Positions 1 to 64,000 of a DNA stretch of 64,000 nucleotides are shown in pieces (position 1 is the stretch's first letter; each line of letters starts with the position of its first letter). Source of the DNA: Thermoanaerobacterium sp. RBIITD. Its GTDB lineage: Bacteria > Bacillota > Thermoanaerobacteria > Thermoanaerobacterales > Thermoanaerobacteraceae. Location: assembly GCF_900205865.1 (NCBI RefSeq), contig NZ_LT906662.1, positions 1,302,001 through 1,366,000 of the forward strand, read 5' to 3'. Under the pieces are notes generated by a model, which was not told the DNA's origin, did not search any database, and saw only the letters and a program-made list of their open reading frames with translations. The position numbers were made by a program, and so were the translations under genes.

Positions 1-207
1 ATTAAGATTTCTATCATAATAAATCTTAATATTATTTTATACTTATTTCAATAAGGAATTTAAAATCTGCGCTATTACATTAACATTTTAACTTCAATTT
101 TATATTTTTTTATATCTTATATAAAGTAATTTATAAATGGGTGCATTTGTCAAGTGAAAGATGCGCCAAATTTCAATCGAATTTTCCTCCACTTAGTGTG
201 TAAAAAA

Positions 208-978
208 TTAAGCAATATTCTGACTCTTTATCCATTCCTCCGTTTCTTTAAGTCTATATGAATTTCCATTCATATTTACTAAATAGGCTTTATGTGTTAG
301 TCTATCTACCATCGCTGCTGTCATCACTGGATCTTGAAATATTTCAGCCCACCTTTCAAATGATAAGTTTGTTGTTATTATCGTTGATTTTCTTCCTGCT
401 CTTAATGATAAGTTTGTAAATAAAAGCTCAGATCCCTCTTTGTCAAAAGAGATATAGCCAAGTTCGTCTGCTATTACTAGATCGTATTTCGCAAATTTGT
501 TTTCAAAAGTGTGTAATGTTCTTTCTGATCTACTTTCTTTTAATTGATTTATTAAAGTTGGAATTGTTGTGAATAGTACTCTATATCCTGCCAAACAAGC
601 TTTTATGCCTAGTCCTATTGCTATATGTGTTTTGCCTGTACCTGGATTTCCTGCAAGTATTACATTTTGTCCATTCTTAATAAATTCAAGTGAACTTAAT
701 ATCTTTAATTTTCTATTCGCATCATCTGGTAGATACTCTACTTTTAGGTCTTCTAGATATTTTTTGTATGGAAAATTAGCTAGTCTTATACGATTTTCTT
801 TCGCATGTTCCTGTCTTAGATCATATTCTTTCTGGAGCAATCCGTATAAGTATTCTTCATAGCTTATATCTCTTGCTGCAGCATCTTTTGTATCTTCTCT
901 AAAATATTTCTTTATCCCTGGTAGTTTTAAGCTTGTTGCAAATTGTTCTATTTCTTTTGATATTTCTTTTTTATTCAT
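208..978 (-). CDS. istB: IS21 helper ATPase IstB
   Basis: This is an AAA+ ATPase of the DnaC/IstB family, 256 aa, which assists the IstA transposase by binding target DNA. Walker A is visible as GNPGTGKTHIA near residue 110, Walker B as LVIADELGYI near residue 165, and a sensor-like IITTNLSFERW near residue 200. The length is normal for IstB. It begins one base after the istA stop, so the two genes are cotranscribed and probably translationally coupled. No frameshift is seen. Assignment is firm from family motifs and the istA partner. Confidence 0.95.
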   Translation of the reverse strand: MNKKEISKEIEQFATSLKLPGIKKYFREDTKDAAARDISYEEYLYGLLQKEYDLRQEHAKENRIRLANFPYKKYLEDLKVEYLPDDANRKLKILSSLEFIKNGQNVILAGNPGTGKTHIAIGLGIKACLAGYRVLFTTIPTLINQLKESRSERTLHTFENKFAKYDLVIADELGYISFDKEGSELLFTNLSLRAGRKSTIITTNLSFERWAEIFQDPVMTAAMVDRLTHKAYLVNMNGNSYRLKETEEWIKSQNIA

Positions 979-979
979 T

Positions 980-2578
980 TTAAATGACGGCCTCCTCTTT
1001 GAAATTTTCGGCCTCTTTAGGTATTAAATTGCCGAATTCTTTCAGCATTTCTTTTGATTTATCTTCTATTTCATTATTTGTTTTTGTCTTTTCTATATAT
1101 TCATCAACCTTTCTTTCGCATATTATTTTTATTTTATCTGTTGTAATATCAATTGGATCTATTTTTCTCAATTTCTCAATAGCATCAAGTATTTTTTGCA
1201 TACCTACTATACCTACATATTGCAAGAGATCTATGAATTCTTTCTCCCTGGTGGTATAATAGGTATGGTAGATATTTTGCAACCTTGGGTCTGCCTGTTT
1301 AAGCGCTGTGCTTGAAGGCAGGGCCCCAGGTTTTTTCTTTAGTGTATTCAAGTAGTGCTCTATTTTTATTGACCATTCGTTAAATCCGTATATTCGCTCA
1401 TGTTCGGCAATTTTTACATTGTCATAATAGCAAAGTATTTTATGCGAATATATTTTTGTAAATATGATTTTACCGACATAAGCATCCGGTACAGAATAAT
1501 GACATGAGTCTATAACTATTGTTGAATATTTATCTGCCCGCAAGTCTTCACATCTTGCTGCATCAAATGGTGGTAATTGCGGCAGCAAATACGGTCTCTC
1601 TTCTTCAAGTATCTCTGCAGGTGACTTATTGTCTTTTAAATGATTTTTTGTATTATTCAGCTTTTTACATACTTCATAAAGATAGTTATTAGCTTCTTCC
1701 AATGAGTCAAAGTAGTCTTTATTAGAAAATGCCTTTCTTCTTATAAATTCTACGCTTCTTTCAACGTGTCCTTTTTCATTGCCTCGATATGTATTGCAAA
1801 ATCTAAATTTAAAGCAGTAATATATTGATAGTTTTAAAAGTCCTTTTGTTGGTTCTTTTTCACTCCTTCCTACAAATTTTTTAACCATAACTTTTGCATT
1901 GTCATATACTACAGTATGATAAACGCCTTTTATATCTTCAAAGAATGATACATGTGCTTCTTGAAAGCATGAAGTATCTTGTTTTGGAAAAAGTTTTGCA
2001 AATCTGTAATTGCCTTTGGCACTTGTAAATACCGCCATCTGAAATGTTTTTAACTCGCTTTTTATAAATAATTTGACTTCACCCCAGTCGAATTCACACA
2101 CATCTCCAAGTTGATATTCCGCCTTTATATATGCTTCTTTTTGCTCATTTAATATCTTATTTATTGCTTGGCAAACGGATGTATAACCTATGTCATAGCC
2201 TTCTTCTCTTAAGGCATTATATATATCAATTTTCTTTTTTTGTTGTTTGGACTGTCCTAAATACCTTTTTTGCTCATTTTCTCTAAGATAAAATTTTATG
2301 CGATTTATCACTTCCTCAGTTAACTTTATCTTATGCCTGTTTTCAATGTTGTACTTAGGTTTTTCAACTATATCATCAATAATCTCTTGAATATCTGTAT
2401 TTACATCTATTTTCCATTCATTTATCAAGTCCCTTCTCTTTTCTTCATATTTTTTAATATATTTTCTAATAACTTTTCTATCAATACCAGTTTCTCTAGA
2501 TATCTGTCTTTGAGATTTACCATCTCTTATATATGATAATATTATTTCCTGTTTGTCTTTCAAAGAAATCAACTCCAT
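980..2578 (-). CDS. istA: IS21 transposase IstA
   Basis: This is a DDE (RNase H-fold) transposase that cuts and joins the IS21 ends, about 532 aa, the usual size. An N-terminal helix-turn-helix (KSQRQISRETGIDRKVIRKY, residues about 18-37) is followed by an rve integrase core starting near EYQLGDVCEFDWGEVK, with the later acidic positions in VYDNAKVMV and GHVERSVEF. The ATG at 2578 is preferred over the GTG three bases upstream because the GAGGGAG ribosome site would sit too close to the latter. It is followed immediately by istB. The gene appears intact. Confidence 0.94.
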   Translation of the reverse strand: MELISLKDKQEIILSYIRDGKSQRQISRETGIDRKVIRKYIKKYEEKRRDLINEWKIDVNTDIQEIIDDIVEKPKYNIENRHKIKLTEEVINRIKFYLRENEQKRYLGQSKQQKKKIDIYNALREEGYDIGYTSVCQAINKILNEQKEAYIKAEYQLGDVCEFDWGEVKLFIKSELKTFQMAVFTSAKGNYRFAKLFPKQDTSCFQEAHVSFFEDIKGVYHTVVYDNAKVMVKKFVGRSEKEPTKGLLKLSIYYCFKFRFCNTYRGNEKGHVERSVEFIRRKAFSNKDYFDSLEEANNYLYEVCKKLNNTKNHLKDNKSPAEILEEERPYLLPQLPPFDAARCEDLRADKYSTIVIDSCHYSVPDAYVGKIIFTKIYSHKILCYYDNVKIAEHERIYGFNEWSIKIEHYLNTLKKKPGALPSSTALKQADPRLQNIYHTYYTTREKEFIDLLQYVGIVGMQKILDAIEKLRKIDPIDITTDKIKIICERKVDEYIEKTKTNNEIEDKSKEMLKEFGNLIPKEAENFKEEAVI

Positions 2579-2819
2579 CACTCCCTCATGTATTTTATTA
2601 CATGAGAGAAATTTTATCTTAAAGTGGGGGATTTTTCAACTGAAATACTGGGGTACTTTTAGTGTAACATAGACAAATGGGTGAAGTATGCTAAAATACG
2701 GGATTCACGCATTTGATGGTGGTATAAGGGGAACTCTTTTCTATCTTTATAATGTCTTGATAACTTAGAATAAATTATAGTTCAAATATAGGCAAATGGA
2801 ATTAAAATATATTAATATG

Positions 2820-2852
2820 TTTTACGGTCGGGATCTTAACCCGACCGTAAAA
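2820..2852. terminator. Strong 13-bp stem hairpin, possible terminator
   Basis: TTTTACGGTCGGG is followed after 7 bases by its exact reverse complement. The stem is GC-rich with T tracts on both strands, so it could stop transcription in either direction. No intact gene ends right next to it, so its owner is uncertain. The rest of the gap 2684-2974 holds no gene that I can see. Confidence 0.5.
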
Positions 2853-2974
2853 GCTATAATTTGTAAGAAAACTTACTGAGCTGATTGAAAACATGCCGGC
2901 CAATTTTCGATTTGTGATTTGATACACTCTATTTCCTGTAATATTTTAAAATTACTCTTGTTATTAAAAATATA

Positions 2975-3277
2975 TTAATTTGTTTTTATATTCTTAAATA
3001 ATTTTGAATAAAGTTTTATAAGAGAAATTAAAATAAAGTATACAATTAATATAGAAAGTAAAAATAAGTCAATTCTAAAATTTATTTTCGTTATATTATT
3101 AAGTGAAAATAGAAAAAGATTGTTTGCTGGTAAAGTATCATTATAAAACACTAGAAATTTTATAGGTAATCCTATAGTATGCGTAAAGTAATTATAATTC
3201 GAAAATTTATCAAAGAATATAGTCAAAAATACAATAATTGTAGAAATAATAAATAATTTCGTGTTTAAAACCTTCAT
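2975..3277 (-). CDS. Small two-helix membrane protein, unknown function
   Basis: This 100-aa protein has an N-terminal hydrophobic segment (residues about 8-22), an extracytoplasmic-looking stretch of about 45 residues with few charges, and a second hydrophobic segment (residues about 70-90) followed by a Lys-rich tail. A good ribosome site (AGGAG) lies 8 bases before the ATG. It lies downstream of the secreted protein at 3670-4371 on the same strand, separated by a decayed IS21. Small membrane proteins follow other secreted-protein genes in this window (27669-27794, 32129-32239), so it may be the original partner, for example for immunity or export. That role is inference; I do not recognise the family. 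Confidence 0.6.
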   Translation of the reverse strand: MKVLNTKLFIISTIIVFLTIFFDKFSNYNYFTHTIGLPIKFLVFYNDTLPANNLFLFSLNNITKINFRIDLFLLSILIVYFILISLIKLYSKLFKNIKTN

Positions 3278-3414
3278 AAAAAATCATCTCCTATAAAAAA
3301 ATTTAAATTTACTACATTATATCATATTATATCATATAATGTTCTAACTTATTAATGTTTAACAATTAACACAATAAAAAATGTTTATGTTAAATCAAAA
3401 TTTTCAGTAATTCA

Positions 3415-3600
3415 GTTGAAAAACCCCACACCATAAGATAAAATTTCTCTCATGCAATAAAATACATGAGAGAGTAGTATATGATAATGCAAAAGTCATG
3501 GTCAAAAATTTTTATGAGGAAATAAAAAAAAACCGTAAGTGGTTTTTTATGCCAAATGTAGGGGAAAGTTTAATTGAAATTTGGAGTTTTCACTTGACAA
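3415..3600 (+). mobile_element. Decayed IS21 relic with internal deletions
   Basis: The relic shows, in order, the inner right-end repeat (CAGTTGAAAAACCCCACACC), the leader before istA with its CTCTCATG...ACATGAGAG hairpin, a short piece of istA reading VYDNAKVMVKN on the plus strand, then the left-end inner repeat and the tip TTTTCACTTGACAAATA. It is in the opposite orientation to the complete element at 144-2678. Most of istA and all of istB are gone. It separates the secreted-protein gene at 3670 from the membrane protein at 2975. Confidence 0.8.
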
Positions 3601-3609
3601 ATATAAAAA

Positions 3610-3655
3610 AGTTTTTAAAGAGAATTATTTTTAATAAATTCTCTTTAAAAACTTT
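3610..3655 (-). terminator. Rho-independent terminator after the secreted-protein gene
   Basis: AAGTTTTTAAAGAGAATT and its reverse complement AATTCTCTTTAAAAACTT form an 18-bp stem with a loop of about 10 bases, followed on the minus strand by a T-rich run. It lies just downstream of the stop codon at 3670. Confidence 0.75.
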
Positions 3656-3669
3656 ACTACATAAATAAA

Positions 3670-4371
3670 CTATTGTATTCTAAGAGAGCAATTCCATTCA
3701 TCACGAACTTTTGCTCCGATGTCATATACTCCAATTTTAACTCCAAGAAGATAGTAGCCCTGTACTTTAATAAATGCAGTATCATTATAAGTATTTGTTT
3801 TTCCAATATTATATGATGCATTGGTTTGATACCAACTAGCTATATTCAGACCTGTACAATAAGAGTTTATATTATATACACCAACAAATTGTGGATAACT
3901 ATTAACAAATTTATATTTATAATTAAAGGCTACATTATCCCATGACGCTAAACCCATCAATCCTCCAGCATATGGAGACCACCAAGTAATTGTATATGAA
4001 TCATTATAGATTGTATCATCTAATGGAGTTAATAAATTTTTGTGATTAAATAAATTGTTAGTATTTTTTATCTTAGTAGTTAAATCAATTGTATTCATAA
4101 TCATGTTGTGCTGAGAATTTTTGATACTTTCTAAAAAGTTTTTTAGCTCATTCACATCCTTAAATTTTAAGGTTTTTAGATTAGAAGTATCCGACTCAAA
4201 AAAAGTTACATTATAATCTTTCTCAAGTTCTTTTAAGGAATTCATTATTTTAGCCTTATCTGTAATGGTATCCTTTGTATTTGTAATCACATTATTAGAT
4301 GCAAAAACTTGAGTACCCATTGTAAACAGCAAAACCATGCTTATTACGACTGCTAATACCTTTTTAAACAT
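3670..4371 (-). CDS. Secreted protein of unknown family (paralog set A)
   Basis: This 233-aa protein has a clear signal peptide (MFKKVLAVVISMVLLF, cleavage probably after QVFA near residue 24). A charged, helix-prone region (about 25-110) is followed by an aromatic, beta-rich C-terminal half (about 125-233) ending in YYLLGVKIGVYDIGAKV and DEW. The general plan of charged pro-region plus Tyr/Trp-rich tail with a YKYKF motif recurs in the proteins at 27810-28466 and 32245-33039. The ribosome site AGGAGAG precedes the ATG. A GAF-HTH regulator lies directly upstream with an inverted repeat between them. A bacteriocin-like or surface role is plausible but not shown. Confidence 0.75.
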   Translation of the reverse strand: MFKKVLAVVISMVLLFTMGTQVFASNNVITNTKDTITDKAKIMNSLKELEKDYNVTFFESDTSNLKTLKFKDVNELKNFLESIKNSQHNMIMNTIDLTTKIKNTNNLFNHKNLLTPLDDTIYNDSYTITWWSPYAGGLMGLASWDNVAFNYKYKFVNSYPQFVGVYNINSYCTGLNIASWYQTNASYNIGKTNTYNDTAFIKVQGYYLLGVKIGVYDIGAKVRDEWNCSLRIQ

Positions 4372-4469
4372 TTAAAAACCACTCTCCTAAAATTTTAATT
4401 AACAGGAATGGCGCCATTCATCTGTTTGATATAATTATAAACCCAAATCCAACATTTGGGAAGTTCCTA

Positions 4470-4515
4470 AAAAGTGCCATATTTTTGGTAAAATTAGTAA
4501 AACGATGGCACTTTT
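4470..4515 (-). promoter_or_regulatory. Inverted-repeat operator before the secreted-protein gene
   Basis: AAAAGTGCCAT (4470-4480) and ATGGCACTTTT (4505-4515) are exact reverse complements separated by 24 bases. With one extra A tolerated, the match extends outward to CTAAA on both sides. The repeat lies between the regulator stop at 4559 and the secreted gene starting at 4371, the place where the sister module carries its operator (33233-33252). It is probably the binding site of the GAF-HTH regulator. A ribosome-proximal promoter could be TTTATAAT near 4430-4440, but its -35 is poor. Confidence 0.55.
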
Positions 4516-4558
4516 AGTGACATACAAAACTTTAATAGTTATAAAAATTTTGTAATAT

Positions 4559-5380
4559 CTATAATAATATATTCCCATCAAGGTCTATAATACCAGCTTT
4601 TATAGCATTTATGACTATTCCTAAATCATTACTCGCTTTAAATAAAATATTAAGTTTGTTTAAATGTCTCTTTAATGTCCTTTCTGATATATTAATTTCA
4701 GGAATTATTAATTTTCTTTCATTATTACGTGCTAATGATGACAAAATTAATTTATCAGTATTATCAAGTTTCGATCCTATAGCTCTTAACACTTCACTTC
4801 TATGAGATATAGATTCTTCAATATAGCTTACTATATTTTTTAGTATAATACTTTGTTGCTTAATGTTTGGAATATTTATACGTGACATATCGAGATAAGC
4901 TATTATCTTTTCATAATAATAATCAACAATTGGTACTGCAGTACAATACCAGTCCTTAAATAAGTCGCAGTAATGGTCTTTGCCATATAATTCTGCCTGG
5001 CTGTTGTATTCCATAGCTACACTAATCGCATTTGTGCCGCAATCTTCAAGTCTTAAACTGTTACCTTCGGTAAAATCCAATTTGTTAAAATAATCTTTCA
5101 GTTGATCATTATATATAAGCTTGATTATGTAGCCATTTCTATCGCACAAAATGAAGAAATATCCTTTTTTAAGCAATAAGTTATATTTAAAGTTTTTATT
5201 GAAGAGGTTATCGAGCATTGAAATTAAAAAACTATTTTCCTTCTGCCGCTTTGTAAGTTCCTCATTGCAAAGCACTTTATCGAAAGTTCTTTTATTTGGA
5301 TTGATATTTATAAGCAATGATTCCCCATATAATATAGTTAATTCTGCACATCCTCTCTTGATAACAGTTTCACTGTTCAT
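4559..5380 (-). CDS. GAF-domain transcriptional regulator with C-terminal HTH
   Basis: This protein of about 273 aa resembles the sensory N-terminus of AcoR/DhaR-type activators but lacks the sigma-54 AAA+ domain. The GAF signature is EGNSLRLEDCGTNAISVAM (about residues 115-133), then KDHYCDLFKDWYCTAVPI and a stretch equivalent to the usual GVLD strand (IAYLDMS). The C-terminus (about 205-270) holds a helix-turn-helix (INISERTLKRHLNKLNILF). The ATG at 5380 is chosen because GGAGAG is 8 bases upstream; a GTG nine bases earlier is too close to it. Ligand unknown. It probably controls the adjacent secreted-protein gene; a frameshifted relative lies at 33258-34018. Confidence 0.75.
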   Translation of the reverse strand: MNSETVIKRGCAELTILYGESLLININPNKRTFDKVLCNEELTKRQKENSFLISMLDNLFNKNFKYNLLLKKGYFFILCDRNGYIIKLIYNDQLKDYFNKLDFTEGNSLRLEDCGTNAISVAMEYNSQAELYGKDHYCDLFKDWYCTAVPIVDYYYEKIIAYLDMSRINIPNIKQQSIILKNIVSYIEESISHRSEVLRAIGSKLDNTDKLILSSLARNNERKLIIPEINISERTLKRHLNKLNILFKASNDLGIVINAIKAGIIDLDGNILL

Positions 5381-5620
5381 AAATATCACTCTCCAAATAT
5401 TAATTTGTTATTTATCTATCATTTCATAATATATTTTCTACAAAAATATAGAAAATCCTTCTATGTTTTATTGTAATAAATATATTTTTCTACTTACACA
5501 GCTATACAAACCAATAGTTATCACTGAGGCACAGTCTTTGACACCGCCTATTATAACGTAATTGCTTAACCTTGTATAACAAACAAATAACTATCTTTTT
5601 ATATTATGTTAAAATTATTA

Positions 5621-5645
5621 TGAACTTATTTCTGTCTCATACGTT
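5621..5645 (+). promoter_or_regulatory. ECF (SigY-type) promoter
   Basis: TGAAC at 5621-5625 and CGTT at 5642-5645 are separated by 16 bases, matching the known SigY-type promoter (TGAAC, about 16, CGTC-like). The same elements with the same spacing stand before the second SigY operon at 24992-25016. Transcription would start only about 7 bases past CGTT, at roughly the ATG at 5652, which rules that ATG out as the sigma-factor start. Autoregulation is inferred. Confidence 0.75.
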
Positions 5646-5669
5646 ATATATATGAAAGGTGGGCAGGCG

Positions 5670-6200
5670 ATGGATGAAATCAAACTTATAAATGATGCCA
5701 AGTGCGGCAACAAATCTGCACTGAATGTATTAATAACCGAAAATTATAATATTGTTCTCGGATATTGTATAAAAATGACCGGAAACACATCACTTGCTCA
5801 AGATATCGCACAAGAAACAATGCTAAAGGCAGTATTGAATATTAATAAATTTAAACTAGATTTTAAATTTTCTTCATGGCTAGTGAAAATTGCTATAAAT
5901 ACTTACAGAGACTTTTTAAGGAAAAACAAATTAACAGACTCTATTGATGATATAGATTTACCTACTAAAAATAATTTTGAAAATGATGTTATTAATAAAA
6001 TTGATTATAAACAGGTAATGGAAATATTATTAAGCTTGCCATATGAAAAAAGAGCAATATTTATATTGAAACACTATTATGGATATAAATATGAAGAAAT
6101 TTCCAAAATAATGAATTGTCCGATTGGCACAGTCAGATCAAGGCTTCATTACTGTATCAAATATATATTAACTGAAATGGAGAGAAGGAAAATGATATGA
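5670..6200 (+). CDS. sigY: ECF RNA polymerase sigma factor, SigY type (copy 1)
   Basis: This extracytoplasmic-function sigma factor of 176 aa directs RNA polymerase to a small regulon that includes its own operon. Region 2 is visible as YCIKMTGNTSLAQDIAQETM...FKFSSWLVKIAINTYRDF, region 4 as LPYEKRAIFILKHYYGYKYE and a recognition helix CPIGTVRSRLHYCIKY. The start at 5670 (MDEIK) has AAAGGTGGG six bases upstream. The earlier in-frame ATG at 5652 falls at the predicted transcription start. It overlaps the next gene by 4 bases (ATGA). It is closely similar end to end to the sigma factor at 24437-24967, so the operon was duplicated. Confidence 0.9.
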   Translation: MDEIKLINDAKCGNKSALNVLITENYNIVLGYCIKMTGNTSLAQDIAQETMLKAVLNINKFKLDFKFSSWLVKIAINTYRDFLRKNKLTDSIDDIDLPTKNNFENDVINKIDYKQVMEILLSLPYEKRAIFILKHYYGYKYEEISKIMNCPIGTVRSRLHYCIKYILTEMERRKMI

Positions 6201-6577
6201 AAAAAAAGAAAAATGATATAAATCCTGAAAATATAGATGCTTTTTATGGAGAATTGGATAAGAAAATCAATTATAATGATACGATAAATAAACTTAATAA
6301 AGTATCACATAAGCTTGACATATTCATCGAGCCTGATGAAAAAATAAATGCGCTTGAGATTATTCAAAAGGCTAATATGATACACAGGAAAAGAAAAGAT
6401 AAAATTGAGCTTATCCTCTTTTTGTCAGCTGCAATTGCTTTTATCTCTTCATTGATGGCATTAGCTTTATTTAATTTAAAAACGATTATCATCATAGAAA
6501 GTCTGATTTATTTGACATTACCTTTGCTTATAATCCCGTTTTTAAGATTCAAACAAGATAAATCGGAGGTGCGATAA
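6197..6577 (+). CDS. yxlC: YxlC-like SigY-operon membrane protein (copy 1)
   Basis: This 126-aa protein has a soluble N-terminal half and two hydrophobic segments (about residues 70-90 and 98-117). It overlaps sigY by 4 bases and the next gene by one base. In Bacillus subtilis the equivalent YxlC helps restrain SigY as part of an anti-sigma complex; the same role is inferred here from position, size and topology. A close relative lies at 24075-24440. Confidence 0.75.
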   Translation: MKKKKNDINPENIDAFYGELDKKINYNDTINKLNKVSHKLDIFIEPDEKINALEIIQKANMIHRKRKDKIELILFLSAAIAFISSLMALALFNLKTIIIIESLIYLTLPLLIIPFLRFKQDKSEVR

Positions 6578-6912
6578 TGAAATACTACTGGCTTTTATTG
6601 TTATTTACATTGCTTTTATCACAGGCAACATGGATTTTCATAGATGCACGAAAAAGAGGTGAAAAATATTACTGGCTTTGGGGCTTATTCGGGCTATTGA
6701 ATATTCCATCATCATTGATAATCTATCTTTTAGTGACACGTCATGGCGAATCAAAATGTACAAAGTGTGGCTCATCAATAAAAAGCAATTACAATTATTG
6801 TCCATTCTGTGGCAATAATTTAAAACCCTCAATATGCACAAAATGTGGCATGGAGATCAAAGATAATTGGATATATTGCCCGAATTGTTCAAAAAAATTG
6901 AAGGAGGAATAA
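6577..6912 (+). CDS. YxlD-like membrane protein with double zinc ribbon (copy 1)
   Basis: This 111-aa protein begins with two membrane helices (about 3-22 and 32-52) typical of the small phospholipase-D-N-like proteins of SigY operons. Two zinc ribbons follow, CTKCGSSIKSNYNYCPFCG and CTKCGMEIKDNWIYCPNC, each with paired CxxC. It probably takes part in membrane control of SigY; the zinc ribbons are an addition compared with the short B. subtilis proteins. A nearly identical protein is encoded at 23726-24061. The start codon overlaps the stop of the preceding gene. Confidence 0.75.
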   Translation: MKYYWLLLLFTLLLSQATWIFIDARKRGEKYYWLWGLFGLLNIPSSLIIYLLVTRHGESKCTKCGSSIKSNYNYCPFCGNNLKPSICTKCGMEIKDNWIYCPNCSKKLKEE

Positions 6913-6915
6913 TTT

Positions 6916-7113
6916 ATGTTTACTGATCTAAGTAAATTTGAAATTTTAATATTATTCAGTTAATACTTATGTTGTTTTCCATTTATAGGCTTATACAACA
7001 AAGTTTTAAAACAAATAAGCTTTAATGTTGATACAGGCTCTGTTTATGGTTTTTTAGGTAAGAATGGTGCTGGTAAAACAACTACTATGAATATAATGAC
7101 AGGTCTTATCAAC
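6916..7113 (+). pseudogene. Remnants of yxlE and yxlF (truncated SigY operon)
   Basis: After AAGGAGG an ATG at 6916 opens a 15-codon stub (MFTDLSKFEILILFS, stop 6961-6963) matching the start of YxlE at 23722. From about 6990 an open stretch reads [20 protein letters not shown] and continues through Walker [10 protein letters not shown] to MTGLIN, matching residues about 15-50 of the ABC ATPase at 22488-23408. The fragment stops exactly where the convergent activase gene ends (7118). The beginning of yxlF and everything after Walker A are deleted. Confidence 0.85.
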
Positions 7114-7117
7114 TTTT

Positions 7118-10100
7118 CTATTTCCCCATATATATCCCTTTTTTGATATCAGTTGCGGCAACTTCCTCCATTATATCTTCTTGATTCTTTATATTTTTAA
7201 ACGCTGCCGATAGCATTAACTTTATCCTATTTAACTGATTGACTTCGCTTGCACCGGGGTCATAATCAACAGCCGTAATATTTGCATCTTTGTATCGCTC
7301 CCTTATAGCTTTAAGCACACCTTTGCCTGTTATATGATTTGGCAAACATGCAAAAGGCTGTACACATACTATATTCGATACTCCTTCTTCTAAAAGCTCT
7401 ATCATCTCTGCTGTCAAGTACCATCCCTCACCAGTTATATTGCCAAGTGATACGATAGGTAACGCATAATCTTTTAATTTGCTCAATGATTTTGGCGGAC
7501 TAAATCTTTTGCTTTTCGCCAAAGCCTTTTTCATTTCATTTCTGTAAAACTCTAAACCTAAAATCCCAGCGTTTTGAAGGACTTGTCTCGTTCTGCTTCC
7601 TGACAAATATTTATATTTTTCATTTGCATGGTCTAAAATAAATATTAGAAAATCTATCAAACCGGGAACAGTTACTTCTACCCCTTCTTTTTCTAATACA
7701 TCGACAATACTATTGTTTGCTGTAGGATGATATTTTACAAGTATTTCACCTACAACACCTACTTTTGGCTTAATAATGTTATTTATCTCGATGTTATCAA
7801 AATCCTCAACAATTTGCCTCACATATTTTTTAAAAAGTTTTAAGCTTCCGCATCGCACAGATTCAATACATTTTTTGACCCATTTCTCATATAGATGATT
7901 TGAAGAACCTGGTATTTTCTCATAAGGTCTTACCCTAAGCAGAACATTTAGCAGCAAATCGCCATAGACCAAGCCAATAAAGGCTTTATTCAAAAGTCCT
8001 CCTTTTATTTTAAACCCCGGGTTTTTCTCCATACCTACAAAATTCAGTGAAATTACCGGTATTTTATCAAATCCTGCGTCTCTCAAAGCCTTACGCAAAA
8101 ATCCAATATAGTTTGTTGCTCTACAGCCACCACCTGTTTGTGTAATCATTACAGATGTATTATCAAGGTCATATTTCCCTGACTTTAATGCTTCAATTAA
8201 CTGCCCCACTACGATTATAGAAGGATAACAAGCATCATTATTGACATATTTTAGCCCCTCTTCGACGGCTGCTTTATCAATAGAAGGCAATACTTCTAAG
8301 TTATATCCTGATACATTAAAAGCTTCCTCAAGAAACTGGAAATGTATCGGGGACATTTGAGGTGCAAGTATCGTATGCCTTTTACGCATTTCCTCTGTAA
8401 AGATAATTCTTTTAAAGGCTTTTGATTTATTATCTATTATAGTTTTATTTCTTTCATTTATTGCAGCTATTAATGAACGAATTCGTATCTTTATAGAGCC
8501 TACATTTGTTCCTTCATCTATCTTCAAGATTGTATATATTTTCCCATAGGGGCTTAAAATTTCCTGAACTTGGTCAGATGAAACAGCATCAAGCCCACAG
8601 CCAAATGAATTAAGCTGTACTAAATCGAGGTTTTCTCTTTTTGCAACAAAACTTGCCGCAATATAAAGCCTTGTATGATACATCCACTGGTCAACAACTC
8701 TTAAAGGTCTTTCGACATTTCCAAGATGCGATATAGAATCTTCCGTAAGAACAGCAATACCAAATGATGTTATTATTTCTGGTATCCCATGATTGATTTC
8801 CGGATCTATATGATATGGCCTGCCAGATAGTACTATTCCCCTCTTTCCGGTTTCAGCTAAATATCTTAGGACTTCTTCACCTTTGCGGTGCATATCATCT
8901 TTTACTCTTTTATCTTCATCAAATGCTTTATCTAATGCATGTCTTATCTCTCTTTTAGTTATCTTAAATTCCTTCAATTCACTGTATAGCCTATTTGCAA
9001 GTCTTTCTTTATTATCAAGGGCCAGAAATGGATTCAAAAATTTCACACCTTTTTCATCAATTATGTCCATATTATTTTTAATGACTTCAGTATATGATGT
9101 GACAATCGGGCAGTTATAATGATTATCTGCATCATTAAATAAATTTTGCTCAATTGGGATACATGGGTAAAATATAGTCTTTATTCCTTTATTTATGAGA
9201 TTCATAATATGCCCGTGTACCAATTTTGCCGGATAACATACGGATTCTGACGGTATTGTGTCCATTCCGGACTCATATAACATTTTGGATGACCTGTCAG
9301 ATAATATTACCCTAAAACCTAAGTATGTAAAAAATGTAAACCAAAGTGGGTAATTCTCATACATATTTAAAACCCTTGGTATACCTATTGTCCCTCTATA
9401 TGCCTTATCAGCTTCTAATGGCTTATAATTAAAAATCCTCTTGTATTTGTAGTCATAAAGATTCGGTATGTCATTATGGCATTTTTCCTTTCCTGCACCC
9501 CTTTCACAGCGGTTACCTGATATATACTCACGTCCATCATTAAATTGGTTAATTGTAAGAAGGCATCTGTTTGTACATTTATTACATCTTCTATTCGATA
9601 TATCCGTGTGGAAGTTTTCCAATTTGTCCATAGATATAATAGAACTTTTTGAGCCTTCTGTATATCTCTCCTTTGCAATTAAAGCTGCCCCAAATGCTCC
9701 CATCAAACCGGCAATTTGTGGTCTTACAACATGCCTTCCCGTAACTAGTTCAAAGCTTCTAAGTATTGCATCATTTAAAAAAGTACCGCCTTGAACGATT
9801 ATTTTCTCACCGAGCTCTTTTGGATCCCTGATTTTTATTACTTTATACAGGGCATTTTTTATAACTGAATATGATAAACCTGCAGAAATATCCCCTATTG
9901 TTGCACCTTCTTTTTGAGCCTGCTTAACCCTTGAATTCATAAATACGGTGCAGCGGGAACCAAGATCAACAGGTCTCTTTGCAATTAATGCAGCTTTTGA
10001 AAATTCTTCAACAGACATATTCAGTGTCGACGCAAATGTCTCAATAAATGAGCCGCAGCCTGATGAGCATGCCTCATTCAGCATTATACTATCAATCACA

Positions 10101-11404
10101 CCATTTTTAATTTTTATACACTTCATATCCTGCCCACCGATATCCAATATAAAGTCTACACCAGGAAGAAAATATTCGGATGCTTTATAATGGGCGATCG
10201 TTTCAATTTCACCGATATCTACCATCAATGCAGATTTAATAAGGCTTTCACCATAGCCTGTTACAGCAGAATTAGCTATATACGCTTTGTTTGGCAATTT
10301 TTTGTAAATATCTTTTAATGCTTTTATAACAGAATTAAGTGGATTGCCTTCATTACTGCTATAATATGAATAAAGTATTGCACCATCATTATCGATTAAT
10401 ATCAATTTTGTTGTTGTTGAGCCAGCGTCAATGCCCAAAAAACAGCCACCTTTTGCATCATTGATATCTTTTCTAACCACGTTAATTTCTTTATGCCTAT
10501 TCTTAAATTCATTTAATTCTTTATCATCAAGAAATAAAGGCCTTAATCTTTCTACATCGTTTTTTACATTAATAGGTGATGTTTGTGCTCTATAATAAAG
10601 ATCCCTCAATGATAAAGAATTCTCATTTCTCGAAGAAAGTGCTGCTCCAATAGCAACGGCCAATTGTGAATTCTCAGGGAAAATAATTTCTTTTTCAGTT
10701 AATTTCAATGTTTCAATAAATCTTTTCCTTAATTCTGATAAAAAATATAAAGGTCCACCTAAAAATGCCACAATGCCTCTTATTGGTCTACCGCATGCAA
10801 GTCCACTTATTGTCTGATTGACTACAGCTTGAAATATAGATGCGGCAATGTCTTCTTTTGCTGTACCTTCATTTAAAAGTGGCTGTATATCTGTTTTTGC
10901 AAATACACCACAGCGGGCTGCTATGGGGTATATCACCTTATAATTTTTAGCAAGTTCGTTTAAACCCTGTGCATCTGTCTTTAAAAGTGTCGCCATTTGG
11001 TCTATAAAAGCACCTGTACCTCCTGCACAGCTTCCGTTCATCCTTTGTTCAATATTACCATCAAAATATGTAATCTTAGCATCTTCGCCCCCCAGCTCTA
11101 TAACAACATCTGCTTCTGGGAAAAACTTCTCAACTGTTTTTGTGCCTGCAATAACCTCCTGTATAAAGGGTATTTTAAGCCATTCTGATACCATCATTCC
11201 AGCAGAACCTGTTATCATAGCAGTCAATTTAATATCATGAAATTTATTGTATGTTTCCTTTATTATGTTCATGATTGTTTCTTTTATGTTTGACAGATGC
11301 CTTTGATATTTGCTTAATATTATATCATCATTATCGTTCAGAATAACCAATTTTGCTGTCGTTGATCCTACGTCGATACCTAAACTGTATGTACATCCGC
11401 CCAC
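7118..11404 (-). CDS. Large 2-hydroxyacyl-CoA dehydratase activase-related protein
   Basis: This 1,428-aa fusion has two BcrAD/BadF/HgdC-type ATPase domains. The first (1-290) has [22 protein letters not shown] and the cluster-binding region [10 protein letters not shown]. The second (320-590) has [21 protein letters not shown] and [13 protein letters not shown]2229 region follows (about 655-870, [14 protein letters not shown]), then a C-terminal part related to dehydratase subunits (about 990-1400, [22 protein letters not shown]). The family uses ATP-driven electron injection through a [4Fe-4S] cluster to activate 2-hydroxyacyl-CoA dehydratases. The GTG at 11404 has AAGGAG upstream. No dehydratase alpha/beta gene is nearby, so the substrate is unknown. 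Confidence 0.85.
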
Positions 11405-11548
11405 TTTAAATTCTCCTTCAATTTCAATTTAAAATAGTATAATATGCTACTCTTTTGATATGAAATAATAGTGAAATATCTTAATATAATTTTACCACAC
11501 CGATATGTTATATAAAAGAATTAAAATAAATAGTCATAGCTTAAACAA

Positions 11549-11580
11549 TAAAAAGCCCTATAAAATTTTACATAGGGCTT
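11549..11580 (-). terminator. Rho-independent terminator of the MFS gene
   Basis: AAAGCCCTAT and ATAGGGCTTT form a 10-bp stem around an AT-rich loop, followed on the minus strand by TTTTTATT. It sits between the MFS stop codon (11596) and the start of the activase gene (11404), so it isolates the two. Confidence 0.85.
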
Positions 11581-11595
11581 TGTAACTATGATAAC

Positions 11596-12804
11596 TTATT
11601 CTGGCATCAAAACATTTTTATTTTCTTTAACAAAATACATAAATACAAAAGATATTAAAATGAAGACTGCTGCTGCGAAATATAACGAATTATATCCGAT
11701 GTAGTCCATGACAGCGCCAAAAACCGGTGGTGTAACTATTGACGCAAGTGATGAGAAAAGATAATAAAGTCCTGTATATGTTCCTATTTTTTCAGATGAC
11801 GTATAACCTACGACGAGCGGATATGAATTTATATTAAATAGTGCATTGAAAATTCCGGCAACAGGCATCAAATATTGTATTACAGTGAATTCTCTTACAT
11901 TCATAAACAGCAAAAATAATATTGCCATTCCAAATGAACCTATCATCATTGTCTTCTTTTTCCCTATTTTAGATGCGATAAATCCCGCAGGTATTGCTGC
12001 TAAGATAAATGCACCAGAGTAGAAAAACATGCTAAACGATGATACACTTTCATTTACACCAAGGGCCATCTTCGCATAACGAGTAAAGAATGTCTCAACA
12101 GCACCAAAGCCACCAATCATCATAAATATTGATAAAAGTGTAAATAGCAGTGATTTATCTTCCTTTGACATAACATAAAATAACGATTTAAATGTGTTTT
12201 GCCTTTCCTCATTTTCACTTTTTGTGAAAGTCTTTGGTTCTTTTATTGAGAGTATCAAAATTATCGGGACTATTAATGATAATATTGAAACTAAAAAGAA
12301 AGGATATGCTTTATTTAATTTATAAAGCTGTGATCCAACAACAAATATTATCGATGCCCCAAGGCCACCCATGAAATTAATTATTCCATTCGCTTTGCTT
12401 CTATGTTCTTCTTCTACTATATCAGGCATAAGTGCAACAATAGGTGTGCGGTATGTAGCTATTACAAAATTAAATATTAGGTCTAAAATCAATAATGCTA
12501 CAAGGCTATTTTGCAAAGGTAACATTGCATATAGGATACCTGCTAATGGCATGCCGATAACGATGTATGGCATACGGCGGCCAATTTTAGTATGTGTATT
12601 GTCGCTTAACGAACCAAATATAGGTAGCAATATTAAATTAGCAATATTATCCCATACCATAACTGTACCAATTAATGTATTGCTATTTGTAAAATTGCCG
12701 AGAAATATAGGCATGTATGCATTATATGCCGCCCAAACCATTGATACTACCATGAAACCAAGGCCAAGATTAAAAACTTTGCCATAGTTTAACCTCGATG
12801 ACAT
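11596..12804 (-). CDS. MFS transporter, SLC45/sugar-cation symporter-like
   Basis: This 402-aa protein has about 12 hydrophobic helices in two halves. The loop after helix 2 (GSLSDNTHTKIGRRMPYI, about residues 60-77) is the characteristic D-x-T-x-T-x-x-GRR-x-PYI pattern of SLC45/GPH-related major facilitator proteins, which usually move sugars or glycosides with cations. A second family loop, ASKIGKKKTMMIG, begins the second half. It stands alone between terminators, with a short upstream region and no catabolic neighbour, so the substrate cannot be named. Confidence 0.8.
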   Translation of the reverse strand: MSSRLNYGKVFNLGLGFMVVSMVWAAYNAYMPIFLGNFTNSNTLIGTVMVWDNIANLILLPIFGSLSDNTHTKIGRRMPYIVIGMPLAGILYAMLPLQNSLVALLILDLIFNFVIATYRTPIVALMPDIVEEEHRSKANGIINFMGGLGASIIFVVGSQLYKLNKAYPFFLVSILSLIVPIILILSIKEPKTFTKSENEERQNTFKSLFYVMSKEDKSLLFTLLSIFMMIGGFGAVETFFTRYAKMALGVNESVSSFSMFFYSGAFILAAIPAGFIASKIGKKKTMMIGSFGMAILFLLFMNVREFTVIQYLMPVAGIFNALFNINSYPLVVGYTSSEKIGTYTGLYYLFSSLASIVTPPVFGAVMDYIGYNSLYFAAAVFILISFVFMYFVKENKNVLMPE

Positions 12805-12904
12805 AATTATCCCCCTCTTAAATCATTTACAATTATATTTTATCATTTATTGTTTCAGAATATATATAATAAATGTTAATTTTATGTTACATAAAAGTTA
12901 TTTG

Positions 12905-12996
12905 TGGTGTGTCACACCGTATCAACATTTACCCCAAACACAGTTTTGAATATACAACCTCGGTTTAAACTTTACCTGTTAAAATTTTGTAATAGT
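12905..12996 (-). repeat. Copy A of a diverged 90-bp tail shared with 45401-45495
   Basis: On the minus strand a short reading frame ends ILTGKV-stop and is followed by about 80 bases that align along their length with 45401-45495, where the frame ends ILTGEA-stop. Both tails contain TGATACGG and then a small hairpin (GGTGTGACACACC here). This looks like the 3' end of an unrecognised mobile element rather than chance. See the matching feature at 45401. Confidence 0.55.
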
Positions 12997-13255
12997 TTTG
13001 TCCAATATAGGACTATTGGAGATTCTCCAATAACCCTTTCTTGTATTGGCGTGTTTCCAGGCTTTCTCTTTGTTTGCATCTAGTTTTATCAGATTGTCAT
13101 ACCTGGTTTTGATTTTCTTCCATTGTTTCCATTTGCAAGCCCTTAATCTTCTACGAATCCATAGGTCCAGGAATTTCGATTTGCCTCCGGTGTCTACTAT
13201 CCCGAAGTAGTTTATCTATCCCATGGCTATCTGATTTAATCTTTTAATTCTGTTT
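12990..13255 (-). pseudogene. Group II intron reverse transcriptase/maturase, C-terminal fragment
   Basis: The minus strand reads INYFGIVDTGGKSKFLDLWI, then RRRLRACKWKQWKKIKTRYD, KEKAWKHANTRKGYWRISNS and PILDKTI. This is the maturase (X) domain of bacterial group II intron proteins: the WxRRRxR...WKQWKK...KGYWR..NSPIL pattern is diagnostic. A stop codon stands upstream of INYF where the family has Trp, and the reverse transcriptase domain is absent. The fragment abuts a broken ABC ATPase on one side and repeat copy A on the other. Confidence 0.85.
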
Positions 13256-13269
13256 TCCATACTGATATT

Positions 13270-13750
13270 CGTTATTTCTCAATATCTTCTTTATATGGCT
13301 TGCTATTAATACAGTTGCACCTCTTTCTTTTTCTTCTAACAATATCTTTCTTACAAGGCTCACACCATCTTCATCGAGGGAATTTGTGGGTTCATCAAGC
13401 AAGTTGTGGCTTCTCCATTATAGCCTGCGCTATTCCAAGCCTCTGCTTCATACGAAGGGAGTATTTCTTGTACGGCCTTTTATCATCAGTGTTAAGCCCT
13501 ACTCTTTCTATAGCGTTTTTAATCTCCTCATCACCAATGACATTTTTTATTGATGCTAAAAATTTTAAATTTTGAAAGCCCGTCCATTGGTTCCAGAATC
13601 CCACGTTTTCTATTATCAAGCCGAGGCTTTCTGGAAATGAGGCATCTTTGCCAATTTTCTTGCAAAATGCTATTACATCACCTTGAATAGGTCTTATTAA
13701 ACCACATATAGCTCTAAAAAGCATTGTCTTTCCTGAGCCATTTCTCCCAA
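13270..13750 (-). pseudogene. ABC transporter ATPase pseudogene
   Basis: Walker A is readable as TIGRNGSGKTMLFRAI at about 13700-13745, just downstream of an IS21 scar that removed the first codons. The frame continues to the signature region YSLRMKQRLGIAQAIMEKPQ. A frameshift near 13400 then moves the Walker B and D-loop piece (DEPTNSLDEDGVSLV) and the H-loop piece (IASH) into another frame. The protein resembles bacitracin/lantibiotic-type ABC ATPases. It is interrupted at both ends and cannot be functional. Confidence 0.85.
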
Positions 13751-13751
13751 T

Positions 13752-13792
13752 TGTTTATGTTGCACTAAAATTTTTCACTTGACAAATACACC
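13752..13792 (-). mobile_element. IS21 scar: both tips joined, no interior
   Basis: TTGTTTATGTTGCACTAAAA (reverse complement of an IS21 right tip) runs directly into TTTTTCACTTGACAAATA (reverse complement of the left tip). No istA or istB sequence remains. The joint resembles that of the scar at 25150-25187. It separates the ABC ATPase pseudogene from a truncated IS3 orfB. Confidence 0.75.
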
Positions 13793-13970
13793 TTTTATTT
13801 TCAGGTTTCTCTTTTTGTTTATCATAATAGGTGCTTCTTGGGTATTCTAGTATATTACACATGGTTTCAACATTGTATTTATCAGCATTATCTTTTATTA
13901 TTGCATATATGGTATCAGGATTTACTTCTTTGCGAATATAGCCATAGCTTTTTTTAATATCTCAACTTTC
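13793..13970 (-). pseudogene. IS3-family orfB, N-terminal fragment
   Basis: In the frame shifted relative to orfA the minus strand reads EVNPDTIYAIIKDNADKYNV, then ETMCNILEYPRSTYYDKQKE and KPENK. This is the start of an IS3-type integrase orfB (the region before the DDE core). It ends at the IS21 scar, so the catalytic domain is lost. Confidence 0.8.
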
Positions 13971-14188
13971 TCCTTGAGCTTGGCATTTTCTTTTCTTATT
14001 CTATTTAATTCCTCAAGAGTAAAAGACTCCCTTTTAATATTCATAGGTTTCTTTTTCTTAATCCAGTTACGTACTGCTGTTTCGCTTAGGCTATATTCGC
14101 TGCAATTCTCTTTTACCGGCTTCCATGATAATGATAGTTCAACTATCATTTCTTTAAAAACATTTGTAAATGTCTTTCTCTTTGACAT
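13922..14188 (-). CDS. IS3-family transposase orfA
   Basis: This OrfA of about 88 aa has an N-terminal helix-turn-helix (FKEMIVELSLSWKPVKENCS, then YSLSETAVRNWIKKKKP) and a C-terminal leucine-zipper-like coiled coil (LEELNRIRKENAKLKEKVEI). It normally joins orfB by a -1 frameshift near its end to make the transposase. The partner is truncated here, so the element is dead. An in-frame ATG 24 bases upstream (14212) is also possible. Confidence 0.8.
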   Translation of the reverse strand: MSKRKTFTNVFKEMIVELSLSWKPVKENCSEYSLSETAVRNWIKKKKPMNIKRESFTLEELNRIRKENAKLKEKVEILKKAMAIFAKK

Positions 14189-14212
14189 CTTATGGACGCA
14201 TCCTTCCTTCAT

Positions 14213-14462
14213 CTATTAGTTTATATAAAACCTTATTTTGTGTCGATACTTATATACTAATATACTAACATCAAGTGGATAAAGCAATTTTCTCCTGTAC
14301 AGGTATCAGATAATGAAAAAATAACTACTAAAGAATATCAGGCAATGAAAGAACGTATTGCTGCTGCCAAAGTGTCCCTCATTAAGGGAAATGCATCTAT
14401 GTTTCACTGCTACTATATTATAACATTAACAAAGGAATAAGGGCATTAATATAAAGAAAAAA
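14213..14462. other. Gap with one unassigned coding fragment
   Basis: On the plus strand about 14308-14440 reads VSDNEKITTKEYQAMKERIA and continues as AAAKVSLIKGNASM. It has no start codon or ribosome site and I do not recognise it. It is probably another gene fragment left by rearrangement. Confidence 0.3.
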
Positions 14463-14500
14463 ATAAATGATTAAGAGAAAAACAAATCTCTTAATCATTT
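14463..14500 (-). terminator. Terminator overlapping the VanW-protein stop codon
   Basis: AAATGATTAAGAGA pairs with TCTCTTAATCATTT, and on the minus strand it is followed by ATTTTTTTCTTT. The stop codon at 14491-14493 lies inside the stem. Confidence 0.8.
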
Positions 14501-15381
14501 ATCAAAAGCTGTCCTTTTGTACTGTCAAAATTTAAATTAACATTAAGTCCCGTTAATAAAAACCTTGCAGGTACATATGTTGTTCCATCGTCAGAAATAA
14601 ACGGATCCACATCTGAAGTATAGCTCTGGTTGTTAACTGTAAAAGTGTTGCTTTCAATCGTAAATTTCACAGATATGTTATTGAGCGTTGTAGTTACAGT
14701 ATTCGTTGCTCCATCCCAGTCTACTTTAGCACCTAGTTTTTCTGCAAGAATACGATAAGGAACAAACACTCTATTTTGGCTTATAAACGGTTTAGTTGAG
14801 TCATCAAAAGTCATTTGCTCTCCGTTAACACAAACAGTAACATTGTAGTTTCTGTCAGGATAATCTTCTTTGCATAGGTCTACAATCAGATTGCCATTAT
14901 TGTCTTTATATGACTTAATTGTTAAATCATAATTTAAGGTATTTCTAAACTTCAAGTCCCAATAAGGCCAGTCAACTGCGGCATCATCACCATTGGGGGC
15001 ATAGACTACAGGTCCATTATGATGATGTCTTTCTATTATCTGAAGTCCTAAGCTCGCAGCTGCTCTATAAGCAGCAGTGCTTGCTTCGCAAACACCACCA
15101 CCTAGATCCTTATAGTATCCTAAGCTTGAACCTGATAGACCAATTACAAAACCTCTTTCTGTGGTTCTTCTACCTACTACATTATTGAAAGAAAAAACTT
15201 GTCCTGCCTTTATAACATATCCATTCATGTATTCTAAGGCTTTAGTAGCATTGATAATGCTATTATAGAATTTGGGATCTGATGATGGTGTAACTGTACC
15301 TACACTTAATATTTGTGCTTTACCTATAATAGGTGCAAGCAAAAAAATAAATACTGATAAAACCAATACTATCTTTTTCAT
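14491..15381 (-). CDS. Secreted VanW protein with copper-amine-oxidase-like stalk
   Basis: This 296-aa exported protein has a signal peptide at residues 1-22 (MKKIVLVLSVFIFLLAPIIG). A VanW domain follows (about 30-170, with FSFNNVVGRRTTERGF and GGGVCEASTAAYRAA). A copper-amine-oxidase N-terminal-like domain occupies about 185-296 (FISQNRVFVPYRILAEKLGA, VDWDGATNTVT, TYVPARFL). VanW domains occur in cell-wall and surface proteins of Firmicutes, and the stalk domain is common in thermophilic Clostridia; neither has a settled reaction. It is monocistronic with its own terminator. Confidence 0.85.
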   Translation of the reverse strand: MKKIVLVLSVFIFLLAPIIGKAQILSVGTVTPSSDPKFYNSIINATKALEYMNGYVIKAGQVFSFNNVVGRRTTERGFVIGLSGSSLGYYKDLGGGVCEASTAAYRAAASLGLQIIERHHHNGPVVYAPNGDDAAVDWPYWDLKFRNTLNYDLTIKSYKDNNGNLIVDLCKEDYPDRNYNVTVCVNGEQMTFDDSTKPFISQNRVFVPYRILAEKLGAKVDWDGATNTVTTTLNNISVKFTIESNTFTVNNQSYTSDVDPFISDDGTTYVPARFLLTGLNVNLNFDSTKGQLLIND

Positions 15382-15426
15382 GACAAAAGTTTCCTTTCAA
15401 TAATTTAAATATAAAATTTTAACATA

Positions 15427-15453
15427 AAAAAACGTTGTAAAATGCAACGTTCT
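15427..15453 (-). terminator. Terminator after the PQQ-repeat pseudogene
   Basis: AACGTTG and CAACGTT form a 7-bp stem with a short loop, followed on the minus strand by TTTTTTT. It lies downstream of the pseudogene at 15477-15906. Confidence 0.7.
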
Positions 15454-15476
15454 TACTCTATGTTTATAAAATATTA

Positions 15477-15906
15477 TCAAGCTGGCACATCCATTTTTGG
15501 GGATGCACCATTTATAACCATAACATCACTTACAATTTTAAATACAACTGTTTTTGTTGAGGCTGTAATTTTTGTGCTATTTCCTGTATTGCTTCCTGCA
15601 TTGCTTTCCGTGCTGTTTCCTATAGCGTAAAGATAATTATCATTAGAACCAACATAAATAGTTCCATCGTAACCTATGGTTGGTGAGGGTGGTGAGCCAC
15701 ATATCACATATCCAGTTTGATACTTCCACTTAAGAGAACCGTTATTATTGCTGGTGTCGTACGGTGAACGTCCTGTATGCTGTAGCCGTGGCGAAACATA
15801 GACTAGCTTCCTGTTTCAGCCTTTGCTATAGACGGCGAAAAAACATTGTACTAATTACCATGACGAATGTTACAAATACAGGAAGCAATTTTTTAACTAA
15901 TTTCAT
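15477..15906 (-). pseudogene. Secreted PQQ-repeat (beta-propeller) protein, pseudogene
   Basis: AAAAGGAGA precedes an ATG at 15906 that starts a signal peptide (MKLVKKLLPVFVTFVMVIST). After at least two frame changes the sequence continues as GRSPYDTSNNNGSLKWKYQT and GYDGTIYVGSNDNYLYAIGN, a PQQ/YncE-type propeller blade. The last residues (VINGASPKMDVPA) look like the beginning of a copper-amine-oxidase stalk. Most blades are missing. The parent was probably an exported or surface protein. Confidence 0.8.
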
Positions 15907-16004
15907 TAATATCTTTTCTCCTTTTAGATAAAGAGTATTTTCGGCAACTCTCGTTGCCTGATATATCTGAATTTCAGGAGATATATTTTAAATCTATCCC
16001 CCAA

Positions 16005-16240
16005 AAATTCATATAGTATAGATTGTCTGCTGTGTCTTGACATTCCCATAGGCATTGTCAAATCACACCGTTTTGTCTGATATCTCAACAGTGACTTTCC
16101 CACTGCTGTTGATTAAAGTGTAAACTTTCCGTCCTGCAAAATTTCCAGCAAAGTAATTTACACCCGGATTTAAAGATTTTATATCAGAGCCATCAAATGA
16201 GTATGACGACAGCTTGTATATATTCCCGTTTTTATATTAT
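16005..16240 (-). pseudogene. Fragment of an unidentified secreted protein
   Basis: The minus strand reads GNIYKLSSYSFDGSDIKSLN, then PGVNYFAGNFAGRKVYTLIN and SSGKVTVEISDKTV before stops. There is no start codon. Its style (short beta strands, SGK turns) fits an exported protein, perhaps linked to the adjacent propeller pseudogene. The family is not recognised. Confidence 0.5.
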
Positions 16241-16356
16241 GTCGGCATAATTATCGCATTTCTTTACTTTTATTTTTAAAAATTCATTCTTATTTGATGA
16301 AATTTCATAATTCAAAAATTAAAAGCAATTTATTAACATAAGAATTGTTTTTATTC

Positions 16357-16370
16357 GGTATGCGCATACC
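16357..16370. repeat. GGTATGCG palindrome, copy 1
   Basis: GGTATGCGCATACC is a perfect 14-bp palindrome. The same arms recur with a loop of about 8-9 bases at 16703-16727 and 18680-18703, and degenerately at 17770-17792. These copies bracket the RecA fragment and the HicA/HicB segments. Confidence 0.7.
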
Positions 16371-16506
16371 TTAATTTAATAGTCTTCATGTTCTTGCTGG
16401 TTTCGTTTTGTCTTTTCCCATTAATATCAACATTTCTTTTATTTTTTGCATAAAAAAAACGAACTTATTTAAGCCCGTTTGCTAACTTCTTATTGAGTCC
16501 CCAGAT

Positions 16507-16696
16507 GGGGAGGCTTCACAAAAGCGGTACATGGTATTCCTGCGGTGATATAAGGCTTGGGCAAGGAAGAGAAAATGGTAAACAGTATTTGAAAGATAAT
16601 AAAGAAGTTGCTGATAAAATTGAAGGTAAGATCAGAGAAAACATTAATCTAGTTTATGGCAAAATACAACCTGCTGATGATGAAACAGCAAATTGA
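16507..16696 (+). pseudogene. RecA C-terminal fragment
   Basis: The open stretch reads KSGTWYSCGDIRLGQGRENG, then KQYLKDNKEVADKIEGKIRE and ends about 18 residues later. This matches the C-terminal domain of bacterial RecA (usual pattern KSGAWYSY...GQGRENA...L..NP..A..IE..IR). The ATPase core is missing and no ribosome site is evident. It must be a displaced duplicate of part of recA; the true recA is elsewhere. Its stop is followed at once by a GGTATGCG hairpin, as is the hicB stop. Confidence 0.8.
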
Positions 16697-16702
16697 CATT
16701 TA

Positions 16703-16727
16703 GGTATGCGTTTTTTATGCGCATGCC
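16703..16727. repeat. GGTATGCG hairpin, copy 2
   Basis: GGTATGCG (16703-16710) and CGCATGCC (16720-16727) form an almost perfect 8-bp stem. The preceding ACATTTA is also shared with copy 4 at 18680. It could act as a terminator for the RecA fragment. Confidence 0.65.
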
Positions 16728-16734
16728 TTCATTT

Positions 16735-17013
16735 ATAATAAAATACAGTCCGACATGATACTTCGGGTTGCTATTATAATATGGGAGGTCAGGGAGAGGT
16801 TTTATCTCTCAATCATTATTATATCTTTTATTTATAAAAAAATTATGAATAAATCGTAAAAACTTTATTCTATATTTTCACCATTATAGGTTTTACTTCA
16901 TAATATTAACATCACATATAATATCGTATATAATATTATCATAAGCATGGATGGGCAAATTTGTATCCAAGAAAGAAAAGTTAATTAAGAAAGTCAAGAA
17001 CAATCCTAAGATA
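16735..17013 (+). repeat. Duplicated leader plus hicA 5' end, copy 1
   Basis: This stretch of about 280 bp aligns with 17805-18085. Both hold a hairpin (CAGTCCGA/TTCGGGTTG here), GGGAGGTCAGGGAGAG, then CTCTCAATCATTATTATATC, an AT-rich promoter-like part and the first codons of hicA. Substitutions are spread evenly, so the duplication is not recent. Confidence 0.75.
16951..17013 (+). pseudogene. HicA 5' stub
   Basis: From an ATG at 16951 the frame reads MGKFVSKKEKLIKKVKNNPK and then leaves homology. The equivalent part of the second copy (about 18040-18090) continues into the real hicA. The stub keeps the start codon that the complete copy has lost. It is cut off by the convergent Cys-rich gene at 17026. 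Confidence 0.75.
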
Positions 17014-17025
17014 TTTAAGCCAATA

Positions 17026-17697
17026 TTACGCATCTTTTTCGTTCATTCCTATTATATTTATCTCTTCCAAAGCAGGAAATTCATAAATATCCAGCGGTAT
17101 CTCCTGCAAAAGTTTTATGGTCTCTTTAAAATCACATCGAAAATTAAGGTGATGCTCAGATAATATTCTTTCCAGTGACATGTTTTCCCATTCTGCCCAT
17201 CTAGCATACCTTGAACGCTCTCCAATATACTTCCGCATAACCTCTTCTTTATCCACATTGCTCATAACCTCATCGCAAATATAAAAATTGCAGACGTAGT
17301 TGCGATATACAGGTGGAAGTGTACACCCATATCCGCTCTTGACAAATGGACAGGTTCTAAAGAAAATGGTCTTATCTTTTATACCATCATCTTCTGGACC
17401 ATTTTTTAAATACTCTAAATAACCTTCCTGGTCAAAATATCCTTTTGCGTGTAAATAATAATTATAAATGACTGTTCCAGGATTATCAACTATTCGCTTC
17501 AACACTTGTAAACCATCAGCTGACTTGACCATTCTATGTATGTCTATCAGTTCAAATTTTGGAAAATATGAACAGCACCCTCGCATTTTTATACTACAAT
17601 AGCTTATTCCCATTTTACTAGTACAGTGATTGCAGGAAGTACAGATATAGCGAGCATAACCTAAATATTCATAGCGTTCCAGATAGATTTTATCCAT
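17026..17697 (-). CDS. Cysteine-cluster protein (YkgJ-like), unknown function
   Basis: This 223-aa soluble protein is rich in conserved-looking cysteines: CTSCNHC (about 20-26), CSIKMRGCC (about 34-42), CPFVKSGYGC (about 116-125) and CNFYIC (about 136-141). The pattern suggests a metal or iron-sulfur site as in YkgJ-type zinc/iron-chelating proteins. No catalytic motif is recognised. It is inserted between the two copies of the hicA leader and read in the opposite direction. Confidence 0.6.
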   Translation of the reverse strand: MDKIYLERYEYLGYARYICTSCNHCTSKMGISYCSIKMRGCCSYFPKFELIDIHRMVKSADGLQVLKRIVDNPGTVIYNYYLHAKGYFDQEGYLEYLKNGPEDDGIKDKTIFFRTCPFVKSGYGCTLPPVYRNYVCNFYICDEVMSNVDKEEVMRKYIGERSRYARWAEWENMSLERILSEHHLNFRCDFKETIKLLQEIPLDIYEFPALEEINIIGMNEKDA

Positions 17698-17769
17698 TGT
17701 TTCACCTCTTTACTGTTTTTAACCTAGTACAATCTTCTGATAATAACAAAACAGTAAACTAATATTTAT

Positions 17770-17792
17770 GAATGCGTCATTATGCGCATACC
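17770..17792. repeat. GGTATGCG hairpin, copy 3 (degenerate)
   Basis: GAATGCG (17770-17776) faces CGCATACC (17785-17792). The right arm is exact and the left arm has decayed. It precedes the second hicA leader as copy 2 precedes the first. Confidence 0.5.
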
Positions 17793-17804
17793 ATGAAGTT
17801 TATT

Positions 17805-18085
17805 ATATTCATTCATATTAAAATGCAGCCCGATATGATGGTTCGAGCTGCAATTAATAATAAGGGAGGTCAGGGAGAGACTTTCTCTCTCAATCATTAT
17901 TATATCTTCTATTTGTGAAAAAATCATGAACAAATTGTAAAAACTTTACTCTATCTTTTTACCATTATAGATTTTACTTTATACTGTTGATAGCATATAT
18001 AATGTTATATATAATATTATTAGACGTACGAAGATGATAATTCGTATCCAAGAGAGAAAAATTAATTGAGAAAATAAAAAACAAT
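17805..18085 (+). repeat. Duplicated leader plus hicA 5' end, copy 2
   Basis: This is the partner of 16735-17013. The hairpin is GCAGCCCGA/TTCGAGCTGC here; compared with copy 1 two wobble pairs have become Watson-Crick pairs, which hints that the RNA structure is kept. It runs directly into hicA. Confidence 0.7.
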
Positions 18086-18094
18086 CCTAAAACA

Positions 18095-18283
18095 GTGCGT
18101 TTTGAGGAAATTAATAAGATTTTATTAGATATTGGTTTTATCAGGACACAGCCTGCAAAAGATTCGAGTCATTATACATATCATCTTGATAATTTAACCA
18201 TAACTATACCTTATAAAAGACCTTATATTAAGGTCGCATACATAAAACAGGTAATTAAATTGCTTAATATTTTAGGCTATTGA
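18095..18283 (+). CDS. hicA: HicA-type mRNA interferase toxin
   Basis: HicA toxins are small double-stranded-RNA-binding-fold ribonucleases. The core is visible: INKILLDIGFIRTQPAKDSS, the catalytic-position His in SSHYTYH, then ITIPYKRPYIK. Homology extends upstream for about 17 codons (KREKLIEKIKNNPKT), but the ATG present in the duplicated stub at 16951 is replaced by AGA-TGA-TAA here. Translation must start at the GTG at 18095 or fail. The encoded 62 aa still covers the fold. The antitoxin gene follows after 13 bases. Confidence 0.8.
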   Translation: MRFEEINKILLDIGFIRTQPAKDSSHYTYHLDNLTITIPYKRPYIKVAYIKQVIKLLNILGY

Positions 18284-18296
18284 AAGGAGAAGTGTT

Positions 18297-18680
18297 ATGA
18301 AACGTAAATCTTTAGATTATTATTTATCATTAAAATATCCGTTTAAAATTGAAGTATTGTCAGAAGATGATGGCGGTGGTTTTTTTATCACTTATCCTGA
18401 TTTGCCTGGTTGCATGAGCGATGGCCAGACATTAGAAGAAGCAATTGCTATGGGCGAAGATGCAAAAAAATCATGGATTGAAACAAGATATGAAAATAGC
18501 ATGGAAATACCTGAACCTTTTTCTTCTGAAGACAGATTCAACGGAAGAATTACTTTAAGAACACCAAAAAGTTTGCATAGAGAATTAGTTAGAGCAGCGG
18601 ATGAAGAAGGTACTAGTTTAAACCAATATATAATTTATTTATTAAGCAAAGGTCTTAAAGAAAATCGAAAATACATTTAG
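18297..18680 (+). CDS. hicB: HicB-type antitoxin
   Basis: This 127-aa antitoxin neutralises HicA and represses its operon. The N-terminal partial RNase-H-like domain shows YPFKIEVLSEDDGGGFFITY, then PDLPGCMSDGQTLEEAI. The C-terminus (about 85-125, ITLRTPKSLHRELVRAADEE, GTSLNQYIIYLL) is a ribbon-helix-helix or Arc-like DNA-binding domain. AAGGAGAAG precedes the ATG. A GGTATGCG hairpin overlaps the stop codon and may end the operon. Confidence 0.92.
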   Translation: MKRKSLDYYLSLKYPFKIEVLSEDDGGGFFITYPDLPGCMSDGQTLEEAIAMGEDAKKSWIETRYENSMEIPEPFSSEDRFNGRITLRTPKSLHRELVRAADEEGTSLNQYIIYLLSKGLKENRKYI

Positions 18681-18703
18681 GTATGCGGTTTTATGCGCAT
18701 ACC
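18680..18703. repeat. GGTATGCG hairpin, copy 4
   Basis: GGTATGCG (18680-18687) and CGCATACC (18696-18703) are exact complements around an 8-base loop. It lies between the convergent hicB and DUF6557-like genes, so a two-way terminator role is likely. Confidence 0.7.
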
Positions 18704-18707
18704 TTCT

Positions 18708-19151
18708 TTATAAGCCTTTTATAAATCTTTCAGGATGCTTCTCAATGTTATTAATTCTTTTATTCAGCATTTTTCTTGCCTTATTTATTTCCTTATTAGA
18801 ATACCCGAAAAATCTCATTACCCACAGTATATGTGCCGTTATATCTGAATCTTTCATCGTAACTATATCAGATATTTCGTATCCAGCCCATTCCTCAAAT
18901 AATGAAAGTTCCAATGCGTATTTTTAATCTTTTTCTATGCCATATACATCATAACATGTTTCTTTATCCTGACTGACTAAGTCTATACATATTGTTGTCT
19001 TCTCACTGTTAGTAGTAGGTTTACAGCATTTGACATTCTTATACACCTTTTTGTATGTCTTAATATTTTCTTTCTGGTCTGGATACAATTTAATTAAGGC
19101 TTTTTCCACGTCTTGCCACAGCGTTTTGAAAAATAATTCTTTTATATTCAT
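18708..19151 (-). pseudogene. DUF6557-like gene split by one in-frame stop codon
   Basis: The upstream part (19151 to 18927) begins MNIKELFFKTLWQDVEKALI and runs to YDVYGIEKD. A TAA at 18924-18926 follows, and the same frame continues KYALELSLFEEWAGYEISDI to about 18708. Together they give a protein of about 146 aa matching the layout of DUF6557 proteins (N-terminal WxxVxxxLxxLYPDQ, C-terminal EEWxGxEI...WxMxFFGYS). A single nonsense change explains the break. A GGGAGA site precedes the ATG at 19151. Function of the family is unknown. Confidence 0.65.
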
Positions 19152-19209
19152 TACAATCTCCCATATCCAATAGCAAAACCACACCAATGTTTGGCTTCTT
19201 CAGGTTCTT

Positions 19210-19299
19210 CTATAGGCTCATATTCACAGTTTTTAATGAATCTACAACATTTTTATTACAACCATAGTAGGTTTTTGATACATTTTCTAAAATAAGCAT
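19210..19299 (-). pseudogene. ABC transporter ATPase, first 29 codons only
   Basis: An ATG at 19299 opens MLILENVSKTYYGCNKNVVD, then SLKTVNMSL and a stop. This is the typical beginning of a MacB-type ABC ATPase (LENVSKTY...ALKNVNL) cut off before Walker A. Confidence 0.6.
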
Positions 19300-19329
19300 G
19301 ATATTAATACAACTTCTTATTTACAGGAC

Positions 19330-19641
19330 TTTTAAATTTATTAGGATAACTACTATATCAACAATCATTGCAAGTAGATTCACAAATATAGCATATAAGT
19401 CGTTGTAAAGAGTTGCAACTTTCCCTCTTGTTCTAATTTTCATATATATTAAAAGCTATTATTTGTATGATAGGTACTATAAAAACAAATAATAATTTGG
19501 ATACTGCATTTGAAACTTCTCCACTAATCTCCATTGAATAGCAACTGTCTGAGGCAATGCTTTATAAAAAATGAGATTTATAATAAATATAAGAACAGCA
19601 AACAACCAGTTATTTTTGCCAAAAAAATTTATTGCTTGCAT
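19330..19641 (-). pseudogene. DUF1648-type membrane protein, frameshifted
   Basis: From an ATG at 19641 the frame reads MQAINFFGKNNWLFAVLIFI, then INLIFYKALPQTVAIQW. The HW-like position after the proline is the DUF1648 signature (P..I.VQWN.NG). A frame change then gives GEVSNAVSKLLFVFIVPIIQ before more stops. DUF1648 proteins include SdpI-type immunity proteins. It is broken at least twice. Confidence 0.55.
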
Positions 19642-19701
19642 AAACTCTTTTCTCTTTTCTATAGATAAGAAAATTCACTTACATAAATTGCCATAATAAA
19701 T

Positions 19702-20778
19702 TTGTGTGCAAAAAATTTAATAAAAAAGGGTTATAGTGGTACTGTTACTGACATTGTTACTTTAAGTCTTGCTAATTGCTATAGAACTATATTTGGTAAA
19801 ATCTTAAGCCAAGGTGTTTGGAATATAGAATATGCTTGGAGAGCTATAAGGCGGGAAGTTATTCGTATTATATTCGAATTATCCCAAACTCATAGAATCC
19901 GATATTTATGATTTTTGATGATACTATCGTTGAAAAAACTAAGTCTTCGTTACAGGCTAAACATTCTATTCAGGCAACAGGATTTCATCAATCACATTTA
20001 AAGGGAAAGCAAGTTTGGGGACATCGGCTTCTTACTATGATGTTATCCTGTGGCAAAGTAGCATTACCTTACTACATTGAACGCTATGAAAAAGGTAGTA
20101 AAAGCAAAGTTGAAAGAATACGTGAAATGGTATCTATGCTTCCAACACCTAAAGGGCCAGCAAATGGACTTTGTGATTCATGGTTCACAAACGAAAAAGT
20201 AATTAATGCTCATTTTAAAAGAGGATGCCATCTCATAGGAGCACTAAAAACTAACCGGATTATCTATCCAATAGGCATCAGAGTTCAAATAAAAGATTTT
20301 GCACAATATATAGAGAAGAACGAAGTTCACCTCGTTACAGTGAATAGTTCTAGGTACTGGGTATATCGCTATGAAGGAGCCTTAAATGGAATAGATAATG
20401 CTGTAGTTCTAATATGCTTAAAGAAAAAGCATTTAACAATCATAAAGCTCTACATGCATTTATTTATACTGATACTGAATTAGATACTGAGACTATTCTA
20501 AATTATTATAATCAGAGATGGCCTATAGAGATATTTTTTAGATAGACAAAGAATAATCTCGAATTAAATACGTATCAAGTACGCTCAACAAAATCAATAG
20601 ATAGATTGTTATGCCTTATATCATTGACATGCCTGTATTTTAAGCTTCAAGCGATAAATATTACAAATTTGGGTTAGGAATAATAATAGCTCGTAAAGAA
20701 GTACAAAAGCTGCGTATTCAATGGATTTATGAACAAGCTAAAAACAATATATCTATTAACAAGATTTTAAACAACTAA
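19702..20778 (+). pseudogene. DDE transposase pseudogene (IS4/IS701-like)
   Basis: Three broken pieces follow each other. The first (19702-19911) is helical and N-terminal. The second (19908-20483) reads MIFDDTIVEKTKSSLQAKHS, with the first catalytic Asp in DDT, then GFHQSHLKGKQVWGHRLLTM and LCDSWFTN with the second Asp. The third, after a frameshift near 20440, reads ILNYYNQRWPIEIFFR, a stop, then TKNNLELNTYQVRS, the YREK-type third acidic region. The IS4/IS701 placement is by motif only. No clear terminal repeats were found. Confidence 0.75.
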
Positions 20779-21114
20779 AATTAGCGTAGGTAAAGTGTAT
20801 TTATTCAGTGGTAATATTTGCTATTATTTTTCTCATTTATAGTAATTTAAATACTTTTGGCCACATTACTTTATTAACTCTTGCTGTAGCTGCTGATAAA
20901 GCTAGATCTTTTGATTGTTTAAAGCGCACAGCTTAATTTTTGCACTTAAATATTTATCACTTTTTACCATTAATCATCTACAGAATTTTTATGCTCTTTT
21001 TTAGCCTTTGTCATTTTCTATTAAACATTGTAGTGAATGATTCATGGGAGGGAAAGGTATTTTTTTTATACTCTTCCCTTTTTCTATTTTTACCGCCTAC
21101 TAAAATTATACACT
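20779..21114. other. Intergenic stretch without a recognisable gene
   Basis: The stretch is AT-rich with no credible reading frame. A terminator-like hairpin (GGAAAGGTAT at 21051-21060 facing ATACTCTTCC at 21068-21077, followed by T runs) probably belongs to the transposase remnant upstream. Confidence 0.4.
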
Positions 21115-21726
21115 AAGCAACTATACTTTAAGGATACATAAGCATTCATCCCCATCACAAGTAAGGAAGATGAATGCTAAGCTACAGGTAATTTGTGATT
21201 TAGATCTTTCGCCACAACTTCTAATATCCTTTTTAGTTCCAATTCTATCTTTGTTGCACCTCCACTATACTGATGCTTTCTCTTTCAAGATCGATGATAT
21301 CATTTACAGCTTTCTCTTCATTGGCGTTATAACTTTTCCATCAGTACTATACCGTAATCCGACTCCCCGCATAACCATCCGACTTACTTTTGTTCTAAAC
21401 TTACAATAGCGAGTCCCATAAAGGATTGACAATACCACCAGAGTTTTCAAACGCTAATATTGTAAAGCATACCAAGTCCTATGATCATGAGGAAACATTA
21501 TTACTTTTGCCATCACGATTAATAATATTCTATCTTCTGCTGATTCAACAACACGAACTTTCCAAATTAGTTATTTCGGGACTGCAACACCTTCCGGCTT
21601 ATCATCACTTATACCTTAAGTCATACTCTTCATGTTACCATACATTACTTAAGGCTTAGTATCAGCTGCTGGCTAAACTTTACTGGACATTTGCACTCGC
21701 TTTAACGCCAGAACTTTGCTCAGCAT
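21115..21726 (-). mobile_element. Group II intron RNA, 5' domains without the ORF
   Basis: On the minus strand the sequence carries landmarks of bacterial group II intron RNA upstream of the intron ORF: GCTGAGCAAAGTTCTGGCG near the start, GGAAGGTGTTGCAGTCCCGA in the middle, and CGGGGAGTCGGATTACGG followed by TATAGTACTGATGGAA near the end. It ends at a GGGGATGAATGC that may be the former ORF start. The reverse transcriptase and 3' domains V/VI are absent here; an unrelated-position maturase fragment lies at 12990-13255. It lies just downstream of yxlG. Confidence 0.6.
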
Positions 21727-21748
21727 ACCAAACCATTTCCTCGATTTT

Positions 21749-22501
21749 TTATATTTCAATTTTGTTCATTCTAATTATAGAAATAATATAAAACATTAAG
21801 CCTAACATTAAAGTAGATATTAGTGGTTTTATAATATCTGATGTACTAAAGGTATTTGCTAATACAATAAGCTTATTTGGTATATATGCGGATAATTTTT
21901 CAATATTCATTAGTGCTGAAGCCGCAAAATTTATAATCAATAATGCGACAGCCGCAACAATTGATTTCTTGAAAAGACTGCTTAAAAATGTCAGCAATAT
22001 TACTGTATAGATATAAAAAAGTGATATCAATGTTGCAGAATACATGATTTTACTAAAAGGTATTGTGTTATATTTAAATAAAGTATCTGCATAATAATAG
22101 TTAATGGAGAATCCCATAAATATGAATATTATCAATACAATTGAATAATGCAATATCTTTGATGTGACCATTGCAGCAGGATTTAAACCCTTTGAATATG
22201 GAAAAAGTAATTTATGTGATGATATCTCATCACTTAATATCCCCATCAATGTCAATATTACAATTATAAAAGATACTTGGCTTAAATCCTTTATATAGTT
22301 TTGAATAGCAGTTCTAAAGTCTATTTTTATTAATGCACTGATATCGCCTGGAATCTTATCCTTAAGCATAATTGGTAACACCTTTAACATTATAGGATCT
22401 AGAATTGCAAAAAGTATTATACCAATGGCAAGAATGAGGTATCTGTATTGTCTTATTGACTCAATTATTTCCTTCTTAAAATATGCATTAAATGCTGGCA
22501 T
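21749..22501 (-). CDS. yxlG: ABC transporter permease of the SigY operon (YxlG-like)
   Basis: This 250-aa integral membrane protein has about six helices of the ABC-2 type, with a soluble loop after helix 1 (residues about 35-60). It overlaps yxlF by 14 bases and ends the complete SigY operon. With YxlF it forms an exporter; in B. subtilis the pair is linked to keeping SigY in check, with unknown cargo. The truncated SigY operon at 5.6-7.1 kb has no yxlG. Confidence 0.8.
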   Translation of the reverse strand: MPAFNAYFKKEIIESIRQYRYLILAIGIILFAILDPIMLKVLPIMLKDKIPGDISALIKIDFRTAIQNYIKDLSQVSFIIVILTLMGILSDEISSHKLLFPYSKGLNPAAMVTSKILHYSIVLIIFIFMGFSINYYYADTLFKYNTIPFSKIMYSATLISLFYIYTVILLTFLSSLFKKSIVAAVALLIINFAASALMNIEKLSAYIPNKLIVLANTFSTSDIIKPLISTLMLGLMFYIISIIRMNKIEI

Positions 22502-23408
22502 TTTTCTTCACCAACCTTATAAATATATCTTCTAAACTTGCTTCACGTATTTTATACGAGATTACTGGATTATCAAGTTTTGCGATTTCTCTTATCAGTT
22601 TTGTCTTTGCTTCATAAATGTCATTTACGTATATACTTGCAGTATTTTTATTTATTCTTATGCTATCAATCCATTTTATTTCATTGAATTTATTGCTAAA
22701 GTTACCACATGGATTTTCAAATTCAATGTCATAAATAGGCTGGATATAATTCTTTTTAAGTTCATTTAGATTTTCGGATATGATAATTTCGCCTTTATCA
22801 AGTATGCTTATATAATCACATACCCTTTCAACATCATTTAATATGTGTGTTGATAAGAAAACTGTTTTGCCTTGTTTTTTTAATTCGGCTATTATTTCCA
22901 ATACATCAAGCCTGCCTTGTGGATCAAGTGCAGATGTGGGTTCATCGAGGAATATTATCTCAGGGTCATTCAGCAATGCTACAGCTATGCCAAGTCTCTG
23001 CTTCATACCCCTCGAATATTCCCCAATTTTCTTCTTTCTTGCATATTTTAGATTTACACTTTCAAGAATGGTCTCAATACTTTCATCTTTGCTTTTCATA
23101 TTGCTTAATTCACCTATGAAGCTTAAATATTCTTCTGAGTTCATATAGTTATAAAACACGGGATTTTCAGGCAGATAACCGATTCTTTTTAACAGTCTTC
23201 TTTTATTTTCACTGAATTTTAGGCCATCAATATATATGTCACCACTATCATATCTAATAAGACCTGTAAGAATATTCATTGTTGTTGTCTTACCAGCACC
23301 ATTTTTTCCTAAAAAACCATAAATTGAGCCTCTGTCGATTTTGAAAGATATTTGTTTCAAAACTGTGTTATTTCCATAGCTTTTAGTTAAATTATTTACT
23401 TCAATCAT
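22488..23408 (-). CDS. yxlF: ABC transporter ATP-binding protein of the SigY operon (YxlF-like)
   Basis: This 306-aa ATPase powers the YxlG permease. Walker A is [12 protein letters not shown] (about 36-47), the signature is YSRGMKQRLGIAVALL (about 132-147), Walker B is IIFLDEPTSALDP (about 153-165) and the H-loop is FLSTHIL. A C-terminal extension of about 90 residues is typical of ABC-2-type drug and bacteriocin exporters. It follows yxlE by about 105 bases. Residues about 15-50 match the fragment preserved at 6990-7113. Confidence 0.88.
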   Translation of the reverse strand: MIEVNNLTKSYGNNTVLKQISFKIDRGSIYGFLGKNGAGKTTTMNILTGLIRYDSGDIYIDGLKFSENKRRLLKRIGYLPENPVFYNYMNSEEYLSFIGELSNMKSKDESIETILESVNLKYARKKKIGEYSRGMKQRLGIAVALLNDPEIIFLDEPTSALDPQGRLDVLEIIAELKKQGKTVFLSTHILNDVERVCDYISILDKGEIIISENLNELKKNYIQPIYDIEFENPCGNFSNKFNEIKWIDSIRINKNTASIYVNDIYEAKTKLIREIAKLDNPVISYKIREASLEDIFIRLVKKNASI

Positions 23409-23515
23409 ATAACAAACATTCCTCTCTAATCAATTTATAACTTCTACATTCATTGTGGTCAAATATTCTTCACCTATTTGCATTGGGAATCAGAATAATA
23501 TGATAGATAAATAGT

Positions 23516-23722
23516 CTACTCTTTTTCCCTTCCGATGATGAGAAATATAAGTGGTCCTAAAATTTCTCCAAGCACTATAATTATAAGCCAGGCCCATTTC
23601 GGCAAAAATCTGACTTTATCCTTGGTAAGACGATATATTGAGAAAATCATGAGACCTAATTGAATGATTATTAACGGAGCAAAAAGCTTTATTATTTCAG
23701 ATGTACTTAAATTATCAAACAT
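23516..23722 (-). CDS. yxlE: YxlE-like small membrane protein (PLDc_N type)
   Basis: This 68-aa protein has two helices (about 13-31 and 43-62) with the PLDc_N pattern, including KWAWLIIIVLGEILGPLIFL and a GR near the end. Such proteins sit in the SigY anti-sigma group. AAGGAGG precedes the ATG and overlaps the end of the zinc-ribbon gene. A 15-codon remnant of the sister gene is at 6916-6963. Confidence 0.8.
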   Translation of the reverse strand: MFDNLSTSEIIKLFAPLIIIQLGLMIFSIYRLTKDKVRFLPKWAWLIIIVLGEILGPLIFLIIGREKE

Positions 23723-23725
23723 AAT

Positions 23726-24061
23726 TTATTCCTCCTTCAATTTTTTTGAGCAGTTGGGACAATATAACCATTCATCTTTAATCTCCCTGCCACAATGCGG
23801 ACATAATGAAGTTTTTAACATATTGCCACAATATGGACAATATTTGTAACTTTTTTTTATTGAAGCACCACATTTTGGGCATTTCGAGACTTCATAGCGC
23901 GTCACTAAAATATAGATTATTAATGATGATGGCACATTTAAAAGTCCAAACAAACCCCAGAGCCAATAATATTTTTCACCTTTTTTCCTTGCATCTATAA
24001 ATATCCATGTTGCCTGTAATACAAGTAATATAAATAATAGAATAAATAATAAATACTTCAT
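23726..24061 (-). CDS. YxlD-like membrane protein with double zinc ribbon (copy 2)
   Basis: This 111-aa protein has two N-terminal helices (about 3-22, 32-52) and two zinc ribbons (CPKCGASIKKSYKYCPYCG and CPHCGREIKDEWLYCPNC). It is nearly the same as the protein at 6577-6912. It sits between yxlC and yxlE in the complete operon and is inferred to act with them in membrane control of SigY. Confidence 0.78.
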   Translation of the reverse strand: MKYLLFILLFILLVLQATWIFIDARKKGEKYYWLWGLFGLLNVPSSLIIYILVTRYEVSKCPKCGASIKKSYKYCPYCGNMLKTSLCPHCGREIKDEWLYCPNCSKKLKEE

Positions 24062-24074
24062 TTTTTAACCCCCT

Positions 24075-24440
24075 CTACTCCTCTCTGAATTTTAATAATG
24101 GCACAACAGTCAACGGCAAAGATAAATAAATTATAATTTGACAAATGATTATTAACTTAAAGTCTTTAAATGCAGCTAGAATCAAAAATGCTATAAACGT
24201 AATTGAAGCAAGTATGAAGATTACAAGCTCTTTTCTATCTCTTTTTTTATTACGTATTTCATTAGCTTTTTGAATAAATTCAAATGCATTAATTTTTACG
24301 TCAGGCTCATTAAAAATATCAAACATATCTGAAATTTTATTGAGCTTATTAAATGCATCATTATCAATGCTTTTATTATCTGACTCATTATAAAAAGAAT
24401 CTATAAGCTTAGGATCTATATCATTATGACATTTCTTCAT
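24075..24440 (-). CDS. yxlC: YxlC-like SigY-operon membrane protein (copy 2)
   Basis: This 121-aa protein has a charged N-terminal half and two hydrophobic segments (about 70-88 and 95-113). It overlaps the sigma-factor gene by 4 bases, as in copy 1 at 6197. Anti-sigma function is inferred from position and topology. Confidence 0.75.
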   Translation of the reverse strand: MKKCHNDIDPKLIDSFYNESDNKSIDNDAFNKLNKISDMFDIFNEPDVKINAFEFIQKANEIRNKKRDRKELVIFILASITFIAFLILAAFKDFKLIIICQIIIYLSLPLTVVPLLKFREE

Positions 24441-24967
24441 ATCAATTTCCTTCTTTCCATCTCATCTATAATATACTTAATGCAGTAGTGCAACCTTGAA
24501 CGTACCGTTCCAATTGGGCAATTCATTATTTTAGAAATTTCTTCGTATTTATATCCATAATAGTGTTTCAATATAAATACCGCCCTTTTTTCATATGGAA
24601 GGCTTAACAATATTTTCATAACTTCTTTATAGTGGACCTTATTTATAATATCATCTTCTACACTATTTTCGGAAAATATATCTATATCATCTATAGATTC
24701 AGTTATTTTGTTTTTTCTTAAAAAATCTTTGTAAATATTGATGGCAATCCTTATTAACCACGAAGAAAATTTAAAATCCGGTGTAAACTTATTAATATTT
24801 AATACTGCTTTTAGCATAGTCTCCTGTGCTATGTCCTGGGCAAGTGATATATTTCCTGTCATTTTGATACAGTACCCGAAAACAATATTATAATTCTCAG
24901 TTATAAGCAGATTTAATGCATATTTATCGCCGCTTTTTGCATCATTTATAAGTTTGCTCTCATCCAT
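24437..24967 (-). CDS. sigY: ECF RNA polymerase sigma factor, SigY type (copy 2)
   Basis: This 176-aa sigma factor has region 2 (CIKMTGNISLAQDIAQETM, FKFSSWLIRIAINIYKDFL) and region 4 (LPYEKRAVFILKHYYGYKYE and CPIGTVRSRLHYCIKY). The recognition helix is identical to that of copy 1, so both should read the same promoters. The ATG at 24967 is used because the upstream ATG at 24985 lies at the predicted transcription start; AAAGGTGGG stands before 24967. It heads the complete six-gene operon down to 21749. Confidence 0.92.
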   Translation of the reverse strand: MDESKLINDAKSGDKYALNLLITENYNIVFGYCIKMTGNISLAQDIAQETMLKAVLNINKFTPDFKFSSWLIRIAINIYKDFLRKNKITESIDDIDIFSENSVEDDIINKVHYKEVMKILLSLPYEKRAVFILKHYYGYKYEEISKIMNCPIGTVRSRLHYCIKYIIDEMERRKLI

Positions 24968-24991
24968 CACATGCCCACCTTTCATAAATAT

Positions 24992-25016
24992 AACGCATAA
25001 ATTTCAAATAAGTTCA
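24992..25016 (-). promoter_or_regulatory. ECF (SigY-type) promoter of the complete operon
   Basis: On the minus strand TGAAC (25016-25012) and CGTT (24995-24992) are 16 bases apart. TGAACTTATTT and CGTTATAT are shared with the promoter at 5621-5645, while the middle of the spacer differs. This is the pattern expected if only the contacted bases are conserved. Confidence 0.78.
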
Positions 25017-25149
25017 CATTTATTTTACTTTATCACAAAAAGTTTTTATAAATTTACAACTTACATATTTTGATGATTAACTTGTTTAAATTATATTAAT
25101 TATTGCTATCATCAAATATTAAAAATGTTTTACCTCATAAAAATAAGTG

Positions 25150-25187
25150 CATTTGTCAAGTGAAAAATTAGTGTAACATAGACAAAA
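25150..25187 (+). mobile_element. IS21 scar: both tips joined, no interior
   Basis: CATTTGTCAAGTGAAAAA (left tip) is followed at once by TTAGTGTAACATAGACAAA (right tip). The complete element at 144-2678 has about 2.5 kb between these tips. The scar stands directly before the ribosome site of the truncated ERCC4-type gene. It shares its joint with the scar at 13752-13792. Confidence 0.8.
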
Positions 25188-25199
25188 AAAAGGGTCATT

Positions 25200-25673
25200 A
25201 TGAGTAATTTTTTATGGATACTTGAATCAACAAAAAGTGATAAATTCCCATACAGGCTTAGCATCAAAAAAGACGATACGACACTTTTATCATTGTTTGT
25301 ACAGAATAAATGGCCTGGTGCAGGAAGTCAGATATTTTGTCTTAGAGATACAAGCGAGCAATCTAATGAATGGACATTAAGGTTTTTCCAAGCCATTATA
25401 TCACACGAAAGCGAATCAATACCTGATGTAGTTGCAGAAGAAATATCAAAATATCAAACGAAGAATGATTTTACAGGCGGAATTTATTATGACATTAGAA
25501 AAGAAATTCTTGAAAATATTAATGGAGATTTTACAATAAGCGATTTAAGAAATAAATTTAGTAGTGCTAATGACTCAACAATTAGAAAGGTACTAAATGA
25601 CCTTAAAAAGGAAGGTTTAATAATTAATCATGGCAGGGGAAAAGGCAGCACTTGGACAAAAACAATAAAGTAA
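25200..25673 (+). CDS. ERCC4-type protein with the nuclease core deleted in frame
   Basis: This 157-aa protein equals the first 56 or so and the last 100 or so residues of the 355-aa protein at 38051-39118. The join (CLRDTSEQSNEWTLRFFQAI) falls at short direct repeats (CCAATGA and CTAATGA in the long gene), and exactly 198 codons are missing. The lost part contains the ERCC4 nuclease residues. The winged-helix-like C-terminus (FTISDLRNKFSSANDSTIRK) is intact. It could be a non-catalytic DNA-binding partner or regulator, or simply decay that happens to stay open. Confidence 0.75.
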   Translation: MSNFLWILESTKSDKFPYRLSIKKDDTTLLSLFVQNKWPGAGSQIFCLRDTSEQSNEWTLRFFQAIISHESESIPDVVAEEISKYQTKNDFTGGIYYDIRKEILENINGDFTISDLRNKFSSANDSTIRKVLNDLKKEGLIINHGRGKGSTWTKTIK

Positions 25674-25773
25674 AAATATGTTCTTATGTTAATATGAATG
25701 CTACAAAAAATATAAGCTTTTTCTTTTGAAGAAATCAGTATGTTACAACCTCATCAAATCGTTCAGTATAGTT

Positions 25774-26106
25774 TTATATTAACTCATAAAGTTTTTCCTT
25801 AACCGCATTGATAATATGCTTCTTTACTGCACCAAACCTGCTTATTACAATACTTTGGGATAAAGTGTATATTTTATCAACCCTTATGCAAGAATCTACT
25901 TTTAAGACCCCTTCATCAAGGTCGTCACTGGTCAGCATAAAAATATAATCTTTTACTGCCACGTTCGAAGTAATAGCAGCAACCACTATATCTTCTGTTT
26001 TAATGTTATAATCATCATTGGATAAAACAAGAACAGGGCGTTTTTTATTCGAAGTCAAATTACTGAATGGAATGGGAATTAGTAAAATATCTCCTTGTTT
26101 AAACAT
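25774..26106 (-). CDS. PemK/MazF-type mRNA interferase toxin
   Basis: This 110-aa toxin cleaves RNA through the MazF/PemK SH3-like fold. The fold is visible in FKQGDILLIPIPFSNLTSNK, then KRPVLVLSND and a second conserved strand SCIRVDKIYTLSQ. The start at 26106 is chosen because its ATG overlaps the antitoxin stop (ATGTTTAA), giving translational coupling. The partner antitoxin lies immediately upstream. Confidence 0.88.
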   Translation of the reverse strand: MFKQGDILLIPIPFSNLTSNKKRPVLVLSNDDYNIKTEDIVVAAITSNVAVKDYIFMLTSDDLDEGVLKVDSCIRVDKIYTLSQSIVISRFGAVKKHIINAVKEKLYELI

Positions 26107-26296
26107 TGTTCCATACCTCATCATCAACATCATTTTCCCAAAAACCTATACTGCTCTCACTGGAAGACAATAAATCTTTGAACTCCTGATTATCCTGTTT
26201 GTTTTTCAAAAATAAAATAAAATCTATTACTTCTCGCATTTGACTTTCTGAAATTTCATCAATTAATTTTAATAAAATGCTCTTACTTACATTCAT
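26099..26296 (-). CDS. Antitoxin partner of the PemK/MazF toxin
   Basis: This 65-aa acidic protein begins MNVSKSILLKLIDEISESQM, has a helix ending FILFLKNKQ, and finishes with an acidic, Trp-containing tail (ENDVDDEVWNNV) typical of toxin-binding C-termini. The start at 26296 has GAGGTGAG in front. It overlaps the toxin gene by 8 bases. The antitoxin assignment rests on this arrangement. Confidence 0.8.
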   Translation of the reverse strand: MNVSKSILLKLIDEISESQMREVIDFILFLKNKQDNQEFKDLLSSSESSIGFWENDVDDEVWNNV

Positions 26297-26333
26297 TAAT
26301 CTCACCTCAAAATTATTATACCACAATTACTTA

Positions 26334-26567
26334 TCAATGTTTACAACTACAGCTTATATTAATATTATCATGATTTTCCCTCATCTTTTTATAATCATAA
26401 TTTTCGTCAAATTGTATTTTCCCTTTTAAATCCATTAGGTTCTTTCTTTTATGGTTTTCTATTAATTCTTTTAAAGCTATATTGACAATTTCTTTCTTAG
26501 TTTTTATCCTAGTTATTTTCAAGGCTTTTTCGATAAGTTTATCATCTATAACAATATTTGTCCGCAT
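26334..26567 (-). CDS. Orphan VapB-type antitoxin
   Basis: This protein of about 77 aa begins MRTNIVIDDKLIEKALKITR, a ribbon-helix-helix of the VapB_2 type. It is nearly identical to the VapB at 39534-39743 up to KMRENHD, then its tail changes to NINISCSCKH where the vapC overlap should be. No vapC follows; the PemK antitoxin comes next instead. Three ATGs in a row make the start ambiguous; the third is used here. It could still bind the operator next to it and that at 39759. Confidence 0.8.
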   Translation of the reverse strand: MRTNIVIDDKLIEKALKITRIKTKKEIVNIALKELIENHKRKNLMDLKGKIQFDENYDYKKMRENHDNINISCSCKH

Positions 26568-26582
26568 CATCATACACCTCCG

Positions 26583-26604
26583 TATGTGTATTTTAATTCA
26601 CATA
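26583..26604 (-). promoter_or_regulatory. VapB operator, imperfect palindrome
   Basis: TATGTGTATTT faces TAATTCACATA. It corresponds to the perfect 22-bp palindrome at 39759-39780 with two changes. It sits right before the ribosome site of the orphan vapB. Confidence 0.65.
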
Positions 26605-26718
26605 TACTTTTATCAATATGAAAGTTTTGAAGAACGGTTCGTAAGCTTAGCACATTTGTATATTTAATTGTCTTGTTATTGTATCATTTTTGACAATCAT
26701 AACAATGTACGTGATATC

Positions 26719-27078
26719 TTACCAAATTAATTTATATTCTTTAGCTTTTGAAAAAAATCGCTTTTCTAAATCTTTTATTCTTGGCCTTAAAATATTTTCA
26801 TCTAAATGTTTTATTTCAGCTATCTCACTAAATGTCATTAAAGGCATGTCTATACCCCAATGCATTTTTAATAATTCTTTTTCTTCTTCGGAAAATTCTT
26901 TTGATATCTGATTAAAATTTTCTTTAATAAATTTCAATAATTTTTCAAATTTCACTCTATCCTTTTTAAGTGGTTTTGGTGCTTGTTCATCAGGTATAAA
27001 ATCACCCATTAGCATATTATCTGATTCATTGTCATTTTCTATTTTTTTAAGTATTACTTTTTTCCTTCTGGTACCCAT
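26719..27078 (-). CDS. Unknown small protein with HTH-like C-terminus
   Basis: This 119-aa charged protein has no signal or membrane helix. The last 45 residues (MPLMTFSEIAEIKHLDENIL, RPRIKDLEKRFFSKAKEYKL) could form a helix-turn-helix similar to sigma region 4; this is a guess from pattern. A ribosome site AGGCGG precedes the ATG. It follows a fragment of a secreted-type protein (27103-27215) on the same strand. I do not recognise the family. Confidence 0.5.
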   Translation of the reverse strand: MGTRRKKVILKKIENDNESDNMLMGDFIPDEQAPKPLKKDRVKFEKLLKFIKENFNQISKEFSEEEKELLKMHWGIDMPLMTFSEIAEIKHLDENILRPRIKDLEKRFFSKAKEYKLIW

Positions 27079-27102
27079 AATTATACACCGCCTATATTAT
27101 TT

Positions 27103-27215
27103 TATGGCCAAATATGTATTTGACTTGAGTACATAGTTCCTATAACATCAGCATGACCTGGAGCTGAAAGTACATAATAATTTCTACTCATATACGATCC
27201 TATTGTTTTATCTAT
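27103..27215 (-). pseudogene. C-terminal fragment, probably of a secreted protein
   Basis: The minus strand reads IDKTIGSYMSRNYYVLSAPG, then HADVIGTMYSSQIHIWP and a stop, with no start. The Tyr-rich tail resembles the ends of the secreted proteins at 3670 and 27810 in style (xYYxLxxxG...). It is probably what remains of another paralog. Confidence 0.4.
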
Positions 27216-27256
27216 CCCGAAAATAAATACCAGTAAAAAAGAAAAAAACACAACCA

Positions 27257-27306
27257 CCTAAACCCCCAGATAAAGTAGTTTTTTAAAACTTTCTCTGAGT
27301 TTAGGT
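27257..27306. terminator. Long imperfect hairpin beside the IS110 remnant
   Basis: CCTAAAC...AGATAAAGT pairs with ACTTTCTCT..GTTTAGG around a loop rich in T and A. It lies about 20 bases past the IS110-type stop codon and may be the element's end structure or a terminator. Confidence 0.5.
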
Positions 27307-27326
27307 TAAAAATTATTTAATGTTTT

Positions 27327-27660
27327 TTATGCTATGCTTTCCACGGTGATCTTTAACCCTAGTGCTTCTAATTTTTTGATAGTTTGTTTTACAATTGTAT
27401 TTTTTTTACGTTCTTCGTAATAATTAGCACCCAGTTCAATGTAAGTCTGCTTTCGCTTTAAGATATAATAAATAATTGTTAGAATGCTATGTGCAACGGC
27501 AACAGCGGCTCGATTGGATCCCCTGCGTGCAGCAATACACTGGTATTGGGCCGATAAATAGGTATCTTTTGTGCGGGCAACAGCTCTTGCGGCTTCAACT
27601 AATACTGAACGTAATTTTTTATTACCTTTACGTGTTTTCCCTGACTTCCTTTTTCCAGCG
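27327..27660 (-). pseudogene. IS110-family transposase, C-terminal third
   Basis: The open minus-strand stretch reads AGKRKSGKTRKGNKKLRSVL, then VEAARAVARTKDTYLSAQYQ and AARRGSNRAAVAVAHSI, ending LKVTVESIA. This is the Transposase_20 half of IS110-type serine/DEDD recombinases (pattern GNK.LR..L...A......Y....Y..I..RRG..RA..A.A). The catalytic N-terminal DEDD domain is absent, replaced at 27660 by the small membrane gene. Confidence 0.88.
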
Positions 27661-27668
27661 CTAATTTA

Positions 27669-27794
27669 TTATTTCCCTTTTTTAAACCAACCATGCAAAA
27701 AAGAGAACAATTTATATAGAAAATATAATATTATTACAATCAGTGCTAAATTAACTGTAGTAAATATAATAGTCACAATATTCGTTGATGACAT
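27669..27794 (-). CDS. 41-aa membrane peptide next to a secreted-protein gene
   Basis: MSSTNIVTIIFTTVNLALIV begins this single-helix peptide (helix about 5-30), which ends HGWFKKGK. AAAGGAGGG is 8 bases upstream of the ATG and lies within the end of the secreted-protein gene (27810), so the two are cotranscribed and probably coupled. Size, charge and position fit a small immunity or holin-like partner. That role is inferred only. A similar 36-aa peptide follows the secreted gene at 32245. Confidence 0.6.
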   Translation of the reverse strand: MSSTNIVTIIFTTVNLALIVIILYFLYKLFSFLHGWFKKGK

Positions 27795-27809
27795 TAATAT
27801 AGCCCTCCT

Positions 27810-28466
27810 TTAAGGGTTTGTAAAAGTATACTCATGAACTTCGTGTCTTGAGTACAATTTTACGACACCATTTACTAATAAATAATAATTAACAGTTCCT
27901 TCTACATGAGCTTTTAAACCTAACCCACTATTGACAATAGAACCATAAGAAAGATTAGAATCTGGAATCCATTCTATCCACATGGTAAAACCTGTTAAGT
28001 CCGAAGATACTCCATAAACTTGTGTATAAATATTTTTTCTTAGCGAAGAACTATACTTATAACCATATTTAACTCTTATGTTAAACCATGCATAAGGAGA
28101 AAAAATATAAGTAGAATAAACGGCACTTCCAAGATTCATAGATTGTTTATTACCAGAAATACTATCAATATTTAATTTACTTTGCTTTACATTATTTAAA
28201 TTTGTAGAAGTAGAAAATCGATTTAGAATTTTATCCAATTCAGCAGCATCTTTAATTTCAAGTGGTTTAATATTTTTAGGTATTTCACTAATTGTTACCT
28301 CTTTTAAATTATATTTTTTAATAACATCATTAAAATTCATATTCATATTGACAGATTGATTCTGAATAATATTTGTTTTGTCATCTTGTTTATAAAGATC
28401 AGCAGCAAAAGCTAAATTTAATGTTGAAATTGTAAAAAATGTCATAGTTAATATAAATAGAAACAA
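27810..28466 (-). CDS. Secreted protein of unknown family (paralog set A), start region frameshifted
   Basis: From a TTG at 28466 the 218-aa product has a hydrophobic leader (MFLFILTMTFFTISTLNLAF), a charged middle and a beta-rich, Tyr-rich tail (YTQVYGVSSDLTGFTMWIEW, YYLLVNGVVKLYSRHEVHEY). A better start is the ATG at 28497 with GGAAG upstream, reading MLNQILSFKKF like the leader of the protein at 37822, but it is one base out of frame. The change falls at a run of six A (28468-28473 on the plus strand as T). The gene may be phase-variable, decayed, or use the TTG. Confidence 0.65.
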   Translation of the reverse strand: MFLFILTMTFFTISTLNLAFAADLYKQDDKTNIIQNQSVNMNMNFNDVIKKYNLKEVTISEIPKNIKPLEIKDAAELDKILNRFSTSTNLNNVKQSKLNIDSISGNKQSMNLGSAVYSTYIFSPYAWFNIRVKYGYKYSSSLRKNIYTQVYGVSSDLTGFTMWIEWIPDSNLSYGSIVNSGLGLKAHVEGTVNYYLLVNGVVKLYSRHEVHEYTFTNP

Positions 28467-28693
28467 ATTTTTTAAAACTTAAAATTTGATTTAACATAAT
28501 TAACAACTTCCATTTTTACTAAAATAGTTTGTGTAATTCTCCTGTCTAATTGATATATATATGTTAGTAAAACCATTCTAGATAAAAAAACTCTTATCAG
28601 ATTTGATGTTATTATAAAAAATTATATCATTTTCTGAAATTTCACTCATCTCCTAAAATCCTTAATAAATTATATAAATTTATCTTTGCATTC

Positions 28694-28714
28694 GAGAACT
28701 TACCGGTAATTCTC
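28694..28714 (-). promoter_or_regulatory. Palindromic hairpin at the predicted 5' end of the mRNA
   Basis: TTACCGGTAA (28700-28709), flanked by GAGAA/TTCTC with one bulge, falls at about +2 of the transcript from the promoter at 28723. The same structure occupies the same place at 35192-35212. It could protect the 5' end of the mRNA or take part in control. Confidence 0.5.
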
Positions 28715-28722
28715 TTGATTTC

Positions 28723-28751
28723 ATAATATATCCAATTCATAAATATGTTGT
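28723..28751 (-). promoter_or_regulatory. Degenerate copy of the shared secreted-protein promoter
   Basis: TATTAT (plus-strand ATAATA at 28723-28728) and the following TTCATAAATATGT match the promoters at 35221, 37891 and 40624. The -35 TTGACA is changed (TGTTGT on the plus strand) and the operator palindrome upstream is missing. It is about 225 bases from the gene at 27810-28497. Confidence 0.5.
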
Positions 28752-29090
28752 TAAACAGCAAGATATCACATCCTGAAAAATTAAGATTAATTAAGCTGAC
28801 TTATCCTAAAAAGTATAAAGATTAAACAATCACTAAACATTGTTTTTACTCAAAAATTCACATTATACAATCATAAAATATATTATTCTAAAACCATAGT
28901 CATACAGTTTTAAGTATATTCATCTTTGGGTTTTACGCTTTTTGGGTAAATGCCATCTTGAATGTACCTTCTCCCCCGGATTGAACCGGGAGAAAGTTGT
29001 TTTATGGCACCAACCCTCTCCGAAGTGCTCGGGTTGCACCCCTGCATTTCCCTATCCCCTCCGGAGAAGAAGATACACTCATATATCCAA
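28752..29090. other. Non-coding region downstream of the transposon ATPase
   Basis: There is no credible gene. GC-rich blocks at about 28967-29065 (CTCCCCCGGATTGAACCGGG, CTCTCCGAAGTGCTCGGG) stand out from the AT-rich surroundings and may be the end region of the mobile element carrying the ATPase at 29091. Confidence 0.4.
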
Positions 29091-29894
29091 TTATTCTGTA
29101 ATATTTATATCACTTTGAGCTCTAAATACTAGCTCACCATTTATAGTTTTTTGACTTTCTTTAGCTCCTAATATCATTGACATTTCTGCAAGTAAATTAA
29201 TTTTTCTTAAATATCCATTTGTGCTTGAATATATTAATTCAATTGCGTCATCAGTAAATATTGTTTCATTGCATCCTGCACATTTTAATCTGGATGTTAT
29301 ATATTCTTTTGTTTCATCTTTGTTTAAACCCTTAAATGAATAATTTAAAACTATTCGCTGCCTTAATGCTTCATGTGCTTGTCTATTCAACTGTATAATT
29401 AATTGTGTTTGTCCAGACAATATAAGTAATGCATAATTTTTTGTGTCCATGTCAAAATTAAATATAATACGTAAATCATCAAGGATTGAGTTGCTTATGA
29501 ACTGGGCCTCATCAACGATGATAACGGGAGTTATGTTCTTTGAATGATAACTTAATATTACATCCTGTATCTGGCGAAACATATCACATTTTCTATGCTT
29601 CGGTATTAATCCTAGACCGTCAGATAAATACCTGTAAAAATCCATAACGGTAAGTGTTGATATTGGTATGTACACAACCTTGTACATATTAGGATTTAAA
29701 GAAGTTACAAAACATTTTAGTGTATATGACTTACCAGATCCAGGATCTCCTGTTATTAACCCAAATCCTTTTTTATCTTTTAAAAATTCTAATCTGCTCA
29801 TTGCTTGTATATAATCCTGTGATTTGTAGTGATATTTCACATCACAGTCTTTAGAAAATGGATTAAATGTTAATCCATAATATACATTGAACAT
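29091..29894 (-). CDS. Transposon helper ATPase, ExeA/TniB type
   Basis: This 267-aa AAA+ ATPase starts MFNVYYGLTFNPFSKDCDVK, the usual opening of ExeA-like transposition ATPases. Walker A is GDPGSGKSYTLK (about 50-61), Walker B is PVIIVDEAQF and the later sensor region is LLILSGQTQL. The start at 29894 has AAGAAGG upstream. It normally works with a DDE integrase. Here the preceding gene is a DUF6431 zinc-ribbon protein and no integrase is present. Confidence 0.85.
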   Translation of the reverse strand: MFNVYYGLTFNPFSKDCDVKYHYKSQDYIQAMSRLEFLKDKKGFGLITGDPGSGKSYTLKCFVTSLNPNMYKVVYIPISTLTVMDFYRYLSDGLGLIPKHRKCDMFRQIQDVILSYHSKNITPVIIVDEAQFISNSILDDLRIIFNFDMDTKNYALLILSGQTQLIIQLNRQAHEALRQRIVLNYSFKGLNKDETKEYITSRLKCAGCNETIFTDDAIELIYSSTNGYLRKINLLAEMSMILGAKESQKTINGELVFRAQSDINITE

Positions 29895-29968
29895 TGTTTT
29901 TCCTTCTTTCTTCATTTACAAAGAAAAGTCTATTTCTTTTCTTTTTATCTTAGAATTATCAATTTTGT

Positions 29969-30319
29969 TTACTGGATGTATTGTTTGTAAGAGCTTACCG
30001 TCTTCGCTAACTCTTTAATGATTTCATCAGCAACATATGTAGTGCCATGTCCATCGATAAATACTTTTTTTAAAGAAGTTAGAATAACAGATAAAGGATA
30101 GATAAAATATGGCACAAGAAAGTCCGGTATTAAAGCATGTGTCTTATGACATACAGGACAAATGACTCTTGCTATGGTAATATCTACGCAATTATTATCG
30201 ATAAAGACACCCCTGCAGTAATAACCATGCCTGTGCAATTTACCGTTGTAAGTGCAATTAGGACATCCAGATGGTGTATCTATGTACAAATATGATTGAT
30301 TCATTTTCGATATATTCAT
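29969..30319 (-). CDS. DUF6431-type zinc-ribbon protein of a mobile element
   Basis: This 116-aa protein has one zinc ribbon from two knuckles: CPNCTYNGKLHRHGYYCRG (about 19-37) and CPVCHKTH (about 55-62). The order CPNC...RHG.Y.R...CPVCHKTHALIPDFL is that of DUF6431 proteins encoded with a DDE integrase and an ExeA-like ATPase in Clostridia. The ribosome site before the first ATG is weak. Only 74 bases separate it from the ATPase gene. Confidence 0.65.
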   Translation of the reverse strand: MNISKMNQSYLYIDTPSGCPNCTYNGKLHRHGYYCRGVFIDNNCVDITIARVICPVCHKTHALIPDFLVPYFIYPLSVILTSLKKVFIDGHGTTYVADEIIKELAKTVSSYKQYIQ

Positions 30320-30539
30320 GTATATTTTTAACTGGAAAGGCTATAATTATCATTATGATACCTTTCTTGGGGAGGTAATTATTTTACCGCCCCATTATTT
30401 TTTTCTATAATTGTAGGCAAGATTAACCAATCTTATACATGAATACGAAAATTAATTAATTTTACATAACGGATAAGGTTAAATTATTTTGCTTTTTATG
30501 GTGCTTTTTATAATGAAATAATTTGCTGTATAACAATTT

Positions 30540-30760
30540 ACTGTATGGGGTTCGGGTAGTGTTGGACTTCGTTTTGTTTTGCAAACTCGTCCGCCCCAAT
30601 TCAGCCTCTTATCTGGTTTTTGTTCATCAGACCGAGATTTTGCCTACCGCTTCCTTCAGATTCCACCTCACGATGGACACCCTTGCTTTTGGCTAGTAGT
30701 TCCCGTGACCTCGCCCACAGCGGACTTTCACCGCCAAGTTATCGCCAATGCCGGGCGCAC
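30540..30760 (-). mobile_element. Group II intron RNA, 5' fragment (second intron type)
   Basis: On the minus strand the element begins GTGCGCCCGGC at 30760, the standard 5' end of many bacterial group II introns. GGTGAAAGTCCGCTGTGGGC, GGTGTCCATCGTGAGGTGG and AATCTGAAGGAAGC follow, all typical of domain I. The sequence breaks off near 30540; ORF and domains V/VI are missing. It is far more GC-rich than its neighbours, a sign of transfer. Confidence 0.7.
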
Positions 30761-30766
30761 ATAAAC

Positions 30767-30792
30767 AAAGGACAGATTAATATCTGCCCTTT
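30767..30792 (-). terminator. Terminator of the lipoprotein gene
   Basis: AAAGGACAGAT and ATCTGCCCTTT pair around a 4-base loop. An almost identical hairpin ends the VanZ gene at 34223-34248, together with the flanking AAACA. Confidence 0.7.
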
Positions 30793-30812
30793 ATATTTCA
30801 TGTATTTATGAA

Positions 30813-31952
30813 TTAATTTATACTTTCAATTCCCGGAAAGTACATCAAATCTGCGCCAAATTCTTTGTACAGATTTTTATCTTTTACATTAATTCTAGAT
30901 ACAACTTTCTTATCAGGACCAATTACATCCCACGTATCATCGCTTTTTAGATGTATTGCACCTAATAGCTTATTATTTTTAAACGCGCATATTAAAGGTT
31001 CTACATTTGTATCTGTACTTATAGGAAGGCTTAAAATCAATACGTCTTTGTATTTTCCAACAGGCAGTATATCCTTAGAATAGTCCGGCTTAAAGCTTCC
31101 TTCTTTTACAATGCTTCGGCATTCTTTCGCAACATCATCAAGTAGAGTTGCCTTTTTGGTCTTAAGATCAACTTCTCCCAAAGTTTTAAAGCATTGGATA
31201 TAGTATTTAGAACCTACAAGCATTGTGTTATTCGGACAAGGTGTATAAACAACGCCACCACCGGGAAGCCTTACCTCCTCCCAGCTTATCTTGTCAATGT
31301 TGTCTACATTGCACTTGGCAATATATATATTGGAATGTGTCTCAAATGGATAATCAAAGATAAATGTTATATTACCTGTTTTGCTGTCATAATCTATAAA
31401 GCAGAGATGATTATATTCACCTACTGTAATGTCATTGCCTTTGTCATCCTTTGTTTTATACAGAAATGATACATTCTTTTCGATTACATCGCTGCCATTG
31501 TGTAAGTATAATGTATAGTTTTTTACTTTTTTAATTGGTTCAGGATTGTCATCCAAATTCTCTTTAGCTTCAATGTCCTTGCCGTATACCATACCCACAT
31601 CATTGCCTTTGACAAAATCTACTTTGTCTTTATATTCATCTGTTGGATAAGAAGTCTTTCTCAATACTATCCTGCCATCTCCATTCCAAAATAGAGGTGT
31701 GACAAAATTGGGGTCTTCTGAGACATAGACCGTCTTTTCAGTTAAATTTACTTTAGAATTATTCAAATCCCAATAAGCTAACATTGCCGAATGTTTATTA
31801 TCTGGCTCATTTGTATATATCAAAAAAGGTATTTTTATCTCTCCAATGTCGCTTTTAGGGCTTTCTTTTTCTGTGACTTTAGTATTGTCTACAATATAAC
31901 AACCTGTAGCAATAAATATAAGTGCAAAGACCATCAAAAAAAATTTTTTCAT
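30813..31952 (-). CDS. Lipoprotein of unknown function
   Basis: This 379-aa protein starts MKKFFLMVFALIFIATGC with a lipobox (IATGC), so it should be lipid-anchored outside the cell membrane. The rest is rich in short beta strands and has WNGDGRIVL and TYAKCN-like repeats that suggest a beta-propeller or TolB-like fold, which is a guess. The start is placed at 31952 because a strong terminator (31980-32022) covers the upstream ATG at 31988. A terminator follows at 30767. Confidence 0.7.
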   Translation of the reverse strand: MKKFFLMVFALIFIATGCYIVDNTKVTEKESPKSDIGEIKIPFLIYTNEPDNKHSAMLAYWDLNNSKVNLTEKTVYVSEDPNFVTPLFWNGDGRIVLRKTSYPTDEYKDKVDFVKGNDVGMVYGKDIEAKENLDDNPEPIKKVKNYTLYLHNGSDVIEKNVSFLYKTKDDKGNDITVGEYNHLCFIDYDSKTGNITFIFDYPFETHSNIYIAKCNVDNIDKISWEEVRLPGGGVVYTPCPNNTMLVGSKYYIQCFKTLGEVDLKTKKATLLDDVAKECRSIVKEGSFKPDYSKDILPVGKYKDVLILSLPISTDTNVEPLICAFKNNKLLGAIHLKSDDTWDVIGPDKKVVSRINVKDKNLYKEFGADLMYFPGIESIN

Positions 31953-31974
31953 AAAGAACAAAAACTCCTTTCTA

Positions 31975-32022
31975 AAAAATTCATACAAAGAAGAAGCTTA
32001 TGTTGCTTCTTCTTTGTATGAA
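31975..32022 (-). terminator. Perfect 18-bp terminator upstream of the lipoprotein
   Basis: TTCATACAAAGAAGAAGC (31980-31997) and its exact reverse complement (32005-32022) enclose a 7-base loop and are followed on the minus strand by TTTTTT. It ends the transcript of the secreted-protein gene at 32245-33039 and the small peptide after it. Confidence 0.9.
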
Positions 32023-32128
32023 TTAAACACTCTTTAATCCTAATTCCACAGTACATAATATTCATAGGTTGATACATTTGAGTAATTTACCTGATTTCTA
32101 TCATTTGTATGTCCACTAAATTGCCTTG

Positions 32129-32239
32129 TTAAGGAGATTTCCAATTGATGATAAAGACAAACGACAAAAACAAAAGATTTAAAACTAATACAACCAAAAT
32201 GATAGATAACAACCATTTGAAAAATTTATCCAAACCCAT
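32129..32239 (-). CDS. 36-aa membrane peptide after a secreted-protein gene, possibly frameshifted
   Basis: MGLDKFFKWLLSIILVVLVL continues with a single long helix and ends INWKSP. The start is 5 bases after the stop of the secreted-protein gene, with GAGGTGA as ribosome site. In the next frame the sequence stays open without stops to 32040 (EISLTRQFSGHTNDRNQVNY and so on, ending YYVLWN), so the original protein may have been about 66 aa. It parallels the 41-aa peptide at 27669; an immunity or accessory role is inferred. Confidence 0.55.
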   Translation of the reverse strand: MGLDKFFKWLLSIILVVLVLNLLFLSFVFIINWKSP

Positions 32240-32244
32240 TCACC

Positions 32245-33039
32245 TCAGTTCTTCCAGACATCGCCGTTTCGAGTAACACTTACTCTTAGATCAACATACT
32301 CATCTTGTACAACCAAACCATTCCCCTCATACTCTATGCCCCAGTGAAAATTACCTCTTGCATAAGCTCTGCAGTATTCTCCGTTATTTATAACTGTAGT
32401 ACCAGTTTCCCAGTTTGATACTTGCCAGGCTGAAAGGGTACCTCTTTCATAATAACCCCATAAACCTCCAGCATACCAAGCTTTACTTCCATCATAACCA
32501 AAATTTGCTTCAATATGAACGTGAAACAGTAAATTGCCTAATACTGCTCCATAGTAATAACGGTCATTTGAAGCAAATTTGTATTTAGGAGCATATGTTA
32601 GGGTTGAATTTTTGGTTTGATCATAAAGAGCAGACGAGAGAACCGGTCCGGACGTTAAAGTCTCCAAAGCAACAGTTCCATCATTATAAAAATATATGCT
32701 ATTTTGCTTATCGAGATAAACCACTTTTATGAGCGAAGGTTTTTCTACATTTTTGATATTAGAAAGTTTATTTTCACTCAAAAAATTTTCTAATGATGAT
32801 TTAACATTCTTTGACGAATGACTTTTAAGGTATTCGATCAATTTCTCATTTCTTAAACTTATTTCTTTCTTCATTTGTGCATCACTTATACTGGTTTGTT
32901 TATCGGCATTTGGAACTAATTGCACACCAGAATTTTCCTCAACTTTATCGGCAAAAACAGAACTAAAAGTCGAAACCGAAAGAATTGCAACAACAAGAAG
33001 CATTACAACTAATTTTTTAGCACTTAGATTCTTTTTCAC
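32245..33039 (-). CDS. Secreted protein of unknown family (paralog set A)
   Basis: This 264-aa protein has a signal peptide (KKLVVMLLVVAILSVSTFSS, cleavage about VFA-D), a charged pro-region with many Lys/Glu/Ser (about 30-130), and an aromatic C-terminal domain (about 140-264) with YAPKYKFASNDRYYYGAVLG, LLFHVHIEANFGYDG and GLWGYYERGTLSAW. The start is the GTG at 33039; the GTG nine bases earlier abuts AAGGAG. A consensus promoter with an operator lies upstream and a GAF/LuxR regulator, now frameshifted, before that. Best read as a secreted effector of unknown activity. Confidence 0.75.
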   Translation of the reverse strand: MKKNLSAKKLVVMLLVVAILSVSTFSSVFADKVEENSGVQLVPNADKQTSISDAQMKKEISLRNEKLIEYLKSHSSKNVKSSLENFLSENKLSNIKNVEKPSLIKVVYLDKQNSIYFYNDGTVALETLTSGPVLSSALYDQTKNSTLTYAPKYKFASNDRYYYGAVLGNLLFHVHIEANFGYDGSKAWYAGGLWGYYERGTLSAWQVSNWETGTTVINNGEYCRAYARGNFHWGIEYEGNGLVVQDEYVDLRVSVTRNGDVWKN

Positions 33040-33182
33040 ATTATACACTCCTTCTCAACCTATACATTTTTTAATTTAAAGTAGCAATTCAAGTTTTAAA
33101 TACCACCTCCATTTTTTATTCGCTCTGACACTTCTGCTGCTTTAAGTTATTCTGAAAAAATTGCCAGTCGATGTTTGATTTC

Positions 33183-33211
33183 ATTATATGTTTCTTCCAA
33201 AATTGTGTCAA
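33183..33211 (-). promoter_or_regulatory. Consensus sigma-A promoter of the secreted-protein gene
   Basis: On the minus strand TTGACA (33211-33206) and TATAAT (33188-33183) are both perfect and 17 bases apart. It drives the gene at 32245-33039. A half-site (GTACTAA on the plus strand at 33222-33228) and a full palindrome (33233-33252) lie just upstream. Confidence 0.85.
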
Positions 33212-33232
33212 CTGACCAAAAGTACTAATTTT

Positions 33233-33252
33233 TTTAGTACGAAAGTACTAAA
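33233..33252 (-). promoter_or_regulatory. TTTAGTAC-N4-GTACTAAA operator
   Basis: TTTAGTACGAAAGTACTAAA is an inverted repeat with perfect 8-bp arms. It lies 6 bases after the regulator stop codon and about 21 bases upstream of the -35. The same site with one arm base changed stands at 35270-35289 and 37941-37960. It is inferred to bind the GAF/LuxR regulator. Confidence 0.7.
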
Positions 33253-33257
33253 GCATA

Positions 33258-34018
33258 TTATATCAAGTCCATCTTTGCCGCTTTATATATACAGTCTTTT
33301 ACATTTTTCACGTTTAATATTTCAAAGATCTTATTCTTGTGATATTTTACATTGCTTATTGATCTATTAATCATTTTTGCAATCTCTTCATCTGTCTTTC
33401 CTTCCGCTGTCAGTTTCAAAATCTTTAGCTCTACTTCTTCCAATTTTTCCTCTATCATTTCCTTTTTAAGTAATATAAAATTGTATTCTGTATATTTTGC
33501 CATCAAAAACGCCGTAATCACACATTCATCAGTAAGTCCATTCATACATGAAATATCGATTACACCTATCAATTGCCTTTTATTGTCAAAGATAGGTACA
33601 GCTATGCAGTCTATCTCTCTGAGGCACTTAAGATAATGTTCATTCTTTTTGACAAATGCAATTTCTCTTTCATTTAAAACAATCGATACTGCATTTATTC
33701 CTGTAAATTCTTCTTTCAATGGAACACCTATATTTAAATTAGAAAAACTACTTTTGTTAGCACAATCAAATCTATTATTACGCCATTTTCGTCTGTCAAT
33801 AGACATGTATAACTTTTAAATTCGCCATTAATCTTAGATATTTCATGAATGCTTTTTCTAAAGGCTTTAATTAGCAACTTTTTCTCATCGGAAATATAAA
33901 GATCTGATACAAACATAAACGGTTTTGCGTCTTGATGAAGTCCCCTTCTTGTACATCTTCTCCATGCTTCATCAAACAAATGTTTATGAGTATCATATTT
34001 TATAACTTCATACTCCAT
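33258..34018 (-). pseudogene. GAF-domain/LuxR-type regulator with one frameshift
   Basis: From the ATG at 34018 (GGGAGA upstream) the frame gives MEYEVIKYDTHKHLFDEAWR to LLTDENGVIID, then must shift near 33770-33790 to continue as CANKSSFSNLNIGVPLKEEF, TGINAVSIVLNE, IAVPIFDNKRQLIGVIDIS and a LuxR-type HTH (ILKLTAEGKTDEEIAKMINR, SISNVKYHKNKIFEILNV). Rejoined it is about 253 aa, the same plan as 4559-5380. A single-base indel explains the break; sequencing error or true inactivation are both possible. It lies directly upstream of the secreted-protein gene. Confidence 0.8.
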
Positions 34019-34222
34019 CTCGATCTCCCTTATTACAATAAAGTTAAAATATTAACAACTTTTAAAATGTGCCAAATTTATTTTTGTATTTTTTGTATTT
34101 TTTCTATAAATCATATTTCTATAAAAATTTTTAAATTCCTTTTAATGTAACCAAAACTTAACATTTCTTAATAAATTCTTAATGTTTTTAATAAATTTTT
34201 TAATTTTTTATCAATAATAAAC

Positions 34223-34248
34223 AAGGGACAGATTTATATCTGCCCTTT
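34223..34248 (-). terminator. Terminator of the VanZ gene
   Basis: AAGGGACAGAT and ATCTGCCCTTT pair around a 4-base loop, with T-rich sequence after it on the minus strand. It is nearly the same as the terminator at 30767-30792. Confidence 0.7.
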
Positions 34249-34279
34249 AGAAATAAGATTAATTGCAAACCATATCTGA

Positions 34280-34846
34280 TTATTCAATTTTATTCTCAAC
34301 ATTATTAATATAGTTCGCCATAAAAGATACTTTTCTAATTCCTCTTTGAATTATAAAGCCCAATATTAATCCAATAATATTCAATATAACATCATTAACA
34401 TCAGATGTATGATTGGGATACTTTGTTAAATAATCAATAGTAAATTGAGCAATTTCTATAAATACTGAAACACACAAACCCACTAATAACGTATAATTAA
34501 ATTTATTCATATTTCTATATATTATCGGTACAAAAAAGCCAAACAGAATAAAAAGTATAATATTCCCAACCACATTTTTTATAACTATATTAATTGGTTG
34601 TGATCTCATAAGAATTATTATATCTTTCATAGGAACAATATTTACATTTGGAACATAATTGGGCATAGGTGGATAAAATGTGATCGGGAAAAACACTATA
34701 CTTATTAGTTCAATTGCGTATATAATAAACCCTGTCATAAATGTGGCTATAACAATATTTTTTGTCGACTTAAATTCTTTTATAATAAGAGGAATGAAAA
34801 AAATAAACAAAATAACTTTTAATCCTATCGGAAAATTTATCCCCAA
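34280..34846 (-). CDS. VanZ-family membrane protein
   Basis: This 188-aa protein has about five membrane helices. The VanZ pattern shows in NVVGNIILFILFGFFVPI, then SVFIEIAQFTIDYL and the acidic end TSDVNDVILNIIGLILGF. VanZ proteins give low-level glycopeptide (teicoplanin) resistance in enterococci and occur widely with cell-wall and peptide-antibiotic genes. It lies downstream of a tiny secreted peptide gene (34934) under the shared operator promoter, so an immunity role is a reasonable inference. Confidence 0.8.
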   Translation of the reverse strand: MGINFPIGLKVILFIFFIPLIIKEFKSTKNIVIATFMTGFIIYAIELISIVFFPITFYPPMPNYVPNVNIVPMKDIIILMRSQPINIVIKNVVGNIILFILFGFFVPIIYRNMNKFNYTLLVGLCVSVFIEIAQFTIDYLTKYPNHTSDVNDVILNIIGLILGFIIQRGIRKVSFMANYINNVENKIE

Positions 34847-34933
34847 AATAATCCATCTCCTGAATATAACTTAAATAATCTTTAATGTATTATTTGTCAA
34901 TCCTGGTGCATAGTTCCATAACCGGCGTACTGA

Positions 34934-35083
34934 TTAATTTAAATATGCATTGCCATTTGAACCTGAGTTAAAATCATATTCCATTGATTTTTCATATGCA
35001 AATACTTGGCTGCATAATATTAATACTATCAATACTGAAATCAACTCCGAAGCAAACTTTTTATTATTAAAAATATTTATCAT
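34934..35083 (-). CDS. 49-aa secreted peptide precursor
   Basis: The precursor starts MINIFNNKKFASELISVLIV and has a textbook signal peptide ending CSQVFA, leaving a 20-residue mature peptide that begins YEKSMEYDFN and ends GNAYLN. AAGGAGAGAAG precedes the ATG (a second ATG seven bases earlier is out of frame and gives only seven codons). A consensus promoter and a TTTAATAC/GTACTAAA operator lie upstream (35221-35289). It may be a signalling or bacteriocin-like peptide, or the truncated head of a larger paralog; both remain open. Confidence 0.6.
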   Translation of the reverse strand: MINIFNNKKFASELISVLIVLILCSQVFAYEKSMEYDFNSGSNGNAYLN

Positions 35084-35191
35084 AGTACATCTTCTCTCCT
35101 TATACATTATTTTTATTCTTAATAATATCTTTACTATTGTACATTAGTATTTTTACATCTTTTAAAGCTCATCAATCCAATTCTTACATCT

Positions 35192-35212
35192 GAGAACTTA
35201 CCGGTAATTCTC
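35192..35212 (-). promoter_or_regulatory. Palindromic hairpin at the predicted 5' end of the mRNA
   Basis: TTACCGGTAA at 35198-35207, flanked by GAGAA and TTCTC, begins about two bases after the expected transcription start. It matches 28694-28714. Confidence 0.5.
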
Positions 35213-35220
35213 TTGACTTC

Positions 35221-35249
35221 ATAATATATCCACTTCATAATTATGTCAA
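35221..35249 (-). promoter_or_regulatory. Shared promoter before the 49-aa secreted peptide
   Basis: On the minus strand TTGACA (35249-35244) and TATTAT (35226-35221) are 17 bases apart. The surrounding bases, from CCACTTCATAA to GTCAATTGACC, match 37891-37925. Confidence 0.8.
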
Positions 35250-35269
35250 TTGACCAAAAGTACTAATTT

Positions 35270-35289
35270 TTTAATACGAAAGTACTAAA
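35270..35289 (-). promoter_or_regulatory. TTTAATAC-N4-GTACTAAA operator
   Basis: The right arm GTACTAAA is exact and the left arm has one change relative to 33233-33252. A half-site GTACTAA lies at 35260-35266. Homology with the 37.9-kb copy continues beyond the operator to about 35345, which in that copy is the promoter region of the ERCC4-type gene. Confidence 0.7.
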
Positions 35290-35465
35290 ACGGTATTTAT
35301 TGTATGAAAAAAGTTGTAATGACCTTATTATTATAATAAAATTGTTGTGTAATAAGCAATTTTTGTGAAAAAGCTTGTAAAATAATAGTCTTTATCCTCA
35401 TAAAAAAACACTGTATCAATAAAGAAAAGAGACAAACAAGAATGTACAAACACACACAAATATAA

Positions 35466-36073
35466 AAAGATTATAGAGGGAGTAAAATACAACGGAAATA
35501 AGATGTTAAGAGACATAAAAAGACCAGAGAAGATTAGGAATGCTGCATAAATTGCACCGCAGTGGTGATGATACACCGCAGTCTCTCGTCAGTCAAGGGC
35601 AAGAACCACGTCTCAGCTTTGCTGCGTTTCACTTCACAAAGCTGACCCTTGACAGCCTCGCTCCTGCGATGGTTTGGATAATTAAGCGGTGCCAAAAATA
35701 AAGTAAATAAAGTCTTAAAACTCAATTTAAAAGATTCGAAGATTGACAAAGAGAGCCGGAATTGTCAGGTTGGTAATTTCACCATAAGGGCTTAAGACCC
35801 AGCAAGGGAGCATAACTGACATCCACCTCATGTAAGGCAGAACGAAGGAATTAAGGACAAAGATCCTGTGAGACATGGGAGGGTATGCCACATGAGCTTA
35901 AGTGGAATCCATAGGCCAAAATATGGGAAAAACAATAGAAGCTTATTTGGGTCACCTATCACATGTAAAATTAATGAATAAATAGTATTAATATACATGA
36001 GGGCTCCTTTGGAGATCATGAAAATCTGAGAATGAGTGAGATATTAAAAGAAAATCAAAGATTATAGAGGGAG
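35466..36073. repeat. 575-bp unassigned segment between 17-bp direct repeats
   Basis: AAAGATTATAGAGGGAG stands at 35466-35482 and again at 36057-36073. The enclosed sequence is richer in GC than its surroundings, with blocks such as GCACCGCAGTGGTGATGATA and GACATGGGAGGGTATGCC, and has no gene with a ribosome site. It may be an inserted element or structured RNA with a target duplication, or the result of a partial duplication. The second repeat supplies the ribosome site of the lipoprotein at 36086. Confidence 0.5.
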
Positions 36074-36085
36074 ATGTTTTTATTT

Positions 36086-36595
36086 ATGAAAATAAGAACT
36101 TTTTTAGTATTCGTTTCGATATTATCGATTATTATTGTTTTTGCAGGATGTAATTCGAGCCAAAAAATTACAACAACTAATCCTTTAAAAATTACTCAAA
36201 ATGATAAAAAAATTATATTAAATTATCTGGATACAAAAACAAATGACATTGCTTATCCAAATAAAGGAAAAATGTATAGTGCATTCGAGCTTTTAGGGAC
36301 AGACAAAGACAAAATTTACATCTGGTTAGTTAAAGAAGAATATATAAAGACAGGAACTAATCTTGAAAGGGGGCAAGGTGTATCATTACCTGTAGTTCTA
36401 AAAATTAAAAAAAGCAGTAAAGGCATTTCAATTATCAGCCATGACTTTCCTAAAGATGGAGTAAACTATAATAAAGATGTAAAAAAATTATTTCCGGCTA
36501 ATATTAGATTCCCAAATAATGAAGAAATCAAAAATCTTGTAAAAGTTATTGAAACTCGGGCAGAAGAAGATTTAAAAAATAGTCCTATAAAATAG
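36086..36595 (+). CDS. Small lipoprotein of unknown function
   Basis: This 169-aa protein starts MKIRTFLVFVSILSIIIVFA followed by GC, a lipobox (VFAGC). The mature part is charged, with KMYSAFELLGTDKDKIYIWL and a Lys-rich tail. The ATG at 36086 is preferred; the one at 36074 touches the GAGGGAG ribosome site. It stands alone on the plus strand with its own terminator. No family recognised. Confidence 0.65.
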   Translation: MKIRTFLVFVSILSIIIVFAGCNSSQKITTTNPLKITQNDKKIILNYLDTKTNDIAYPNKGKMYSAFELLGTDKDKIYIWLVKEEYIKTGTNLERGQGVSLPVVLKIKKSSKGISIISHDFPKDGVNYNKDVKKLFPANIRFPNNEEIKNLVKVIETRAEEDLKNSPIK

Positions 36596-36638
36596 CTGGA
36601 TATAAGAATATTTTCTTATGTCCGGCTATTTTGGAATA
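36596..36638 (+). terminator. Terminator of the small lipoprotein gene
   Basis: AATAGCTGGATATAAGAA pairs with TTCTTATGTCCGGCTATT around a 4-base loop, with one or two wobble pairs, followed by TTGG. Confidence 0.8.
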
Positions 36639-36737
36639 TATAACTATATAGTCATTATTTTTAAATACACATATTAGCAGTATACAGATCTGAGGCTTAA
36701 GCGTCATCATAGCCTAGAAAAAATTTTTTCACTTGTT

Positions 36738-36860
36738 TTTTTGCTTGTCACTTTTATACCTTTTCCAATTTATAAAAGTATTTATAGATAAAACTACAAA
36801 AAGCAAGAGCAATAGCCAATTTGTTATTGTGAGTGATTTATTTAATTCGTGTAATGCTTT
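36738..36860 (-). pseudogene. Small single-helix membrane peptide without a start codon
   Basis: Continuing in frame past the stop at 36861, the minus strand reads KALHELNKSLTITNWLLLLL, then a helix to FINWKRYKSDKQKNK. AGGAG stands just before it, but no ATG, GTG or TTG follows in frame. It resembles the small membrane peptides after other secreted-protein genes and has probably lost its start. Confidence 0.4.
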
Positions 36861-37226
36861 TTAATTATCTCCTAAAACTAAATTACATAAATATGGTAGA
36901 ATGTTCTCTCTTCTATAGCATTCGAAGAGAAAGTTTAGTTCATTTTTTCTTTTAGGTAAACGTCTATTAAACTCTTCAATAAATTCTTCTTTACTTAAAT
37001 TATTTTCAGTGCTTTTATTAAATGCCCACTTTAACAATCCCTCAAGTTCTTGTATTTCATAAGCTGTATATTTATTGAGAAGAGCATATGTGCTGAAATT
37101 TTTTGCAAGTGGTTCTCCTTTTTCAGAAGCTATGCGAAGCAATGCATCGGTTAATAATCTGTTTTGTGATTCCAATTCCAGCACTCTCTGTTCTAACTCC
37201 AGTACTCTCTGTTCTAAGCTATCCAT
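36861..37226 (-). CDS. Coiled-coil protein of unknown function
   Basis: This 121-aa protein begins with heptads written as LEQRVLE twice in tandem (21-bp DNA repeats), forming a short coiled coil (about 3-25). It then becomes helical and acidic (YTAYEIQELEGLLKWAFNKS) and ends LPYLCNLVLGDN. The start at 37226 follows AGGAGGG. It is cotranscribed with the secreted protein upstream (37247). There is no signal peptide, so it stays in the cytoplasm. It could be a chaperone or immunity partner; this is a guess. Confidence 0.6.
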   Translation of the reverse strand: MDSLEQRVLELEQRVLELESQNRLLTDALLRIASEKGEPLAKNFSTYALLNKYTAYEIQELEGLLKWAFNKSTENNLSKEEFIEEFNRRLPKRKNELNFLFECYRRENILPYLCNLVLGDN

Positions 37227-37246
37227 AAAGTTATCCCTCCTAAAGA

Positions 37247-37822
37247 TTAAAAAACTCCCCAATCTATAATATATTTTAGACCAAGCCCTATTCCTTTTGC
37301 AATGCTATAAGGTACACCCAATCCATTCAAAAAAACCGTTACTTGATCTTCAATCGCTTGAAGTGCCAAATCTTCCCATGTAGAAAGCTCATCCAATTTA
37401 TTTGCAATCTTGATAGAATATTTTCTTAGATATTTTGCAGCTTCTTTATTAATATAAGTTTCCATCCATTCAGCTATTTTATCTATTGCACTTGATCTTA
37501 ACATTCCAGCAATTCTTTTTACAGATAGTTTTAAAGCTTTACCTTTTAAACCTTGTGGTTTAATAGTGCCACTTTCTTCTACACTTGTGTCCTTTTTTTG
37601 TGCATATTTTGCAGTCATTGATCCATTCTCGACTTTTTGTTTGTCAATTGGATCATTTTCAATAGTTGTATATACTCTGTTGTCATTAATTGATTTCTTT
37701 AAATTTGTATCATTGAACGTTGGATTAGCAGCATAAACTGAACTCAAAGTTGAAATTGAAAGAAGTGCTACAACTAAAAACAATGAAACGAATTTTTTCA
37801 AAGTTAAAAACCGTTTTATCAT
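37247..37822 (-). CDS. Secreted helical protein of unknown function
   Basis: This 191-aa protein has a signal peptide (KKFVSLFLVVALLSISTLSS, cleavage about VYAA-N) with the same leader style as 32245 and 27810. The mature part has a charged linker to about residue 95, then amphipathic helices (IAGMLRSSAIDKIAEWMETY, KYLRKYSIKIANKLDELSTW) and a hydrophobic Gly-rich end (GLGVPYSIAKGIGLGLKYII). The end resembles membrane-active bacteriocins in composition only. It is driven by a promoter with the shared operator (37891-37960). Confidence 0.7.
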   Translation of the reverse strand: MIKRFLTLKKFVSLFLVVALLSISTLSSVYAANPTFNDTNLKKSINDNRVYTTIENDPIDKQKVENGSMTAKYAQKKDTSVEESGTIKPQGLKGKALKLSVKRIAGMLRSSAIDKIAEWMETYINKEAAKYLRKYSIKIANKLDELSTWEDLALQAIEDQVTVFLNGLGVPYSIAKGIGLGLKYIIDWGVF

Positions 37823-37890
37823 ATATTAACATCTCCCTCCCTTCCTTTTAACATAAACTGTTAGATGCTACCAGTAATTCTCTTAGCTTC

Positions 37891-37919
37891 ATAATATATC
37901 CACTTCATAAATATGTCAA
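37891..37919 (-). promoter_or_regulatory. Shared promoter before the helical secreted protein
   Basis: On the minus strand TTGACA (37919-37914) and TATTAT (37896-37891) are 17 bases apart. The copy is nearly identical to 35221-35249. Confidence 0.82.
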
Positions 37920-37940
37920 TTGACCAAAAGTACTAATTTT

Positions 37941-37960
37941 TTTAATACGAAAGTACTAAA
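37941..37960 (-). promoter_or_regulatory. TTTAATAC-N4-GTACTAAA operator
   Basis: This is the same inverted repeat as at 35270-35289, 21 bases upstream of the -35, with a half-site at 37930-37936. It lies between divergent genes (secreted protein and ERCC4-type protein), so it might affect both. Confidence 0.7.
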
Positions 37961-38050
37961 ACGGTACTTGTCGCATGAAAAAAGTTGTAATAAGCTTCTC
38001 ATTATAATAAAATAAATGTGTAATAAAATCATATTTAGGAAAGGGTCATT

Positions 38051-39118
38051 ATGAGCGATCTTTTATGGGTACTTGAATCAACAAAAAGCGATAAATTCCC
38101 ATACAGGCTTAGCATCAAAAAAGGCGATACAACACTTTTATCATTGTTTGTGCAGAATAAATGGCCTGGTGCGGGAAGTCAGATATTTTGCCTTAAAGAT
38201 ACCAATGAACAATCCAATGATTATGAAGTCATTGAGAAAGTACCAATTATATCAATTGATCGATATGGCAAGCGGCTATCTGTGGTCTTAGACCGCGGTG
38301 TAAATAAAAGGTGTGAATTTCTCTTCCTGAAAAAGAAATATAAAAATAAAAAAGGGGAATATGAACAGATATTTTGGAGAACACAGCAAGGCTTAAAGGA
38401 GCACAAACCTCGTGTCAAGTTGACTGCAAAAGGAAGCAATGATCTTCACATATTGATTGATGCAAATGAAAAATACCCCTGGAAATTTACCAATTGCATT
38501 GTTGAGAGAGTACAGTTGCCAGCAGGTGATTACGCATTGTTTTACAATAATGAAATAGAGGCCGTCGTAGAAAGAAAAAGTTTTGAAAACTTTAAAGCCG
38601 ACATCGCCAATTTGCCAATTTTACATCAGAAGCTGGGTGAATTGGAAAAATATAAGCATTCGGCACTTGTCATTGAAGCCAACTATTCAGATTACTTAAA
38701 CCCTGACAAATTAAGCATTTATACGCCATCATATATGGCTAAAGTGATAGCTGAGATTTTTGTATTCCATCAAAAATTTCAAATTATCTTTGCTGGCAAC
38801 AGAAAGTTGGCTAATGAATGGACATTAAGGTTTTTCCAAGCCATTATATCAAACGAAAGCGAATCAATACCTGATGTAGTTGCAGAAGAAATATCAAAAT
38901 ATCAAACAAAGAATGATTTTACAGGCGGAATTTATTATGACATTAGAAAAGAAATTCTTGAAAATATTAATGGAGATTTTACAATAAGCGATTTAAGAAA
39001 TAGATTTGCTAATACCCCAGACTCTACAATCAGAAAGGTACTGAATGACCTTAAAAAAGATGGTTTAATAATTAGTCAAGGCAGGGGAAAAGGCAGCACT
39101 TGGACAAAAGCACCGTGA
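38051..39118 (+). CDS. ERCC4-domain nuclease with winged-helix C-terminus
   Basis: This 355-aa protein has an N-terminal domain of about 60 residues of unknown role. A middle ERCC4 (XPF/Mus81-type) nuclease domain shows LIDANEKYPW, GDYALF and the catalytic VVERKSFENF (about residues 138-185). The C-terminal winged helix (about 285-355) has FTISDLRNRFANTPDSTIRK and GLIISQGRGKGSTW. It probably cuts branched or flapped DNA. GGAAAGG precedes the ATG. A copy lacking the nuclease part lies at 25200-25673. Neighbouring toxin-antitoxin genes suggest an accessory or defence role. Confidence 0.8.
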   Translation: MSDLLWVLESTKSDKFPYRLSIKKGDTTLLSLFVQNKWPGAGSQIFCLKDTNEQSNDYEVIEKVPIISIDRYGKRLSVVLDRGVNKRCEFLFLKKKYKNKKGEYEQIFWRTQQGLKEHKPRVKLTAKGSNDLHILIDANEKYPWKFTNCIVERVQLPAGDYALFYNNEIEAVVERKSFENFKADIANLPILHQKLGELEKYKHSALVIEANYSDYLNPDKLSIYTPSYMAKVIAEIFVFHQKFQIIFAGNRKLANEWTLRFFQAIISNESESIPDVVAEEISKYQTKNDFTGGIYYDIRKEILENINGDFTISDLRNRFANTPDSTIRKVLNDLKKDGLIISQGRGKGSTWTKAP

Positions 39119-39148
39119 AAAGTCTATATGTACCTTAAAGTAAGCTTA

Positions 39149-39547
39149 TCAATATTCTTTTAAGTTTTTGTCAACTTCAGCAATATAAGAAAAATCTTTG
39201 TCATCATGTAGAAGGTATAAATTATTTTCAATTGCAGTCTCTGCTATAAGCAAGTCAATGGTACTACGTATTGTAATTCCTTTCTTTCTGCAAACAAAAT
39301 AAAGTTTTGCTGCTGCTTCGTAGGATTTCATACCATTTTTTAAATCATAAAACCTCTGTGTACTTAAATATTCTTTCAATAATTTAAATTCTCTATCTGA
39401 TTTTGCTCCTTGCAAAACTTCCTGATATATAAAAAAATTTATACCAAACGGCACACCATTTTTTATTACGTCTTCTAATTTTTCTACTTGCTTATTATTT
39501 ATACCTTTAAAAAAAGCTATCAAAACTGATGTATCAACTAATATCAT
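39149..39547 (-). CDS. vapC: VapC-type PIN-domain toxin
   Basis: This 132-aa PIN-domain ribonuclease begins MILVDTSVLIAFFKG with the first catalytic Asp. Further acidic residues stand in FIYQEVLQG and STIDLLIAETAIENNLYLLH followed by DDKDF. Length and order are standard. The gene overlaps vapB by 14 bases. Confidence 0.92.
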   Translation of the reverse strand: MILVDTSVLIAFFKGINNKQVEKLEDVIKNGVPFGINFFIYQEVLQGAKSDREFKLLKEYLSTQRFYDLKNGMKSYEAAAKLYFVCRKKGITIRSTIDLLIAETAIENNLYLLHDDKDFSYIAEVDKNLKEY

Positions 39548-39743
39548 GATTTTCCCTCATCTTTTTATAATCATAGTTTTCGTCAAATTGTATTTTTCCT
39601 TTTAAATCCATTAGATTCTTCCTTTTATGGTTTTCTATTAACTCTTTTAACGCTATATTGACAATTTCTTTCTTTGTCTTTATCCCTGTTATCTTCAAAG
39701 CTTCTTTAATAAGTTCGTCATCAATAATGATATTTGTCCGCAT
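39534..39743 (-). CDS. vapB: VapB-type antitoxin
   Basis: This 69-aa antitoxin starts MRTNIIIDDELIKEALKITG, a ribbon-helix-helix, and ends in a toxin-wrapping tail (IQFDENYDYKKMRENHDIS). The start at 39743 follows GGAGGTG; 12 upstream codons in frame lie inside the operator. It pairs with vapC and has a near-identical orphan at 26334. Confidence 0.9.
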   Translation of the reverse strand: MRTNIIIDDELIKEALKITGIKTKKEIVNIALKELIENHKRKNLMDLKGKIQFDENYDYKKMRENHDIS

Positions 39744-39758
39744 AATAATACACCTCCG

Positions 39759-39780
39759 TATGTGTATTATAATACACATA
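39759..39780 (-). promoter_or_regulatory. VapB operator, perfect 22-bp palindrome
   Basis: TATGTGTATTA is followed directly by its exact reverse complement. It stands just before the vapB ribosome site and is probably where the VapBC complex represses the operon. A decayed copy lies at 26583-26604. Confidence 0.8.
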
Positions 39781-39870
39781 TACTTTTATGTCAATGTGAA
39801 AGTTTTGAAGAATAGTTCTTAAGCATAATACATTATAAAGCCAACTGCCCATATTATCACCAATCAATTT

Positions 39871-40587
39871 CTAATACAAGCTGTAACGATAGCCTAATTC
39901 TACGATTTTTCTTAAATAATATGTGCTGCCTGGTATAGACAATACACTGCGGGCTGAACTGTCTAATAAACCAACTGTAAATAATGTAGCTTTCATTTTA
40001 ATAGTCGTAGTTCCGCTTGTCTCGATCTCTGTTGTAGGAAAGCTTCCTGTCGTTGAAATAGCACTTGCATGTGGATTTTCCAGCTTCCAATCGCCATCGC
40101 TTGCTTTTTCCCAGTATGCTTTATCAATGCTTTCTATCTGCCTGAAAGAGCCGTCAGAATAAACAGTTAAAACTGTATAGAGTCTCGTCACTGCAGATCC
40201 GTCAATTCGCTCTTTGTAAATGGTCAGCTTTGAAATTTTACTAATATCATTTAACTTATCTAAGATGTCTGATTTAGATACAGGTTCTGCCTTTTCGCCA
40301 TATGCCTCTATAAACTTGCCAGTATTTTTATCAAAAACCTCTACTCGTGAAAACCCACCTGACTCTGTCCTTGAAATGTTTACTTGAGAAATATCATACG
40401 GCACATTCGTATATACGTCTTTCAATTTTATCTTATTTTCATTTGCCGTTTTAACTTCCTTTGCCAAAGTGTTTTCAGTATTGACATCTGTACTATTTTT
40501 TTGAGAATTGACATCAACTAAATCATAGGCAATGACAATCAATAGAGCCAAGGCAATAAATATCAAAAAATATATTATCTTTTTCAT
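39871..40587 (-). CDS. Membrane-anchored or secreted protein, unknown function
   Basis: This 238-aa protein has an N-terminal hydrophobic segment (MKKIIYFLIFIALALLIVIA) without a clear cleavage site, so it may stay anchored. The outer part has a beta-strand middle (about 60-160, LTIYKERIDGSAVTRLYTVL) and a Thr/Ser-rich region before the tail STYYLRKIVELGYRYSLY. It carries a partial copy of the shared promoter upstream (40624-40652) and lies beside the Bce-type transporter genes. Role unknown. Confidence 0.65.
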   Translation of the reverse strand: MKKIIYFLIFIALALLIVIAYDLVDVNSQKNSTDVNTENTLAKEVKTANENKIKLKDVYTNVPYDISQVNISRTESGGFSRVEVFDKNTGKFIEAYGEKAEPVSKSDILDKLNDISKISKLTIYKERIDGSAVTRLYTVLTVYSDGSFRQIESIDKAYWEKASDGDWKLENPHASAISTTGSFPTTEIETSGTTTIKMKATLFTVGLLDSSARSVLSIPGSTYYLRKIVELGYRYSLY

Positions 40588-40623
40588 CTAAAATCTACCC
40601 TCACAAAGTTTTAGATTAATTTC

Positions 40624-40652
40624 ATAATATATTTACTTCATAAATATGTCAA
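40624..40652 (-). promoter_or_regulatory. Shared promoter with half operator
   Basis: On the minus strand TTGACA (40652-40647) and TATTAT (40629-40624) are 17 bases apart. The half-site GTACTAA is kept at 40663-40669, but the palindrome seen in the other copies is lost. Confidence 0.75.
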
Positions 40653-40702
40653 CTATCCAAAAGTACTAATTTTTTGTAAAATCATGCATGTTTTAGTAAG
40701 AA

Positions 40703-40729
40703 AAAACAGCCTCATAACAAGGCTGTTTT
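40703..40729 (-). terminator. Terminator of the Bce transporter operon
   Basis: AAAACAGCC and GGCTGTTTT form a 9-bp stem around a 9-base loop, with a T run on the minus strand. It follows the bceB stop at 40752. Confidence 0.85.
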
Positions 40730-40751
40730 AAATTGCATCTTCATCTTCCAT

Positions 40752-42614
40752 CTACTGTATTTCTGCGATGAACTTTCTTGTTGTAAATACGTAGAATATT
40801 CCATATACCAGCGCAAAAACTAATACACTTATTGCTGTTGGCACAACTAAACTATATTTCATCATATCACTTAATACTGAAATAGCAACAGCGCTGTGAA
40901 TTACTCCTACTATCAATGGCAGTATAAAGAAGATGCCTACTTGCTTTGAAATTGAGCTGTATATTTCAAAATCTGTAGTTCCCAATTTCTTTAATATCTC
41001 ATACTTATTTTTATCCCTAAAAGATTCACTCAGAATCTTAAAATAGATTATGCTTCCGGTTGCAAATACAAATACTAAAGATAAGAAGGAACCTACAAAA
41101 TAAATAATCCCTGCAAAATTATAAAATGATGCGCCGGCCATCCAATAGGTATACAACCTGGACTCCCTCGGCAATACTCCTGCAAGCTCATAAGTTAAAC
41201 CTTTTGTTTCATCCGGATTGTCCAATATAATTCCATTAAACTGCTGCTCATAAAAATGTAATTTCAATTGATCATACTCTTCATCATTGACGACAATGCA
41301 TGGATATGGCAGTCCATTCCCAAAAAGAGGGACTTTGGTATCTACTTTTATATCGTAGTTTTTCCCATTTAACTTAATACTATCTTCTTTTTTTAAAATA
41401 CTCATCATTGTAGTAGGTCTCTCTATATAACCTGCCTCATCATCTGATAAATCAAACTTTGATAATATATTTTCTCTATTTTGGACTTTTAAGTCTGATA
41501 AAATGGTTTTTAAATCTGTAAGTCTTGCTACTACAAGTTCATCATCAGGTATAAATAAGAAATTCGCTTTCTCTTTAAGTTTTACTTCATGTCCTGAATC
41601 CTTGATGATTTTATCAACTTTTGCGATTATATCTTTGTCTTCTGAAATATAAGAAACAGTATAGGGAACTTCTATTTTGTGATTCTTTTCTACATAGTAC
41701 TTAACAGAGCTTACAGTTCCAAAACAAGTAATACATGTTGTTATCAATATTGCTACTGCCGCCAGTGTTCTATAATTATTTTTTATCCTAAATGCTATAT
41801 TAGAAAAGCTTACAATGTTTACACCTTTATATAAAAAGCTCTTTCTATTTATATAATGCCTGATTACCATAGAGAAAAAAGAACCGAATAGCCAGTATGT
41901 ACCCCATGTAATTAAAAGTATTGTTGCCAACAGTGCTTTTCCAAAGCCAAATTTCAAATAATTGTGGGCGATGTAATACCCTATCCCGATTATAATTATT
42001 GAAGCTATCCCTTTAAAGTAGTTGACTTTTGGCAGCTCTTCTTCTTTTTTTAGTGAATTCAACAATTCTATGAGGTTAGTTCTGATAACATCAAAATACC
42101 CTTTTAAAAATGTAACGGCCAAGATAATCGAATAAGCAATTATTGTTTCAACAATAGCTTTCATTGATATAAAAAACTTAATTGTTATATTTAAAATGGC
42201 TACTTTTGCAAGCACCATCATGAACAATTTGCTAAATAGTATTCCGATTATCAGTCCGATAGCTAAAGATAATATTCCCATCAGCAGCCCTTCCGAAGCG
42301 AAAATAAAAGCTATCTTATAGTTATCAATACCCATAAACGCATATACGCCTATTTCCCGTTTCCTCTGATTTAAGAAAAAATTGCTTGAATACACTATAA
42401 AAAATATCAAGAACATCATCATAAGCGTAGAGGCACTCACGGACGCCCCTCCTATATAACTTGATATATCTTTATATTCTAAAAACTGAGGGTTATACCT
42501 CATCGATAAAAAATTATAATAAGCACCTACGGAAAAAGTCATCGCCATAAGGTACAATCCGTAAGTCTTTACATTTCTTTTGAAATTTATGATAGCCATT
42601 TTAAAAGAGTTCAT
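40752..42614 (-). CDS. bceB: Bce-type ABC transporter permease
   Basis: This permease of about 620 aa belongs to the FtsX/MacB fold group of peptide-antibiotic detoxification transporters. It has about ten helices and a large extracellular domain of about 200 residues between helices 7 and 8 (about 310-510), the Bce hallmark. The ATG at 42614 has GGGAGGTG six bases before it and overlaps the end of bceA. With BceA it would free cell-wall precursors from bacitracin- or lantibiotic-like peptides and also signal to the kinase. Confidence 0.88.
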   Translation of the reverse strand: MNSFKMAIINFKRNVKTYGLYLMAMTFSVGAYYNFLSMRYNPQFLEYKDISSYIGGASVSASTLMMMFLIFFIVYSSNFFLNQRKREIGVYAFMGIDNYKIAFIFASEGLLMGILSLAIGLIIGILFSKLFMMVLAKVAILNITIKFFISMKAIVETIIAYSIILAVTFLKGYFDVIRTNLIELLNSLKKEEELPKVNYFKGIASIIIIGIGYYIAHNYLKFGFGKALLATILLITWGTYWLFGSFFSMVIRHYINRKSFLYKGVNIVSFSNIAFRIKNNYRTLAAVAILITTCITCFGTVSSVKYYVEKNHKIEVPYTVSYISEDKDIIAKVDKIIKDSGHEVKLKEKANFLFIPDDELVVARLTDLKTILSDLKVQNRENILSKFDLSDDEAGYIERPTTMMSILKKEDSIKLNGKNYDIKVDTKVPLFGNGLPYPCIVVNDEEYDQLKLHFYEQQFNGIILDNPDETKGLTYELAGVLPRESRLYTYWMAGASFYNFAGIIYFVGSFLSLVFVFATGSIIYFKILSESFRDKNKYEILKKLGTTDFEIYSSISKQVGIFFILPLIVGVIHSAVAISVLSDMMKYSLVVPTAISVLVFALVYGIFYVFTTRKFIAEIQ

Positions 42615-43365
42615 CTGTGCCACCTCCCATAGTGCCGAGAAAATCTATTATCCTTTTAAAGAATTCTTTCCTGGATGAATCTTTGTCTATTCTTGCATGT
42701 ATTTTCCCGTCTTTAATAAATAAAATTCTCTTACAGTAACTTGCTGCAAATGCATCATGAGTAACCATAATAATAGTTGTACTGAATTTTTCATTCATCA
42801 TTGACAAGCATTGCAAAAGCTCTTGAGAAGACTTTGAATCCAACGCGCCAGTAGGCTCATCTGCAAAAACTATCGAAGGTGATGTAATAAGTGCCCTAGC
42901 CGCTGCGGCTCTTTGTTTCTGACCTCCTGACAATTGATACGGATATTTTTTTAATTGCTCATAAAGCCCAAAGAAACTGCTTAATTTCTCAACTTTTTCT
43001 TTTATTTCTTTTGCATTTACTTTTGAAAGAGCAAGCGGCAGTGCTATATTGTCCTCAACAGACATACTGTCCAATAGATTGAAGTCTTGAAATATAAACC
43101 CTATGTTGTTTCGCCTAAATATAGATAGCTCCTTATTTTTCATATTTAATACACTTTTTCCCTCATAATATATTTCTCCGGAAGTAGGTCTATCAATTGT
43201 AGATAACATATTCAAAAGCGTAGTCTTTCCCGCTCCGGACGGACCCATAATGCCTAAAAATTCTCCTTTATATACTTCTAAATCGATATCGTCTATAGCT
43301 CTAAAAACCATTCCTTTTGAGCCATATTCTTTTCTTAAATTTTTTGTCTCAAGTACAACATCCAT
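42601..43365 (-). CDS. bceA: Bce-type ABC transporter ATPase
   Basis: This 254-aa ATPase has Walker A GPSGAGKTTLLN, signature YQLSGGQKQRAAAARAL, Walker B IVFADEPTGALDS and H-loop VTHD. The C-terminal lobe is short as in BceA/MacB. The ATG at 43365 follows GGAGGGG by 7 bases; the GTG at 43380 lies within that site. It forms an operon with bceB and is separated from the regulator pair by a terminator. Confidence 0.9.
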   Translation of the reverse strand: MDVVLETKNLRKEYGSKGMVFRAIDDIDLEVYKGEFLGIMGPSGAGKTTLLNMLSTIDRPTSGEIYYEGKSVLNMKNKELSIFRRNNIGFIFQDFNLLDSMSVEDNIALPLALSKVNAKEIKEKVEKLSSFFGLYEQLKKYPYQLSGGQKQRAAAARALITSPSIVFADEPTGALDSKSSQELLQCLSMMNEKFSTTIIMVTHDAFAASYCKRILFIKDGKIHARIDKDSSRKEFFKRIIDFLGTMGGGTDELF

Positions 43366-43388
43366 ATTATACCCCTCCACATTCTATT

Positions 43389-43421
43389 AGAAAAATTCTC
43401 TCCCAATTAAGGAGAGAACAA
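43389..43421 (-). terminator. Terminator between bceS and bceA
   Basis: TTCTCTCC and GGGAGAGAA on the minus strand pair around TTAATT and are followed by TTTTT. It separates the two-component pair from the transporter pair. Confidence 0.8.
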
Positions 43422-43460
43422 TTATTAAATACATTTATATTCTATATTTTTTACTGTACC

Positions 43461-43482
43461 TGTACCATCGCTTATGGTGACA
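43461..43482 (-). promoter_or_regulatory. Candidate BceR binding site
   Basis: TGTACCAT and ATGGTGACA form an inverted repeat with one extra base, upstream of the bceAB start. Bce-type response regulators bind such inverted repeats (TGTNAC-like) before the transporter genes. Confidence 0.55.
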
Positions 43483-43497
43483 AAATTAATGTTAATA

Positions 43498-44529
43498 TTA
43501 CATTTTTGTCACATTGAAGTAATCAGCCATTTTATAAAAAATTATCGTAAATTCTGTATACTGTGAGACTTGAGACGATACTTCAAGTTTTATGTTCAAC
43601 TTATCTGCAATCTTTTTGCATATATAAAGTCCCATACCTGTTGATTTGCTCGTCTTTCTTCCATTATCTCCTGTAAATCCCCTGTCAAAAATTCTTCCTA
43701 TATCTTTATAAGGTATCCCCATTCCATTGTCTCTTATGAAAAGCCTTGTACATTCATCATTTTCTTTTGCATAAATCTCGATTCTCCCTTGTACATCCAC
43801 ATATTTACAAGCGTTATTGATTATCTGCTCTATTATGTAGAAAATCCATTTGCTATCTGTGAAAACGTTGAAATCCAAATCGTGCATTTCCAATTCTATC
43901 TTCTTAGATATAAAAGAATTGACATTGTTTTTTATTACACTTTTAACTATTGAATTAAGATTTACCTCTTCGATTATAAAATCTTCTGAATAGCTTGAAG
44001 CCCTGCTGGTATATAGCACTTGACTCACAAGAAAATTTATCCTTTCTAGCTCCTGTCTAAGCTCTCCCGCTATATCAGATAAACCCTCTTCTTCAATTTC
44101 ATCAGCTATAAGCTCACATACTGATAGTGGTATTTTTATTTCGTGGATCCATTTTGTAACATAGTCATTAATCTCATTCAAATTATCTTTCAATTCTTTT
44201 ATTTCTTTTAATTTTTCTTCATTTTTTAAATTCACTGTTTCTCTTATAAGCACTTCTTCTAATTTTTCGCCATTTGGTAAAAATCCGTCAATATTTTCTT
44301 TGTTATGTAGAGCATTTCTAAAGTCTTTATAAGCATTTATCCATTTTATATAGCCTACGATTAAAAATGCAAAGAAGATAGAAAATATGAGCACATTCAT
44401 ATAAATAATATCTTCTATTGTTTTATTCAAAGCTGTACTGGATATCAAAATCAAATTCACAATCAAGATTATTGCTAGAAAACACAGAATTGTCCAAAAT
44501 AAATCTTTTAGGTATCTTGAAAAGCTCAT
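43498..44529 (-). CDS. bceS: Intramembrane-sensing histidine kinase, BceS type
   Basis: This 343-aa kinase has two membrane helices close together (about 12-32 and 38-58) and almost no external loop, typical of kinases that sense through the Bce transporter. The phosphorylated His is in WIHEIKIPLSV (about 140). N, G1 and G2 boxes are INNACKYVD, DNGMGIPYKD and STGMGLYICKKI. It overlaps the response-regulator gene by 4 bases. Confidence 0.9.
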   Translation of the reverse strand: MSFSRYLKDLFWTILCFLAIILIVNLILISSTALNKTIEDIIYMNVLIFSIFFAFLIVGYIKWINAYKDFRNALHNKENIDGFLPNGEKLEEVLIRETVNLKNEEKLKEIKELKDNLNEINDYVTKWIHEIKIPLSVCELIADEIEEEGLSDIAGELRQELERINFLVSQVLYTSRASSYSEDFIIEEVNLNSIVKSVIKNNVNSFISKKIELEMHDLDFNVFTDSKWIFYIIEQIINNACKYVDVQGRIEIYAKENDECTRLFIRDNGMGIPYKDIGRIFDRGFTGDNGRKTSKSTGMGLYICKKIADKLNIKLEVSSQVSQYTEFTIIFYKMADYFNVTKM

Positions 44530-45200
44530 GGTATCATATATCCCTGCGACTTCTTAGTTACAATGAAATTTTCTAATCCCGCATCTTCTAGCTTTTTTCT
44601 TAGCCTATTTACATTAACCGTTAAAGTATTCTCACTAATAAAATACTCACTTTCCCAAAGTGCCCTCATAATCCTATCCCTTGATATTATTTTGCCTCTA
44701 TTTCTCATAAGTAATTGAAGTATTTTAAATTCATTTTTAGTCAATTCTAGTCTCATACCATCATATGTCAGTGTTCCATCATTTATATTTAAAATAGCCC
44801 CATTACATTCTATTATTAGTCCTTCATTTTCCCCATAAGAATAAGTTCTTCTAATGACAGCTTGTATTTTAGCCAGTAATACATCCATGGAAAATGGTTT
44901 TGTAACAAAATCATCTCCCCCCATATTAACTGCCATTATGACATCCATATTGCTATCCCTGGAAGACAAAAATATAATCGGCACTTTAGATATTTCCCTT
45001 ATTTTCTTACACCAATAAAAACCATCGTAATATGGTAAGTTTATATCTATAATCACCAAATGAGGATTATGATTTGCAAATTCTCCCAATATATTATCAA
45101 AGTTTTCTATAGAGACCGTATCATAGCCCCAATTTGAAATGGCCTTTTTTATATTGTCACAAAGCGCCTTATCATCCTCAATTATAAGTATTTTATACAT
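44526..45200 (-). CDS. bceR: OmpR-family response regulator, BceR type
   Basis: This 224-aa regulator has a receiver domain with the phosphorylated Asp in LVIIDINLPYYDGF (about 51) and the conserved Lys in VTKPFSM. A winged-helix DNA-binding domain follows (about 130-224, LTKNEFKILQLLMRNRGKII, SENTLTVNVNRLRKKLEDAG). It should activate bceAB through the inverted repeat at 43461-43482. Confidence 0.9.
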   Translation of the reverse strand: MYKILIIEDDKALCDNIKKAISNWGYDTVSIENFDNILGEFANHNPHLVIIDINLPYYDGFYWCKKIREISKVPIIFLSSRDSNMDVIMAVNMGGDDFVTKPFSMDVLLAKIQAVIRRTYSYGENEGLIIECNGAILNINDGTLTYDGMRLELTKNEFKILQLLMRNRGKIISRDRIMRALWESEYFISENTLTVNVNRLRKKLEDAGLENFIVTKKSQGYMIP

Positions 45201-45400
45201 ATTTACATCAACCTTTTTTATGGTTTATTTAATTTAGGCTCGGCAACAATTCCTCGTTCTCTACTTCCAAACATAATTCTATTGCTTATTTATTTCTCGT
45301 GAGCAATTTCTCATATGTTTTTGCCTTGGCATAATACAATTATCACACCAACATTATTATAGCACAATAAAATCTAATAATGTTCCTATATTTGTATCAC

Positions 45401-45605
45401 TTATGGTACGTCTCGCCGTATCACTCATTACCTCAAACGCAATTATGAGTATACACTCTCGATTTAATTATGCCTCTCCTGTGAGAATTTCATAGGGTTC
45501 TTTTTGCAGAAGCCCATAGTTGTATAATATCCGTGCCGCTTCCATGCCGAACTGTTCCAAGTCGTTTCCGCCAAACCTTGCGCAAAGATAATCCCCTGGA
45601 AAGCA
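45401..45605 (-). pseudogene. Fragment of an unrecognised gene with tail copy B
   Basis: On the minus strand an open piece reads GDYLCARFGGNDLEQFGMEA, then ARILYNYGLLQKEPYEILTG and EA-stop, without a start. About 80 bases after the stop align with 12905-12996. GC content is higher than in the neighbours. I cannot name the family; the shared tail suggests a mobile element. The rest of 45201-45746 is AT-rich and empty. Confidence 0.5.
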
Positions 45606-45746
45606 CCGATGTGTTTTTCTTACTATTCTATCATATCCTATACAACTCCTTTTTTTATAAGATGAAGATATTATAAGTATCAGATTTTATAATTAAAAGC
45701 ATTATTAGCAGCAAAAAGGGAGATCCCGCTTTTAAATAAATCTCCC

Positions 45747-46436
45747 TCAAAAATACTGTCTTAATTCTCTTACCAGTTCAAACACAGTAGTTGCTGGTTT
45801 CATCTTTGCTTTTGAATGCATGTTTCCAATCTCCTCATGCATTTTGAGAAGTTTTTCGCTCCATTTGATTGCTTGGTCAACATTTCCATATTGGGTAAGC
45901 AACTCAAAAATATCTTTCATATTCTTTTCATACTTACCTATGCCAAATTGCTTAAAGTACCTTGTAAGCTTCTCACAATACTGCTCTCTGGTTATACCAG
46001 CATTCAAATATTCAAAATGCAAAAGAAACCATAATTCTATGGCTTCATTTGACCACCCTGTCTGATAGCCCTTGCTATGAGCTTGTTCGATAGCACTGTT
46101 AAACTGGTCGTCGGAAAAACTGTCCTTGTCAAAAATGACCCAGACATGGCCGTATGGCATTACTGACCTGTTGATGATATATTCGGTAAAGCTCACCAAA
46201 TCATTTGTGTTCCTGCCAGTTCCCTCAATGTCCATTTCTATTTGCTCTTCAACCCTTACACTCTGGCTGTACTGTTCATTGATTTTTCTTTTAATGCCTT
46301 CAAAATAATTCGGTTCTGTTTTCTTTCCCTCGCAAACAATCAGGTATCTATTAGGAGCCCTTTTTTTAGCATTTTCCTTTCTTTCCCTCCTATGACGCCT
46401 TCTTTTCTTAAACAGTTCCTCACGATCGCTCCCCAC
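45747..46436 (-). CDS. rloB: RloB-family protein of a two-gene defence system
   Basis: This 229-aa protein has a basic N-terminus (FKKRRRHRRERKENAKKR) and then the RloB core: YLIVCEGKKTEPNYFEGI, WVIFDKDSF and NEAIELWFLLHFEY, which resembles a TOPRIM-like nuclease fold. It starts at the GTG 46436, 8 bases after GGGGGG, and overlaps rloA by 17 bases. RloA/RloB pairs are related to abortive-infection AbiL systems. Anti-phage activity is inferred from family. Confidence 0.85.
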   Translation of the reverse strand: MGSDREELFKKRRRHRRERKENAKKRAPNRYLIVCEGKKTEPNYFEGIKRKINEQYSQSVRVEEQIEMDIEGTGRNTNDLVSFTEYIINRSVMPYGHVWVIFDKDSFSDDQFNSAIEQAHSKGYQTGWSNEAIELWFLLHFEYLNAGITREQYCEKLTRYFKQFGIGKYEKNMKDIFELLTQYGNVDQAIKWSEKLLKMHEEIGNMHSKAKMKPATTVFELVRELRQYF

Positions 46437-47691
46437 TCGTTTGACCCCCCAAAATATCAAATTCCTTTAATAAAGGGACAGCCCCATACCTTCCAGACAG
46501 GTAGTCCTTATAATAAGTCGCATCATTCCTGACTTTGCTGTCATCCTCCAACTTATATTCCACCAGAGAATACAAATCGGAAACACCTTCTTCATCCTTT
46601 TCTACAAACCAGATTTCATCTCTTCTAAAAACATCCCTCGTAAGAGTGAATGTATCGTGGGTAGTATACACCAACTGTGCATTGTTTTTATTGATGGAGG
46701 GATCGTGAAACATTTTAATAATATATCTGACCAAATAGGGATGTAGTTTTGCATTCAGTTCATCAATGAACAAAACGCCCCCGTTTCTCATAACATCCCA
46801 AAAGAAATCAAACAGGCAGAACATTTTTTGAGTACCGCTTGACTCCTGATCAAAAGGAATTTCTACATATTCGTTGCTGTTTTTGATTTTATGCCTCGAA
46901 AATACCCTGTATCCTTCCAGGTCATCCTCACTTTTATTTCTACCGATTTTTTCTACCCTGATTCCTCTAATGCCTGTATCAATAGCAACCAGGAATTTTT
47001 CAATACTGTTTTTATAGACTTCATTCTCTAAAATCTCTGGAGAAATACTCCTCGAAATTAATCTCTCAAAAGTAATATTTCCAAAATCGACCGCCGAGTT
47101 ATTCAAAAACCACTGAAATACAGTCTTGGAGACTTTAACTTTCGTCTTCGCCGTTAAAGTCAAAAACAGAGTTTTATCCTCAACCGAATCCTTGAATTTT
47201 TCTGCTTCATCCATCTTTTTTCCGCATTCGACCTTGTTTCCAGACCGTTCAAACAACGTTTCATATTTTTTGCCACTGGCTCTTTTGCAATAAAGCCATT
47301 CTTCGTGGATTTTTTCTTTATCTACCGAAAAGCCATATTGGTATTCTACATCATTATGGATAAAGAACACTTCAAATTCGGAAGGCTTATTCTTGCTAAT
47401 ACTGTCAAAAGCAAACCCTCTTACTGGAATAGTCTTTCTATCATGCTTATTTTCTATGCTCTCCGATCCTAATGAGGTGATAACAAAAAAATGCATAAAG
47501 GAAAAGGCTTCAATGACATTAGATTTTCCGCTTGCATTGGCACCATAGATTGCTGCAACCTTCAAATATTTCTCCCCTGACTTTGTTTCAATCAGATTAT
47601 AGGGGTGTTCTTTGATGGATGTTGCTGTCATATCTAATGTTGCTTCATTTTTAAATGATTTAAAATTTTTAAAATTAAATTGTACTAACAT
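46420..47691 (-). CDS. rloA: RloA-type AAA ATPase of a two-gene defence system
   Basis: This 423-aa OLD/RecF-like ABC-type ATPase starts MLVQFNFKNFKSFKNEATLD. Walker A is IYGANASGKSNVIEAF (about 48-63), the signature-like region is DQESSGTQKMF, Walker B is GVLFIDELNAKLHP and the H-loop is VYTTHDT. The ATG at 47691 follows AAGGTGGAA. It probably senses infection and activates RloB; the sensing trigger cannot be read from sequence. Confidence 0.88.
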   Translation of the reverse strand: MLVQFNFKNFKSFKNEATLDMTATSIKEHPYNLIETKSGEKYLKVAAIYGANASGKSNVIEAFSFMHFFVITSLGSESIENKHDRKTIPVRGFAFDSISKNKPSEFEVFFIHNDVEYQYGFSVDKEKIHEEWLYCKRASGKKYETLFERSGNKVECGKKMDEAEKFKDSVEDKTLFLTLTAKTKVKVSKTVFQWFLNNSAVDFGNITFERLISRSISPEILENEVYKNSIEKFLVAIDTGIRGIRVEKIGRNKSEDDLEGYRVFSRHKIKNSNEYVEIPFDQESSGTQKMFCLFDFFWDVMRNGGVLFIDELNAKLHPYLVRYIIKMFHDPSINKNNAQLVYTTHDTFTLTRDVFRRDEIWFVEKDEEGVSDLYSLVEYKLEDDSKVRNDATYYKDYLSGRYGAVPLLKEFDILGGQTSGERS

Positions 47692-47759
47692 ATATTCCAC
47701 CTTCTCATAATTTAATGTTATTATACACTATATCTTATGAATTATCCATAGATTATGTG

Positions 47760-48136
47760 AAAATTTCTCATAAATTATTTTATTATAATAATTTATACCC
47801 ATGTATTTAATAAATTATTCGTGTATTTCTCATTTTTAACATTGATGAAACAAGATGCTTTTGCTATAATAAAACTGCGGAAAGTCTTAAGCTACAAGAC
47901 TTTATGGGTATAAAGCCATAATACAGTAAACTATAGATAAGGCAGGAGTGGTTAAATAAATTATAGATACAAAAATAATATGGAACATGAATGACTGGCT
48001 GCTGCACCTGATAAGGACAAGAAAAGGGCTTATTGATACGATAACTTTTAAATACCCAATGCGTAATGGCTTTAAAGATGTATCCAAACGGATAATTTCC
48101 ACTTCGAGTGGGCAACACAGAAATTACTGGAAGTTT
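47760..48136. other. Region with unassigned GC-richer block before the CD-NTase stub
   Basis: 47760-47870 is AT-rich and empty. At about 47985-48140 the plus strand could encode MNDWLLHLIRTRKGLIDTIT and about 30 more residues, but no ribosome site or family is recognised. It probably belongs to the DNA that truncated the gene at 48137. Confidence 0.35.
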
Positions 48137-48289
48137 CTATAGATTAAAACTATGTGAAGTATCGGAATCTGTAGTCCAAAAATCTTTATTTAACCTCTTT
48201 GTTATTTCCTTATATCTACTACTAATTGTATCTTTATTATCAGCTTTAAAGTTATCACAAAAATCCTGAAAAATCTGTGAAACACTCAT
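48137..48289 (-). pseudogene. CD-NTase (SMODS nucleotidyltransferase) N-terminal stub
   Basis: AGGAGG precedes an ATG at 48289 opening MSVSQIFQDFCDNFKADNKD, TISSRYKEITKRLNKDFWTT and DSDTSHSFNL-stop. This is the usual beginning of SMODS-domain cGAS/DncV-like nucleotidyltransferases (MSV...F..F...IS.RY..IT..LN..F..TDS.T.hS..VGSYGR). The sequence is cut just before the catalytic GS motif, so the enzyme is lost. It is probably the relic of a CBASS defence operon. Confidence 0.65.
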
Positions 48290-48549
48290 AATATATACCT
48301 CCTATATGGCAAAATTACTATTATATATTTAAATTCTCTAAAACATACCAAAATCCTTCTATTATCAACTTTTTATTTGAATTTGATATACTAACTCTTC
48401 CATGCAGCATCTATCCCCAAAAGTACACTTTTTAGGACATATTGTTCTTATATCCCTAAATCCTTCTTTTATAATATTTAAACATCCCAAAAATCATCTT
48501 GACGTTTTATGATACTTTTCATAGAATCATACTGAAGGTAATGAATATT

Positions 48550-49095
48550 ATGAAAATTGGCTATATTAGGGTAAGTAGCAAAGATCAGAAAGAAGAAGAC
48601 TTTGAGGATATTGTAGATAAAATGTACATAGATAAAACAAGCAGAAAGGATACCAATAGACCATGTCTTCAGGAAATGCTTTCTTTTATTAGAGAAGGCG
48701 ATGTATTATATATTGAAAGTATCTCTCGTTCTGCAAGAAATACAAGAGATTTCCTTGAACTTATGGACACATTCAAATCCAAGGGGGTTGGGGTTATTTG
48801 TCTTAAAGAGCCAATTGATACTACAACTCCATCTGGAAGAATGATGGCAACAGTATTTGCCAGTATGTATGAGATGGAAAGAGAAAATATAATGCAGCGT
48901 CAGCGTGAAGGAATAGACGTTGCAAAGCAAAGAGGAGTAAAATTTGGGCGACCAAAAACAAAAATTCCGAAGGATTTTGAAAAAACTATAAAAAGATAGA
49001 GGGATAAGGAAATCACAGCAGTTAAAGCTATGGAATTATTAGGTTTAAAGCGTAACACCTTCTACCGTTTAGCACATGAATATGAAACCAATTAA
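48550..49095 (+). pseudogene. Serine recombinase (resolvase/invertase) with an in-frame amber stop
   Basis: From MKIGYIRVSSKDQKEEDFED the frame runs through the catalytic region (the Ser in YIRVSS), GDVLYIESISRSARNTRDFL and MATVFASMYEMERENIMQRQ to a TAG at 48997. The same frame continues RDKEITAVKAMELLGLKRNT, the HTH end, to 49095. The family usually has Trp at the TAG position, so one base change (TGG to TAG) explains it. A few residues are also missing after SSKDQ. Confidence 0.8.
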
Positions 49096-49149
49096 AAGGC
49101 GTAATACCCTTAAATTTTTTGGAGTAAAATTAAATATTCTGCAAAATAC

Positions 49150-49200
49150 ATCATTAAATGAAGGGGCTTCACAAAAATGTGAGGTTCCTTTTGTTTTTTG
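49150..49200 (+). terminator. Terminator after the resolvase pseudogene
   Basis: GGGGCTTCACA faces TGTGAGGTTCC with two wobble or mismatched pairs around a short A-rich loop, followed by TTTTGTTTTTTG. Confidence 0.6.
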
Positions 49201-49249
49201 ATGTGATATAATATATCTTAATAAACTATAATTCTAAACGGATGCAGCC

Positions 49250-49440
49250 ATGAATGATTTAAAGAAAAAGGAAATCAAAAGAGCATATATCTATACACGT
49301 GTTTCAACCGAGGAACAAGCACAGGGTTTCTCTCTCGAAACATAGTCCGATGACATAAAAAATATTGCCAATTTCATAAAATTGATATAGCTGGAGAATA
49401 CTGCGATACAGGAGTTACTGGAACTTCAGTGAGATAGACT
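49250..49440 (+). pseudogene. Large serine recombinase, N-terminal stub
   Basis: From the ATG at 49250 the sequence reads MNDLKKKEIKRAYIYTRVST, EEQAQGFSLET, then a stop, and after frame changes IAGEYCDTGVTGTS. The catalytic Ser is in TRVSTEEQ. This is the start of a phage- or ICE-type large serine integrase; the rest is missing. It marks the boundary of the accessory region next to rlmH. Confidence 0.75.
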
Positions 49441-49485
49441 TAATGGAATTCGGTAAGGAAGAGGAAAGGCAAAAATCGTTTGAGG

Positions 49486-49965
49486 TCACTTATGATACGG
49501 CTCACCCTTCATTATCTTAAATGCTCTGTAGATTTGCTCTACCAATATAAGCCTCATAAGCTGATGCGGAAATGTCATCTTTGAAAATGACAGCTTTAAA
49601 TTTGACATAGATTTTACATCGTCGTTTAATCCAAGGGATCCTCCTATTACAAATGTCATATTAGAATTGCCCTCTGTCATGACATCCTCTATATAGCGGG
49701 CAAATTCTACCGAATCCATTTGTCTGCCTTCTATACAAAGGGATATTATGAAACTTCCTTTCCTGATTTTATCCACAATTTTGATACCCTCTTTGTGCAT
49801 AACATCAAGTTTTTCTTTGTCGCTTAAACCTTCAGGTGCCTTTTCATCGTTTACTTCAATTATGTTTATATTGCAATATGGCTTCAATCTTTTTACATAT
49901 TCCCGTATTCCATCTTCTATAAACTTCTCCTTTATCTTTCCTACTGCTATTATGTTTATATTCAA
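49486..49965 (-). CDS. rlmH: 23S rRNA (pseudouridine-1915) methyltransferase RlmH
   Basis: This 159-aa SPOUT-class methyltransferase methylates pseudouridine 1915 in helix 69 of 23S rRNA. The family sequence is plain: MNINIIAVGKIKEKFIEDGI, the SAM-binding FVIGGSLGL, then SFSKMTFPHQLMRLILVEQI and YRAFKIMKGEPYHK at the very end. It is the last gene of the conserved walRK-htrA neighbourhood. Confidence 0.97.
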   Translation of the reverse strand: MNINIIAVGKIKEKFIEDGIREYVKRLKPYCNINIIEVNDEKAPEGLSDKEKLDVMHKEGIKIVDKIRKGSFIISLCIEGRQMDSVEFARYIEDVMTEGNSNMTFVIGGSLGLNDDVKSMSNLKLSFSKMTFPHQLMRLILVEQIYRAFKIMKGEPYHK

Positions 49966-49978
49966 AATTCTCCCTCCG

Positions 49979-50146
49979 TCACACTACAAGGTACTTTGGA
50001 ATGTCTTCGCAAAAGTCGCACTTATGAGGTGCCAGCCAATCTGTAAATGATACTTCATCAAGCTTATATATATCTGGCGGCTGTTCATATACATCCACAA
50101 ATTCTTCAATAGCTTCTTCTAAATGTTCTTCACATACAACAAACAT
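49979..50146 (-). CDS. CxxH/CxxC mini-protein
   Basis: MFVVCEEHLEEAIEEFVDVY begins this 55-aa protein. It has one CEEH and one CDFC, the two halves of a small metal-binding knuckle, and ends YLVV. AGGAGAAAT precedes the ATG. Such CxxH/CxxC proteins occur between htrA and rlmH in many Clostridia and Bacilli. Function is unknown. Confidence 0.85.
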   Translation of the reverse strand: MFVVCEEHLEEAIEEFVDVYEQPPDIYKLDEVSFTDWLAPHKCDFCEDIPKYLVV

Positions 50147-50158
50147 AAGTATTTCTCC

Positions 50159-51277
50159 TCATTTACTAAGTGTTACTGTAGTTGTCCCTATATCACCTGT
50201 TAATGTCCTGTATTTGACATTTACTTTATCACCGATATTTCTGCTATATATGACAGTCTTTAATGCTGTCATCGTATCAACCGGCTTGCCGTCAACTTCC
50301 AACAATATATAGCCCTTTTTGATACCTGCCTTGTAAGCGGGTCCTGCAGGATCTATATCTGCCACATATATTCCCTCTGCAATGACAATATCCGCATTTA
50401 TATAACTTGCTATTTCTCTATCATATCCTACAACACCGATGTAAGGTGCCTTAAATGTCCCTGTTGCTATTACTTTCCTTACAATTGGCTTTGTTATGTT
50501 TATTGGTATTGCAAAACCAAGTCCTTCTGCTGTTGTTACTTTTGCTGTATTTATTCCGATTGCATTTCCCTTTGAATCTACCAGCGGTCCACCACTATTG
50601 CCAGGGTTTATGGAAGCATCTGTCTGGATGAGGTCTTCCATTATCTTTTGCTTACCGCCTTCCTCAATAGGAAGGCTTCTATTTAGAGCACTTATTATGC
50701 CTGATGTAACAGTCCTTTCAAACCTCAATCCAAGGGGATTACCTATAGCTATTACTGTTTGCCCGACTATATTTGTATCCGAATCCCCCAGAGGTATCGT
50801 CGGAAGATTTTTGGCATTTATCTTGATAACAGATAAATCCAATGTCGAATCAGACCACAGAACTTTTCCAGGTAAAGTGCTCCCATCGCTTAAATAAATA
50901 GTCAGCTTTTTGGCAGAGGGACTTGCCACATGGTTATTTGTAAGTATATAACCATTTTTATCGACTATAAATCCAGATCCAACACCTTCTACTTTTCTCT
51001 CTAAGAAATAATACTGCCTTTCAAATTCTATTGAGGATATGCCTACAACTGCTGGCGTATCTTTTTTTGCGACTGCTTCAGCTATTGTTGATGGTTCTGC
51101 TTTAGGTATTATAACCTCTTTCCTCAAAGGTCCCGTACCTGTGTATGGGAATGGTATTATTTTGCCCCAAAGGAACTTAGGTGCTATGTATGTAAATATC
51201 AATGATGTAATAACTGCTATAATTATTACAGTCGCTAAATATGACGGCTTTTTCATCCTATTATCATCATGCTGCAT
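50159..51277 (-). CDS. htrA: Membrane-anchored HtrA-type serine protease
   Basis: This 372-aa quality-control protease has one N-terminal membrane helix (YLATVIIIAVITSLIFTYIA, about 13-32) and a trypsin-like domain with catalytic His in ILTNNHV, Asp in STLDLSVIKI and Ser in NPGNSGGPL. A single PDZ domain follows (about 275-370, GIYVADIDPAGPAYKAGIKK). It acts outside the membrane on misfolded proteins. GAGGTGA precedes the ATG. Its place near walRK is conserved in Firmicutes. Confidence 0.95.
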   Translation of the reverse strand: MQHDDNRMKKPSYLATVIIIAVITSLIFTYIAPKFLWGKIIPFPYTGTGPLRKEVIIPKAEPSTIAEAVAKKDTPAVVGISSIEFERQYYFLERKVEGVGSGFIVDKNGYILTNNHVASPSAKKLTIYLSDGSTLPGKVLWSDSTLDLSVIKINAKNLPTIPLGDSDTNIVGQTVIAIGNPLGLRFERTVTSGIISALNRSLPIEEGGKQKIMEDLIQTDASINPGNSGGPLVDSKGNAIGINTAKVTTAEGLGFAIPINITKPIVRKVIATGTFKAPYIGVVGYDREIASYINADIVIAEGIYVADIDPAGPAYKAGIKKGYILLEVDGKPVDTMTALKTVIYSRNIGDKVNVKYRTLTGDIGTTTVTLSK

Positions 51278-51340
51278 AATATCACCTCTAAAATATCTTG
51301 TGTATTATACAGCAATTTATTCTTATTTAATTATATCATA

Positions 51341-51367
51341 AAAAAATAAGCCCATTTATGGACTTAT
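51341..51367 (-). terminator. Terminator of murA
   Basis: ATAAGTCCAT and ATGGGCTTAT pair on the minus strand with one wobble pair, followed by TTTTTTT. The stem includes the murA stop codon. Confidence 0.8.
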
Positions 51368-52614
51368 CTAACTCTTTTAATGTCTGCACCAAGTTGACTT
51401 AATTTTTTTTCTATTGCTTCATATCCTCTATCGATATAATGTACATTTGTAACTTCTGTTACACCATGTGCAGCAAGTCCTGCAATAACCATTGCAGCAC
51501 CAGCTCTTAAGTCAGTCGCCGATAAAGTAGCGCCTGTTATCATTTCAACTCCCTCTATAACGGCCGTTCTTCCTTCCACTTTAGCTTTTACACCCATCTT
51601 CTTTAATTCATCAAGGTACTTAAATCTACCTTCATACACATTTTCAGTAATTATGCTAACTCCATCGGCAAGTGCCAAAAGTACGGCAATAAGTTGCTGC
51701 ATGTCAGTCGGAAAGCCTGGATACGGCTGTGTCTTTATATCAGCTCTTTTAGGCCTACCATTTATTCTTACCCTTAAATCTTCCTCACATTCATCAATTA
51801 TAACACCAATTTCTGACATCTTTGCCATTATCGATTCAAGATGTTTGGGGATGATACCTTTTATAATTACATCACCGCCAGTTGCTGCAGCTGCTACCAT
51901 GTATGTCCCGGCTTCAATCTGGTCAGGTATAACAGTATGCCTACAACCGTGCATTTCCTTGACTCCAATTATCTTAATTGTGTCTGTGCCAGCACCCTTG
52001 ATATTGGCACCCATAGCATTTAGAAAATTGGCAACATCGACAACATGGGGCTCCTTTGCGCAATTTTCCAAAATTGTAGTCCCTTCTGCCTTACAAGCTG
52101 CTAACATTAAGTTTATTGTAGCACCGACACTTACAACATCAAAATAAATATGAGTCCCTATTAATTTATCAGCTTTTACTTTAATAATACCATGTTCAAT
52201 GGATGTCTTTGCGCCAAGTGCTTCAAATCCTTTGATATGCTGGTCTATAGGCCTAACTCCAATGTTACAGCCTCCAGGCATAGCAATCGCGGCTTCTTTA
52301 AACCTGCTTAAAAGGGCTCCAATAAGATAATATGATGCCCTCATCTGACTTGCTAGTTCATGCGGCGGGCAAAATGAATTAATACCTGCAGGATCAATCA
52401 TTACTTCATGTTCTTTTTTAGCAACTCTTCCACCTAAATATTCTATCATTTCTTTAAGTAATTCTATATCATTAATATCTGGCAAATTATCTATTGTGCT
52501 TGGGGTATCTGCTAAAAGAGCAGCGGGAAGTATCGCAACAGCCGAATTCTTTGCTCCACTAATCGTGACTGTTCCCTTCAAGGGTATTCCCCCGTTGATT
52601 ATAAACTTGTCCAC
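51364..52614 (-). CDS. murA: UDP-N-acetylglucosamine 1-carboxyvinyltransferase
   Basis: This 416-aa enzyme transfers enolpyruvate from PEP to UDP-GlcNAc, the first committed step of peptidoglycan synthesis in the cytoplasm. The catalytic loop is [20 protein letters not shown] with the fosfomycin-target Cys present. Other landmarks are [17 protein letters not shown] near the start and [17 protein letters not shown] near the end. It starts with GTG (GGAAGG upstream) and has its own terminator. It sits where yycJ is often found between yycI and htrA. Confidence 0.96.
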
Positions 52615-52711
52615 AGTTTAACCTTCCCTTCAAGAAAAAGTATAAATACAATATGAATGCACTATATATACTTTAATACAATTGTAGGGATTTTACAAGT
52701 GTTTTTCACAA

Positions 52712-52755
52712 AATAAGGCAACATTGAATGAGGTAATTTTTACCTCTGTTCAATA
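52712..52755 (-). terminator. Terminator of the walRK-yycHI operon
   Basis: GGCAACATTGAA faces TTCAATATTGCC, with an inner GAGGTAA/TTACCTC stem. It overlaps the end of yycI. Confidence 0.7.
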
Positions 52756-53558
52756 TTGCCTGTATATGCATTTATATAGTAAGTAGAGCTCTCTGTCGTA
52801 ATTCTCCAGGCAGGTATCGCTTCACCCATGTCGGCATCTTTCCAGCTAAAAAAGTATACCGGTTTAACCTCTTTAACAATGGTAATTTTACTGCCTTCAT
52901 TTATCTCAAGAAGTTTTAATAATGCATTAACAGGATGTATTATTTCTCTTTTTTCCTTCTCTTCTTCAACAGGAATAAGCCATGTAGACTCGAAGGAAAA
53001 TGTGCCATTATTTATAACGCCCTTCATATAGCTTACATCGACATTATAACCATTATAAATCTCCGTGTACTCTACCGTATATTTATTTCCATCATATGTT
53101 GCATTTGCAACAGAGTATTTCTCGATTAAGTTATTTTCTTTTACAAAGGATTTTATGTAGTCAAATGCCGTATCTTTGTCCATGTTTTTAAATTTATCAT
53201 CGACAATTTTATAATAAAAATACCCGTTTTTTACCTCTATAGTCTCATTTCCTATGTTATATGTAGTACCACCATTATATGAATTGAATTTACTGTTTTT
53301 TATAAAATTACTCATAATAAAATCCTTGTCATAATTTTTAAGTTTAACTCTTAGCATAGGCATTGGCTTATAATTATTCGGAACATTTGTTTGTATTTTT
53401 ATATTGTTATTATCTAAAATGCGGTACATCTCGTTTATTTCCTTTGCTGTAGGTACTGTATTATTAGTTGCAGCAATTTTCATATTTCCTGTATACAATA
53501 TAAAATTCAAAATCGTAAATATTAATATAAGTATTGTTTTCGCCCTTGACCAATTCAT
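52740..53558 (-). CDS. yycI: WalRK regulator YycI
   Basis: This 272-aa protein has one N-terminal helix (AKTILILIFTILNFILYTGN) and an external domain with YycI features: NGYFYYKIVDDKFKNMDKDT, a central beta region and the end AWRITTESSTYYINAYTGNI. In B. subtilis YycI and YycH bind the WalK kinase in the membrane and tune its activity. It follows yycH by 12 bases. Confidence 0.85.
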   Translation of the reverse strand: MNWSRAKTILILIFTILNFILYTGNMKIAATNNTVPTAKEINEMYRILDNNNIKIQTNVPNNYKPMPMLRVKLKNYDKDFIMSNFIKNSKFNSYNGGTTYNIGNETIEVKNGYFYYKIVDDKFKNMDKDTAFDYIKSFVKENNLIEKYSVANATYDGNKYTVEYTEIYNGYNVDVSYMKGVINNGTFSFESTWLIPVEEEKEKREIIHPVNALLKLLEINEGSKITIVKEVKPVYFFSWKDADMGEAIPAWRITTESSTYYINAYTGNIEQR

Positions 53559-53570
53559 ATTAATACACCA

Positions 53571-54827
53571 TCAACTAATTAATTTCCCTTCTATAGCATT
53601 TATAAAATAGTCTTTGTCTTTACATCTAACTTCCCAAGCGGGTGTTAACGTAGCATCGTCAAATATGTATATAAGTCTTATTGAACGCACATCACTTATC
53701 TTATGCAAATTTATAGCTTTATTCGGGTCGTATGCTGCTATCTGATAATTTCCTGCATAATACATATCTATGTAATTTACGGTTGCCGACTTTATAGTTC
53801 CATTTAAAATTGTTATATTTATCGGTTGTATTTCTTTACCATCTTTTACTAAATACGCAGGATAATCTCCAAGATAATTAAATGAAAAATTATATTCCGG
53901 ACCATTTTCTTTCATTTCTGCAAGATATATTCTATCTAAACGTACACCTACATCTTTTATAAATGATAATGCTTTATTTAAAGACTCTAATCTATCAAGG
54001 TCCAATTTAGATAATGTTGTATCGTAATATTCGATACGATTATTTTTATAAATCCTCAAACCTTTTATACCATCTGTATATATGTATGCGCCGTTATTTT
54101 CTCTTATCTCTCTTACAATAGATATGTTGACAAAAATTTTTTCTGTAATGCTCCTGTACAAATTATCATATGTTACGTCTTTATTTATGTATTTCTTTAT
54201 TATGAGATGCTTAGTTGCTGACATATCAGGATAATATACATCGCCTGCAGTACTTTTTTTATAATCTATTGAATTCTTAAACTCCTTATCTATTAAACCT
54301 TTAAAGTACTGTGGATCTTTTAAGGCTATCCTAAAGTATTTATTATGATCCGTAAATATAAGTCCGGCATTTTTTCCAATAGTGATTATTATCTCTTTGA
54401 TATATGTATCAGAATCAATCCTTTTTAATGAAGATTCATCATCGATATGTAGCGCATTAACAAATATGTCCTTTGATATTCCTCCACCCATTATGATATG
54501 TATAGCGTTTTGGCTTGTATTTGTATATTTTGCATCGTTCAAATCGATTCGATTCCCAGATTCTAAATTTTCTTTTATTAATTTTACGACATTTGTCCAT
54601 ATTGTCGTTGTATCATCCTTTGATGTGATGTATTTATATGTACCGCCGGAGTCAATTATTATCGATGAAGGCCTTATTAAATTAAAAAGATCCACACTCG
54701 AAAGTGTGGACTTAGTCATAAAAGCACTTTTTTGTGGAAAGGATGTCCACAATGTATAGCTTAAATAAAAACTCGTTAAAACAAGAAATACTAAGGCAAA
54801 TGTTTTAATACGCTCTTTCATAAACAC
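53571..54827 (-). CDS. yycH: WalRK regulator YycH
   Basis: This 418-aa protein has one N-terminal helix (FALVFLVLTSFYLSYTLWTS) and a long external part with RPSSIIIDSGGTYKYIT, PEYNFSFNYLGDYPAYL and a C-terminal LTPAWEVRCKDKDYFINAIE. The last piece resembles the end of YycI (PAWRI...YYINAYTG), a known relation between the two. It adjusts WalK together with YycI. Confidence 0.85.
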   Translation of the reverse strand: MFMKERIKTFALVFLVLTSFYLSYTLWTSFPQKSAFMTKSTLSSVDLFNLIRPSSIIIDSGGTYKYITSKDDTTTIWTNVVKLIKENLESGNRIDLNDAKYTNTSQNAIHIIMGGGISKDIFVNALHIDDESSLKRIDSDTYIKEIIITIGKNAGLIFTDHNKYFRIALKDPQYFKGLIDKEFKNSIDYKKSTAGDVYYPDMSATKHLIIKKYINKDVTYDNLYRSITEKIFVNISIVREIRENNGAYIYTDGIKGLRIYKNNRIEYYDTTLSKLDLDRLESLNKALSFIKDVGVRLDRIYLAEMKENGPEYNFSFNYLGDYPAYLVKDGKEIQPINITILNGTIKSATVNYIDMYYAGNYQIAAYDPNKAINLHKISDVRSIRLIYIFDDATLTPAWEVRCKDKDYFINAIEGKLIS

Positions 54828-54835
54828 ACCATGCC

Positions 54836-55234
54836 TTACTTAAAAAGCAGATTAAAGAAATCTTCCAGTGTATTTACCGTTATCTGTATAATACCATCCT
54901 TATACTGCAATATAATATGTCCTTTTACAATCTGCTCTTCACCATCTTTCATAGCCTTTAAGGTAACATAGTTATCACCAAGTACTAATGTAATTAATTT
55001 TGCGAATAAACCTGAATCCCCGATAACCCATTTATCATTCAAATTATCATTTAATATCAGCTCAACATATGTATCTGGTTGTCCCTTGCCAGAAATCACA
55101 AAATATTTATTGTTTGTTCTTACGTTGTTAATATTTGATTTCACTGTGATTAAGTCGCCTGCTGCAAAGCCATATGTCATGAAAAATGACATAAATAACA
55201 TTACGGCCACACTAAGGATTATAACCTTTTTCAA
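54836..55234 (-). CDS. Secreted protein of unknown function in the wal operon
   Basis: This 132-aa protein has a signal peptide (KKVIILSVAVMLFMSFFMTY, cleavage about GFAA-G) and a mature beta-rich domain (ITVKSNINNVRTNNKYFVIS, GKGQPDTYVELILNDNL) like the Ig-like folds of bacterial surface proteins. The TTG at 55234 is chosen since GAGGAG lies 8 bases upstream. It stands between walK and yycH, where it may act outside the membrane in the same pathway; this is inferred from position only. Confidence 0.65.
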   Translation of the reverse strand: MKKVIILSVAVMLFMSFFMTYGFAAGDLITVKSNINNVRTNNKYFVISGKGQPDTYVELILNDNLNDKWVIGDSGLFAKLITLVLGDNYVTLKAMKDGEEQIVKGHIILQYKDGIIQITVNTLEDFFNLLFK

Positions 55235-55405
55235 AGGTACCCACTCCTCGCCTTTTGATTTGTATAAAAGTACAACCAACTATTTTTTATGGCGTCTTCT
55301 ATAACATTCCCCATACTATTGTTCATATATGTTATTATGGTTAAATTATAGAATATTATTATTACAGAAATGTTACAGTAATATTAAAATATAATTACGA
55401 ATTTA

Positions 55406-57103
55406 TTAGTATTTAAGTTTTACTGTTACAACTGTACCATTATCGACCTCACTTTCTATTTTTATCTCACCTTTATGTGCTGAGACTATTTCCTTCGCAA
55501 TTGCAAGTCCAAGGCCTGTCCCACCAAGCTCTCTTGATCTACCTTTGTCAACTCTATAAAACCTTTCGAAAATCCTCGGAAGGTCCTTTTTGGGTATACC
55601 AATACCATTATCCGAAACAGATATATATGCAAAATCCTCATCATATTTTGTAAAAACCCTTATATATCCACCTTCATTTGTATACTTTATGGCATTTGTT
55701 ACAATATTAATTAAAACCTGCTCCATTTTATCTTTGTCAATTTTGACATTCCTTTTTTCCTCGTCAAGGCAAAATGTTAATGTTTGGCTCTTCTTACATG
55801 CTTCAATCCTTAATTTTGATAAAGTATCTTCAATAAATTCATTAAGATTAACTTCTTCTAAATTCAATTTTCCATTTGAATCCATTTTAGATAGGAAAAG
55901 CAGGTCTTTTACAAGCCTTGCCATCCTGTCTACTTCTTTGTCAATTATATCGAGAAACCTATATTTATACTTTTCATCGACATCGTCATTTATAAGTGTC
56001 TCCGTATAACTCTTTATCGTTGTTAGTGGTGTTCTCAATTCATGTGACACATTCGCAACAAATTCCTTTCTCATATTGTCAAGGGTCTGCTGCTCTGTTA
56101 TATCATGCAGTACAAAAACATTTCCATCTATATTTTTGTCTACCTTTATGGGGGTGGCAAATGACTTTAAAATCCTACCATTGCAGTATATCAGAGTTCC
56201 GCTATTTGTTATCTGCCCCTGTGCAATTTTCTCTATAGGCTCATTTATAGACAATTTTTCGCCAATCATCTTTTCCGCTGCCTTATTGAATAGTATTATG
56301 CGGTTTGAATCATTTGTAGCAATTACACCATCTGTCATATAGCTTATTATAGCTTCGACTTTGCTCTTTTCATTTTCCATTTCATTTAATGTTGTTTTAA
56401 GCCTTCTAGACATAAGATTAAACATGTTTCCAAGTTCGCCTATTTCATCATTGGATTTAATATTAATGTGGACATCGAAGTTTCCCTCTGCCATTTCATG
56501 AGCGTATTTTGTAACTTCTTTAATTGGATCTGTTATAGTCTTGGCTAAAATATATCCGAGGATTACAGTAATAATAACAGCAATAAATGTTGCACCTAAA
56601 AGAATAAAATTGACATCTGAAAGTGTATCATATATTCCTTTTAGAGATCCACTTATGTAAACAACACCTGATATCTTTCCATCGCTATCTGTAACAGGTG
56701 TTGCGACACTCCTGATTTTGCCATTGGAATTGTTGTCGTTAACTGTTTCGATGCTTTCGTCACCAGAAAGTGCTTTTATTACTGCAGGGGTTAACATTTT
56801 ACCCTTCTCACCCGTTGAACTAGCAAGTATATTACCGCTTTTGTCGAGAATATATACGTATTTTATGTTTGAATTTGGTCCAAGATACATATTTATAATA
56901 TTATTTAGACTATTTTCTGAGTTTATATTATCTTTTAATGTAAATGCTATTCCGGTTGCTTGTGCTTCTATGTAGTTATCAAAATTTTTCATGTGGTAGT
57001 TCTCTAAGGATTTGAAAAGGTATACCCAAATGATCTCCATTGCAACAAGGATTAAAAGTCCATATATAAGAATAATTTTCCACTGTATGCTTTTATAATT
57101 CAC
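55406..57103 (-). CDS. walK: Sensor histidine kinase WalK
   Basis: This 565-aa essential-type kinase monitors cell-wall metabolism. It has membrane helices at about 10-30 and 160-182 around an external PAS-like sensor, HAMP (about 183-235), a PAS domain (about 245-340), the phosphorylated His in FVANVSHELRTPLTTIKSYT, and N/G boxes (VTNAIKYTNEGG, DNGIGIPKKDL, GGTGLGLAIAKEI). The GTG at 57103 overlaps the walR end. It is regulated by YycH/YycI encoded downstream. Confidence 0.95.
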   Translation of the reverse strand: MNYKSIQWKIILIYGLLILVAMEIIWVYLFKSLENYHMKNFDNYIEAQATGIAFTLKDNINSENSLNNIINMYLGPNSNIKYVYILDKSGNILASSTGEKGKMLTPAVIKALSGDESIETVNDNNSNGKIRSVATPVTDSDGKISGVVYISGSLKGIYDTLSDVNFILLGATFIAVIITVILGYILAKTITDPIKEVTKYAHEMAEGNFDVHINIKSNDEIGELGNMFNLMSRRLKTTLNEMENEKSKVEAIISYMTDGVIATNDSNRIILFNKAAEKMIGEKLSINEPIEKIAQGQITNSGTLIYCNGRILKSFATPIKVDKNIDGNVFVLHDITEQQTLDNMRKEFVANVSHELRTPLTTIKSYTETLINDDVDEKYKYRFLDIIDKEVDRMARLVKDLLFLSKMDSNGKLNLEEVNLNEFIEDTLSKLRIEACKKSQTLTFCLDEEKRNVKIDKDKMEQVLINIVTNAIKYTNEGGYIRVFTKYDEDFAYISVSDNGIGIPKKDLPRIFERFYRVDKGRSRELGGTGLGLAIAKEIVSAHKGEIKIESEVDNGTVVTVKLKY

Positions 57104-57797
57104 TTTCTTCGCTAAAATAGTAACCAACCCCTCTTTTAGTGTGAATATATTTTGGGTTTGCAGGGTCATCTTCTATTTTTTCTCTCAATCGCCTAACAGT
57201 AACATCAACTGTTCTTACATCACCAAAATATTCATATCCCCATACTTTTTCCAAAAGCATTTCCCTCGAAAATATTAAACCTTTATTTGTAACGAGAAAT
57301 TTTAAAAGGTCAAATTCCCTTGATGTAAGTTCAATAGGTTTTCCATCTTTATCAACTTTGTATTTTGATAAGTCAATATTTAGGTTGTTTATATGGATCA
57401 TATTTGACATGCTGTCGCCATTTAAGCTGCTTCTTCTAAGATTTGCCTTTACTCTGGCTATCAATTCCCTCATAGAAAAGGGTTTTGTTATATAGTCATC
57501 TGCACCAAGCTCAAGGCCTAATACTTTATCAACCTCTTCTTCTTTCGCCGTCAGCATCAAAATTGGCGTTGTCATAGTCTGCCTTATAATTCGTAAGACC
57601 GTAAATCCGTCCATCTTAGGTAGCATAACATCGAGGAGGATAAGGTCAGGATTTTTTTCCTGTGCATATTTTAGACCCTCCTCCCCATCATATGCTTCAA
57701 ATGTTATAAATCCATTTTTCTCTAGGTTGTATTTTAATATTTCTACGATTGGTTTCTCATCATCTATTATTAGTATCCTGTTACTCAATTTCCTCAC
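57093..57797 (-). CDS. walR: Response regulator WalR
   Basis: This 234-aa OmpR-type regulator has the phosphorylated Asp in LILLDVMLPKMDGFTVL (about 55) and the conserved Lys in ITKPFSMREL. A winged helix follows (about 130-232, ELTSREFDLLKFLVTNKGLI, DVRTVDVTVRRLREKIEDDP). It controls autolysin and cell-wall genes in Firmicutes. Its gene overlaps the MA-family peptidase gene by 4 bases and walK by 11. Confidence 0.96.
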   Translation of the reverse strand: MRKLSNRILIIDDEKPIVEILKYNLEKNGFITFEAYDGEEGLKYAQEKNPDLILLDVMLPKMDGFTVLRIIRQTMTTPILMLTAKEEEVDKVLGLELGADDYITKPFSMRELIARVKANLRRSSLNGDSMSNMIHINNLNIDLSKYKVDKDGKPIELTSREFDLLKFLVTNKGLIFSREMLLEKVWGYEYFGDVRTVDVTVRRLREKIEDDPANPKYIHTKRGVGYYFSEESEL

Positions 57798-58606
57798 TCC
57801 TTAACATTGTTGACAAAAATATCTAGCTTCGTATCTGTTTCTTTATAAAAACTATCTTCTATATTCATGCCACTTCCAAGGTCTTTAAGCATTTCCCTTA
57901 TAGTTTCCATACCATATTTATCGCTAATCGCCTTCGTCACTTGAAAGGCTCTTTTATATGCTAACATTTCATCAAGAGAATTAAAATCATCTTTAAGTTC
58001 CTCATATGTGTAAGGTCTACCGCTATAGGTTAAATCTTTGCCCCATTCATAACCATCTTGCCTGTATTCTTCCAGCAGTGCAATGCCTTCTGTAAACCAT
58101 ACTGGATAATTCCCCTTTGCAATATCGTCAACAATAAGATGTGTAAATTCATGAACAACTGGGCCCTCATTTTGGAATACTCGATTTAAATCTTGGTCAG
58201 GGGTTATCCATATAGACGGTGATTCAATGCTTATCACACCGTTTAAGTATATCCCCATAGCATTTTCACCTTTTGCCAATGAAAAATCTTTGTTCATCTC
58301 ATCAGGATTTTTGTACACAATGATGGTGGATTTGTTTTTGGGCATGTATCCCAAATCCTTTGATATATCATAATAATGTTTTTCAGCAGTATTAATAATA
58401 AGTCCTACATATTTTTTATCAGCTTCTGTGTATCTTATTATAAAATGCTTGCTTTCAGCTGTTTTATAGTCCTTAATGCTGTTTTCAATCTTATCCCTTC
58501 CTACAATTTTATAAACAGGATATGCTTTTGACAAGAGACTGCCGTTTAATATAAATGACAAAATAAACAAAGCAAAAATAACTATTACAATATTTCTATT
58601 TCTCAT
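57794..58606 (-). CDS. Peptidase MA-family protein (HExxH metallopeptidase)
   Basis: This 270-aa exported or anchored protein has an N-terminal hydrophobic segment (about 5-25) and a zinc-peptidase motif VVHEFTHLIVDD (about 150-161) with the gluzincin Glu in WFTEGIALLEEYR about 20 residues later. These are features of peptidase MA-like domains. Substrate unknown. It begins the wal operon, overlapping walR by 4 bases, so a role in wall or surface protein turnover is plausible. GAGGTGA precedes the ATG. Confidence 0.82.
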   Translation of the reverse strand: MRNRNIVIVIFALFILSFILNGSLLSKAYPVYKIVGRDKIENSIKDYKTAESKHFIIRYTEADKKYVGLIINTAEKHYYDISKDLGYMPKNKSTIIVYKNPDEMNKDFSLAKGENAMGIYLNGVISIESPSIWITPDQDLNRVFQNEGPVVHEFTHLIVDDIAKGNYPVWFTEGIALLEEYRQDGYEWGKDLTYSGRPYTYEELKDDFNSLDEMLAYKRAFQVTKAISDKYGMETIREMLKDLGSGMNIEDSFYKETDTKLDIFVNNVKE

Positions 58607-58734
58607 TTTGTATCACCTCACAAATTATTAAGAAAAGCCTTTGACTTCCTATGTATATATTTAAATATATGAGGTAATACAATTACATTATAACCCATCA
58701 AACTATTTATTGCAAAGTAATTTTAAGGATAAAA

Positions 58735-58757
58735 AAAGAGCCTTTCGGCTCATAAAT
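58735..58757 (-). terminator. Terminator of the M23 peptidase gene
   Basis: GAGCC and GGCTC pair around a TTTC loop on the plus strand; on the minus strand the stem is followed by TTTTTTT. Confidence 0.85.
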
Positions 58758-58758
58758 G

Positions 58759-60045
58759 CTATTTTAAATATAATAGGGGATTTACAGGAACCCCATTTTT
58801 TCTAACCTCGAAGTGAAGATGTGGTCCTGTAGTATGGCCAGTGGAACCTATAAGGGCAATTTTTTGCCCTTTATACACTTTATCACCTGCATTAACAAGT
58901 AATTTACTTGAGTGGCCATAATATGTCACATACCCATTGCCGTGGTCTATCTTTACGAGATAACCGTATCCACTCTCCCATCCTGAAAATATTACAGTAC
59001 CACCATCAGCGGCATAGATTGGATCGCCCGTTGATCCTGCTATATCTATACCGGCATGGAGCTTTCCCCATCTTTGGCCATACCTTGACGTGATGTAACC
59101 TCTTATTGGATAATCAAATGTTCCTGTTGCGTTTGTCCTTGGTGGAACTTTACTTCCTACCGCGACGATCTCGTCTACAGGCTTTTCTATAACTTCTTCA
59201 TTGATTACTTTTTTGTTTGCTACATCTCCGTTGTAAAATTCTAAAATTGCCGTGACAAGCTTATATCCTTTTTCACCATTCTTTATCTTTCGAGAACTGT
59301 TTATATACATTGTATCGCCCTTTTGCGTAACGGTTTCATACGGTATATCGTCAATATATACGATTTTTTTCTCTGTTACAATGGTTAATTGAGGTTCTGA
59401 TTTAGACAATATTATCACTTGCCCCGGCATTATATTTTCTGTAAGACCAGGATTTAGCTTATATATGTCATCTATTTTCATTTTATATTTTCTCGAAATC
59501 GACCATAGGCTGTCCTTATTCATTACAGTGTATGTTGTAGGTTCTTTTAATGGTTTTTCTAAATCTTTTACTGCTTCATCAACTGTTTCAATATTGAATA
59601 TTGGTAAATCTTTTTCTACTATTCTTACATCGTTTTTAAAATATGCTTTAGATGAGCCTTTTTTGTATTTGTCCAAAATCATTTGGAGGGCATCTAAAGC
59701 ATCTTTTTTATTCTTAAGAGTAGCGACGCATCTACCGTCAACTGTAATGACCGATGGTTTTTCAATGCGCAAATAATTTGTTATTTTATCATAATTTTCA
59801 AATGTTTTTATATACGGATTCAAATTTATGTTCTTTATATAATCGAATGTTGAATGATCATTTGTCTCAGCGGCTTCTTTACTTCCATCGTCAAAAAAGT
59901 ATGCACTTTTGTCATTGTAATTAAAATTTAATGCTATGGCAAATAGTATTGCTAAAGCGACAACAAATAAGTAATACCTTTTAATCATTTTTAAAGCTTT
60001 AAAAAAGCCATGACTAAAAGGGTTTGATTTGCCTTCGTTATCCAT
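58759..60045 (-). CDS. M23 metallopeptidase with LysM and G5 domains
   Basis: This 428-aa membrane-anchored wall hydrolase has a hydrophobic helix at about 22-42. LysM follows at about 185-230 (YTVMNKDSLWSISRKYKMKI), then G5 at about 232-310 and M23 (LytM) at about 315-428. Zinc ligands are in LHAGIDIAG and GPHLHFEV. It should cut peptide cross-bridges of peptidoglycan outside the membrane. AAAGGAGAAG precedes the ATG. Neighbouring walRK genes control this class of enzyme in Firmicutes. Confidence 0.92.
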   Translation of the reverse strand: MDNEGKSNPFSHGFFKALKMIKRYYLFVVALAILFAIALNFNYNDKSAYFFDDGSKEAAETNDHSTFDYIKNINLNPYIKTFENYDKITNYLRIEKPSVITVDGRCVATLKNKKDALDALQMILDKYKKGSSKAYFKNDVRIVEKDLPIFNIETVDEAVKDLEKPLKEPTTYTVMNKDSLWSISRKYKMKIDDIYKLNPGLTENIMPGQVIILSKSEPQLTIVTEKKIVYIDDIPYETVTQKGDTMYINSSRKIKNGEKGYKLVTAILEFYNGDVANKKVINEEVIEKPVDEIVAVGSKVPPRTNATGTFDYPIRGYITSRYGQRWGKLHAGIDIAGSTGDPIYAADGGTVIFSGWESGYGYLVKIDHGNGYVTYYGHSSKLLVNAGDKVYKGQKIALIGSTGHTTGPHLHFEVRKNGVPVNPLLYLK

Positions 60046-60246
60046 TATCTTCTCCTTTCATTTGCGCATAGTTTTATTTTCTTAAAGTTTTTTCTAACAA
60101 AAATGCTTTTATATTATTTGTGTTTTTTATAATTTTTATACAAGATTATACTAAACAAATTTAAAAATTTGTCGTAATTTATATTATATTCTTTTACGTT
60201 GAAGGTTATGACACATCATGTTATAATTATTTTTGAGGTGGTGTAC

Positions 60247-61218
60247 ATGAGCATATGTAAGTTTTCTAATGATTTCGACGATATGGGAAGCACCCCTGTT
60301 AGCAATTATTTTATTAATCATTTTATGCTTGAAGCACCAGGAGAATATGTAAAAGTATATCTATTGGGGTTGAAATACTCATACTACAATCAAAACTTCT
60401 CTATTGAAGAAATGGCTGAAAAGCTCTTTATGTCTGAATTAGATATCGATAAAGCGCTAAAATTCTGGGAAAAGTCTGGTGTTATAAGGCTTAAATATTC
60501 TGATAATGAGTACTTTATTGAATATCTTCCGTTAATTGGCAAAATAGATGAAAAGCATACATTGTCGATTGATGATACAGAAGTAAGGCAGATGTTTGAG
60601 ACTGTAGAGCAGATGATAGGTAGACCCCTATCGCCAAATGAGATGGATACATATTTAGGATGGGTCGATGAATACGGATTTTCTTTAGAGCTCATAACAA
60701 TGCTTATCAGTTATTGTGCCACAAAAAAGAAGACATCACTAAAATATATGGAAAAGGTCGCAATAGCTTGGCACGATGCCGGACTCAAAAATGCCCTTGA
60801 TGTTGAGGCATACCTTAAAGCTGAAAGTGAAAAATGGATTAAATACAAAAAAATCCTTCGTGCATTAGGCCTTAATGATGATGATATCATGGAAGCCCAC
60901 AAAGCTATGATGGATAGATGGATGGATGACTTAGGTTTCGATTTGGATGTCATAATAAAGGCGTGCAATGAATGTGTGCTTAAGATAAATGAGCCAAGCT
61001 TTCCTTACATAAATCAGATATTGATTAACTGGTATAACGAAGGCATAAGGAAAATTAATGATTTTGATAAGACTAAAAAGAAGCAGTATACTAAAAAGAC
61101 GTCTTCAAACTATAAGGTACCTAAAAATTATTTCAACGGATATCAGCAAAGGACATATGATATAGATGAACTTGAAAAGAGACTTTTAGCACATTCGAGA
61201 GGTGAAATCGGTGAATAA
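60247..61218 (+). CDS. DnaD-domain primosome protein
   Basis: This 323-aa DnaD/DnaB-type replication protein has an N-terminal winged-helix (DDBH1, APGEYVKVYLLGLKYSYYNQ, SELDIDKALKFWEKSGVIRL). Two DDBH2 repeats follow (MIGRPLSPNEMDTYLGWVDE and the stretch around FPYINQILINWYNEGI). The ATG at 60247 has GAGGTGGTG upstream; in-frame codons before it have no ribosome site. It overlaps the helicase-loader gene by 8 bases, forming a primosome operon. Confidence 0.9.
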   Translation: MSICKFSNDFDDMGSTPVSNYFINHFMLEAPGEYVKVYLLGLKYSYYNQNFSIEEMAEKLFMSELDIDKALKFWEKSGVIRLKYSDNEYFIEYLPLIGKIDEKHTLSIDDTEVRQMFETVEQMIGRPLSPNEMDTYLGWVDEYGFSLELITMLISYCATKKKTSLKYMEKVAIAWHDAGLKNALDVEAYLKAESEKWIKYKKILRALGLNDDDIMEAHKAMMDRWMDDLGFDLDVIIKACNECVLKINEPSFPYINQILINWYNEGIRKINDFDKTKKKQYTKKTSSNYKVPKNYFNGYQQRTYDIDELEKRLLAHSRGEIGE

Positions 61219-62191
61219 CTCAATTCAAGCAGTATTAAGGGAATATGAGATGTTGCGCGATCGATCATTAAAAGAAGCACTTTTAAGGCGTGACGAAATT
61301 TATAGAAAATTGCCTGAGGTATCAAAGATAGATAATGAAATAAAAAGTATAGGTGTGGAAATTTCAAAATCTATTTTTCTAAAACCGCAAGAATCTAAAA
61401 AGCTCTTATATGAGCTTAAAAGTAAGCTTTCAATATTGAAAAAGAAAAAAGCCGATTTGCTTAAATCGAATGGTTACCCTGAAACATATCTTGAACAGAA
61501 ATTTGAATGCAATATCTGTAAAGATACAGGATATGTAAATAACAAAAGATGCCGGTGTTTTGAGCAAAAGCTTATTAATATTTATTACAGACAGTCAAGT
61601 ATAGAAAATATTACGAAAAAAGAGAATTTTTCTAATTTTAATTTTTATTATTATTCAGATCAAGCAATAGGCGACAAGCTTTCGCCAAGGGAAAATATAA
61701 AAAATATAGTTGAAAGTTCTAAAAACTTTATAAAAAATTTTGATACAGAAAGGGAAAGTCTTTTTTTCTATGGCGATTCTGGCCTCGGCAAGACTTTCCT
61801 CTCTAATTGCATCGCTAAAGAGCTCCTAGACAAAGGCAAAGTAGTCTTATACAGAACAGCACCTGATTTAATCGAGGGGTTAAGAATCAACAAATTGAAT
61901 TCTGACAGCAATTCCTATTTCGAATATTTAGAGCTTTTAAGGGATTGCGACTTGTTGATAATAGATGACCTGGGAACCGAACCTATAACACCTTTCAGCC
62001 TCCAGGAGATCTTTAATATTGTCAACACAAGATTGCTTTTGAATAAAAAATTTATAATATCAACAAATCTTCCGCTTTCAGAGATAGTTAACATATATCC
62101 CGAAAGATTATGTTCCAGGATTTTTGGCAACTTCAAAATGTTAAATTTTTACGGAGAAGACATAAGGCTAAAAAGAAAGATAATAATTTAG
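61211..62191 (+). CDS. dnaC: DnaC/DnaI-type helicase loader
   Basis: This 326-aa AAA+ ATPase loads the replicative helicase. The N-terminus is coiled-coil (about 10-95), followed by a zinc knuckle CNICKDTGYVNNKRCRC (about 98-114). Walker A is FYGDSGLGKTFLSNCI (about 180-195), Walker B is LLIIDDLGTE and sensor 1 is IISTNLPLSE. The GTG at 61211 lies 6 bases after GAGGTG and overlaps the DnaD-protein stop. Confidence 0.9.
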   Translation: MNNSIQAVLREYEMLRDRSLKEALLRRDEIYRKLPEVSKIDNEIKSIGVEISKSIFLKPQESKKLLYELKSKLSILKKKKADLLKSNGYPETYLEQKFECNICKDTGYVNNKRCRCFEQKLINIYYRQSSIENITKKENFSNFNFYYYSDQAIGDKLSPRENIKNIVESSKNFIKNFDTERESLFFYGDSGLGKTFLSNCIAKELLDKGKVVLYRTAPDLIEGLRINKLNSDSNSYFEYLELLRDCDLLIIDDLGTEPITPFSLQEIFNIVNTRLLLNKKFIISTNLPLSEIVNIYPERLCSRIFGNFKMLNFYGEDIRLKRKIII

Positions 62192-63630
62192 TTTAGCCAT
62201 TCAGCAAAAAATCCTCCTGTGTCCTTTCCTGTTACACTATCCACTACGTCTATAAGGTTCTGCGTAGTGGCATTTTTATATTTATATTCGCTGTAGTATT
62301 TGTCTAAAGCTTCTTTAAATTTCTCATCGCCAATTAAGCTCCTTAATTCACTAAATATCATAGCGCCTTTATTATATACAATATTCGTATAATCTCTCCA
62401 ATCTTTAAACTGACCAAGGGTCTTTACCATTGCATCATCTTTATTTGTTTTAATATATTTATTGAATTCTCCTGAAATGATGGATTTAAAGACTGTATCT
62501 GCTGTCGCTTTGCCATAGTATTTTTCAATGTACATTATTGTCATGTACTCTGTCAGCCCTTCATCAAGCCAGGCCTCCTTCACTTCATTATTTCCAACAA
62601 CACCGTACCACCATTGATGTGCCGTTTCATGTGCAATCACATATTCCAAATTAAATATATTATTCTTAGAATACAAATCCTTTGAAATCATAACTAAATT
62701 CGGATATTCCATACCACCCATATAGAAGTCTGACTCTACAACACTATACTGCTTATATGGATATTTACCGATGTAGCTGTTATAGAACTTCACTGCATCT
62801 TTTGCATATTTTAATGCCCTTGTACCTACGTCTTCGTCAAAATAATATGACATTACTTTTATTCCATCAACGTCTTCTTCAGCCACTTTGAATTTTGGAC
62901 TCAGCACAAAAGCAAAATCCCTAACATTTGATGCATTTATTGACATTACATCATTATTGCCTTTATGCCTATCTGATTTTATTAATCCTGTTGATGCAAC
63001 TACAATGTTTTTTGGCACTGTCAGTGTTACGTTGTAATTTGATACATCACTATAAAATGGGTCCCCAAGTGCATAATATGGATCATTGTTCCACCCATTT
63101 TTATCATAGACTGATACAATCGGGTAAAAATTCGCTATCTGAACAGTATTTTTGCCGTAGCCGAATCTTCCTGCCGATGGCGACAGTTGTACTTTGAAAT
63201 TTATAGTGAATTTTATTCTGCCATTTTTATTAAGCTTCTTTGGAAGAAGTATTTTCATAACCTGCCCGGTATTTTCATCAATGCTGTATGTAGCTGGCAC
63301 TTTGCCATTAAATGACACATTGCTTATTTCTATATATCCTGGCTTAAATCCATCAGGATATGCTAAGCCTATCTCTTCCTTTGTAAATGGCGCTTTATCC
63401 TTTTCTTTAAAAGCGTTGGGGTATAAATGGAGGTATATTTCGCTTAATTGAACATCATCAGTATTTAAAAAATCTATCGTTTCTGAACCCGATATTATCT
63501 TATTTGCATCATCATATTTTAAATCCATTGTGTATGATGTAAGGTTGCTCTTTCCAAACGGTGCAAAGTGGATCAAAAGAGCAATGATAAAAATCAAGAC
63601 TACCGCCCATATAAATTTTTTACTTCTCAT
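62188..63630 (-). CDS. M1-family metallopeptidase, membrane-anchored
   Basis: This 480-aa gluzincin aminopeptidase-like enzyme has one N-terminal helix (IWAVVLIFIIALLIHFAPFG). The M1 N-terminal beta domain leads to YKQYSVVESDFYMGGMEYPN (exopeptidase-like GGMEYP) and the zinc site IAHETAHQWWYG with the distal Glu in WLDEGLTEYM. It should trim peptides outside the cell. The gene overlaps dnaC by 4 bases at their 3' ends (convergent). Confidence 0.9.
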   Translation of the reverse strand: MRSKKFIWAVVLIFIIALLIHFAPFGKSNLTSYTMDLKYDDANKIISGSETIDFLNTDDVQLSEIYLHLYPNAFKEKDKAPFTKEEIGLAYPDGFKPGYIEISNVSFNGKVPATYSIDENTGQVMKILLPKKLNKNGRIKFTINFKVQLSPSAGRFGYGKNTVQIANFYPIVSVYDKNGWNNDPYYALGDPFYSDVSNYNVTLTVPKNIVVASTGLIKSDRHKGNNDVMSINASNVRDFAFVLSPKFKVAEEDVDGIKVMSYYFDEDVGTRALKYAKDAVKFYNSYIGKYPYKQYSVVESDFYMGGMEYPNLVMISKDLYSKNNIFNLEYVIAHETAHQWWYGVVGNNEVKEAWLDEGLTEYMTIMYIEKYYGKATADTVFKSIISGEFNKYIKTNKDDAMVKTLGQFKDWRDYTNIVYNKGAMIFSELRSLIGDEKFKEALDKYYSEYKYKNATTQNLIDVVDSVTGKDTGGFFAEWLN

Positions 63631-63713
63631 ACCACCAGCTCCTCCATATTTTTGTTCACTATATATTAGTACAAATAATCAAATATTAGAACAAAATTTA
63701 AATAAATATGGAA

Positions 63714-63744
63714 AAGCAAAAAGCACTATGATGTACATAGTGCC
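63714..63744 (-). terminator. Terminator of the partial gene at the right edge
   Basis: GCACTATG and CATAGTGC pair around a 5-base loop, with a T run on the minus strand after GCACTATG...CATAGTGC. Confidence 0.85.
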
Positions 63745-63762
63745 TTTTGGATAATTATTAAA

Positions 63763-64000
63763 TTATTTTACGAACATGAGCATGTTTGTATTTGAATCAT
63801 ATTTATAGCTGAAACCAAATAATGTCTTTAAATCATCTGCTGATATCCATGTTAAACCTTTATCTAATACTATTTGATCTGATATTGTCAAATCTTTGCC
63901 ATTTAATTTTGCAGCAGTGCTATTTATAGCAATGTCTGCTTTTATTTTCCCATATGTTAGATTTATTGTACCATTGTCGTTCCAGTCTACATTGCTGCCA
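63763..64000 (-). CDS. Copper-amine-oxidase-like stalk domain protein (3' part only)
   Basis: The last 78 or so codons of a gene that continues past the right edge read SNVDWNDNGTINLTYGKIKA, then KGLTWISADDLKTLFGFSYK and YDSNTNMLMFVK-stop. The pattern of V.W......I.L and Y.....L...G matches copper-amine-oxidase N-terminal-like domains, common in secreted proteins of Clostridia and also present in the VanW protein at 14491. The enzymatic part, if any, is outside the window. Confidence 0.75.
   Translation of the reverse strand, partial: GSNVDWNDNGTINLTYGKIKADIAINSTAAKLNGKDLTISDQIVLDKGLTWISADDLKTLFGFSYKYDSNTNMLMFVK

What the first reader, a model, noticed from the sequence alone, without database searches (positions are those of the whole stretch)
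3670..5380. GAF-HTH regulator plus secreted protein as a repeated two-gene module
A GAF-domain regulator without the usual sigma-54 AAA+ domain lies directly upstream of a signal-peptide protein at 4559/3670 and again (frameshifted) at 33258/32245. In both an inverted repeat sits between the stop of the regulator and the gene. The two repeats differ in sequence (AAAGTGCCAT here, TTTAGTAC there), as expected for insulated paralogous circuits. A ligand-sensing switch for an exported effector is a plausible, undescribed system.
Basis: partly seen in the sequence, partly recalled or inferred. Interest (0 to 1): 0.7.

Follow-up and report, generated by a model that had tools for sequence, protein, structure and literature searches.

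The report
Privately switched secreted-toxin (bacteriocin) cassettes
A heat-loving bacterium carries about twenty copies of a small gene switch, each class with its own DNA address, and most sit beside a different secreted protein that is probably a weapon against rival bacteria, sometimes with a membrane protein that may protect the producer.

Summary
Window 4559-5389(-) encodes a 276-aa regulator with a DhaR-like GAF domain and a LuxR/GerE-type HTH, and no AAA+ domain. An inverted repeat (4470-4515), a promoter and a signal-peptide gene (S1, 3670-4371) follow it. A second, frameshifted copy (33258-34018; S2 32245-33048) has a different repeat. The genome (Thermoanaerobacterium) has about 20 loci of this family, many decayed. 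Signal-peptide genes follow them more often than other genes (34/88 vs 86/699, p=7e-9). Operator boxes are conserved per HTH class and are followed by unrelated cargo. Cargo recognised by curated models is mostly antibacterial: geobacillin-26 family (3e-57), a lactococcin-972 operon, Ntox44, radical-SAM peptide clusters. S1 also occurs on small Enterococcus plasmids and in prophages without the regulator, beside the same kind of 2-TM protein that lies downstream here (2975-3277). S2 occurs in SPbeta-like phages. Best reading: a one-component activator switches on a Sec-secreted bacteriocin-like toxin, with membrane immunity in some cassettes, through a private operator. Toxicity, immunity, cue and activation (versus repression) are inferred. 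It is a new variant of known bacteriocin regulation; S1 and S2 look like undescribed bacteriocin families.

The parts
4559..5389 (-). R1: regulator, DhaR-like GAF + LuxR/GerE-type HTH, 276 aa, no AAA+
4470..4515 (.). inverted repeat, candidate private operator of R1; unique in the genome
4434..4462 (-). candidate promoter of S1 (TTCCCA-17-TATAAT; weak -35, as in activator-dependent promoters)
3670..4371 (-). S1: 233-aa Sec-secreted protein, candidate bacteriocin; homologues on Enterococcus plasmids and in prophages
2975..3277 (-). I1: 100-aa 2-TM protein, candidate immunity protein for S1; partner conserved beside S1 homologues in regulator-free contexts
33258..33806 (-). R2, C-terminal frame: rest of GAF plus LuxR HTH
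33734..34018 (-). R2, N-terminal frame; frameshifted relative to the rest, single frame in relatives
33213..33252 (.). TTAGTAC-type repeat, candidate operator of R2
33183..33211 (-). candidate promoter of S2 (TTGACA-17-TATAAT, 12 of 12)
32245..33048 (-). S2: 267-aa Sec-secreted protein, candidate bacteriocin; homologues in SPbeta-like phages and Bacillus plasmids
32129..32239 (-). 36-aa one-TM ORF directly after S2; weak candidate for immunity
37921..37959 (.). second copy of the R2-type box, no regulator upstream
37247..37822 (-). 191-aa signal-peptide protein behind that box
35251..35288 (.). third copy of the R2-type box (one base shorter), no regulator upstream
34934..35107 (-). 57-aa signal-peptide ORF behind the third box (short, perhaps truncated), followed by a 188-aa multi-TM protein at 34280-34846

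Best explanation
Each locus is a self-contained antagonism cassette: regulator, operator, promoter, secreted toxin and, in several, a small membrane protein. The regulator is a one-component DNA-binding protein. Its DhaR-type GAF domain senses a still unknown cue and its LuxR-type HTH binds the inverted repeat between its own stop codon and the promoter of the next gene. The repeat ends against the -35 region, the position used by LuxR-type activators, so binding most likely switches the cargo on. In this window the cargo is a Sec-secreted bacteriocin-like protein (S1, S2); S1 comes with a 2-TM membrane protein that most likely protects the producer. The regulator/operator half has multiplied into classes that do not share operators, while the cargo half is exchanged freely. 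SHOWN: architecture, multiplication, class-specific boxes, cargo exchange, known bacteriocins among the cargo, conservation of the S1/2-TM pair in regulator-free contexts. INFERRED: operator binding, activation, killing, immunity, the cue.
For: Regulator fold. About 20 loci in this genome and recurrence in relatives. Signal-peptide gene within 350 nt of 34/88 regulators vs 86/699 other gene ends, p=7e-9. Class-specific boxes: class-4 box 6 copies, all right after class-4 regulators or their remnants, none in the control; class-12 box 6 copies, 4 after class-12 regulators and 2 before other secreted-type ORFs; R1 box unique. Box and promoter 71-94% conserved within classes 12 and 4 while cargo falls to about 30%. 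Cargo: geobacillin-26 family directly under a class-4 regulator of this genome, proven bacteriocin family (PMC13176240); lactococcin-972 operon; Ntox44; radical-SAM peptide clusters. S1 plus 2-TM partner in Thermoanaerobacterium under two regulator classes, on Enterococcus plasmids and in prophages. A 2-TM partner homologue without the toxin in a relative.
Against: No expression, binding or killing data. S1 and S2 match no known toxin family. One distant S1 homologue lacks the 2-TM partner. Many regulators are not followed by a signal-peptide gene (54/88; some have RiPP clusters, others are decayed or unclear). The 2-TM homology between Thermoanaerobacterium and Enterococcus is weak by pairwise BLAST (2e-4). 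The R2 promoter is a perfect consensus, which would also fit repression. Some cargo look like wall hydrolases or lipoproteins.
Confidence: 0.65

Rival explanations
1. The secreted proteins are signals or surface/wall proteins, not weapons: each regulator senses its own processed product or a wall-derived cue and forms a private quorum-type circuit.
For: LuxR-type HTH; foldwise the regulator also resembles quorum receptors, though far more weakly than DhaR; some cargo carry peptidoglycan-binding or SpoIID domains.
Against: Cargo with curated names is mostly bacteriocin or toxin. The S1/2-TM pair persists on plasmids and in prophages without the regulator, which a signal for this regulator would not explain.
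Confidence: 0.15
2. The inverted repeats are transcription terminators of the regulator genes, not operators.
For: Repeats lie right after stop codons; the R1 repeat ends in a T-run; repeat length is hardly above that at other gene ends.
Against: The terminator scan marks neither repeat; the one terminator-like hit near R1 lies in the promoter spacer. Repeats form sequence classes that follow the HTH class across genomes, and copies occur before cargo with no regulator upstream.
Confidence: 0.08
3. Same cassette, opposite sign: the regulator is a repressor that is relieved by a cue, for example damage by a rival.
For: The R2/S2 promoter has perfect -35 and -10 hexamers, unusual for an activated promoter; the boxes touch the -35.
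Against: S1 and class-12 promoters have poor -35 hexamers, as expected for activation; the box lies upstream of, not across, the promoter.
Confidence: 0.2
4. The linkage is only descent: duplicated segments and IS activity spread a neutral gene pair and no functional link exists.
For: Many copies are decayed; IS elements and transposases lie near; promoters share ancestry.
Against: Cargo is unrelated between loci while the box stays conserved; the same cargo pair sits under two regulator classes; the regulator family recurs beside bacteriocin operons in other genera.
Confidence: 0.07

Closest known systems
DhaR, regulator of the dihydroxyacetone kinase operon (E. coli)
   Same: N-terminal sensor region including the GAF domain: structural match Z 22.5 over 210 residues
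   Different: DhaR has a sigma-54 AAA+ domain (general knowledge); here a LuxR/GerE-type HTH is attached directly
LuxR/NarL-type regulators (GerE, DegU, VraR; LuxR-type quorum receptors)
   Same: C-terminal HTH; dyad box against the -35
   Different: DhaR-type GAF sensor instead of receiver or autoinducer domain; no known autoinducer
Geobacillin 26 / alicyclobacillin 24 (class III bacteriocins)
   Same: Sec-secreted, about 25 kDa, from thermophiles; one cassette of this genome encodes a family member (PMC13176240)
   Different: S1 and S2 are not members by HMM; the paper's main text contains neither the word immunity nor LuxR
Lactococcin 972 operon
   Same: A member with its membrane protein and ABC ATPase lies under a class-1 regulator in a relative
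   Different: S1 and S2 lack the domain and the ABC partner
SdpC/SdpI of Bacillus subtilis (from memory)
   Same: Secreted protein toxin with a small membrane immunity protein
   Different: No sequence match found; different regulator; many private copies

Membership tests
DhaR/AcoR-type sigma-54 activators | DhaR-like N-terminal GAF region | tested here: met
DhaR/AcoR-type sigma-54 activators | central AAA+ sigma-54 interaction domain | tested here: not met
   no AAA+ match in 276 aa; the model has only the sensor region and HTH
LuxR/NarL-type HTH regulators | C-terminal GerE-type HTH | tested here: met
   profile and fold matches; Pfam GerE 6e-8 for R2
Geobacillin-26 family | NF035925 match of S1 or S2 | tested here: not met
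   no match for S1/S2; another cassette cargo, L025:17589-18350, does match
Lactococcin 972 family | PF09683/TIGR01653 domain plus TIGR01654 and TIGR03608 partners | tested here: not met
   not for S1/S2; met for the L129 cassette by PF09683, TIGR01654 and TIGR03608
Sec-secreted bacteriocin with cognate immunity (S1) | signal peptide and no catalytic housekeeping domain | tested here: met
   own crude signal-peptide predictor; no domain match
Sec-secreted bacteriocin with cognate immunity (S1) | small membrane partner conserved beside the toxin | tested here: met
   four of four plasmids read and three prophages, plus two cassettes here; absent in L191
Sec-secreted bacteriocin with cognate immunity (S1) | antibacterial activity, and protection by the partner | not testable with these tools
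   needs a killing assay

The most novel reading that the evidence does not exclude
Thermoanaerobacteraceae run a genome-wide arsenal in which one regulator type (DhaR-GAF + LuxR HTH) has diversified into many non-cross-talking regulator/operator addresses onto which toxin/immunity cargo is swapped; S1 and S2 are founding members of new Sec-secreted bacteriocin families that also travel on plasmids and phages.
Probability: 0.5. Interest if true: 0.75.

Novelty: new variant of a known kind. Interest (0 to 1): 0.6.

Why it matters
If true, the regulator and its operator boxes become a handle for finding bacteriocins that no sequence model recognises, since the cargo shares almost no mature sequence. 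It offers several new bacteriocin candidates from thermophiles, some with candidate immunity genes, and a natural set of diversified one-component switches in which HTH/operator specificity can be compared. It also raises a testable question: what cue do DhaR-type GAF domains sense when they control weapons?

Tried and rejected
The AlphaFold2 model of S1 is poor (pLDDT 54, four sequences), so no fold search was made with it. Inverted-repeat length as evidence: significant against shuffles, not against other gene ends. Regulator on plasmids or viral contigs: only one distant sigma-54-type hit on a large Enterococcus replicon, none in viral contigs. Geobacillin-26 cargo on plasmids: none. S1 in the phage collection: none, although prophage contigs have it. 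Literature: no paper found linking GAF/LuxR regulators to lactococcin 972 or to Thermoanaerobacterium bacteriocins; the library is open-access only. Most cargo matches no curated family. Clustering that included signal peptides gave a false large family; with the first 30 residues removed, 18 cargos of this genome share only two homologous pairs plus one weak match at E 0.007.

Full report
WHAT WAS CHECKED. R1 (4559-5389, minus) is 276 aa. Single-sequence searches see only fragments of its domains: a DhaR match at 1e-10 and a weak HTH. A profile of ten paralogues matches DhaR at residues 79-170 and LuxR/NarL HTH at 198-268. A confident AlphaFold2 model (pLDDT 84) matches DhaR(N) with Z 22.5 over 210 residues and GerE-type HTH with Z about 10. 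The second regulator is split into two overlapping frames (33734-34018 and 33258-33806); orthologues in relatives are in one frame, so it is probably broken in this genome.

THE REPEATS. The repeat at 4470-4515 (22-nt arms, 82% complementary) and the TTTAGTAC repeat at 33233-33252 are confirmed. By length alone they are not outstanding against other gene ends. What stands out is where the boxes occur. The class-4 box (core ACTATACAAAGATATAGT) has six copies in 3.4 Mb, each directly after a class-4 regulator or its remnant, none in the control. The class-12 box (core GTGCCGAATTTCGG) has six copies: four after class-12 regulators or remnants, and two before other cargo ORFs with no regulator, one with a signal peptide and one called lipoprotein-like by my predictor. 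The R1 box is unique. The TTAGTAC box occurs three times, all in this window, each before a signal-peptide ORF. Within HTH classes 12 and 4 the first 100 nt after the stop are 71-94% conserved between loci; inside the cargo this falls to about 30%. Boxes end against the -35 region, the usual place for LuxR-type activators (general knowledge).

A FAMILY, NOT A PAIR. In this genome R1 matches 35 stretches at about 20 loci, many decayed. Of 61 genomes searched, 29 have matches; the other species of the genus have up to 15 matching stretches each, and Thermoanaerobacter-type genomes several. Named loci come from Thermoanaerobacterium saccharolyticum, T. butyriciformans, Thermosediminibacter, Caldanaerobacter and others. 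Signal-peptide genes start within 350 nt of 34 of 88 regulators, against 86 of 699 other gene ends in the same stretches (p=7e-9; the signal-peptide predictor is my own crude one). In this genome alone it is 11 of 20 against 8 of 44 (p=0.007). Eighteen cargos of this genome, with the first 30 residues removed, show two homologous pairs and one weak match.

WHAT THE CARGO IS. Most mature sequences match no curated family. Those that do are mostly antibacterial. A geobacillin-26 family protein lies directly under a class-4 regulator of this genome (193.6 bits, cut-off 40), with a 59-aa 2-TM gene 14 nt after it whose 71% identical homologue in a relative stands without that toxin. A lactococcin-972 bacteriocin with its membrane protein and ABC ATPase lies under a class-1 regulator. 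An Ntox44 protein lies behind a class-4 regulator, with a transposase between. Radical-SAM peptide clusters follow others. Geobacillin-26 proteins are experimentally shown class III bacteriocins (PMC13176240). A few cargos look like wall hydrolases or proteases.

S1 AND S2. S1 has one paralogue here (52%) under a different regulator class, and both are followed by homologous 2-TM proteins (57%). S1 homologues (34-37%) are on five small Enterococcus plasmids; in the four that I read, a 105-aa 2-TM ORF starts about 26 nt after them. In three prophage contigs the S1 homologue lies beside a divergently oriented 107-aa 2-TM gene that I1 matches at E about 3e-8. The pair thus persists outside the regulator's reach, the pattern expected of toxin and immunity. 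One distant homologue (L191) lacks the partner. S2 homologues are in SPbeta-like phages and Bacillus plasmids; in the two plasmids read a 64-71-aa 2-TM ORF follows. The 36-aa ORF after S2 here is a weaker case.

MECHANISM. Most likely: cue, then GAF, then LuxR HTH on the private dyad, then activation from just upstream of the -35, then secreted toxin, with membrane immunity where present. Shown: anatomy, multiplication, class-specific boxes, exchange of cargo, identity of some cargo, conservation of the S1 pair. Inferred: binding, direction of control, cue, killing, protection. Regulator genes share an upstream element, TGTAAC-N16-TGTY-(T)TATATTATG (21 of 75 regulators against about 0.014 expected per region; in this genome the four best hits and three weaker ones lie at this family), which hints at one shared input above the private outputs. 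Reading it as an ECF-sigma promoter is a guess, and shared descent is not excluded.

NOVELTY. Bacteriocins with dedicated regulators are known. The DhaR-GAF/LuxR one-component architecture in this role, the number of privately addressed copies, and S1/S2 as bacteriocin families were not found in the papers searched (open-access only). I rate it a new variant of a known kind.

Noticed in passing
upstream of regulators, e.g. G000:C1:770486, 775009, 825096, 3334705: Shared element TGTAAC-N16-TGTY-(T)TATATTATG before regulators of several classes (21 of 75); possibly one ECF-type or other common input for the cassettes.
   Followed up: partly
window 5652-6200 (+): A SigY-type ECF sigma factor (NF007216, above cut-off) is divergent to R1; no link to R1 was tested.
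   Followed up: no
L113 and L122 (relatives), under class-10 regulators: Cargo of 222 aa with a hydrophobic C-terminus, followed by an M48-like membrane peptidase and a 4-TM protein: possibly a processed peptide toxin.
   Followed up: no
L191:1030-1869 and L192:3696-4316: Signal-peptide proteins with a central hydrophobic segment and a distinct soluble C-terminal part, one followed closely by a 225-aa soluble ORF; they look like toxin/immunity pairs but match no model.
   Followed up: partly
window 30518-30677 (-) and 21475-21699 (-): Two group II intron matches (RF02001, RF02005).
   Followed up: no
window near 35836 (+); also L035, L109, L138, L139: A repeated stretch (GCAGAACGAAGGAATTAAGGACAAAGATCCTG...) occurs here and behind some class-4 regulators; not identified.
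   Followed up: no
G000:C1 first and last 6.8 kb: The two contig ends share much sequence (5462 of 6791 positions identical ungapped; decayed regulator plus IS21 copy), perhaps an unclosed circular overlap or a repeat.
   Followed up: no
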